33,590 bases of DNA, from positions 1 through 33,590 of the forward strand of contig JAUWBH010000047.1 of assembly GCA_030605085.1 (NCBI GenBank). The letters are read 5' to 3'. The position numbers and the translations under genes were made by a program. Positions 1 through 33,590 of the stretch are shown here, one piece after another. The notes beneath the pieces are model-generated. The model made no database searches. It was not told the origin of the DNA and worked only from the letters and a program-made list of their open reading frames with translations. Position 1 is the first letter of the stretch. Each line of letters begins with the position of its first letter. The DNA comes from Promethearchaeota archaeon. Its GTDB lineage: Archaea; Asgardarchaeota; Lokiarchaeia; Sigynarchaeales; SOKP01.

Positions 1-642
1 TTCTTCTTCTCCGCCAATATAGGGCACGATATTATCAACTATATTAAGAGAAGGTATACCTGGGTATCCCGCTCCTGAAACAGCTTGTAGTGTGGTAATT
101 ATTAATTTTTCAACTTTATAACCCGCTTTTTCTAAGGCATATATAGGCGTTATATAACTCTGAATTGAACAATTTGGTTTAACTACAACGAAACCATTGG
201 TGAACCCTCTATTTTTTTGTTGAATTGGAATTACATTTATGTGCTCGTGGTTAATTTCACCAATTAACATAGGAACATCTGGTTTCCACCTATTTGCTGA
301 ACTATTGCTTATAACAGGTATCCCTTTCTCTGCATATTTAAATTCAATAGCACTTGTATCCTCTTTTTTAGGTAAATCCATCGCAGTAAACACAAAACTA
401 ACTTCTGAATTAAAAGATTCAAAATCTTGAACGTCTCTGACAATCAAATCTTTTAAATCTTCTGGAATATTTATTGGCATTTGCCATTTTTGCTTAACCG
501 CCTCGAAATAAGCTTTTCCTGCCGATCTTGGCGATGCTGCGACATCTACTATTTGAAACATGGGGTGATTTTGTAGCAATTTAATGTAATTTTGTCCTAC
601 GACTCCAGTAGCACCTAAAATACCAATTTTTAATTTAGCCAT
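1..642 (-). CDS. asd: Aspartate-semialdehyde dehydrogenase, N-terminal 214 residues (cut by window edge)
   Basis: NADP-dependent reduction of aspartyl phosphate to aspartate semialdehyde, the branch-point step towards lysine, threonine and methionine in the cytosol. The reading frame is open from an ATG at 642 to base 1. The N-terminus has a Rossmann nucleotide loop, GATGVVGQ at residues 10-17, followed by the ASPRSAGK stretch. The catalytic cysteine sits in PNCS (Cys158), and SGAGYPG follows at about 189-195. These are hallmarks of the archaeal/fungal-type Asd, usually about 350 residues, so roughly 40% lies outside. A strong Shine-Dalgarno (GGAGGGA on the minus strand, 651-657) supports this start. 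The next gene is divergent. No lesion is seen in the visible part. Confidence 0.95.
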   Translation of the reverse strand, partial: MAKLKIGILGATGVVGQNYIKLLQNHPMFQIVDVAASPRSAGKAYFEAVKQKWQMPINIPEDLKDLIVRDVQDFESFNSEVSFVFTAMDLPKKEDTSAIEFKYAEKGIPVISNSSANRWKPDVPMLIGEINHEHINVIPIQQKNRGFTNGFVVVKPNCSIQSYITPIYALEKAGYKVEKLIITTLQAVSGAGYPGIPSLNIVDNIVPYIGGEEE

Positions 643-650
643 TTTTGAGC

Positions 651-657
651 TCCCTCC
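651..657 (-). promoter_or_regulatory. Ribosome binding site of asd
   Basis: GGAGGGA read on the minus strand, 8 bases before the asd ATG. It is one of the few strong Shine-Dalgarno sites in the window, where many genes have none and may be leaderless. Confidence 0.7.
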
Positions 658-828
658 GCTGAAGTGTCGTTTTTTTTAGTAATTTTAAATGAAGAAATAT
701 AGATTAATTTTTGTGTTTTTAATTAAAATTCATTAAATTTATTAAATTTTAAATTTTAAATTTATAGAAACCTATTAATTTTTAATAAGTATTGGTTTAT
801 TTTTACTACTATTTTTCAATCAATTTTA

Positions 829-1857
829 GTGGTTTATATGTTAAAAGCTGAAGTCGAAGCAGAAGAATTGGAAAAGAAAGCGAAAGCTGAAATGAAAAAT
901 AAAAATTTTGAAAATGCATTATCGCTCTTCGAGGATGCTAAAAAAATATATGTGGGATTGAATTTTAAAGGAAAAATCATGTATATTGAAAAACAGCTCG
1001 CAGCATTAAGAAAAGTCATAGAATACGAAAAATCTAATGGTCGTCCAGAAGTAAAAGTATTAAAAGATGATACCGCAGTTAAACATTCAGAAGCGTACAG
1101 TAAAAAAGCGCTCGAAATTAAAGAAGGGGCTGTTATGAATGATAGAGAATTGAGCCTTGCGGAGATACGTAGGGCGAAACTGCGCGAAAGAATTGAGTCG
1201 GGACAAAATGTAGATGAAAGAGAAGAAATTAGAACCCAAACGATTGAGGACCGTGAAGAGCAAAGAAGGAAGGAACGTTTAGAAGAAGAAAAAAAACAAA
1301 AACTTCGGGAAGAAGAAGCAGAAAAGAAAAGAATTTTAAAAGAGCAAGCTGATTGGGCTTTAGAGCAAGCGAAAATGGCGATGAAATACGAAAAATTTGA
1401 CGAAGCAAAAACACATTATAAAGAAGCAATTGAAAATATGAAGGCACTTGGCTGGTTTGACCATGTTGGTGTGTTGTACGACGAAATTAGGAACATTGAA
1501 AATATTAAAGCAGAACGTATGAGAAAATCTAAAGAAGAAACATTGATCAAGAAGAGGAGTGAAGAGGAATTTCAAAGTAGAGTAGATGATGTCTTAACTG
1601 AAAAGAAAAAAGAAGAAGAAAAAAGATTAGCTCGGTTGAAAGCATTACCCCCCGAAATAAAGCAAACTTTGGCGAAAGTTATGCTGTTGAAAGAAAAAGC
1701 GGAAAAGGAAGAACGAGCTAAGGTTATTCAGAGAGCATTAGGGCGATATCAATATATTTTAGAGTTATATAAATCAATTCCTACCGATAAAATTGATTTA
1801 ACAAATGAAATCGCAGAAATTGAGAAGAAAATTGCCAAATTAGGAGCAAAAAAATGA
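829..1857 (+). CDS. Coiled-coil / TPR-like helical protein
   Basis: I do not recognise a named family. The product (342 residues from GTG 829, or 339 from ATG 838) is almost entirely charged helix. Residues about 10-60 and 170-235 each look like a TPR-type helical hairpin (AEMKNKNFENALSLFEDAKK; AKMAMKYEKFDEAKTHYKEA). They flank a long Glu/Lys/Arg-rich coiled coil (about 95-170), and a second coiled coil lies at about 240-290. There is no signal peptide or membrane segment, so it is probably a cytosolic scaffold. No Shine-Dalgarno is visible, and the start between GTG 829 and ATG 838 is undecided. The gene stands alone between divergent asd and the convergent PAP2 gene. Such helical proteins are common in Asgard archaea (inference). 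Confidence 0.8.
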   Translation: MVYMLKAEVEAEELEKKAKAEMKNKNFENALSLFEDAKKIYVGLNFKGKIMYIEKQLAALRKVIEYEKSNGRPEVKVLKDDTAVKHSEAYSKKALEIKEGAVMNDRELSLAEIRRAKLRERIESGQNVDEREEIRTQTIEDREEQRRKERLEEEKKQKLREEEAEKKRILKEQADWALEQAKMAMKYEKFDEAKTHYKEAIENMKALGWFDHVGVLYDEIRNIENIKAERMRKSKEETLIKKRSEEEFQSRVDDVLTEKKKEEEKRLARLKALPPEIKQTLAKVMLLKEKAEKEERAKVIQRALGRYQYILELYKSIPTDKIDLTNEIAEIEKKIAKLGAKK

Positions 1858-1887
1858 TTTTACGATAAAATTTAAAAAAAATAAATT

Positions 1888-2868
1888 TTAGTTTCGATTG
1901 ATTTTTTTAAAAAGCAATGGAAGCAAAAAAGTTATCATAAACGATACTATCGCATTTCTTATGAATTCGTGAATGTCCGTTCCGGTAATAATTCCATAAA
2001 CGAAAATTAAGTAAACCAATAACACTCCAATTCCTATAATCAAATTAATTATTTTTTGCTTAGTTCCTAACTCTGAAGGATCGTAATTTACAAAGTATCC
2101 TTCTAAAACATATCCCAATGACAACCCTAATAATGAACCTCCCGAGATAGCATAAATATTGATTCCGTATCCTGATTCCGGAAGAAACAATGTCCCTATT
2201 AAAAATAATAGAAAGGGAATTATTATAGCTAATATAATTTTCATCGAGAGACATAATGAATTAATTTTTTCTGAAATCAATGGTTCTAGATACAAGAATG
2301 CGATTAAAATTCCAATGCCGATTAAAAGGCCTCCAATTATATCTTGAAGATCGTGCACACCAATTATTATTCTTGATATTGTAATGAGAAATATAAATAT
2401 AGAGAAAATAGTTGGTGCCATATAAGGTTTTAACTTATCTTTAACGTGGTAGGCAGTGTATCCCCAATTTGTTACTGCAACTTGAGCGTGACCAGAAGGA
2501 AATCCATATCCCGATGAAGTATAACCTCGTTCACCTGCTTTAGAAATGTTAGTCGGAGGTCTAGGGTCCTTGATTATGGCTTTTATAATTGTATTAATAA
2601 CACCCGAAAAAATATATAACATAAAAAATTTTTTAGCGAATCTTTTATCGTAAATGAAAGAGAAAATTGCGATAATAATTATTAAGACAAGTGCATTGCC
2701 CGCTAAAGTTATGATACCAAAAATTAACTGAACTATAAAATTATCTATATAAAACGCTTCATTATATCCTGAAAGTAATAATATTATTCCAACAACAAAA
2801 ATAGTAAAAGAGGTAATCCCGATTAAAATTAAAGCTTTTTTTGAAAGAATTTCTTTATCCTCAGACAT
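1888..2868 (-). CDS. PAP2-superfamily membrane phosphatase
   Basis: A 326-residue integral membrane protein with about eight hydrophobic helices. All three PAP2 phosphatase motifs are present. Motif 1 is K-x6-RP (K96 to R103-P104, within KDPRPP). Motif 2 is PSGH (124-127). Motif 3 is SR-x5-H-x3-D (S165, R166, H172, D176). Family knowledge: these enzymes remove phosphate from lipid phosphates or isoprenyl diphosphates at the membrane, with the motif 3 His as nucleophile. The substrate cannot be told from sequence. The C-terminal third (after about 180) adds further membrane helices beyond the minimal PAP2 core. It converges with the coiled-coil gene (30-nt gap) and is not obviously in an operon with the SDR gene upstream. 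Confidence 0.9.
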   Translation of the reverse strand: MSEDKEILSKKALILIGITSFTIFVVGIILLLSGYNEAFYIDNFIVQLIFGIITLAGNALVLIIIIAIFSFIYDKRFAKKFFMLYIFSGVINTIIKAIIKDPRPPTNISKAGERGYTSSGYGFPSGHAQVAVTNWGYTAYHVKDKLKPYMAPTIFSIFIFLITISRIIIGVHDLQDIIGGLLIGIGILIAFLYLEPLISEKINSLCLSMKIILAIIIPFLLFLIGTLFLPESGYGINIYAISGGSLLGLSLGYVLEGYFVNYDPSELGTKQKIINLIIGIGVLLVYLIFVYGIITGTDIHEFIRNAIVSFMITFLLPLLFKKINRN

Positions 2869-2972
2869 CTTTAATTCTCTAAACAGATCTATTTTAACAT
2901 TAAAATTATATCAGGATTAATTTCGATTTGATACTATTTATAATTGTTTTTTCAATTATTAATCGAAAAAAT

Positions 2973-3860
2973 TTACTTTGTAAAGGGTTTATTCTGTTGA
3001 AATGCCTCCAGAATCCCATTCATTCGTGCTTTCACCATTCTTTTCCACATAAAACGCGTATCGGTCAAAATATAAAACACATCATTCTTAATTGCTTGAA
3101 ATACAATGTCACCTACTTTATCGGGGGAAGTTCCTGCTTCTAATGCTTGAATAAACATTTTTGCAAATTGCTCAAATTCAGGATGATTTTTAATAAGTTT
3201 ATCTAAGCCTGGTTCATAATCAGAACCACATAATTCTGCTGGACGATTTCGCTCACTATCTGCAATTCTAGTATTTATAAATCCCGGACAGAGAACAGAT
3301 ACTTTAATTTTTGAATTCACGATCTCAAGTTCTCTACGTAAAGTCTCAGTAAGAGCTACTACTCCATGCTTTGTAACGCTGTATATACCGTTTCCAGGAC
3401 CTTCTGATGTGATTCCCGCCGAAGACGATGTATTGACAATACGGCATTCGTTATCTTGTTTAAGCATAATAGGAACAAAGACCTGAACACCATGAATTAC
3501 ACCCCATAAATTTACATTTATAACCCATTTCCAATCAGACAATTTGACTTCCCAGATGAGGCCAGGAACAGCAACTCCCGCATTATTACATAATAAATGG
3601 ACTTCTCCATAATTATCGATTGCTTTCTGTGCTAGTGCTTCGACATCTTCGACTTTTGAAACATCCGCCAATACCGATATTACAGATGCTCCTGACGCCT
3701 TCAACTCCTTTTCGGCCTGAGATAAGGCTTCCGCCTCAATATCGGCTAAAATCACTTTCATGCCTTCTTTGACAGCCCTATTGGCTATACCGCGCCCTAT
3801 TCCGCTTGCGGCTCCGGTGATGACAGCTACTTTATCTTTAAAATCTTTTATTTTTATCAA
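2973..3860 (-). CDS. Short-chain dehydrogenase/reductase (SDR family)
   Basis: A classical SDR oxidoreductase of 295 residues. It has the nucleotide-binding TGAASGIG (15-22), a basic or acidic selector region ending ILADIEAE (38-44), NNAG (92-95), a catalytic Ser in NTSSSAG (about 145) and the YxxxK pair Y160/K164. The Asp after beta-2 (LADIEAE) suggests NAD rather than NADP preference (inference). The C-terminal part (about 195-295) resembles SDRs annotated as acting on hydroxyacyl or steroid-like substrates, but the substrate is unknown. Cytosolic, with no membrane segment. Divergent from NOG1. No lesion is seen. Confidence 0.93.
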   Translation of the reverse strand: MIKIKDFKDKVAVITGAASGIGRGIANRAVKEGMKVILADIEAEALSQAEKELKASGASVISVLADVSKVEDVEALAQKAIDNYGEVHLLCNNAGVAVPGLIWEVKLSDWKWVINVNLWGVIHGVQVFVPIMLKQDNECRIVNTSSSAGITSEGPGNGIYSVTKHGVVALTETLRRELEIVNSKIKVSVLCPGFINTRIADSERNRPAELCGSDYEPGLDKLIKNHPEFEQFAKMFIQALEAGTSPDKVGDIVFQAIKNDVFYILTDTRFMWKRMVKARMNGILEAFQQNKPFTK

Positions 3861-3956
3861 ATCTTTTTTTTATTTGATTATAGCTAAGAAGTTAAAATAA
3901 AACTTTTTGGTTAAATCTGAAAAGTTCTTAATTTTAATTAAATATTTTTTTTTTTA

Positions 3957-3968
3957 CATATTTAAATC
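3957..3968 (+). promoter_or_regulatory. TATA box upstream of NOG1
   Basis: CATATTTAAATC lies about 75 bases before the NOG1 ATG in the 182-nt divergent spacer with the SDR gene. It matches the archaeal TATA consensus. The 5' leader would be about 45-50 nt. Assigned by pattern only. Confidence 0.45.
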
Positions 3969-4042
3969 GAGAAAATTCTTATATTATTTACTAAAGAAAC
4001 TCCACATTTTTATTATCGTTTTCACTTATTATTATAGAGATC

Positions 4043-5091
4043 ATGTCAAGTATAAATCCCTTTAATGAGTTTTATCACGTTCCAAATTCACAAGAATTGT
4101 TGGATATTGCGTTTAAAAGAGCCATGAAAAGTTCTGCTAAAGTCTCAAAAAATGCGCCTATTATTATAAAGGCAAAAAAAAAAGAAACGAAACGTATTAA
4201 AGTAGCAATTAAAAATTTAATTGATAGAATCTTGAATATTATTAAAAGTGTGCCTATCATCGATGAGCTCCCGGATTTTTATAAAGAATTAGCGTCAATA
4301 ATCGTCGATACTGATAAATTGAAATTAACATTAGGTAAATTAAATGGAATTTTACCTGTGTTATCTAAAATAGATAAGGAATATACGAAAGGTTAAAGCG
4401 GATTGAAGCCCCTAACCAAGGTGACGAACTAAGGAGGTCTGCTTTTGGGAGGATTTCCTCGATAATATATAAGCAAAAAAAAAGTTTAGTATATTTAAAT
4501 AGTATAAGAGGGTCATTAAGAGAAATTCCTTCCCTTGATTACACTATGCCTTGCGTAGTCGTTGCGGGGTACCCTAATGTGGGCAAGAGCAGCATTGTAA
4601 GAGAAATATCAACAAACAAACGCATTAAAGTTGAAGAATACCCATTCACTACCCAAAAATTAAATTTAGGGCATCTAATCATTGAAAGAAGGTTTGATAC
4701 AATTAGAATACAGGTCTTTGATACTCCAGGCGTGCTTTCTAGACCACTATCTGAACGAAATAAAATCGAATTGCAAGCAATTTTGGCTTTAAGGTTAATT
4801 TCCGATTTAATCATATTTATATTTGATCCTACACCCGCTTCGGGTTATACTGTCGATTCCCAAATTGAGCTATATAAAGAAGTAAAAGAGAGTTTTACTA
4901 AAGAAGGAAAAATCGAAATTATTCTTGTATTTAACAAAATGGACTTAGCAAGCTCCACAGAAGTTGATTATCTTAAGGAAAAACTAAATTTGAAAGATGA
5001 AGATTTCTATTTAACGAATGCTTTAACTGGAGAAAATTTGGAAGAAATTATCTCTTATTTAGAAAATCGATATTCTATAAATAAAAGATAA
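4043..5091 (+). CDS. NOG1-family ribosome-assembly GTPase, split by a single-base frameshift
   Basis: The N-terminal helical domain (4043-4396, 117 residues) and the GTPase domain (Met codon at 4546, ending 5091) belong to one NOG1 protein of about 349 residues. The linker is intact in the GTPase frame: read from about 4391 it gives LKRIEAPNQGDELRRSAFGR and continues to SLDYTMPCVVVAGYPNVGKS. The frame is lost at GGTTAAAG (4390-4397), where one extra T (GGTTTAAAG) would rejoin both parts. GTPase motifs are G1 GYPNVGKS, G3 DTPG, then SERNKIELQAI and G4 NKMD. NOG1 acts in large ribosomal subunit assembly. No canonical -1 slippery heptamer fits the site, so it is either a real mutation or a sequencing error. 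A diverged 3' copy lies at 12078-12425. Confidence 0.85.
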
Positions 5092-5124
5092 AATAGAGAG
5101 AAAATAAAATTACTTATTGACAAA

Positions 5125-7602
5125 TTACGACCGCGCCAAAAAATATTTTCCATTATCGAAAACCATTAATCCTAATCTTAATAGCTCGTTAATGAGATGG
5201 AACAAAGAAGCGTGAACTTTGTTATGTTCGGATGAATTTTCACATAACCAAAAATTTTTTAAATTATTATCTAATTTATCAAGGTTGATATGGTGAACTG
5301 AGCATTTTGGCTTTAAATATTTGCCGCTCAAAAGAAATCTTTGATTTAATTCAGGTTCTCGCGCCAAGTGCTGTTCCATGATATAACGATGTTCTCGTAT
5401 TTCATCAGAATTTGCCTTTTTTGTAGCAAAAGGATTTCCATAGCTTTTGGGCACTTTTATAAAAATTATCCTCTTACCACTACTATTTAAACCTGTACGC
5501 CTAATAAAACCCCAATATTCTGCAGAAATCCCATGTTTCCCACGCCTTTTACGTGCTACATTTTCTGTAATCCCACATAACTCGCCTAGTCGTTTGTCTG
5601 TTAGGTTAAATCTCTTATCATCAAGGATACGCTTAAGCCACCCTCTGTGGCGGTATAGCGGATTATTTTTTGAACAATCTTTATAAGGATTTAGGAGTAT
5701 TCTTTCAATTGGAGCCCTATTTCTTATTTTATATTCAATATACCATTCCATACCCGACCAGTCCATGTCCTTAATCGCTTCCCTTACCAAATTCATATCT
5801 TCATAGTTGACAAATTCTACTGGTTTTATTATTTCGTTAATTTGATTATAGTCTAAATTTCGATAATCATAATTTCTATTTAAATAATAATTACCATTGG
5901 AAAATAGAATTTGACCTAACTTGATTAAGCCACTTAAGCACGCATTAATATTTGTGCTCTGGTGTTCGCTAATACTCTTATATAAATGCAAATTTTCTAT
6001 TTTGTTGTCATCGCGAATGTGATTAATATGATGCACTCTACAATCTATCTTAATATAATCTCTGCCATCATCTCCTTTAATTAGACAAGGATGACGAGAT
6101 AATTTTTTTTGTGTAAGCATTCTTGATAAATAATCTTCCATCACGATAATGTGCTCTCCTCGGTAAAGTTTTCTATCCCCCATCGGATTTAATTCGGGGT
6201 GTCTATATTCTTTTGACATGTATAAAAAAAAATAACCATTATGGATGTAACGACCTATTATCATGTTTCTAACGCTTCCCAATATAGCACCTTTAAAATT
6301 AAAATCTAATCTTCGTGCTAAATCTTTATACCATCTATTATATAGGATACCGACCATAGAACCAAACATTCCTACCATGTTTGACAATTTTTCTCCACTA
6401 ATCTTAGGCATATTTTCGTTTGAGACCAAAACAGCGTAAATAATTGCAGCCGCATTTGTTGATGGATTTGCATCTGAACGTATAGTTATTTCATTTCTTC
6501 CGGCTCTTAGAATATGTTTGTCTAGTATATTCCCAGCTTTTTCTAATATAAGTTCTTTTTGATTATCTGTAGCTTCAAGTGAGGGAACTATCCTTCTTAT
6601 TTCGTTCATTACATTTTTCTCGAAATCGGTAGCTTTGGGCGCAAGAGCATCTTTCATGTTATCTGATTCACTAAAAAATTCTTCTTCTTCAACTTTAGGA
6701 ATATTTAATAGATCTTCTCCATCAATGTTTAAAAACTCCTGATTTTCTTCTAATAATGATTTCATATCTTCTCTTTTTAATTCACTACATAATCCTGCTT
6801 TTAAAAATTCGTGGTAACCCGAAAAAAGCTCAAACGGAGAAACTCCTTTTGTTATTATTGCGGGGGATTTGCCCAATAGCAAAGTACAAGTTCCCACTTG
6901 GAGAATCCTATCGTACTTTTCTTTACAAATGGGAAGAGCTTCATTTTCTGTAGGCGATTCATTTTTGTATTTACCGTTTGCAGCGTAAATTTCATTTAAT
7001 TGACCCTTTAACCACATCTTGAGAAGCTTTTTCACCTCATCTGAAGGTGGGCGTAATTTTTTTGGATCATAATGGGTCTCGGATTTGTCGCGGAGCTCCT
7101 GCAGGAAAGTGGCGTATTCCTCCGCAATATTTTCTAATCCCTTTCGCAACATCTGATAGCGAACTTTTGAGCGTTTCTCATTTTGGAGTGCTTTTTTTTG
7201 TTTCCTGCTCAGTAATTTTATGTAGCCTCTTGATAAGCCATCCATGTAGTTAGAAACGATTTGAGCCCCTCTTCCTATGGGATTGCAATACATCCATCCA
7301 TTGATGAAAATCTTTAGGTCATCTGGAGCTTTTATTTTGATCAAGCTTGTCAAATCTTCTGGAGGGAGACTTGATGTATCAAATAAACACATGTTCACCG
7401 CGTGGAGGAAACCTTCGACAAATTCATCCACGAAAACCAAGGGAAACTTGTGTTTTGAACATTTCGGAAATTTACGAAATCCGAGAAAGCCGAATTTTAA
7501 AGGCTTAACCTTCTCGAGGTGTGCGCATCCAAAGTGTGGACAAATTGCAATTCGATCTTCTTTCAATATTTTTCTGCTTACTTGACCTTCTTTCTTTATC
7601 AT
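5125..7602 (-). CDS. Large protein with zinc knuckle, TFIIB/cyclin-like segment and two HNH endonuclease modules
   Basis: An 825-residue protein of a family I cannot name. Residues 21-51 hold a putative zinc site (CPHFGCAH then CSKH). Residues 100-145 are a conserved-looking basic stretch (GRGAQIVSNYMDGLSRGY). Residues about 330-430 resemble one TFIIB/cyclin helical repeat (NPSTNAAAIIYA ... KISGEKLSNMVG ... YNRWYKDLARRL). Two HNH-type modules follow: about 483-576 (VHHINHIRDDN, then SEH at 545-547) and 737-823 (VHHINLDKLDNN, then SEH at 791-793). They share the tail pattern L..LG..xF.NG.Y.L.R, so one arose by duplication of the other. A helix-turn-helix-like segment (LTDKRLGELCGITENVARKR, about 667-686) lies between them. 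It is translationally coupled to the upstream gene (ATGA overlap). A mobile-element or defence nuclease is likely (inference). Confidence 0.75.
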   Translation of the reverse strand: MIKKEGQVSRKILKEDRIAICPHFGCAHLEKVKPLKFGFLGFRKFPKCSKHKFPLVFVDEFVEGFLHAVNMCLFDTSSLPPEDLTSLIKIKAPDDLKIFINGWMYCNPIGRGAQIVSNYMDGLSRGYIKLLSRKQKKALQNEKRSKVRYQMLRKGLENIAEEYATFLQELRDKSETHYDPKKLRPPSDEVKKLLKMWLKGQLNEIYAANGKYKNESPTENEALPICKEKYDRILQVGTCTLLLGKSPAIITKGVSPFELFSGYHEFLKAGLCSELKREDMKSLLEENQEFLNIDGEDLLNIPKVEEEEFFSESDNMKDALAPKATDFEKNVMNEIRRIVPSLEATDNQKELILEKAGNILDKHILRAGRNEITIRSDANPSTNAAAIIYAVLVSNENMPKISGEKLSNMVGMFGSMVGILYNRWYKDLARRLDFNFKGAILGSVRNMIIGRYIHNGYFFLYMSKEYRHPELNPMGDRKLYRGEHIIVMEDYLSRMLTQKKLSRHPCLIKGDDGRDYIKIDCRVHHINHIRDDNKIENLHLYKSISEHQSTNINACLSGLIKLGQILFSNGNYYLNRNYDYRNLDYNQINEIIKPVEFVNYEDMNLVREAIKDMDWSGMEWYIEYKIRNRAPIERILLNPYKDCSKNNPLYRHRGWLKRILDDKRFNLTDKRLGELCGITENVARKRRGKHGISAEYWGFIRRTGLNSSGKRIIFIKVPKSYGNPFATKKANSDEIREHRYIMEQHLAREPELNQRFLLSGKYLKPKCSVHHINLDKLDNNLKNFWLCENSSEHNKVHASLFHLINELLRLGLMVFDNGKYFLARS

Positions 7603-8267
7603 TCTAAGATTCTCACCCTCCTCTTCTTTTCTCTTGCTTTAAGTTGTTCTGCCCCATTTAATTGGAGTAATCCCGATAATTCTTCCTCTAATTGTAGGTA
7701 ATTCAGTTTCAGTTCTTCGTAGAAACGAGAAAATGGCCAAAAAAACGCACTTTCAGCGCTACACAATATACATGCAATCTTAATCGCCACCTGTAATAAC
7801 TTGGGGTGACGATGGATTTCTAATTCCGAAAGAATGTGAAGTATTTTCCAAATTTCACCACCGAGTTGTTTAATCTCTTTCAAGAGGTTTATTTCAAAGT
7901 TATTTGATTGAACCTTTACTCTTTCCATTAGAATGAGGATCTTTTCTGCTACTGCTCTATCCTCTACTCCAATACTCTTTAGTAACATTGCATGTCGAGA
8001 AGATAACGAGAAAAGTTCGCCTTCCCACTTCATTATTAGATCTTTTTTGGGGGTATTGTCGCCCTCCCAAGTTCTTGAATATCTAAAGCGAATGATTACA
8101 CTTTTATAATTAAAAAATGTGCGTAATTGCCTTGAAAGCTCGCTTATTCGTTCAGAACCTTCTATCGAATACCATTCAAGAAATTCGGAGTCCTCTTCGT
8201 AATCCAAAAGGGAAGGATCATCAAAAATATCGTGAAGACTAACGAAATTATTATTATATTTTGTCAT
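7599..8267 (-). CDS. Helical protein of unknown function, first gene of the HNH operon
   Basis: A 222-residue soluble protein that I do not recognise. It begins with an acidic stretch (DIFDDPSLLDYEEDSEFLEW), followed by predominantly helical sequence (about 35-205) and a very basic C-terminus (KAREKKRRVRILE). There is no membrane segment and no catalytic motif I can name. Its stop codon overlaps the start of the 825-residue double-HNH gene (ATGA), which implies co-translation and a functional link such as a subunit or accessory DNA-binding factor. The ATG at 8267 follows a TATA-like TTTAAATA on the minus strand (about 8289-8296), only about 20-25 bases before the start, so the transcript may be nearly leaderless. 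Confidence 0.75.
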   Translation of the reverse strand: MTKYNNNFVSLHDIFDDPSLLDYEEDSEFLEWYSIEGSERISELSRQLRTFFNYKSVIIRFRYSRTWEGDNTPKKDLIMKWEGELFSLSSRHAMLLKSIGVEDRAVAEKILILMERVKVQSNNFEINLLKEIKQLGGEIWKILHILSELEIHRHPKLLQVAIKIACILCSAESAFFWPFSRFYEELKLNYLQLEEELSGLLQLNGAEQLKAREKKRRVRILE

Positions 8268-8361
8268 AGCAACATATTTTTTTCGTTATATTTAAATGAA
8301 AACTGAAATAGATTTTTCTAATTTTTCACAAGAGAGCTTTTTTGCTGGTAGTCTACACTCA

Positions 8362-9716
8362 ATTCTATGATAACATTCATTACACTATTGTAAAAATCCC
8401 GAAAAGGTTGCTGACAATGTAGAAAAATGTGATAAACATTCCACGCTCCTAATTATATTGGAAAACATCCGAAAGCAATCTTGGGAACATGAAGATATTT
8501 TTCCAGGTAATTATATAATTATTGATGGTACTCTTAAATGCAATGATGGAAGAAATTTTGGAACGGAGGGAAAATTTTAGCTGCTGTAATTACTGTTACT
8601 TCTAAAAAAGAAGTGATGGAAAGATTGATTGAATCAGGAGAAATCGATCCTTTAAAAACTATTTTAAAAGATGAACTTGAAGAGGTCTCTAATGAGTTAT
8701 TTCAAGAAATTGGAGAATCATATGTTAATTTATCACACCTTAGAACCACAGCTAAATACAAGAATTTCTGCCTTACGTATACTTCCCCCTCTATATTTAA
8801 TGAAAAATATGAGGAAATGATAAAAAACCTATATAAGATTAGAAGTTTAGTACTCCATGCAGGGAAAAAATTAGTAGTAAACTCCAGAAATCATGTTATT
8901 ATATATAATCTTCAAACACAAGGAGGAAATATTAAAAGTTTTCAAGCTAAAAAAGGAAAACATGCGGATCTTGTTAGAGTTCCTTGTTATAATGATTTAC
9001 TAAAGATTCTAAGTGATATTTTAAGAAATTTTATTGCATATCTCTTTTCTGTAAAAGATTCTGAAGATGATAAAAAGTTATATAAGAAAGGCGATACTGT
9101 TAAGCGAAATATGCTAGTTGGTTCAATTAATAAAAGTGGTTACAAAGCAGGTTATATAGTAAATCTTGAGTCTGACTTCTATAAAAAAGTGGACTTTGTT
9201 GAGCTCACCAGAATCAAACATAAAATAGTAGAAATTGAAGATTTAATTAAAGAAAATAAAAATGAAGAAGCATTGAGTAAATTAGATTTAGTCTTTACTC
9301 ACCAGGATTTTTCAATGGAATTTTATTTCTTTCGCTGTGCTTGCTATTTAAAAATAAAACTTTTACACGATTCGGGTGATTATAAAGGAAGCCTCAAAAT
9401 TTTTGAAGATTATCAAATTGAGAAGATGAATGAAGAAAATCTCTTTTATTTCAATTTTAAAGCATACTGCAAAGCTAAATTAGATAATTTTGAAGAGGCA
9501 CACGAAATTATTGATAAAATCCTAGGTAAAACTAATGAGGATGAATTAAAGGCTTGTTTTCTTGATTCCAAGGGAGATTTTTTTGAGCTTGCTGGTGATT
9601 ATCAAAATACTATTATATTTTACAATAAATCCTTAGAATATAAACAAGATCCGCCCTATGATTTCCATGAAGAGACCAAAGCAAAATTAAATGAATGTCA
9701 AAAAAGGTTAGGATAA
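8362..9716 (+). pseudogene. Decayed HEPN-like / TPR protein gene
   Basis: The open part (GTG 8613 to 9716, 367 residues) has an N-terminal helical domain with IRSLVLHAG, an R-x4-H motif like that of HEPN domains, and a C-terminal array of TPR-like hairpins (about 205-360). Coding sequence continues upstream in another frame: 8374-8577 reads VADNVEKCDKHSTLLIILEN ... GNYIIIDGTLKCNDGRNFGT. That frame joins the downstream one (KILAAVITVTSKKEVMERL) if one A is restored at the run at 8571-8574. Further upstream TGA and TAA codons (8368, 8371) and another apparent frame change show more decay. The 5' end therefore looks dead, though an internal start at 8613 could still give a product. Function unknown. 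An RNase or defence role is only an inference from the R-x4-H motif and its neighbours. Confidence 0.55.
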
Positions 9717-9842
9717 ATTTTTCTTAATAGAAAAAACTCAAGAGGGAGTATATTATTAATTTTGTTCAATTCTTCTTTTTTTATTGATTTTAACTAGCTT
9801 TTTTTTTCCTTTCTATATATATTTTCTCCCTCCAACCGTGGT

Positions 9843-9861
9843 GCTCCCTCCTGATGGCTTG
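9843..9861. repeat. GC-rich intergenic motif, copy 1 of 3
   Basis: GCTCCCTCCTGATGGCTTG, a GC-rich island in very AT-rich spacer, 127 bases after the stop at 9716 and 119 bases before the ATG at 9980. It shares the core CCTCC-(0-2 nt)-TGAyrGyTTG with 10325-10346 and 10774-10796. Function unknown. Confidence 0.55.
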
Positions 9862-9979
9862 TAATTATATTGTTATATTTTTAATATCAACCGTAGTATG
9901 AAACTAATGGAAGAAGATCTCAATCTAAAAGATTTTTCAACAGATTAATATATTTATATAAAAAATTTATATTTTAAAT

Positions 9980-10207
9980 ATGAAGATAGAAGGTAAAATT
10001 GTGCATGCATTTCATGATATAACTAAAAGATACAGCGAGATAAAAATAGACATAAATGGTAAGGTATATAAATTGGAAATAGAAGATTATCCGAGAAAAG
10101 GTAATCTTTATGAAATTGAGGGATTTGAAGTAATGTTGGATGGAGATGTTGATGAGGATGCAAGCCAAATTAAAAATCCAAGGGAAATTTGGATAAAACT
10201 AAAATAA
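9980..10207 (+). CDS. Small hypothetical protein, beta-rich
   Basis: A 75-residue acidic protein that I do not recognise. It has alternating beta-strand-like sequence (MKIEGKIVHAFHD ... YSEIKIDINGKVYKLEIEDY) and no membrane segment, cysteine pair or known motif. A clear TATA element (ATATATTTATATA, about 9947-9959) lies just upstream, so the mRNA would have almost no leader. It sits alone between copies 1 and 2 of the GC-rich motif in the accessory island. A minus-strand ORF overlaps nearly all of it, but the promoter and the biased third positions favour the plus strand. An antitoxin-like or phage-type small protein is possible but unsupported. Confidence 0.5.
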   Translation: MKIEGKIVHAFHDITKRYSEIKIDINGKVYKLEIEDYPRKGNLYEIEGFEVMLDGDVDEDASQIKNPREIWIKLK

Positions 10208-10520
10208 TATAAGACATTTTTTAGTGAAAATCATTGTTTTTTTGATTGAATCGGGATGCAATTAAGAGATCATAGAGTGAGATATATTAAAACAATCTTA
10301 ACTTAAATTATATTGATTCCACATGCTGCCCCCTCCCGACGGTTTGTGAGAATTTTTTAGTTTTATAAGGTTTCAACACTATTATATATATAGAAAACAA
10401 AAAAACGAATTATTAATGAAAGTCAAAATTAAAAATATATAATGAAACAAAGACACAATAAAATGGTTGTAAGAAACCAATTTAAACAAAATATTTTAAT
10501 TAAACATCTGAGGGAATTAA
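10208..10520. other. AT-rich intergenic stretch with one repeat motif
   Basis: 313 bases without a convincing gene. The only distinctive content is copy 2 of the GC-rich motif (10325-10346). A 46-codon ORF starts at ATG 10442 and ends at 10582, overlapping the next small ORF in another frame. It has no ribosome binding site and I do not support it over the ORF at 10521. Confidence 0.4.
10325..10346. repeat. GC-rich intergenic motif, copy 2 of 3
   Basis: Begins GCTGCCCCCTCCCGAC and ends GGTTTG. It shares the core with copies 1 and 3, 118 bases after the stop at 10207 and 175 bases before the ATG at 10521. Confidence 0.55.
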
Positions 10521-10685
10521 ATGATTCAATTTATCATTTCTACAGTTATAGCAGGCATAATTCTCTTCCTGTTCAAATATGAATTATATCCTTTTTTGAA
10601 GAGAAAAGTCCAAAAACTGAAAAAGGTAAGAAGGAAAAAGCCCCTGCTATATATTTTACATAGTAAAGAAGAGAGACCTTTCTGA
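10521..10685 (+). CDS. Putative 54-residue single-pass membrane protein
   Basis: A short ORF with one N-terminal hydrophobic helix (about residues 2-18, FIISTVIAGIILFLF) followed by a strongly basic tail (KRKVQKLKKVRRKK). The pattern suits an N-out/C-in membrane peptide. A GAGGG Shine-Dalgarno-like sequence lies about 7 bases before the ATG. It sits between motif copies 2 and 3 and is followed by a T-rich run (about 10727-10739) that could end transcription. It overlaps a 46-codon ORF in another frame, so coding status is uncertain. Function unknown. Small hydrophobic-basic peptides occur as toxins and as membrane anchors, and nothing here decides between them. Confidence 0.4.
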   Translation: MIQFIISTVIAGIILFLFKYELYPFLKRKVQKLKKVRRKKPLLYILHSKEERPF

Positions 10686-10726
10686 TTAGATTTTACTAAC
10701 TTGGAACTATCTAATAAAAATCTCTT

Positions 10727-10748
10727 CTTTTTTTTTTATACTTTTTTT
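10727..10748 (+). terminator. T-rich tract after the small membrane ORF
   Basis: Two T runs (about 10727-10737 and 10742-10748) lie 40-60 bases after the stop at 10685. This matches the oligo-T terminators of archaeal RNA polymerase. No hairpin is needed or obvious. Confidence 0.35.
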
Positions 10749-10773
10749 ATGGGTATTTTATCCCTTCCGCCGC

Positions 10774-10796
10774 GCTTTCCTCCTTCTGATAGTTTG
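10774..10796. repeat. GC-rich intergenic motif, copy 3 of 3
   Basis: Begins GCTTTCCTCC and ends CTGATAGTTTG. It lies 89 bases after the stop at 10685 and 120 bases before the ATG at 10916, so this motif too separates two genes of the island. Confidence 0.55.
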
Positions 10797-10915
10797 AAAG
10801 ATTTGTTATGTTAATTAATCACTAATTCTATTGTCCCTTTAACAATAAAGTAAAAAAACATAATTTATAATAATAAATCAATAAAAAACTAAAAAGATTG
10901 AACTAAACTTATTTT

Positions 10916-11845
10916 ATGTCAAATAATGAAGAAAAGTTATGGAAAGAGTTGGAAAAATATAATGTGTACAAAATAGATCAGAATATTGTGAAACAAAAGA
11001 GGAAATATGATAATTATGCTGAAAATATAAATGGAAAATTTGTTGAAAAAGAAGGATTTACTGAAATTGGAACCATAATAAGAGGAATTACAAAAATAAA
11101 TCCTTTTTTTATAGCTCAATATCACCTAAACTTCACATATGGATTAAACAGGGCAATTATTTTCTATCCAAAAATACTTGAAATTAAAAATTCAGAGGAA
11201 TTTATACAATATGAGAATTCCTTATTCTATGATACTATACTTTTATTCTTGATTAACGCTTTAGAGAATTATTTAATTGATACATTTAAGTATTTGGCAG
11301 ATGGAATAATCGTCAGTAAAACGGATAAAAAAGAACTAAATAGTTTTTTAAAGGAGTTTAATATAAGAAATGTTTTTTTTCAAAAATTACAAGAGTTTCA
11401 GTCTTTAGAATTTTCATTGTCAGAACTTATTCCTGATAGAATTGATATGCAACAAAGAGAGAAGGTTAAAAAGGCTTACAAATTAGTATATCTGGATTTG
11501 GCTCAGTTAAATCCAGAAATTTGGGAAAAGATTTTCACTAAAGATTCTAGAGGATATATGCAAAGGCGTCATAAAATCATTCATTCATCTTTCCAATCTG
11601 ATATAAAAAATATTAATGATTTAAATATAAATAGTGAAATAGACTATATTGAAAAAGCCATATTAGATGTAGCTAAATTTGTTTGTGATATTGAATGGCA
11701 TAGATTATATTATAGACCAGATCCGATGGAGATAAAATGGGTAGATAATGTCCTAAAATTAGATTATACTCCTAAAGATTTCAATGAATTTAAAGAAGGA
11801 ATAATAAATGGATTTAAAGAATTTGAAAAACATAAGGATCTATGA
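10916..11845 (+). CDS. HEPN-like protein, possible RNase effector
   Basis: A 309-residue soluble, mostly helical protein. Two features recall HEPN domains of the RiboL-PSP/MAE type: a helix with LINALENYLIDTF (112-124) and, about 90 residues later, MQRRHKIIHSS, in which R218-x4-H223 gives the R-x4-6-H ribonuclease motif. The N-terminal 90 and C-terminal 60 residues match nothing I know. No membrane segment is present. It is the last intact gene before the NOG1 remnant and follows motif copy 3. HEPN proteins commonly act as toxins or in antiviral defence, but no MNT-type nucleotidyltransferase antitoxin is adjacent. The ATG at 10916 lacks a Shine-Dalgarno. Confidence 0.6.
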   Translation: MSNNEEKLWKELEKYNVYKIDQNIVKQKRKYDNYAENINGKFVEKEGFTEIGTIIRGITKINPFFIAQYHLNFTYGLNRAIIFYPKILEIKNSEEFIQYENSLFYDTILLFLINALENYLIDTFKYLADGIIVSKTDKKELNSFLKEFNIRNVFFQKLQEFQSLEFSLSELIPDRIDMQQREKVKKAYKLVYLDLAQLNPEIWEKIFTKDSRGYMQRRHKIIHSSFQSDIKNINDLNINSEIDYIEKAILDVAKFVCDIEWHRLYYRPDPMEIKWVDNVLKLDYTPKDFNEFKEGIINGFKEFEKHKDL

Positions 11846-11907
11846 ATCTTAATTTTTATAAAGGAAATTAAAAAAAAAGTCTGAATTTAAAACAGGTCAA
11901 GCAGCTA

Positions 11908-12077
11908 TGGATAAGAAAAAAATTAATTCTCTATTAGAGGATAAAAATTTTATAATTGAGGACTTATAGAATACTTATCTAGGGACTTCTTTAAAAATAT
12001 TTCCTAAATATGAAGCAAAAAGGTTGGGAGTTTCTCAAAAATCCATTCAAAATCATTTAAGAGTGGTAATTCCTGAC
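11908..12077 (+). pseudogene. Remnant of a helix-turn-helix protein fused to the NOG1 fragment
   Basis: From an ATG at about 11908 the frame reads MDKKKINSLLEDKNFIIEDL, then a TAG, then continues in frame NTYLGTSLKIFPKYEAKRLG and VSQKSIQNHLR. EAKRLGVSQKSIQNHLR looks like the recognition part of a helix-turn-helix. It runs without a break into the degraded NOG1 sequence at about 12078. I read it as the start of an unrelated gene broken by the TAG and by the junction. No start codon with a ribosome binding site is visible downstream of the stop. Function and family unknown. Confidence 0.35.
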
Positions 12078-12425
12078 ATATTGGATCGGCTAATGTCAAA
12101 GAGAAATAAAATCGAATTACAAGCAATTTTGGCTTTAAGGCTAATTTCGGACCTTATCTTATTTATATTTGATCCTACTCCCGCGTGTGGATATTCAGTA
12201 GATTCCCAAATAGAGCTATATAATGAAGTAAAAGTGAATTTTACTAAAGACGGCAAAATCGAAATTATTATTGTACTTAACAAAAAGGATTTAGCTAGCT
12301 CTACTGAAATTGATTATCTTAAGGAAAAATTAAATTTAAAAGAAGGAAAATATTTCTTGACTAATGCTTTAAGCGGGGAAAATCTTGATAAGTTAACTTC
12401 TTATTTGGTAAAAAGATATGAATAA
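12078..12425 (+). pseudogene. C-terminal fragment of a second, diverged NOG1 copy
   Basis: From 12078 the translation (DILDRLMSKRNKIELQAI to the end) aligns with the last third of the NOG1 at 4043-5091 (GVLSRPLSERNKIELQAI onwards), including NKKD in place of NKMD. By eye about 80% of positions agree in both DNA and protein, so this is not a fresh tandem copy. G1, G2 and most of G3 are absent, so it cannot be a working GTPase. An open frame starting upstream (about 12024) carries non-NOG1 residues at its N-terminus. The downstream gene is unrelated and convergent. The fragment reads best as a displaced 3' end left by integration or gene conversion. Confidence 0.7.
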
Positions 12426-12459
12426 TTTCTTTTTTGAAGAAATTATTGTGATTGTTTTT

Positions 12460-13071
12460 TTATTCTTCCCCTTCAAAATCGAGATCGAGGGGTTTAATCT
12501 CCTCTTTTAGGTTTATAAATTCATTTTTTTTAAACTTTTTAGGTAAAAATGTCTTGTTTCTTTTTTTAATTAATTCTATATAAAAAAGCATTACCCCAAA
12601 TATTAAACAGGCAAACATTATATTTCCTAGGAGATAAAACTTGAACGAATAACTAATAATCGAAGTTAAACCGGCAATTATTGAAATAACAAGGAAAGTG
12701 AAAGTTAAATAGCGTATATTAGAAAAAGTATATGTTCGATTTTCTTCTATAGTATTTTTATTGCCTAAAAATAGCTTGATCTCGCGAAGAATATTATTCC
12801 TTATAATGATATTTTTACACGCTCGTAATCTAATAACAGTTATTATAGAATCTTCTATGATTATGTTACGACATTTGTCTAAGATGATCACACCGATATC
12901 AACATTGTTTACATGTATGTGTAAATCTTCTGTTTTAAATGTAATATTTTGGGGTAGTTTTATAACATCATCAATAATGATTGGGTCGTTTTGAGAACCT
13001 GTACCATTCCAACCTAATTTTTCTTTATTTTCGAGTAAAAAACTTTTTTCAATTATATGGGGAATATCCAA
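12460..13071 (-). CDS. Membrane protein with an N-terminal beta-helix-like domain
   Basis: A 203-residue protein. Residues about 20-115 carry short repeating strands of the right-handed beta-helix type (KCRNIIIEDSIITVIRLRAC, KNIIIRNNILREIKLF, GNKNTIEEN). Two strong hydrophobic helices follow (about 123-145 and 149-170, joined by a short turn), then a charged cytoplasmic tail rich in Lys and Glu. The pattern resembles periplasmic copper-binding (NosD)/parallel beta-helix repeats seen in Asgard membrane proteins. The role is unknown. The ATG at 13071 precedes a very AT-rich spacer shared with the divergent mfnF. Confidence 0.65.
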   Translation of the reverse strand: MDIPHIIEKSFLLENKEKLGWNGTGSQNDPIIIDDVIKLPQNITFKTEDLHIHVNNVDIGVIILDKCRNIIIEDSIITVIRLRACKNIIIRNNILREIKLFLGNKNTIEENRTYTFSNIRYLTFTFLVISIIAGLTSIISYSFKFYLLGNIMFACLIFGVMLFYIELIKKRNKTFLPKKFKKNEFINLKEEIKPLDLDFEGEE

Positions 13072-13176
13072 TTCATTTCACATTTTTTAAATTTTTTTGT
13101 ATTTTAAATATAATTTAATAACGTTAATAAAATTTGGATTAATAAGTAATTCAATCGAAAAAATCGTTCTTTAATA

Positions 13177-14277
13177 ATGGATAACGTTCTTATTCTAGGG
13201 CTCGATATTGGTGGTGCTAATACTAAAGCAGCCTTAATTAAATTTGAAAATTATGAAATAATAGAATGTTTTTCGTATATTGAATATTTTCCTTTTTGGG
13301 AAAAAACACTCAAGGATATTCCAGAGATGATAAGAAGAGTAGTTACTAATTTAATTAAACAAAATAACCTTAATTATACTTTAGAAGACATCACTAAAAT
13401 TTCTATTACGATTACTGCAGAGCTTTCAGATGCTTTTCATACTAAACGAGAAGGTATCTTGATAATTTTGAAGGCCTTAGAAAAAGTATTTGACTCTGAA
13501 AAATTACGCTTTATAAACAATCATGGAGAATATATTGATATCAATGCAGTTAAAAAAAACATTCTGTCAATTGCAGCGGCAAATTGGGTTTCCACATCAT
13601 TATTCTTAGGGAACTATGTACCTAATTGCATTTTAATTGATGCTGGTTCAACAACTATAGATCTCATTCCAATTTTAAACTCTAAACCAGTTACCATTGG
13701 TAAGGATGATATAAATCGATTATTAAACCACGAACTGATTTATACAGGAGGATTAAGAGCCACTATTCCTTCAATTAGCCAATTCGTCCCATATAAAGGA
13801 AATAGGATAAGAATATCCTTTGAAAAATTTGCTTTAATCTCTGATGTTCACCTCATTTTAAATAACATCTCCGAGGGTGATTACATTAACGATACAGCAG
13901 ATAATCGTTCGAAATCGTTAGACAATTGTTATGCTCGATTGGCTAGAATAATTTGTATGGATTTAGAAAGCGTGTCTAAAGAAGAATTGGGAAATATTGC
14001 TAAATACATTTATGAAATGCAATTAGACCTCATTAAAGAAGAGATTGAAATATTTTATTCCAATCTAAAAACAAGGCACCATCAATTTAAAGAAAATCCT
14101 TTATTTGTATTAACAGGTTTATCCGCAGAATTTCTAATTAAGCCAACATTAATTAAATTAGGTTATAAGAACATCGAATATTACGAAAAAATAACAAATA
14201 TCCCCGATAATATTAGTTCCTCTGCGTTTGCTGTAGCAGGGGCGCTTTATTTTCAAATCAAAGAAAAAGCGAATTAA
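13177..14277 (+). CDS. mfnF: MfnF-type ASKHA-fold enzyme of methanofuran biosynthesis
   Basis: A 366-residue protein with the actin/hexokinase-like fold. The phosphate-1 loop is LGLDIGGANTKAA (8-19) and the phosphate-2 loop LIDAGSTTIDLIP (about 153-165). An IYTGGLRAT stretch and ALYFQ near the C-terminus complete the pattern of the H4MPT-linked C1-transfer/hydantoinase-like family. Family knowledge: MfnF joins the furan moiety to glutamyl-tyramine in methanofuran synthesis. The downstream mfnE (7-nt gap) supplies the activated furan substrate, which strongly supports the call. The start ATG has no Shine-Dalgarno. A TATA-like TTTTAAATATAA lies at 13101-13112. Cytosolic. No lesion seen. Confidence 0.85.
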   Translation: MDNVLILGLDIGGANTKAALIKFENYEIIECFSYIEYFPFWEKTLKDIPEMIRRVVTNLIKQNNLNYTLEDITKISITITAELSDAFHTKREGILIILKALEKVFDSEKLRFINNHGEYIDINAVKKNILSIAAANWVSTSLFLGNYVPNCILIDAGSTTIDLIPILNSKPVTIGKDDINRLLNHELIYTGGLRATIPSISQFVPYKGNRIRISFEKFALISDVHLILNNISEGDYINDTADNRSKSLDNCYARLARIICMDLESVSKEELGNIAKYIYEMQLDLIKEEIEIFYSNLKTRHHQFKENPLFVLTGLSAEFLIKPTLIKLGYKNIEYYEKITNIPDNISSSAFAVAGALYFQIKEKAN

Positions 14278-14284
14278 ATTAAAT

Positions 14285-15016
14285 ATGAAAGGAGCTCTTA
14301 TAATTGTAAAAATTGGCGGCAAAATACTTGAGAATTTTGAGAATCTAAAAAATACAATCAATCAATTTAGAGCACTAATATCTCAAAATAAAATTCAAAG
14401 AATCGTAATTATTCCTGGAGAGGGCTCATATGCTAATTTTATCCGGAAAATTGACGCAGAATTAAATATTGGAGACGATTTAGCACATTGGATGGCCGTT
14501 ATGGCTATGGATCAGAACGGAATTGCGTTGAGCCAACAATACCACGAGATTATGTGTTTTAAAGAATTTGAAGCGTTTAAAAAATCTAATAATCCTATTT
14601 CGGTGTTCTTGCCTTATCAATTTCTTCACCATACTGACCAACTCCCGCATACTTGGGATGTGACTTCAGATTCAATTACGCTATATATCGCTAATCAGTT
14701 AAGATTGGAATATTGTTATTTAATTAAAAATGTAGATGGAATTCGCACAATTGAGAACAAAGTTATTAGAGAAATATCGACCCACAGGTATAAGGAACTC
14801 AAAAATTCGAATAAGCTGATCACTATTAAACCAAATAACAATGAATTAAAGCATTCAAAGCCTATTGATCGTTATTTGACCAAATTAGTCGATAAATATA
14901 AAATCTATTGTATTATTTTAAATGGAAATAGTAAAACTAAAAGAATTATTGATTTTTTTGACGAAACTATTAATGATCGAGAAAAAATTTACTCTAAAAT
15001 TATAAGTTCGACTTAA
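14285..15016 (+). CDS. mfnE: MfnE-type amino-acid-kinase-fold furan phosphate kinase
   Basis: A 243-residue amino-acid-kinase-fold protein. It has the N-terminal VKIGGKIL (8-15), PGEGSYAN (about 44-51), THTWDVTSDSIT-like substrate loop (PHTWDVTSDS) and LIKNVDGI. Family knowledge: MfnE phosphorylates 5-(aminomethyl)-3-furanmethyl phosphate to the diphosphate that MfnF condenses. The order mfnF-mfnE with 7 bases between them indicates an operon. It implies that the organism makes methanofuran, the carrier of the first step of the archaeal Wood-Ljungdahl branch. Some residues after 180 are less conserved-looking. Alternative: another small aspartokinase-like enzyme, but the neighbour argues against it. 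Confidence 0.83.
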   Translation: MKGALIIVKIGGKILENFENLKNTINQFRALISQNKIQRIVIIPGEGSYANFIRKIDAELNIGDDLAHWMAVMAMDQNGIALSQQYHEIMCFKEFEAFKKSNNPISVFLPYQFLHHTDQLPHTWDVTSDSITLYIANQLRLEYCYLIKNVDGIRTIENKVIREISTHRYKELKNSNKLITIKPNNNELKHSKPIDRYLTKLVDKYKIYCIILNGNSKTKRIIDFFDETINDREKIYSKIISST

Positions 15017-15127
15017 TCCTTTATTATTTTTTATGGGATTAAATATTAAAATTTTAAAGAATTAAAATAAAAATATAAAATCAATTCCTAAAAAAAATTA
15101 AAATATCCAAAATTTAAGTGATTCATA

Positions 15128-15628
15128 ATGGATGAAGAAGAAATGAAAAAAAATTCCCAATTCCTAATTGATAATCTTACCGGAGCAGAAATTCCGGGAA
15201 CTCATACGCTCACCGTTAGATATAAAACTTTAATTAATTTCGCAAAAATTTTTGGAATTACAGATCCTAAATATGTGGGACCAGAAGAAGAAGGAATTAT
15301 CGCTTGCCATGCTTTTGCAAACCATTATTTGATAAAGTCTCTTTATACATTACTTCTTGGAATGAAGTTAGAGCAAGACGGTAAACCGCGTGATATTATA
15401 CTAAATCTTGGTAAATTATTACATGCGGGTCAAAAATATAATTGGGAAAACGGCGTAGACGTTAAGCCAAGGGATAAGCTTACAGCAAGGGGGAAATGGG
15501 GCAAAGTTTGGTTAGTAGAAAAAAATATGATGTTATTTGCTGAATTAATTGTAGATGTAAAGAACCAAAATGATGAGATGGTTTGTAAAGCTACAGTTTC
15601 AGTAGGTATTAGAGCAGGAGGTTATTAA
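15128..15628 (+). CDS. MaoC-like hot-dog protein, N-type subunit of a hydratase pair
   Basis: A 166-residue single hot-dog domain, similar to the N-terminal half of FAS1-type dehydratases (RYKTLINFAKIFGITDPKYVGP ... IACHAFANHYLIKS ... HAGQKYNW). It lacks the D-x4-H catalytic motif, as expected of the non-catalytic partner. The next gene begins one base after its stop and holds the catalytic motif. The two probably form a heterodimeric (R)-specific enoyl/3-hydroxyacyl dehydratase, as with bacterial HadAB (inference from architecture). The substrate could be an acyl-CoA. An AT-rich spacer of 111 bases separates it from mfnE. Confidence 0.75.
   Translation: MDEEEMKKNSQFLIDNLTGAEIPGTHTLTVRYKTLINFAKIFGITDPKYVGPEEEGIIACHAFANHYLIKSLYTLLLGMKLEQDGKPRDIILNLGKLLHAGQKYNWENGVDVKPRDKLTARGKWGKVWLVEKNMMLFAELIVDVKNQNDEMVCKATVSVGIRAGGY
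15617..15621 (+). promoter_or_regulatory. Ribosome binding site for the TTG start at 15630
   Basis: GGAGG in the last codons of the upstream MaoC-like gene, 8 bases before TTG 15630. It decides this non-ATG start and indicates translational coupling of the pair. Confidence 0.65.
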
Positions 15629-15629
15629 A

Positions 15630-16190
15630 TTGGTTAAAGTATCAGATCTGAAAGTATCAGATCTAGAAGTAGGACAAGTTATTAAGAATGAATTTGATCA
15701 AATTGAAAGAGAACTTTTAAAGAGCTATGCTAAGTGGAGCGGAGATACCAATCCAATTCATACAAATGATGCTATAGCCGAGAGAGCCGGTCTCAAAGGT
15801 GTAATTGCTCATGGATTATTCTCATATGGTTTTATTACTAAGCTTTTTGAAGATTTCTTGGAACATGGTAAATATGGAAAACTAATCGAGACTGATGTTA
15901 CGATGCGGGGCATGGTTCGGTGCGGAGATCTTCTTATTACTGAAGCAAAAATTACTAAAATTGAAGGAAAAAGAGTAACCTTTGATGTTACGCAGAAGAC
16001 TATTACTAATGTTGACATAAAAGATAAAGATGGAAAAATTGTAAAACAGTTTGAAGCAGGTGAGAGAGGGTATGTTACAGAAAAAGATATCGATCGCGGT
16101 TTAGTTAAGACAAAGGAGGTTAGTGAGGGCATATTAACTTATCGAGAGAGAGTTGCAACGCCGGGAACCGCTATTATAGAATTAATATAA
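15630..16190 (+). CDS. MaoC-type (R)-specific hydratase, catalytic subunit
   Basis: A 186-residue hot-dog protein with the full MaoC hydratase motif SGDTNPIHTNDAIAERAGLK, in which D39 and H44 are the expected catalytic pair, followed by GVIAHGLFSYGF. Family knowledge: reversible hydration of trans-2-enoyl-CoA to (R)-3-hydroxyacyl-CoA. It starts with TTG at 15630, one base after the stop of the partner subunit and 8 bases after a strong GGAGG. The C-terminal 50 residues (ERGYVTEKDIDRG onwards) are an extra tail I cannot place. The product is cytosolic. It may act in fatty or amino acid CoA metabolism. No neighbouring thiolase or dehydrogenase is present to narrow it. Confidence 0.83.
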   Translation: MVKVSDLKVSDLEVGQVIKNEFDQIERELLKSYAKWSGDTNPIHTNDAIAERAGLKGVIAHGLFSYGFITKLFEDFLEHGKYGKLIETDVTMRGMVRCGDLLITEAKITKIEGKRVTFDVTQKTITNVDIKDKDGKIVKQFEAGERGYVTEKDIDRGLVKTKEVSEGILTYRERVATPGTAIIELI

Positions 16191-16366
16191 TTTTTCTATA
16201 CTTTTTTAAATCTCAATTTTCTTTTTTATTTTAAATATAATCTAATTTTAAACTAAATGAGAGATAGTTTTAGGGAATTTTGGAGTATCAAAATTTAAAT
16301 CCCAAATGTTAACCATCCTTGCAATAAAGATGTACATATGATGAAAAATATTACAAGGGTCGATAT
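16191..16366. other. AT-rich spacer, no gene seen
   Basis: No open frame or RNA fold is convincing here. It may contain the unrecognisable 5' part of the dead phosphoesterase. Confidence 0.4.
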
Positions 16367-16765
16367 TTGAACGAAATATGTTATTCGAGCTGGGGAATGA
16401 CCGATCTAGAGGTAACAAGAGAATTTAAGGCACATTTGAGAATAAATCTTGAAAAGGTCCCAGCGGTGCCATCTAAAGTGATGGTGATTCATTACTTACC
16501 GTTTCACCAAAATGTAGATTACAAAGAGATGTTAGAACTTGATTATTTTAGTGCTTTTATGGGATCAAAAGTGTTTGGAACTCTTATACATAAGTTCAAT
16601 ATTCCCTAGGTAATTCATGGACATATTCATATTCCTCTATTTTATTATCTTAATGAGATCCACATAAATTGTCGCCCAATTTGATATCAAACGCAATGGA
16701 AGGGAAATTTACGAGAGGAAGTAAAAAAAAGAGCCAAAATAATTTCTTTCCCGCATATTATGTAA
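16367..16765 (+). pseudogene. Metallophosphoesterase, C-terminal half, with two nonsense codons
   Basis: One frame, read through two stops, gives the end of a calcineurin-like phosphoesterase: VMVIHYLPFH (metal-binding His), DYFSAFMGSKVFGTLIHKFN, TAG at 16607-16609, then VIHGHIHIPL (the GHxH motif), TGA at 16682-16684, then YQTQWKGNLREEVKKRAKII and a final TAA at 16763-16765. Each stop is explained by one base change (the TGA stands where the family has Gly). The N-terminal half, which would carry the first metal-binding motifs, is not recognisable upstream, and the frames there are blocked. Such enzymes are usually about 230 residues. The gene is dead. Confidence 0.75.
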
Positions 16766-16905
16766 AGTTAGTTATAGCACTACTCACTTTTATTGATTTA
16801 TTTGACTTTTTTTTTTAATGTTTAACTCGTCAATTTTAAAAAAAGATATTTATATGTTATTATCGAAGTAATTATGATTAAAAATAAAATTTTAAAATTT
16901 TCTTA
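16766..16905 (+). promoter_or_regulatory. Spacer with TATA element before the HEAT-repeat gene
   Basis: AT-rich spacer. The best promoter candidate is TATTTATATG (about 16847-16856), roughly 50 bases before GTG 16906. Otherwise nothing. Confidence 0.35.
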
Positions 16906-19872
16906 GTGCCAAAAGCATTGACGAGCTTAACTTTCGATGTGAATAAAATCGAAAAAATGATATCAAATGGCAAACGCGAGCTTGCAGCTCAAGAGATCTT
17001 CGGAATTATAAAAAATCGGGTCCATCAAGCTGATAAAGAATTGATTTACAAATGTTTAAGTTTATTAAATTTAATTTGCGATAAAACACCATCAATTTCT
17101 TTAAAAACTATTAAGTATATTGATCAATTCATAACTGATTCTGATTCTTGGATTAGATTAGTATCACTGGAGATTTTATATCAGATATCAATGTATCGTC
17201 CAAATTTATTAATTGATTTAATAGAAAAAATTCGTGCACGCCTATTTGATCAAGATCCCTCTGTAAAGAGACTAACTGTAAAATTAATTGGAAATCTAAT
17301 TTTATCTTTACATATAGATTTGGATAAACTCCAAGATATAATAGAAGAATTTACAGAAAGGTTAATGGATAACGATTGGAAAGTAAAATTTCATGTTATA
17401 AAAACTATTAAAAAAGTTCTAAATCAAGATTACACAAAAATTAGAGACCTTGAACCCTTGCTATCAATGGTTATCATAAATTTAAGGGATGAAGACGACG
17501 ATGTTGCGCGTGCTGCTGCCGAACTTTTAAAAATATTAGGAACATATTTTCTTTCTAAGGAAAAAATCTTTTATGTTTTGATAAATCTTCTCTATAACGA
17601 AAAACCGAGAGTGAAAGAATTAATAATTTGGTTGTTTGGAGAAATTGGGAAAGAACGCTCGTCAGAGATTATACCTGTAATTCCTAAATTAATTAAACTT
17701 TTAAAAGGAAACGATTATCGAATTCAATCAAAAGTAATTGACGCATTAGTCAGTATTGCTGAAAATAATTTTGATCAAATTTATTCTAATTTAATTCATT
17801 CTCTTGATACAAGCGATCACGAATTACGTAATAATTTAATTAATGCTCTTTATCAACTAAGCCAAAAAAAAATACCTGACATTTTACCTTACTTGTTTGA
17901 AGAATTAGAGAACCCTTCTGAAAATATTAGGGAATCGATCGCTTTAGCAATAAAACGATTGTTTGAAGAATATCAAATAGAAATTGAAAATGAAATCACA
18001 AAAATTTTATACAATTTAGAATCAAAATATTGGAGAGAGAGAAAAAAGACAATTTTGTTATTACAACACATCTGTTTTATTTTAGATAATAAAAAATTAG
18101 CAGTTTGGTTATCTATTGAACTGAATAAAACATTACAAAACGAAATAGATTCAGATGTACGGGAAGATATAATCTACACATTAAAGGAGGTTAAATCTAA
18201 TTTTAAAGATATTGAAAAAAATATTCAAAAAACAAATAGAGAATTGGATATATTAAATAAAGAAATAAGCGAATTTCAGAGACTTCCTGCTAAATTCAGA
18301 AAAAAATTGAATGCAAATATAGAGAATTTCAAGTTTAATGATACAGAAATACTGTTAAACAACATATACAACGAAATTTTGAAGAAAATAACAAAATTTC
18401 ACAATAAAATTAATTCTTTTGAATACAAAAGATTAGCATTTAATCTGATAGAAGATTGGGAGGAAACAAAAATACAAATTATTGATGAATTAAGTATTAT
18501 AAAAGATTTCATTTCTAAAATATATGAAGATAAAAAATCAGAACATATCTCAAATTTGAATGATAAAATTCAAATGCTTGATGATAAAATTGATATTTTA
18601 AAAGCACAATTTGATTATATTAAAGAATATAATTTTAGCGAGAATATAGAAGATATTGTAGGAGAGATCCTAAATAAAGACGAGGATTTGGAAGAAAAAT
18701 TTTCGCATATCACTCAAATAAGAAAAAATTTGTTTAAATTGGATGTTGATATAAGAGAAGTATTAATTAACAATTTAGAATTCGATAATATATTCAAAGA
18801 GTTCTTAAGAAGGTGGGTGGATACTAAAGTAGAAATTCAAAAATATTTAGGCGAATTAGACATACAAATTAAATTAATGAAAGAAAAGATTTTGAATGAG
18901 TCTTTTCAAATTGTAGATAATGTTGGTTCAAGAATCTCTGATAGCAAGAAACTTTACGATTTAAATAATGAATTAACTTTTCAACTTTTGCAAGCTCATA
19001 TACAGTCAGTAATTTCTCATGGGTTTTCTGAATCCAAAAATTTCAATGAAAACCTTATAAAATTAAATTCCAAAATAAAACTCTTAATTAAGAATAAAAA
19101 ATTCTCTCAAGCAAAAAAATTAATGGAAATGGAATCTACTCAGATACAAACCTTTATTTCAGAAACTGAAAATCAGATTGATAATATTTTAGGAAAAGAA
19201 AAATTATTCCAAGATCATAACATTTTTAATTTATTTGTGCGACCCTTCCTCGATAAATGGAATGCTTCAAAAGAACTACTAATTAATAAATTGAAATATT
19301 TTATTCGAAAATACGAAAATAAGCTATGGCTAAGTCAGATTAAGTATTATTTGAAAATGGCGAATCCTATCAGTTTGAAATTACTTTCTTCTTATGTAGG
19401 GATGAATAAAGAACAATTAAAGGAAATTATTCTAAATTTTATTAAGAAAAATAAATTAAATGGGAAGATATTAGAAGATTCTCTATACCTAGAAACCATT
19501 GAATCCTACATTACAGATATACACGATTCCAACAAACTCAAATTTTTTAATTCCATTAAAACAGTTGGAAATAAGTTGTATTTTGATTTTAAATTAACTA
19601 ATCCTTCAAATCATAATTTTAAAGATTTTCACATTTCTTTAAAAATACCTATTTTTTTTAAATTTTTAAAAAAAGAGAGTTTTCCCAAATATTTTCACGT
19701 AAAAGAGTTAAAAATGGGAAAGTCCATTGAATTTAATTATGTATTAAAAATTGAAAAAAACAAGAATTTATCAGACCCAACGATCGATGAAATTAAATTA
19801 GATATATATTACAAAGATCCTCTTGACATACCTAGAAAAACAACTAAGAGAATCAATCTTCTCCGTCCTTAA
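16906..19872 (+). CDS. Giant HEAT-repeat and coiled-coil protein
   Basis: A 988-residue protein. The first 400 residues or so are HEAT/ARM-type helical repeats (LIEKIRARLFDQDPSVKRLT, VRDEDDDVARAAAELLKILG-like units, RVKELIIWLFGEIGKE). The middle (about 430-770) is long coiled coil with Ile/Leu heptads and many Lys/Asn. A small winged-helix-like segment (ISLKLLSSYVGMNKEQLKEI, about 825-845) is followed by a C-terminal beta-rich domain (about 880-988) ending IYYKDPLDIPRKTTKRINLL. No membrane helix is seen. Such a combination recalls adaptin/coat-type scaffolds of Asgard archaea, but that is only resemblance. The GTG start is the first one after an in-frame stop at 16885. Function unknown. Confidence 0.75.
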   Translation: MPKALTSLTFDVNKIEKMISNGKRELAAQEIFGIIKNRVHQADKELIYKCLSLLNLICDKTPSISLKTIKYIDQFITDSDSWIRLVSLEILYQISMYRPNLLIDLIEKIRARLFDQDPSVKRLTVKLIGNLILSLHIDLDKLQDIIEEFTERLMDNDWKVKFHVIKTIKKVLNQDYTKIRDLEPLLSMVIINLRDEDDDVARAAAELLKILGTYFLSKEKIFYVLINLLYNEKPRVKELIIWLFGEIGKERSSEIIPVIPKLIKLLKGNDYRIQSKVIDALVSIAENNFDQIYSNLIHSLDTSDHELRNNLINALYQLSQKKIPDILPYLFEELENPSENIRESIALAIKRLFEEYQIEIENEITKILYNLESKYWRERKKTILLLQHICFILDNKKLAVWLSIELNKTLQNEIDSDVREDIIYTLKEVKSNFKDIEKNIQKTNRELDILNKEISEFQRLPAKFRKKLNANIENFKFNDTEILLNNIYNEILKKITKFHNKINSFEYKRLAFNLIEDWEETKIQIIDELSIIKDFISKIYEDKKSEHISNLNDKIQMLDDKIDILKAQFDYIKEYNFSENIEDIVGEILNKDEDLEEKFSHITQIRKNLFKLDVDIREVLINNLEFDNIFKEFLRRWVDTKVEIQKYLGELDIQIKLMKEKILNESFQIVDNVGSRISDSKKLYDLNNELTFQLLQAHIQSVISHGFSESKNFNENLIKLNSKIKLLIKNKKFSQAKKLMEMESTQIQTFISETENQIDNILGKEKLFQDHNIFNLFVRPFLDKWNASKELLINKLKYFIRKYENKLWLSQIKYYLKMANPISLKLLSSYVGMNKEQLKEIILNFIKKNKLNGKILEDSLYLETIESYITDIHDSNKLKFFNSIKTVGNKLYFDFKLTNPSNHNFKDFHISLKIPIFFKFLKKESFPKYFHVKELKMGKSIEFNYVLKIEKNKNLSDPTIDEIKLDIYYKDPLDIPRKTTKRINLLRP

Positions 19873-19908
19873 AAATACTTCTATAGTATTTTAAAGACCT
19901 TTAAAAAA

Positions 19909-19918
19909 AAATTTAAAT
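19909..19918 (+). promoter_or_regulatory. TATA box of selD
   Basis: AAATTTAAAT lies about 75 bases before the selD ATG. A GAGGG (19980-19984) follows, 5 bases before ATG 19990. Confidence 0.45.
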
Positions 19919-19989
19919 GCTTAATTTTAATGTACAATTATTAATCTTATTAAAAATTAAAAATATATCAAAACAAATTGAGGGATAGG

Positions 19990-21015
19990 ATGGAAAAAGA
20001 AAGTTATCGATTAATCAAACAAGTAAAGATATTCGGATGATCTTGCAAACTTGGATTTACTAAACTTAACGAACTATTGAGAAAGGCTGGTTTTAGCGGA
20101 GAATTTGAAGATGCGGCTGTAATACCAATACCTAAAAGCGATATGGTTCTTGTAAAAAACATAGATATTTTCACTCCAATCGTGGACGAACCTAGGATTA
20201 TGGGGGAAATTGCTGCTTGTAATGTTACAAACGACATATTTGCTATGAATGTGCCTGAAATCTCGGGAATGTTGGTGTTCTTGGCTATCAAAACCGATAC
20301 GCCAATAGAAATTGCAGAAGATATCCTAAAAGGAATTAAGTATTTCATGGAGAAAAAAATTAACTCAAAAGTAGTTGGTGGACACACAATATACAGCGAA
20401 TGGCCTTTAATAGGTGGAGAAGCTTCAGGATTTGTTGAAGAAAGTAAATTAATTCGAAAATTTGGCGTTAAAGAAGGAGATAAATTAATATTAACAAAAC
20501 CAATAGGATTACAAGCAATCTCCGCTGCGTATAGGCTTTTAAAAGACATGCCTGAAATGTTAGAAGGATATTCTATCAATGAATTAGAAAATTCAATTGA
20601 TCTGGCAATAAAACTGATGACAACACCTAATCAAAATGTTGTCAAAATAATTCACTCGTATAAACATTTCTCATTTATTCACGCTATGTCTGATGTTACC
20701 GGTTTTGGTCTTACTGGAAATTTACAAGAAATGCTTCAAAACTCTGAATTGTCTGCTATTATAGAAACTATCCCATCAATAAAACTCTCAAAAGAATTAT
20801 CTAGGGAATTGGGGTATTCATTTGACGATTGTCGATGTGCTGAAACTGCTGGTGGCATGCTTATCGCTATTGATCCAAAAAAAACTGAAGAATTTTCGAA
20901 CGCTTTAACGAGTAATGGCGTAAATAACTGGATTATTGGGACAATTGATAAATATAAGCCTAATCTTGTAAGAATTTCAGAAAAAGTCGAATATCTTGAA
21001 ATAGCAAAAATTTAA
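19990..21015 (+). CDS. selD: Selenophosphate synthetase, itself a selenoprotein (UGA = Sec17)
   Basis: Makes selenophosphate from selenide and ATP, the selenium donor for selenocysteine. Full length is 341 residues from ATG 19990 if the TGA at 20038-20040 is read as Sec. The frame upstream (MEKESYRLIKQVKIFG) and downstream (SCKLGFTKLNELLRKAG) of the TGA is continuous and gives G-U-S-C-K, the position of the catalytic Cys/Sec and Lys in SelD. The rest fits the AIR-synthase-like fold: ATP-binding acidic motifs, VGGHTIYSEWPLIGG, DVTGFGLTGNL and AETAGGML. GAGGG upstream supports ATG 19990. An annotation starting at TTG 20077 would lose the active site. The 3' UTR should hold a SECIS element. Confidence 0.93.
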
Positions 21016-21108
21016 TTTCAAAAAGAATGAATTTTGTGAGAAAATTATAGTCACAAGATGACTGACCTTGCGAAGGTTTTTGGAAGATAAATAAAAACGC
21101 ATCATTTT
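21016..21108 (+). promoter_or_regulatory. selD 3' UTR, candidate SECIS region
   Basis: Archaeal SECIS elements lie in the 3' UTR. This 93-base gap before the convergent CPBP gene has two hairpins in reach: TTGTGA/TCACAA with an 11-base loop (about 21034-21056), and GACCTT-GCG-AAGGTT (about 21063-21077). The second follows an ATGA and precedes GGAAGA, which is reminiscent of the kink-turn signature of eukaryotic and Lokiarchaeal SECIS. Which of the two is the real element is not decided here. Confidence 0.45.
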
Positions 21109-21837
21109 TCATACAAAAATAATTAAAATAAACACAATTCCTCCATGAAGTATGGAACACGCTAATAGATCGATTTTTACTCTTAAAAAACTTAAAATCA
21201 GCGCCATTATAAATACAAAAATATAAAATATTCCGAAACCAATAAATGGCAAGTAAAAAACATGAGTTGCCGTAAATATTATAGCTGTTAGAAAAATTGA
21301 TTTTTTATCGTTATCATTCGTTATTTCCATGAGATGATTTTGAATTATCCCTCTGAACATAGTCTCTTCGTAAAATCCCGCTAATACTGCAAAAGATATG
21401 GCTACGATTATTTTTCCTAAAGTGATATTTAAAGAAATTTGAATACCCGTTAGAAATGATACTAATGGAAGCAAGCAAATTAAGGGAACGAATGCTAATA
21501 ACCCAAAAACAACGCTTTTTTTTACATCCTCTACTTCTCCTCTTATATCTTTAAAGATTGGTTTTTCAATCTTAATTACGTAAAACCAAGTGAAAAAAAC
21601 TCCAAAAACCATTAGTAAACTATAAAAAATCACGTCTTCTATTAGGTAAGGCATAATTCCAATTGTATCTTTAAAAAAAACTAGAATTAATCTTACTACA
21701 AACAGTAGAAGGCTTAATACTACAATTATAGATAAAGTTTTCTTTTCTTTGCATAATTTTGAAATAATAGGAAAGGCTATTAATACAATTGGAATAGCAA
21801 TTACAAAATAAAACAAATTACTGATATAAAACGCCAT
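21109..21837 (-). CDS. CPBP-family intramembrane metalloprotease
   Basis: A 242-residue protein with about seven hydrophobic helices. It carries the CPBP/Abi motif FYEETMFRG (E157-E158, R162) and a downstream His in TATHVFYLP (H192), the glutamate and histidine residues expected of the intramembrane protease active site. Family knowledge: this superfamily includes CAAX prenyl endopeptidases (Rce1) and bacteriocin self-immunity proteins. The substrate here is unknown. The neighbouring Rab-like GTPase lacks a C-terminal CAAX box, so a link is not supported. It converges with selD and its end abuts the putative SECIS region. Confidence 0.85.
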   Translation of the reverse strand: MAFYISNLFYFVIAIPIVLIAFPIISKLCKEKKTLSIIVVLSLLLFVVRLILVFFKDTIGIMPYLIEDVIFYSLLMVFGVFFTWFYVIKIEKPIFKDIRGEVEDVKKSVVFGLLAFVPLICLLPLVSFLTGIQISLNITLGKIIVAISFAVLAGFYEETMFRGIIQNHLMEITNDNDKKSIFLTAIIFTATHVFYLPFIGFGIFYIFVFIMALILSFLRVKIDLLACSILHGGIVFILIIFV

Positions 21838-22003
21838 GTATTTGGTTATAACAATTTAATTTTAAAAGGTTTTGATTTTTGAATAAAACCACATTTAAGA
21901 TAATATGCTTTATTCTTGAATTATTGTTATCAATATCATTTTTTTCCTACGAATTTTTTTCTCTTTATATAATGGGAGAAATTTAGAATAGTAATTAATA
22001 TCA

Positions 22004-22012
22004 AAATTTAAA
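22004..22012 (+). promoter_or_regulatory. TATA-like element before the Rab-like GTPase gene
   Basis: AAATTTAAA about 60 bases before the ATG at 22069, in a 231-base AT-rich spacer that holds nothing else. Confidence 0.4.
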
Positions 22013-22068
22013 TAATCAAATTTTTATCAATATTTTGAGGTATAGAATCAAAAAATAATTAAATAATA

Positions 22069-22983
22069 ATGAGATATTACTTATTCAAAATAATTGTTGT
22101 AGGTTCACCCGGAATTGGGAAGACTAATTTTGTAAAAAATATTAAGGATAATTCTCACTATTATAACGATCGTTATTATATAGGAGTTGATTTTGAAATT
22201 GTAAATCTTTGTGTAGCTGATAGACAATGCAAATTTCAACTTTGGGATTTAAAATGTAATCAAAGATTTCTAAGCTTGCATAACTTTTTTTACAGAGGGG
22301 CAAAATGTTGTGTGCTATGCTTCGATCTCTCAAATCGTAGTTCGTTTGAAGATTTATATTATTGGATTAAATTTGTTAGAAATTATGAATATTTAATTCC
22401 TATTTGTCTAGTGGGGTTAAAGTCTGACCTATCTAATCAAGTATCTAAGGAACAAATTTATGATTTTGCTGAAAACTTCAATGTTAACGGTGTTTTTATT
22501 TCTTCAAGAAAAATGCCACAAAGAGATAAGGTTTTAGATCATGTAGCAAAAGTTATAATTGGAGAATATCAAACACCATCAAATAGAGAGTTATTAGACA
22601 ATATTAAAACGCTTCGAGAGATTGAATGTAGTCCAGATTCTTACGACAGAAATTATGGCGAAGAGATGATAGAACTAATCTTAACGCCTCTCAGAGAAGC
22701 GTTAATTACAGAAATAGAGAAAAAACAGAGATTTAATAATCTTACAGACGAAGAAAAAGAATTATTTAGAAATTTCTTGATGTCCTTTTCCAGATGCCCT
22801 ATTTGTAACAAGCAAAACCATAGCAAAAATTTAGAGAGTTTATTTTTTAGTAGGGAAACTTATAAAATTGAGCTCAAAAAGAAGTTAATCGCACTTATGA
22901 AAGAAATAAATCGTTCTCTTTATTACAATAAAATAAGTATAGGAATCCCCTGTTGCGAATGCTTTAATAAAATATTCAATTGA
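22069..22983 (+). CDS. Rab/Ras-like small GTPase with a C-terminal zinc-binding extension
   Basis: A 304-residue protein. Residues 1-165 form a Ras-superfamily G domain of Rab type: G1 GSPGIGKT (12-19), IGVDFE in place of the usual Thr-containing switch I, G3 WDLKCNQ (59-65, where Rabs have WDTAGQ), FYRGAKCCVLCFDLSNRSSF, G4 LKSD (117-120, usual NKxD) and G5 SSRK (145-148). The missing switch I Thr and the changed G3 Gly suggest altered or lost GTP hydrolysis. The extension (about 170-304) is helical, with two cysteine clusters, CPIC (243-246) and CCEC (295-298), likely one zinc site. There is no prenylation motif. Asgard genomes are rich in such GTPases. The partner is unknown. Confidence 0.85.
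   Translation: MRYYLFKIIVVGSPGIGKTNFVKNIKDNSHYYNDRYYIGVDFEIVNLCVADRQCKFQLWDLKCNQRFLSLHNFFYRGAKCCVLCFDLSNRSSFEDLYYWIKFVRNYEYLIPICLVGLKSDLSNQVSKEQIYDFAENFNVNGVFISSRKMPQRDKVLDHVAKVIIGEYQTPSNRELLDNIKTLREIECSPDSYDRNYGEEMIELILTPLREALITEIEKKQRFNNLTDEEKELFRNFLMSFSRCPICNKQNHSKNLESLFFSRETYKIELKKKLIALMKEINRSLYYNKISIGIPCCECFNKIFN
22860..22893 (+). repeat. 34-base direct repeat, copy 1 (inside the GTPase gene)
   Basis: Encodes TYKIELKKKLIA of the GTPase tail. The same 34 bases recur at 22986-23019 with one mismatch, 126 bases further on. Confidence 0.8.
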
Positions 22984-22985
22984 AT

Positions 22986-23019
22986 TTATAAAATTGAGCT
23001 CAAAAAAAAGTTAATCGCA
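22986..23019 (+). repeat. 34-base direct repeat, copy 2 (just after the GTPase stop)
   Basis: Begins three bases after the GTPase TGA and keeps the same reading frame, so read-through would give IYKIELKKKLIAYIQFNILKF and stop. 33 of 34 bases match copy 1. Confidence 0.8.
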
Positions 23020-23052
23020 TATATTCAATTTAACATTTTAAAATTTTAGTGA

Positions 23053-23871
23053 TTATTTTTTTATTTTTCCGTTTAGGCTAATAACAATTTGTTTTAACTC
23101 ATTTAGTGCTTTATCAGTTAAATGTTCACCATTCTCAACATTAAAGGCTGTAATAGAAATCTCCACTTCTATTGATAATCCAATCCTTGGATGGGTTTTT
23201 ATCCATAACTGAGGATTTTTTTCTTCAATTTTAGAAACGTATGGAGCGATTTGGCTCTCTCCTATTCCAGAGAATATAAAACCTTTTTCTATAAACTTCC
23301 CCTTTTTTTTTTTAAAAATTGGTAAAATAACAATACTGAAGATTTTCTTCATTTCTGCTGGCACACCTGGTAAGCAAAAGATAATAGTTTTACCCTCTTT
23401 CATTTTAACACCCGGGGCAGTTCCTCTTAAATTTGGTAGTGGTGTTGAGCCTTTAGGTAAATAGGCCATTTTCTCTCTTTCTTTAGTCATACCCTCGAGC
23501 TTAAGGATGCCTTGTTTGTGTGCCTGGTCGTATGCTTTTTTTATCGAATCATACGCGTGTTGGTTTAATTCTAATTCTCTATTTAAAGCTAAACTAACAC
23601 CTTCCAATGTCATGTCGTCGAAAGTTGGGCCATGGACTTAAAGAAGTTTGGATTCTTTAATTAATCCGCCCGATGTAATTATCACATCAGGTTCTCGACT
23701 TAAGACATCTCTCAATGTGTTTGATATTTCTTCTACATCATCTCCTATAGTTGTTATTCTTTTGACTATATGACCATATTTGGTTATTCTTTTTGCCATC
23801 CAATTAGAATTAGTATCTTGGGTTTTTCCAATAAGAATTTCATTTCCTACCATTAAAAGTTCGACATTCAT
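23053..23871 (-). CDS. cinA: CinA-type nucleotide/MoCF-domain protein, interrupted by a 30-nt mRNA intron
   Basis: The MoCF-like domain of competence/damage-inducible protein A. Family members act on pyridine nucleotides (ADP-ribose pyrophosphatase-like). Two exons, complement of 23053-23631 and 23662-23871, give 262 residues when joined. Exon 1 holds MNVELLMVGNEILIGKTQDT, DTNSNWMAKRI and ends ITSGGL. Exon 2 begins GPTFDDMTLEGVSLALN and continues PNLRGTAPGVKMKEGK and FCLPGVPAEMKKIF. Unspliced, the frame stops at a TAA within the intron (23638-23640). The joined length fits archaeal CinA-like proteins without the C-terminal deamidase. If the intron is not removed, only a 77-residue product and a separate C-terminal piece would result. 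Confidence 0.88.
23632..23661 (-). other. Putative BHB mRNA intron in cinA (30 nt)
   Basis: Minus strand. The exon helix GGGC (23668-23671) pairs with GCCC (23627-23630). The central 4-bp helix is GGAT (23664-23667) with GTCC (23634-23637), one wobble. The two 3-nt bulges are TAA (23661-23663) and ATG (23631-23633). The inner stem is 8 perfect pairs, TTAAAGAA/TTCTTTAA (23653-23660 with 23638-23645), with a 7-base loop. Cutting between the second and third base of each bulge, as the archaeal splicing endonuclease does, removes exactly 23632-23661 and yields GGA-TTA-GGC-CCA-ACT, coding GLGPT. Confidence 0.88.
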
Positions 23872-23988
23872 TGAATAATATTTACTCGAAAATGTTTAAA
23901 AACTTTATTTTTATAATTATAATTTTAACAAGATTGATATTTTTCAACTCATATAATACATTGAGAAATGATTTATTAAAAGATTAAA

Positions 23989-24552
23989 ATGACAATTGAA
24001 ATAGACGATGCAGGCACGGGGGACCTTATTGGAGACGCTTTTATAGGTTTTCTGCGAGAGGAAACAGGCGAAATTATTTTTAGAACCATTCCAGTAAAAT
24101 TTTTCAACGAAGAAAATTGGAAAAAAAGACTAGTATATAATTTAGTGGTTGAATTAGTTAAAGATGGTTTAAAAGAACTGAATTTTGATAAAGAAACTGA
24201 GAAAATAAGAATTTGTAGAGGAAATATATTCGATCGAGTGATTACTTATTTTGATGAGGAAGAGATAAAATACGAACGTACTAGCATTGAAGGCGTGTTG
24301 CAGGATGCTGTTGAAGGTAGGCTCGTGTCTCACTTAAGAAAATTAGGTGTTAGAAGTAGAAATTTAACGAAAAAAAGTGGAGCAAAGCGATATTTCGTGT
24401 TATTAAATTGGCTTTGTCAAGATTTTTATAATAGAGAAAAATTCGTTAAAAGTGGATTCAAAAAATGGATAATAATGAATAGAGATCTTGCTATTCAAAA
24501 ATATGAAAGAATAAAGAGAGAAAAATCAAAAAAACAAAAAGGTTATTCTTAA
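23989..24552 (+). CDS. Hypothetical protein with an RNase H-like start
   Basis: A 187-residue protein that I cannot name. It opens with IEIDDAGTGDLIGDAFIGFLREETGEI, an acidic first strand and turn like the first strand of RNase H-fold nucleases. Later acidic residues (FDRVITYFDEEEI, SIEGVLQDAVE) could complete an active site, but no full motif is verifiable by eye. The C-terminus (about 165-187) is a basic helix (KYERIKREKSKKQK), suited to nucleic acid binding. Its stop is one base before the PIG-L gene start, so the two are an operon. It is divergent from cinA with a TATA-rich spacer of 117 bases. No membrane segment. Confidence 0.6.
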   Translation: MTIEIDDAGTGDLIGDAFIGFLREETGEIIFRTIPVKFFNEENWKKRLVYNLVVELVKDGLKELNFDKETEKIRICRGNIFDRVITYFDEEEIKYERTSIEGVLQDAVEGRLVSHLRKLGVRSRNLTKKSGAKRYFVLLNWLCQDFYNREKFVKSGFKKWIIMNRDLAIQKYERIKREKSKKQKGYS

Positions 24553-24553
24553 C

Positions 24554-25237
24554 TTGAAAATCGTGGTTTTTGCGCCTCACCCAGACGATGAGGTCTTTGG
24601 ATGTGGAGGAAGTATTTTAAAATGGATTAGTGAAAATCACAATGTTCATATCATATATGTTACAGACAATCGGGCATTAATTAAATGGTTGAATCAAAAC
24701 GCAAATGATATGGTTGAGGAAGAAGCTAAAAAGTATATGGATTTAAGTGATGATGAAATAGCTGAAATTGGTTTAAAAGAAGCTGAAGATGCAGCAAAAG
24801 CATTTGGTTTTTCAGAAAGTAATGTACATTTACTTAAAATTTACGATCAGGACGCTATAAATAAAATAGATTTAGGAGTATCGTTATCTAAGGAAATTTT
24901 AAAAGATGCTGAAAGGGTAGTTATACCGGGCGATATAAATAGTCATCCAGATCATCAAGCGGCTCATTTAATTGCAAAAGGAGCGGCAAAAGAATGTAAT
25001 TTAAAAAAGGCAGAATTTTACGTTTATTACATGAATCCTATGAACGCACCAAAGGATAAGCGAACAGCAATTAAAACATTAGAGTATAGAGAAAAGTTAT
25101 TCGAAATAATGTCTATCTATAAGACACAACTATGTTTAAAGGGCATGAGGGATGTATGGGAAACATTAAAAAGGAGAAGATCAGAAAGGTTTGGAGTATT
25201 TAATTTTGAAGATATGAATAAATTCTTTAATTTTTAG
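24554..25237 (+). CDS. PIG-L/LmbE-family deacetylase
   Basis: A 227-residue zinc-dependent deacetylase of the PIG-L family, which removes N-acetyl groups from GlcNAc-containing lipids or small-molecule glycosides. The metal-binding HPDDE is at 9-13 (FAPHPDDEVFGCGG) and the second motif HPDH at 131-134 (SHPDHQAAH). The product is cytosolic with no N-terminal anchor. The TTG start (24554) is one base after the stop of the upstream RNase H-like gene, which fixes the start and shows coupling, although the Shine-Dalgarno is weak. The substrate is not deducible. It may act in glycan or thiol-cofactor synthesis (inference). Confidence 0.88.
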   Translation: MKIVVFAPHPDDEVFGCGGSILKWISENHNVHIIYVTDNRALIKWLNQNANDMVEEEAKKYMDLSDDEIAEIGLKEAEDAAKAFGFSESNVHLLKIYDQDAINKIDLGVSLSKEILKDAERVVIPGDINSHPDHQAAHLIAKGAAKECNLKKAEFYVYYMNPMNAPKDKRTAIKTLEYREKLFEIMSIYKTQLCLKGMRDVWETLKRRRSERFGVFNFEDMNKFFNF

Positions 25238-25361
25238 TTCAGTTAGACCCCACAATCTTTACAAACTCTTATGTTAACCATTTAATATTTTTATATTGAT
25301 CTACTAAAATTACTGACAACAAGATAAAATAAGAAAAAAAAAGGAAAGTTCAATAATTTTT
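25238..25361. other. Convergent intergenic spacer
   Basis: The PIG-L gene and the transporter gene converge on this 124-base spacer. No hairpin or gene seen. Confidence 0.4.
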
Positions 25362-26738
25362 TTAAGACTTATTTACTTTAACGAATGAAAGGATAAATAA
25401 TCCAAGCGCCATAAGAGCCGCCATAGCAATTAAAGCCCAACCCCACGCGTATTTACCTATCACATCAGCAGTTAATAAGATAGCTCCAAAAATTATAGGT
25501 CCTATGGAGGATGAAGCTTTTCCACTAATGTCTGTAAATCCAAAATATTCTCCAAATTTATCTTTAGGTGCGAGTTTTGTTACCATGATGCGGTTCGCTG
25601 TCCATGTTCCTCCCAATGCAGGTCCTGCGACGACTCCCATTATAATACTAAGCATGAAAGGGAAATTTAAGCCAATATCGATGTAAGGTAATGTAAAAAT
25701 TAAGTAGATACCAAGTATTAAAGAGATGGACCATAAAAAGCACACTAAATAAAAGCAATTTTTTGGACCATGTTTTTCTCCAAACTTGCCTACAGAATAG
25801 GTAAAGATAACGGCTGAAATTGTAGCAATTATAATAAAAAGTATTCCAAAAACATCAGACGCTTTTCCACGAGTTCCAATTATAAGACCATCAGTTATTA
25901 GAGGCATCATATAAATAACTAAAACATTTGCGACGTTACCAATTAAAAAATAAGCAAAAATATAAATAAACATAAATTTATAGTTTTTTATATCCTTAAG
26001 TGTGTTTTTCAGCTGATTAATTGAGTCTGCAATTACTTTACGAACTGGAGGCATCTTCCCTTTTTTCTGTTTTTCTTTAACAAAAACAAATGGGATCCCT
26101 AAAAGGAGGAATAGACTCATAGGTAAAACAAATATTAGCCAATAACCGGTATATCCATATGAAAGAGTTCCTTGATTTGGATCGCTAACAACATCGCCCC
26201 ACATAAGCATTAAAGGTAATAATACGATAAGAGAGATGATAGTACTTAAATATCCCCAAGCAATTCCAAATCCCGAAATTTTTCCTATATCTTCCCTTTT
26301 AGCTATAAACGGAATCATAGCATCATAAAAAATCAGACTAAATTGATAAGCGATGTTTGCAAGGATGTAAAAGATTAAAACAACCATTAGACTATGGAAA
26401 AAACCGATTAGACTTGCAAATAGAACGGTTATTCCGCCTAAGCTTATTACAAACGGTTTACGTTTTCCAGCAGTATCGCTAAAGGCTCCCATAATGGGAA
26501 CACAAATTGCTAACGCTGTTTGCATAAGACCCTGAACGAGCCCAAAAAGAAGGCTTGCCTGACCATAAGTTAATCCATGCTCTTTTTGACCAATGACCAT
26601 CACGTACCTAAAAATGATTAAGCTAACGATCACCATTGAATAGATCGTGTTTGCTAAATCATACATAGCCCATAAAAGTATATTCAACTTAGAAGTGGAT
26701 GTTTCGACTTCAATATCATTATTTGAATTAAGTGGCAT
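25362..26738 (-). CDS. MFS transporter, Atg22/UMF1-like
   Basis: A 458-residue polytopic membrane protein with about 12 hydrophobic helices. The first helix has LLWAMYDLANTIYSMVIVSL, which matches the WxxYDxANS signature of the UMF1/Atg22 family. AFSDTAGKRKPFVISLGG is the MFS A-type loop between helices 2 and 3 (GxxxDxxGrr pattern). A long cytoplasmic loop (about 215-240, KEKQKKGKMPPVRKVIADS) separates the two halves, and SVGKFGEKHGPKN gives the second-half loop. Family members export amino acids from the vacuole in fungi. The substrate is unknown here. It is transcribed alone, and the ATG 26738 has TTTAAA-rich sequence upstream. Confidence 0.85.
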   Translation of the reverse strand: MPLNSNNDIEVETSTSKLNILLWAMYDLANTIYSMVIVSLIIFRYVMVIGQKEHGLTYGQASLLFGLVQGLMQTALAICVPIMGAFSDTAGKRKPFVISLGGITVLFASLIGFFHSLMVVLIFYILANIAYQFSLIFYDAMIPFIAKREDIGKISGFGIAWGYLSTIISLIVLLPLMLMWGDVVSDPNQGTLSYGYTGYWLIFVLPMSLFLLLGIPFVFVKEKQKKGKMPPVRKVIADSINQLKNTLKDIKNYKFMFIYIFAYFLIGNVANVLVIYMMPLITDGLIIGTRGKASDVFGILFIIIATISAVIFTYSVGKFGEKHGPKNCFYLVCFLWSISLILGIYLIFTLPYIDIGLNFPFMLSIIMGVVAGPALGGTWTANRIMVTKLAPKDKFGEYFGFTDISGKASSSIGPIIFGAILLTADVIGKYAWGWALIAMAALMALGLFILSFVKVNKS

Positions 26739-26939
26739 TTTTTCACAAAATTTCTTATTAAATTAAAATTAAGTTTAAAAAACTTTTTTTAAATAAGAAA
26801 CTTCACTTTTAATATCATACAAAACCGTCTTCGTCATTGAACTCATCCTAATAATGCATTAACAATAGAATATAGAATTCCACTAACTTTTTATTCTTAT
26901 TTACGAATTTGTATAATATGTAAAAATAACTTGAAGATT

Positions 26940-27611
26940 CTAAACTAGTTCAACACCGCAATTAGAGCAAATTTTTGCGCCCTTTGGTAGTTTTTCTCCA
27001 CACGCAAAACAAATTTCAATATCACCAATAATATTTTCACTTGTATCTTCCTTCTTCTGAATCGTGGTCTTATGTGAATCTCTTTCGTCAGCTAATCTTT
27101 TCATTTTTCCAACATAATTTGGATCGTGTGGAGTAATTATTTTAAAGTCCTTTGAAGTTTCAATTTCTTTCATCCCCGAAGGCAAATTTTTAATATCAGA
27201 TTTTTCTATAATTTTTATATCAGTTAAACCTGATGAGTCAACTTTTTTAGCAGAATCTAGCGATGGTTCGAATATTTCAACATCTTGCTCTGTTGGTGTC
27301 TCATCGTTGCTCAATTCAGGAATTTCTTGCTCGGAGGTAATTTTTTCTGGAGGTATAATCTCTTCCATAATCAATTCTTCTTCTTTAGGTCCAAATTTCA
27401 ACTCTTTAATATGCTCTACGATTTGTTGAGTTTTTTTAATTAGCATATTCCTATAGGAAAAATCTAATCCTGCTGTTTTAGAAACTTTTAGGGTCATTTC
27501 TGAGATTTCTATCCATAACTTTATAGCTGCTTCAATATCATTATGCTTTTCACAACTTTTAGCAATAGCGATCTTTTGTCCGAGCGTCTTATTAAATTTT
27601 GATATGTCCAT
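26940..27611 (-). CDS. Protein with MIT-like helical N-terminus and C-terminal zinc ribbon
   Basis: A 223-residue protein. Residues about 8-72 form three amphipathic helices (LGQKIAIAKSCEKHNDIEAA ... LIKKTQQIVEHIKELK) whose spacing resembles MIT or TPR-type hairpins. Residues 75-190 are low-complexity and acidic (Glu, Pro, Ser), then basic (KMKRLADERDSHK). The C-terminus has a zinc ribbon, CFACGEKLPKGAKICSNCG (two CxxC pairs). No membrane segment. An adaptor binding an ESCRT- or ubiquitin-related partner would fit this layout in an Asgard genome, but that is inference from shape only. The ATG 27611 lacks a Shine-Dalgarno. The neighbour on the right is divergent. Confidence 0.6.
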   Translation of the reverse strand: MDISKFNKTLGQKIAIAKSCEKHNDIEAAIKLWIEISEMTLKVSKTAGLDFSYRNMLIKKTQQIVEHIKELKFGPKEEELIMEEIIPPEKITSEQEIPELSNDETPTEQDVEIFEPSLDSAKKVDSSGLTDIKIIEKSDIKNLPSGMKEIETSKDFKIITPHDPNYVGKMKRLADERDSHKTTIQKKEDTSENIIGDIEICFACGEKLPKGAKICSNCGVELV

Positions 27612-27816
27612 GACGAAATCAATAGAAATCTGTAATTTTTTTAATCAATAGATAGGATTCATAAATCAATTCAAATATTTATTAGTTGTCAAAGATACTT
27701 AAATAATAAATATTTTAAATTTTTACTGGAGTCCAATTTTTTACAATGAAAAAATTAAAATTTTAGAAGACTATTAGTAAAATAAAAAAAATTAGGAATA
27801 TTAATTAACAGATTAT

Positions 27817-29694
27817 ATGTCAATAAGTCCATTTTCTCCTAACGAAATAAAGGCACTAAGAGATTTTTTTGAAAAAAACAAATTCCACATTCATGGACTT
27901 ATTGAAAATAACTTTAGATACAGTATAAATCGCAAAAATAAGACTCTTATTTTTACCTTAAAATTCCCCATCAAATTAGCGCTACGAATGAATATCCCAT
28001 TTGAGATCGTAAGTTTTCAAGTTTCTTTAGCGTTTAAATTATGGAAGTTAGACCAGAATATTTATAAAGTTATCATATACGTTTTGAAGATGTTAATAAG
28101 CTTAGCTAATCAAGTTAATTTAGAGCATAAATTTGAATTAAACGAAAACGAAAAAAAAAGGTTTGTAAAAATACAGAATCTAATTACTCCAGAATTGATA
28201 AAAAATGAAAGTGATAGAGCTTGGGTTAATCGAATTCGTATATCGTTAATGAATAAGAGACATCAATTCAAAGAATTTGATAATAATACCGTTGAAAATA
28301 TAGTTAAAGTTTTGTCCGGGATCGGGTTAGAACCCACTTTTAAGCAACCTTGGGAAATAAGTAAAGGCATTCCTAAAATTAGAACCTCTGAAACATTGTT
28401 TTTCTCCAACGAAGAATCTGAATTTTTCATACTAGAAAAAGGTTATTTTACTTATTATCGAGATGTAGAATACAAAAAATTTCTTATACGGTCTTTTTTT
28501 GAGAGTTATACTCCTTATGTTTTAATTGATTTATTTAAAGACAATCCTAATTTCAAAATAGAAATTTATGTAGAAAATTGGATTAAATTTGCTCGATTAC
28601 TTTTAAATTCTGTAATTAAAATCGTAGATTCGAACGAGATAAATCAAAACGAATTTATTCTATTTAGACCTAAAAAAGAATTAGATACAAAAGACTTTGA
28701 ATTAGAACAAAATAATTTTCCATTTTCAGCATTACATTACGAAAGTAATATTTCAAAAGAGTTGTACCCACTTCATAATGACTTATTTAACACGCCTCCT
28801 TCGAATTTCGAAATCATAGAAACTATAAATTATTACACAAAGGCAGAAGAACTAATTAAAAAATTTCAATTTAAAGAGGCAACAAGAATTTTAGAGGAAT
28901 CGTTGAAAATATTTAATAAATATGGACAAAAGAAGGCGATCGTTTCAATTTTGCTACAACTAGGAAAAATTGCTTCCGTTTTAAATCAAAGTAATGCTGA
29001 AATAAATTATTTACAAAATGCGCTTGGTGTAGCTAAATCTGGAAATGTGCCAAAAGATATTATAGTACAAATCTACTACGAATTGGGTAAGGCTAATCAC
29101 CATCTCAAGTTTTATAACGAAGCCATCTCTTCTTTCGATATTTTAATAAACTTCTTAGAAAGCGAGGGAAGGATCTCTAAAAAACTTGAATATTTAGGGA
29201 TTTCGTTTCTCTATAAAGGTCTAATATCGTTAGAGCAAAAAAAAATAACTGAATCAAAAATCTATTTAAAAAAAGCGTTTGAAATTGGAAATAAAGAATT
29301 TAAAGTTAAACTAAAATATTATCTACTGAGAGCTCAATTTTTTAAAAATAATGGGAATTTCTCTCAAGCAAAGAAGCTATTTAAAACTGCGTTCTCGTCC
29401 GTAAATATTGCTGACATAAAATACCGTACTATAATAGTAGATTTATTGTTAGATTTGTCTGAGATTTATATTCATTATCGAAAGGACACTAAAAAAGGTT
29501 TTCATTACTTAAAACTTAGTGAAAAACTCCTTTCTAAAAATACAATTTCCGCATTACTTAGAGTATTAAGATGGAACTTATTAAATTGCGACTTTTATCA
29601 ATTTAGATTGAAAGATAAAGAAAAATTCAACCATTTCCAAAATCAAAGCAATATCTTAAAGGATGAGTTAAGAAAGATCGGAGTAATTAAATGA
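27817..29694 (+). CDS. Large TPR-repeat protein
   Basis: A 625-residue protein that I do not recognise by name. The C-terminal half (about 340-600) has repeated TPR hairpins: INYYTKAEELIKKFQFKEAT, AIVSILLQLGKIASVLNQSN, IYYELGKANHHLKFYNEAIS, FLYKGLISLEQKKITESKIY. The N-terminal 330 residues are mixed helix and strand without a motif I can name (RYSINRKNKTLIFTLKFPIK, FFILEKGYFTYYRDVEYKKF). No membrane helix or signal peptide is seen. It probably acts as a scaffold. The gene converges with S30e at a 16-base gap. The start ATG has no Shine-Dalgarno. Confidence 0.7.
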   Translation: MSISPFSPNEIKALRDFFEKNKFHIHGLIENNFRYSINRKNKTLIFTLKFPIKLALRMNIPFEIVSFQVSLAFKLWKLDQNIYKVIIYVLKMLISLANQVNLEHKFELNENEKKRFVKIQNLITPELIKNESDRAWVNRIRISLMNKRHQFKEFDNNTVENIVKVLSGIGLEPTFKQPWEISKGIPKIRTSETLFFSNEESEFFILEKGYFTYYRDVEYKKFLIRSFFESYTPYVLIDLFKDNPNFKIEIYVENWIKFARLLLNSVIKIVDSNEINQNEFILFRPKKELDTKDFELEQNNFPFSALHYESNISKELYPLHNDLFNTPPSNFEIIETINYYTKAEELIKKFQFKEATRILEESLKIFNKYGQKKAIVSILLQLGKIASVLNQSNAEINYLQNALGVAKSGNVPKDIIVQIYYELGKANHHLKFYNEAISSFDILINFLESEGRISKKLEYLGISFLYKGLISLEQKKITESKIYLKKAFEIGNKEFKVKLKYYLLRAQFFKNNGNFSQAKKLFKTAFSSVNIADIKYRTIIVDLLLDLSEIYIHYRKDTKKGFHYLKLSEKLLSKNTISALLRVLRWNLLNCDFYQFRLKDKEKFNHFQNQSNILKDELRKIGVIK

Positions 29695-29710
29695 AATATC
29701 AAAAAAACAA

Positions 29711-29926
29711 TTATTTTCTTTTAAACGAAGCACGCTTAGCCCCGAGACTTTCTTGTTGACCTCCCCATTTACCTTCTACTATTCTTTTTTTATAAATTTC
29801 TCGGTATCTCATTCTTGGGGGTTTCTTCTTTCTTGAATTAACCCCTACCCTCTTTACTTTAGGCGTTTGCATTTTAACTTTGCCCGCTTTGGTTAAAGAA
29901 CCATGACTTCCAGGAATACTTATCAA
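29711..29926 (-). CDS. Ribosomal protein S30e (eS30)
   Basis: A 71-residue basic protein with the S30e core HGSLTKAGKVKMQTPKV (about residues 8-24), followed by Lys/Arg-rich sequence and a C-terminal GAKRASFKRK. eS30 is a small-subunit protein shared by archaea and eukaryotes and absent from bacteria. The TTG at 29926 is the likely start: an in-frame TAA lies just upstream and no ATG precedes the conserved core. A TATA-like TTAAATTATATT on the minus strand, about 10-25 bases before the TTG, suggests a leaderless mRNA. It converges with the TPR gene. The length fits family members. Confidence 0.85.
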   Translation of the reverse strand: MISIPGSHGSLTKAGKVKMQTPKVKRVGVNSRKKKPPRMRYREIYKKRIVEGKWGGQQESLGAKRASFKRK

Positions 29927-30142
29927 CCACTTTTATTAATATAATTTAATCATTGATTATTACATTAAAAATGTTTTAAACTCTTAAAAATTTTGTTATT
30001 CGTTATTGGAATCTATTAAAATAAGGGGGTAAGTTTTATAGAACTAAAAGCTGAACCATTCCAATAAAATTCTTTAACAGGTTTTAACAAATTTAATAAA
30101 ATTAATGATAATATAAAAAAAAATAGTAGTGGATAGATTTAA

Positions 30143-30757
30143 TTACTTCTTAGAATGTTTTTTTTCAGTCTTTTTCTTTTTAACATATGCAAAAATAAGG
30201 GAATCGTGAAAGCTAAAAGATAAAACAGCACAGAGAATTGAAATGCTTAGCCAGTTGAATATATATACATATATTGGGGTTAAATAGTAAGCTAATTTCA
30301 AAAAATAAACAGTGTATATCCAAACACTTATAATTAAAAGGTAGAAAGGATACCACATTTGGTATAGAGTTTTTCTTTTTTTCCATATTAAATATATATC
30401 AACGCTTAACGGACTAAAATGTATATAATCCCAAAATAGAAAGAATTCGACCATATCTACAACGAAAATCATGCTTACTAAGGGAAACGAGTAGATTAAG
30501 AAATTATTTAGGTAAGGATTATCACGATAAATAAACCACGCAATTGAAAACGAAAAATACCATAGACTTATAGTAGCGATTACATAATTCATACCAGGAT
30601 CCCCATGTTTAATGTCTGGTCCATGAATTGCGACATCAAGTGGCTGGAATGTCAGCGGAAATACAAATTGAAAAAGTAAGGAAATAATCGTAGCGATTGT
30701 TAATTGGATAAGTGATATTGTTGTAAGACTATATTCGCTAATTTTTTTTAATTTCAT
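30143..30757 (-). CDS. Multi-spanning membrane protein, unknown function
   Basis: A 204-residue protein with six likely hydrophobic helices (about 10-33, 60-78, 85-108, 135-153, 160-185 and others), tyrosine- and tryptophan-rich, with a loop HGPDIKHGDPG between helices 1 and 2 and a very basic C-terminus (KKKKTEKKHSKK). I do not recognise a family. The HGPDIKHGD loop might bind metal or substrate (His/Asp cluster), but this is speculative. It has its own TATA-like stretch upstream. No enzyme motif is seen. The ATG at 30757 is preceded by a T-rich stretch on the minus strand. Confidence 0.6.
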   Translation of the reverse strand: MKLKKISEYSLTTISLIQLTIATIISLLFQFVFPLTFQPLDVAIHGPDIKHGDPGMNYVIATISLWYFSFSIAWFIYRDNPYLNNFLIYSFPLVSMIFVVDMVEFFLFWDYIHFSPLSVDIYLIWKKRKTLYQMWYPFYLLIISVWIYTVYFLKLAYYLTPIYVYIFNWLSISILCAVLSFSFHDSLIFAYVKKKKTEKKHSKK

Positions 30758-30947
30758 AAGTCAAATTTTATGCTTTCTTTAATTTTTTATTTTAAATTTT
30801 CTAATTATAATTGGATTGCTTGGTTATTTAAAATCTCCTTAATAACTAATTATGCATACTACTGTTGTTAAATACTACTATTGTTAAATATTTAAATTCT
30901 TCATTTCGCTAATTAGTAATTAAACTCAAATATTATGTTAGATTTAA

Positions 30948-30960
30948 TAAAAATATATTA
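30948..30960 (+). promoter_or_regulatory. TATA box of tRNA-Trp
   Basis: TAAAAATATATTA, about 40 bases before the first base of the mature tRNA, is consistent with transcription starting a few bases upstream of it. Confidence 0.5.
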
Positions 30961-31033
30961 TTTCTCATTCATTAAAATTAAACTGCCAAATTTAAGGGAA
31001 CTTGGCGAAGCTTGGTATCGCGGCAGGCTCCAG

Positions 31034-31062
31034 ATCCCGTAGGCAAGCAAATGCGAGCAGAT
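31034..31062 (+). other. tRNA-Trp intron 1 (29 nt, position 37/38)
   Basis: Bulges AGA (31032-31034) and ATA (31061-31063) flank a 4-base central helix CTCC/GCAG with three pairs and one C-C mismatch, next to the anticodon stem. Cuts between bases 2 and 3 of each bulge give exactly this interval. Confidence 0.75.
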
Positions 31063-31083
31063 ACCTGTTGGTCGAGGGTTCAA

Positions 31084-31115
31084 AGCAAGCTTTGCGCTTC
31101 GCAAAGAGCGAATAA
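31084..31115 (+). other. tRNA-Trp intron 2 (32 nt, T loop, about 59/60)
   Basis: The T loop TTCAA...AT is interrupted. The intron has a strong internal hairpin, CTTTGCG-CTT-CGCAAAG (31090-31106). TTC (31079-31081) can pair with GAA (31110-31112), leaving a 3-base bulge AAA on one side and a 5-base bulge on the other, a relaxed BHB. The boundary is uncertain by one base (31084 or 31085). Confidence 0.75.
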
Positions 31116-31201
31116 ATCCCTCAGTTCCCACTTTAAACTATGTTTAATCCACTTATTTTTCGTATCTTCATATATTTTCATATGATAAATGATGAAAAAA
31201 G

Positions 31202-31210
31202 TTTTATATA
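31202..31210 (+). promoter_or_regulatory. TATA box of the STAS-like gene
   Basis: TTTTATATA, 54 bases before ATG 31256 and about 40 before the Shine-Dalgarno AAGGAG (31241-31246). Confidence 0.5.
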
Positions 31211-31240
31211 AGAGCCAAACTAATATTTAAGATATAATAA

Positions 31241-31246
31241 AAGGAG
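31241..31246 (+). promoter_or_regulatory. Ribosome binding site deciding the start at 31256
   Basis: AAGGAG is 9 bases before ATG 31256 but only 3 before ATG 31250, so the second ATG is the better start. Confidence 0.6.
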
Positions 31247-31255
31247 ATTATGTTA

Positions 31256-31633
31256 ATGTTTAAATTAGAAAAAATCGGTGAAAATACTTTTTATATTAAA
31301 GCTTTAGGGACTTTTCCCCCTTCAGTAGCAAAAAGATTTGTGAGAGAATTCAAAGAAAACACTAAAAATTTAGAAGGATTCTCAGTAATAGTAGATGGGT
31401 TAGATCTAATAATATTACATCTGAAATCCTTTAAAATGGTATTAAATTTATTGAAAAAGAACAATAAAAAACTAATCAAATCCGCTTATGTTGTTGGCGA
31501 AAATCCTGTCTTGAATAAAGAAGCTCAAATTTTATTGGAAAGAGCAAAATCTCCAAAAAGAAAAATTGTAAAAAACTTAGAAGAAGCAAAAGAGTGGGTT
31601 GGGATTAAAGACATTGTTATCCAAAAAAAATAA
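31256..31633 (+). CDS. STAS/SpoIIAA-like domain protein
   Basis: A 125-residue single-domain protein with the alternating strand-helix pattern of SpoIIAA-like STAS folds. Strand NTFYIKALGTFPPSVAKRFV is followed by FSVIVDGLDLIILHLKSFKM, then a helix-rich C-terminal half (NKEAQILLERAKSPKRKI, NLEEAKEWV). Such domains act as small lipid- or partner-binding regulatory modules. No neighbouring kinase or phosphatase suggests an anti-sigma system, which archaea lack. A clear TATA box (31202-31210) and AAGGAG (31241-31246) precede the gene, giving a leadered transcript. ATG 31256 is preferred over 31250 on spacing. The role is unknown. Confidence 0.7.
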   Translation: MFKLEKIGENTFYIKALGTFPPSVAKRFVREFKENTKNLEGFSVIVDGLDLIILHLKSFKMVLNLLKKNNKKLIKSAYVVGENPVLNKEAQILLERAKSPKRKIVKNLEEAKEWVGIKDIVIQKK

Positions 31634-31755
31634 TTCGAAAAAATTTGATTTCATTATTAATTGCTCATTTTAAGTCTAATCTTTTTGTACATAGCTCAAT
31701 CGCATTAGGATTTATAAAAATTTCATTTGCGGATTAATTTTTAAAACGAGGGATC

Positions 31756-32004
31756 ATAGCCAACAAAAGTGAAACAGATTTGTGGCTTATAGGTAGTATT
31801 GCCACATTATTTTTTTCCAATGAAACTGATAACGAAAATGAAGCTAAATTTTCTGTATTGGAGCGAAGACTCCTACGAAATGCTCGTAATTCACTGATCC
31901 GTGTCGCAGATATGGAAAATTCAAAAAAGTTAGGATTATTGGGAGATAACGCTATAAACCTCGTAAAGGAGTTTGACGAGATTCTAAGCGGAAAAAATTT
32001 TTAG
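31756..32004 (+). CDS. Small hypothetical protein, start uncertain
   Basis: A short protein of 74 residues from TTG 31780, or 82 if an ATA at 31756 is used. The ATA frame reads ANKSETDLWLIGSIATLFFS, and GAGGG (31748-31752) lies just before it, which makes the longer form attractive despite the rare codon. An in-frame TAA at 31735-31737 bounds the possible start. One mildly hydrophobic stretch (WLIGSIATLFF) is followed by a charged helical remainder (LERRLLRNARNSLIRVADME ... AINLVKEFDEILSG). Family unknown. A perfect inverted repeat overlaps the stop codon. Confidence 0.5.
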   Translation: MANKSETDLWLIGSIATLFFSNETDNENEAKFSVLERRLLRNARNSLIRVADMENSKKLGLLGDNAINLVKEFDEILSGKNF

Positions 32005-32032
32005 ATGGTCCGAAGCGGAGTTTTTTTTCCGC
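31988..32032 (+). terminator. Inverted repeat over the 3' end of the small gene
   Basis: GCGGAAAAAA (31988-31997) and TTTTTTCCGC (32023-32032) are perfect 10-base inverted repeats with a 25-base loop. They span the stop codon of the 74-residue gene, and a T run lies in the right arm. A terminator is the simplest reading. Confidence 0.45.
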
Positions 32033-32135
32033 AAGGATTTTTTCTTTATATATTAAAGTTATGGTAATTAATTGTAAAATCGAAAAGACAAATTAGTGAA
32101 AAAAATTGAGGAAATCAGTAAATCATTACACTCCG

Positions 32136-32146
32136 TTTATATATAA
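32136..32146 (+). promoter_or_regulatory. TATA box of the tnpB-like gene
   Basis: TTTATATATAA, 50 bases before the ATG at 32196. GGA (about 32184-32186) could serve as a weak Shine-Dalgarno. Confidence 0.5.
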
Positions 32147-32195
32147 ATTCGGAAATACAATTAAATAGTGTAAAAAAAGTTAAAGGAACTAAAAA

Positions 32196-33590
32196 ATGCC
32201 TCTCAAAAGTAGTGAAAAGATTCAAACGAAAATCTTTCGGATATACCCGACCAAATCGCAAGAACGCCAACTTCACGAAGTTTTCACGATTTACAATAGA
32301 GCGAAAAGAATAGGATACAAGCTACTTTTCAACGGAAAGGAAAACCCCAACAATTGGAACGAAGAGAGAGAGAAATTGAGTAAGGAAGAAAAACAAGAAA
32401 TACGCAAAGAAGAAGATAAGAGAATTCGCAAAGCGTTAATGGAAAAGTGTCGCAATAATCCTTACGTAAACACTATTGTATCCGAAATTTTTCAAAAACT
32501 TGACCAGTAAAAAACTTGGCTCGGAAATAGTGAGCAATGGATGACCGAAAAAATAAAAACAATAAAAGAAAAGATTGAGAGCGTTAAGAAAGAAAACAAG
32601 AAAGATAAACGACTGAGAGGACTTTATTCTAGTCTTCACTCTACGCATAATAAGGCAATAACCTTAAAACTCAAACCTATCGTTTTTGGAACGAAACGAT
32701 TGTTTCGAGAAAGACTACTCCAAAAAATTAGCAGGGAAGAGTTCATAATTAGACGGGACGCTTCTTTCAGTTGTATAGGGAAAGTACAGGGAGTTAACTT
32801 GAACATAAAAGTATTGGACGACAAAACGATTAGAATTCATAACTTTCGCAAAGAAAGGAACAAAATATGGATAATCGTTCCTCTATACGTAAATAAATCC
32901 CAAGAGCGATTCTACAAAGAGATTCTTAACGCGAAAAAATACACCGCGACGATTAAAAGGAAGTTCTTTAAAGACGGGATACGATATTTTGCCCACATTT
33001 CTTACGAGATTCCCGAATCAGAAACAAAGTTCGGATTCAGAAACGGTGCTGTTGGGTTAGACTTTAATTACAACTTCGGTTCTTTAACAAACGTGAGTAA
33101 AAAAGGCAACTTGTTAAGCTACAAAGAGATCTCGTTCAGAAACCTACAAACGTATAGAATGAACAAGCGAGAGGACTACGTAAGTTTTTTAATGGATAAA
33201 ATAGTGAATTACTGTATTCACAAAAAGAAAGGATTAGTGATTGAAAACCTTTCTTTCAAACAAAACTTTAGTTACAATAAAAAGCGTAACAGAAAGTTAA
33301 GCAATTTCAGAACTACCGCGTTAGAGCTGTTAGAAAGGAAATGTGCGAGAAAAGGAGTAAGCGTTAGAAATGTACACCCTTCTTACACTTCTCTAATCGG
33401 TAAGTACAAATATTCACGCTCACACAACTTATCAACTCACATGTTAGCAAATTTTGTGATGGCTCGAAGATGTTTAGGGTTTAAGGAATCGCTTCCAGCC
33501 ATTTACAAGTGGTTGCTTTCACAAGTCGGGGATATTATAAAGCCCCGTTTGAAAAAAGGCACACCCTACTACGAATGGTCGCAAATCTAC
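32196..33590 (+). pseudogene. IS605/IS1341-type TnpB-like RuvC protein with an in-frame TAA, cut by window edge
   Basis: One frame of 465 codons runs to the window edge and holds a TAA at 32508-32510 (after FQKLDQ; the frame continues KTWLGNSEQW). The N-terminus (IQTKIFRIYPTKSQERQLHE) is TnpB-like. The RuvC motifs are GLDFNYNFGSLTN (D289) and LVIENLSF (E350). At the third position the sequence is LSTHMLANFVMARR (T414-H415) where TnpB has the DxxN/Asp motif, and no CxxC zinc-finger pairs are seen between E350 and H415. It therefore belongs to a divergent TnpB branch, or its nuclease is changed. No TnpA is seen in the window. Confidence 0.8.

Follow-up and report, generated by a model that had tools for sequence, protein, structure and literature searches.

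The cinA gene of the window (the whole 33,590-nt stretch of DNA that was analysed) is interrupted by a 30-nt insert, which, judged from its sequence and predicted folding, is very probably a pre-mRNA intron that would be excised by the splicing endonuclease EndA and sealed by RtcB, as with the crenarchaeal cbf5 intron. The gene runs on the minus strand from 23871 to 23053, and its frame is broken at window positions 23632-23661 by 30 nt harbouring an in-frame TAA, where the unspliced frame is translated as ...VIITSGGL/IKESKLL-stop-VH/GPTFDD... (slashes mark the ends of the insert). Once the insert (23661-23632) is taken out, a continuous cinA frame of 262 codons is obtained. An initial sequence-only reading, which had reported the 30 bases, their in-frame TAA and the broken cinA frame, was right to the base. 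The parts of the gene are as follows.

23662..23871, minus strand: cinA exon 1 (210 nt, 70 codons, M1-L70), ending in ...TCGGGCGGATTA
23632..23661, minus strand: 30-nt insert, predicted bulge-helix-bulge intron, ATTAAAGAATCCAAACTTCTTTAAGTCCAT
23638..23640, minus strand: in-frame TAA within the insert, which terminates the 77-aa read-through peptide P0121
23053..23631, minus strand: cinA exon 2, from G71 to the stop codon, starting with GGCCCAACT

In the proposed mechanism, the insert would be transcribed along with the gene and the cinA transcript would fold into a bulge-helix-bulge (BHB), in which the tRNA splicing endonuclease would cut each 3-nt bulge after its second base; sealing of the exons by RtcB ligase would then give a message for an uninterrupted 262-aa CinA. 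The predicted exon junction in the cinA mRNA is ...GGCGGATTA joined to GGCCCAACT. Since the unspliced message would yield just a 77-aa fragment, splicing would be needed for full-length CinA.

The exon ends and the insert together supply the elements of a strict BHB in the order GGGC, GGAT, TA/A, TTAAAGAA-TCCAAAC-TTCTTTAA, GTCC, AT/G and GCCC, where the slash stands for the predicted cut.

23668..23671, minus strand: outer helix, 5' strand GGGC (exon 1)
23664..23667, minus strand: central 4-bp helix, 5' strand GGAT (exon 1)
23661..23663, minus strand: 5' bulge TA/A, predicted cut between 23662 and 23661
23653..23660, minus strand: inner stem, 5' strand TTAAAGAA
23638..23645, minus strand: inner stem, 3' strand TTCTTTAA
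23634..23637, minus strand: central helix, 3' strand GTCC
23631..23633, minus strand: 3' bulge AT/G, predicted cut between 23632 and 23631
23627..23630, minus strand: outer helix, 3' strand GCCC (exon 2)

RNAfold, applied to stretches of 81 nt and 141 nt, returned exactly this structure, which agrees helix for helix with the fold drawn in the sequence-only reading (GGGC/GCCC, GGAT/GTCC, the TAA and ATG bulges and an 8-bp stem). Two 3-nt bulges lie on opposite strands with a 4-bp helix between them, and one of the four pairs of that GGAT/GTCC helix is a U-G wobble. When only the 30 insert bases were shuffled and the exon sequence was kept, 1 of 200,000 shuffles (5e-6) equalled the central plus inner helix, and a simpler score with sliding register gave p 0.0002, which is the floor of that test; in plain folding energy a 44-nt piece, which clips the outer helix, reached z = -1.75, with 10 of 200 shuffles equally good. 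Among the splice pairs tried (introns of 20-45 nt), just one restores SGG[LI]GPTFDD, and this is the canonical bulge cut; the rule invoked earlier, by which cleavage after the second base of each bulge gives back GGLGPTFDD, leads to the correct join and is unique among those pairs. Group I and group II introns were rejected as candidates, since the window gave no Rfam match at the gathering score; moreover, 30 nt is too short for either.

The spliced product belongs to the CinA type and contains the molybdopterin-binding domain PF00994, which bears out the assignment of the gene to cinA. Its top matches are Asgard proteins with 83-85% identity, from sources naming Promethearchaeota and Thorarchaeota, and it aligned end to end, over 262 aa, with 25 Asgard CinA proteins at 71-85% identity, in which the splice junction falls inside the invariant G68 G69 x G71 P T F D D. 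A conserved coding sequence is accordingly interrupted here and restored by exact removal of the insert. On NF002291, the best NCBIfam model, the spliced protein scored 259 bits, under the cut-off of 293, and the halves alone scored 78 and 147. The gene order around cinA agrees with the eight Lokiarchaeal loci compared, and the Asgard origin proposed for the DNA holds by protein similarity and gene order, which make an Asgard archaeon the likely source organism.

Several further features of the window were recorded. The frame of selD (AIR-synthase-type, selenophosphate synthetase-like) can be followed upstream, beyond the listed start, as far as an ATG at 19990, and crosses an in-frame TGA at 20038-20040 (FG-stop-SCK), which would fit selenocysteine. 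At 32196-33590 lies a transposase-like gene (named by eye; Pfam gave none), whose frame is interrupted by a TAA codon at 32508-32510 and in which a BHB was not seen. The NOG1-type GTPase encoded at 4546-5091 has a further, truncated copy at 12024-12425.

A broken frame in genome sequence, most of it from metagenome assemblies, might also be expected of a decaying pseudogene with a chance insertion, or of an assembly error. Against this stands the behaviour of the exons. Between the window and another insert-bearing genome (G029), exon 2, which lies behind the stop, gave pN 0.115 and pS 0.781, and between the window and three intact genes pN was 0.14-0.15, compared with 0.16-0.18 for two intact pairs, all with synonymous sites close to saturation. 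The values for exon 2 resemble those of the intact pairs, which would not be expected of a pseudogene, and both exons evolve as coding sequence under purifying constraint. In addition, the identical codon is affected in assemblies of several sources, and uS3 and rtcB are interrupted likewise, so that a pseudogene or an artefact is extremely improbable as an explanation.

The distribution of the insert was followed by searching a CinA alignment against one class of 83 genomes, 76 of which gave a match. Fifty-one of the 83 carry an uninterrupted cinA match over most of its length with E < 1e-100 (G073 included), and in 28 the match is absent, partial or distant. The remaining four are interrupted precisely at the L70-G71 boundary, by 30 nt in G001 and G029 and by 29 nt in G026 and G027, and all four inserts lie in the BHB register, with 3 of 4 central-helix pairs in G026 and G027 and two inner-stem mismatches in G001. 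Intron-less and intron-bearing forms are thus both present among other Asgard cinA genes, a comparison that the sequence-only reading had proposed. The search flagged a stop in cinA of G073 and G202, yet their alignments are without an insert. Covariation within cinA, with the five inserts aligned, was weak, and 14 of 500 shuffles were as good.

The same interruption recurs among proteins. Searching with the 77-aa read-through peptide, in a length window that admitted short proteins only, yielded 49 proteins, 40 of which end at most eight residues past GG[LI], with 7 running into GPT and 2 stopping earlier. The next residue after the site is Ile in 36 of the 40, which include the window's own protein, two from the G001 contig, of which one is a copy of exon 1 lacking exon 2, and one identical to that of G029; the rest of the 40 are known as protein sequence alone. 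A tree of exon 1, which was poor (63 residues; of 169 proteins, 26 including that of the window were left out), required 17 parsimony changes, from which no more than a patchy distribution is taken. Viral contigs searched with the CinA pattern gave 51 matches, of which none is a relative.

In G001, a second and diverged cinA exon 1, stopping at the same codon and without exon 2, is located 9 kb from the intron-bearing cinA (L118 14101-14337 and 4442-5260), where it adjoins the gene that in the window is the neighbour of cinA; the arrangement resembles the outcome of an insertion into cinA by DNA carrying an exon 1 and intron of its own. Such a copy beside the usual cinA neighbour, as after insertion, would suit an insert that is what remains of a mobile element, or one end of it, and that folds by chance and stays unspliced. 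This origin is nevertheless hardly credible: the ends of the cinA inserts show no direct repeat, the sequence of the window's insert is present there a single time, Pfam gave no recombinase domain for the seven ORFs examined in the 9 kb, and under strict filters the 83 genomes contained only 4 cinA inserts above 70 bits, with the next-best match at 28.

The predicted intron of cinA is not isolated, and its extent had been understated at first, since the same codon carries inserts in other lineages and inserts of like length occur in rtcB, uS3 and pyrG. In total, 24 inserts of 29-31 nt were found at seven sites in four genes, distributed over 15 of the 83 genomes plus the window (16 in all); as only these four genes were examined, the tally is no census. 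For rtcB, 75 of the 83 genomes gave a match, and inserts were located in three of them (L142 1219-1270; L162 1576-1627; L163 568-620). G029 and G063 share a 29-nt insert at GGVGY/DINCG, where TTGG AT/A, a 9-bp stem and CCAA A(C/A)/A restore GGVGYDINCG and all pairs form in both inserts (central 4 of 4, inner 9 of 9), and G081 has a 30-nt insert at a second site, D/AHQGYG, with 3 of 4 central pairs. Among the best 46 of 260 matches to the 106-aa read-through peptide, which are protein sequences alone, 16 stop within three residues past GGVGY without DIN.

For uS3, with matches in 80 of the 83 genomes, site B carries an insert of 30-31 nt in G047, G038, G057, G049 and G039 (L183-L187), and site A is interrupted in the same genomes except G047, where it is intact. 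The BHB cut at site B gives FGLEMPQIEV (FELEM in G047), and the Met that the bulge rule places there is also Met in 4 of 5 intact relatives and Leu in the fifth. In the inner stem of site B, 8 of 9 pairs have changed on both sides in a compensatory manner, with a covariation of 0.612 vs 0.248 +/- 0.055 that 0 of 500 shuffles reached; the central helix is 60% paired only. A uS3 search across 227 genomes of the phylum gave no in-match stop outside the class among the matches listed.

The inserts in pyrG (CTP synthase) first surfaced through a weak covariance match (E 0.023). With matches in 71 of the 83 genomes, pyrG has 30-31-nt inserts at site A (SGI/GKG, the P-loop) in G047, G035 and G034 (L209, L228, L229), where splicing restores SGIGKG, and at site B (DFGTY/..FLGI) in G026, G027, G028 and G033 (L230-L233); the match in G031 (L236) contains 1 TAG. 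Two of the weak covariance matches, L174 in uS3 and L209 in pyrG, are real interruptions, and the others that were read (L179-L182, L210, L213-L216 and L218-L222 aside) show no such interruption and sit in open frames or between genes. Because several splice pairs (2 to 9) are compatible with the protein at uS3 and pyrG, the cut position can be given with less certainty for these genes than for cinA.

Across the 24 inserts, the canonical register was best or tied among nine shifts in 23. With the register free and 5000 insert shuffles, p was below 0.05 in 15 of the 24, including 5/5 in cinA, and 0.05 or above in nine, namely 4/4 at pyrG site B, 3/4 at uS3 site A, and G047 at uS3 site B and pyrG site A (0.0516), by a score that makes no provision for asymmetric stems. 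At pyrG site B, length, position and frame make up the whole of the support, and the shuffle test gave no structure beyond chance. A blind scan of 0.92 Mb of strand for BHBs whose removal joins reading frames ranked the window cinA (38) and G029 cinA (37) above the next score (33); as it returned many chance matches and missed the inserts in cinA of G001, G026 and G027 and in rtcB of G029, it was set aside as a means of discovery.

Short hairpin inserts in conserved genes, whose removal restores the protein, are also what programmed translational bypassing would present, in which the hairpin would make the ribosome hop over the insert and land on a codon that matches the one at take-off. Identity of these two codons defines translational bypass elements, of which the mitochondrial byp elements are an example. 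A repeated end triplet does exist in 8 of the 24 inserts (4/4 at pyrG site B, 2/3 at site A and 2/4 at uS3 site A), and at pyrG site B ribosomes may hop. In 16 of the 24, however, no repeated triplet lies within 6 bases of the join, including 5/5 in cinA, 3/3 in rtcB and 5/5 at uS3 site B, and the arrangement in two bulges, like the Met of uS3 site B, obeys the endonuclease rule. As a general explanation bypassing is therefore very unlikely; the insert of the window cinA, which is without the repeated triplet, was rejected as a bypass element.

Splicing by endonuclease and ligase would presuppose both enzymes, and the sequence-only reading had suggested looking for them in the genome. In related genomes they are largely in place: two tRNA_int_endo genes each in 7/7 genomes searched, and RtcB in 6/7, with no RtcB match in G026, where the cinA insert is present. 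The organism of the window would presumably encode them too. Among the endonuclease loci, 11 of 12 were read (all but L132); six carry Tyr, His and Lys at positions that we take to be the catalytic places, and five, of a second type, are without that His. The catalytic-type subunit of G001 aligned over residues 18-198 of 198 with the solved chain 3p1z_B, and the two share a similar KPR loop, presumably the Crenarchaea-specific loop. The two subunit types suggest a heterotetrameric endonuclease, and such an enzyme is reported to cut relaxed motifs also (PMC6379350). ARAGORN predicted a 17-nt intron in the tRNA-Cys of G001 (L159 3320-3411).

Taken more broadly, it seems reasonably probable that Lokiarchaeia practise routine spliceosome-free mRNA splicing, with uniform BHB introns of about 30 nt in the most strongly conserved motifs of core genes (a ribosomal protein, CTP synthase and RtcB among them), with RtcB mending its own message, and with many genes that look broken in Asgard assemblies being intact and containing introns that went unrecognised. 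The seven sites at which coding regions of the four genes carry inserts belong to archaea for which a common ancestry with eukaryotes has been argued. If the inserts are spliced, tRNA-type splicing acts on Asgard messages, such genes are truncated or split by gene callers, and the gain and loss of mRNA introns become traceable outside eukaryotes. A ligase RtcB that seals its own message would possess a built-in feedback loop, and the rtcB intron makes such autoregulation directly testable.

A 2020 paper names cbf5 as the sole reported archaeal mRNA BHB intron besides its own 5'-UTR case (PMC7714728). A full-text literature search, read by titles and the starts of abstracts and leaving most subscription papers and bioRxiv outside its scope, gave, among the papers listed, none on such introns in Asgard protein genes. 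As far as searched, the present set of BHB-type inserts is new in gene, lineage and number.

Three known systems stand closest. The cbf5 intron of Desulfurococcales and Sulfolobales is likewise short (16-44 bp) and inside a conserved protein gene, has BHB-like borders cut between the second and third bulge base, occupies one site with loss in some lineages, and goes with a hetero-oligomeric endonuclease; unlike it, the window insert belongs to another gene and phylum and forms a strict BHB, whereas those in cbf5 are mostly unconventional, and the inserts described here have lengths of 29-31 nt and extend to several further genes (PMC2738675). The BHB intron in a 5'-UTR is an mRNA intron that the splicing endonuclease cleaves in vivo and in vitro, but it sits in the untranslated leader and breaks no reading frame (PMC7714728). 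Archaeal tRNA introns with the canonical BHB have the same 3-nt bulges flanking a 4-bp helix and would share the enzymes proposed here, and they differ in the host RNA, which is a tRNA there and is predicted to be an mRNA in cinA (PMC6379350).
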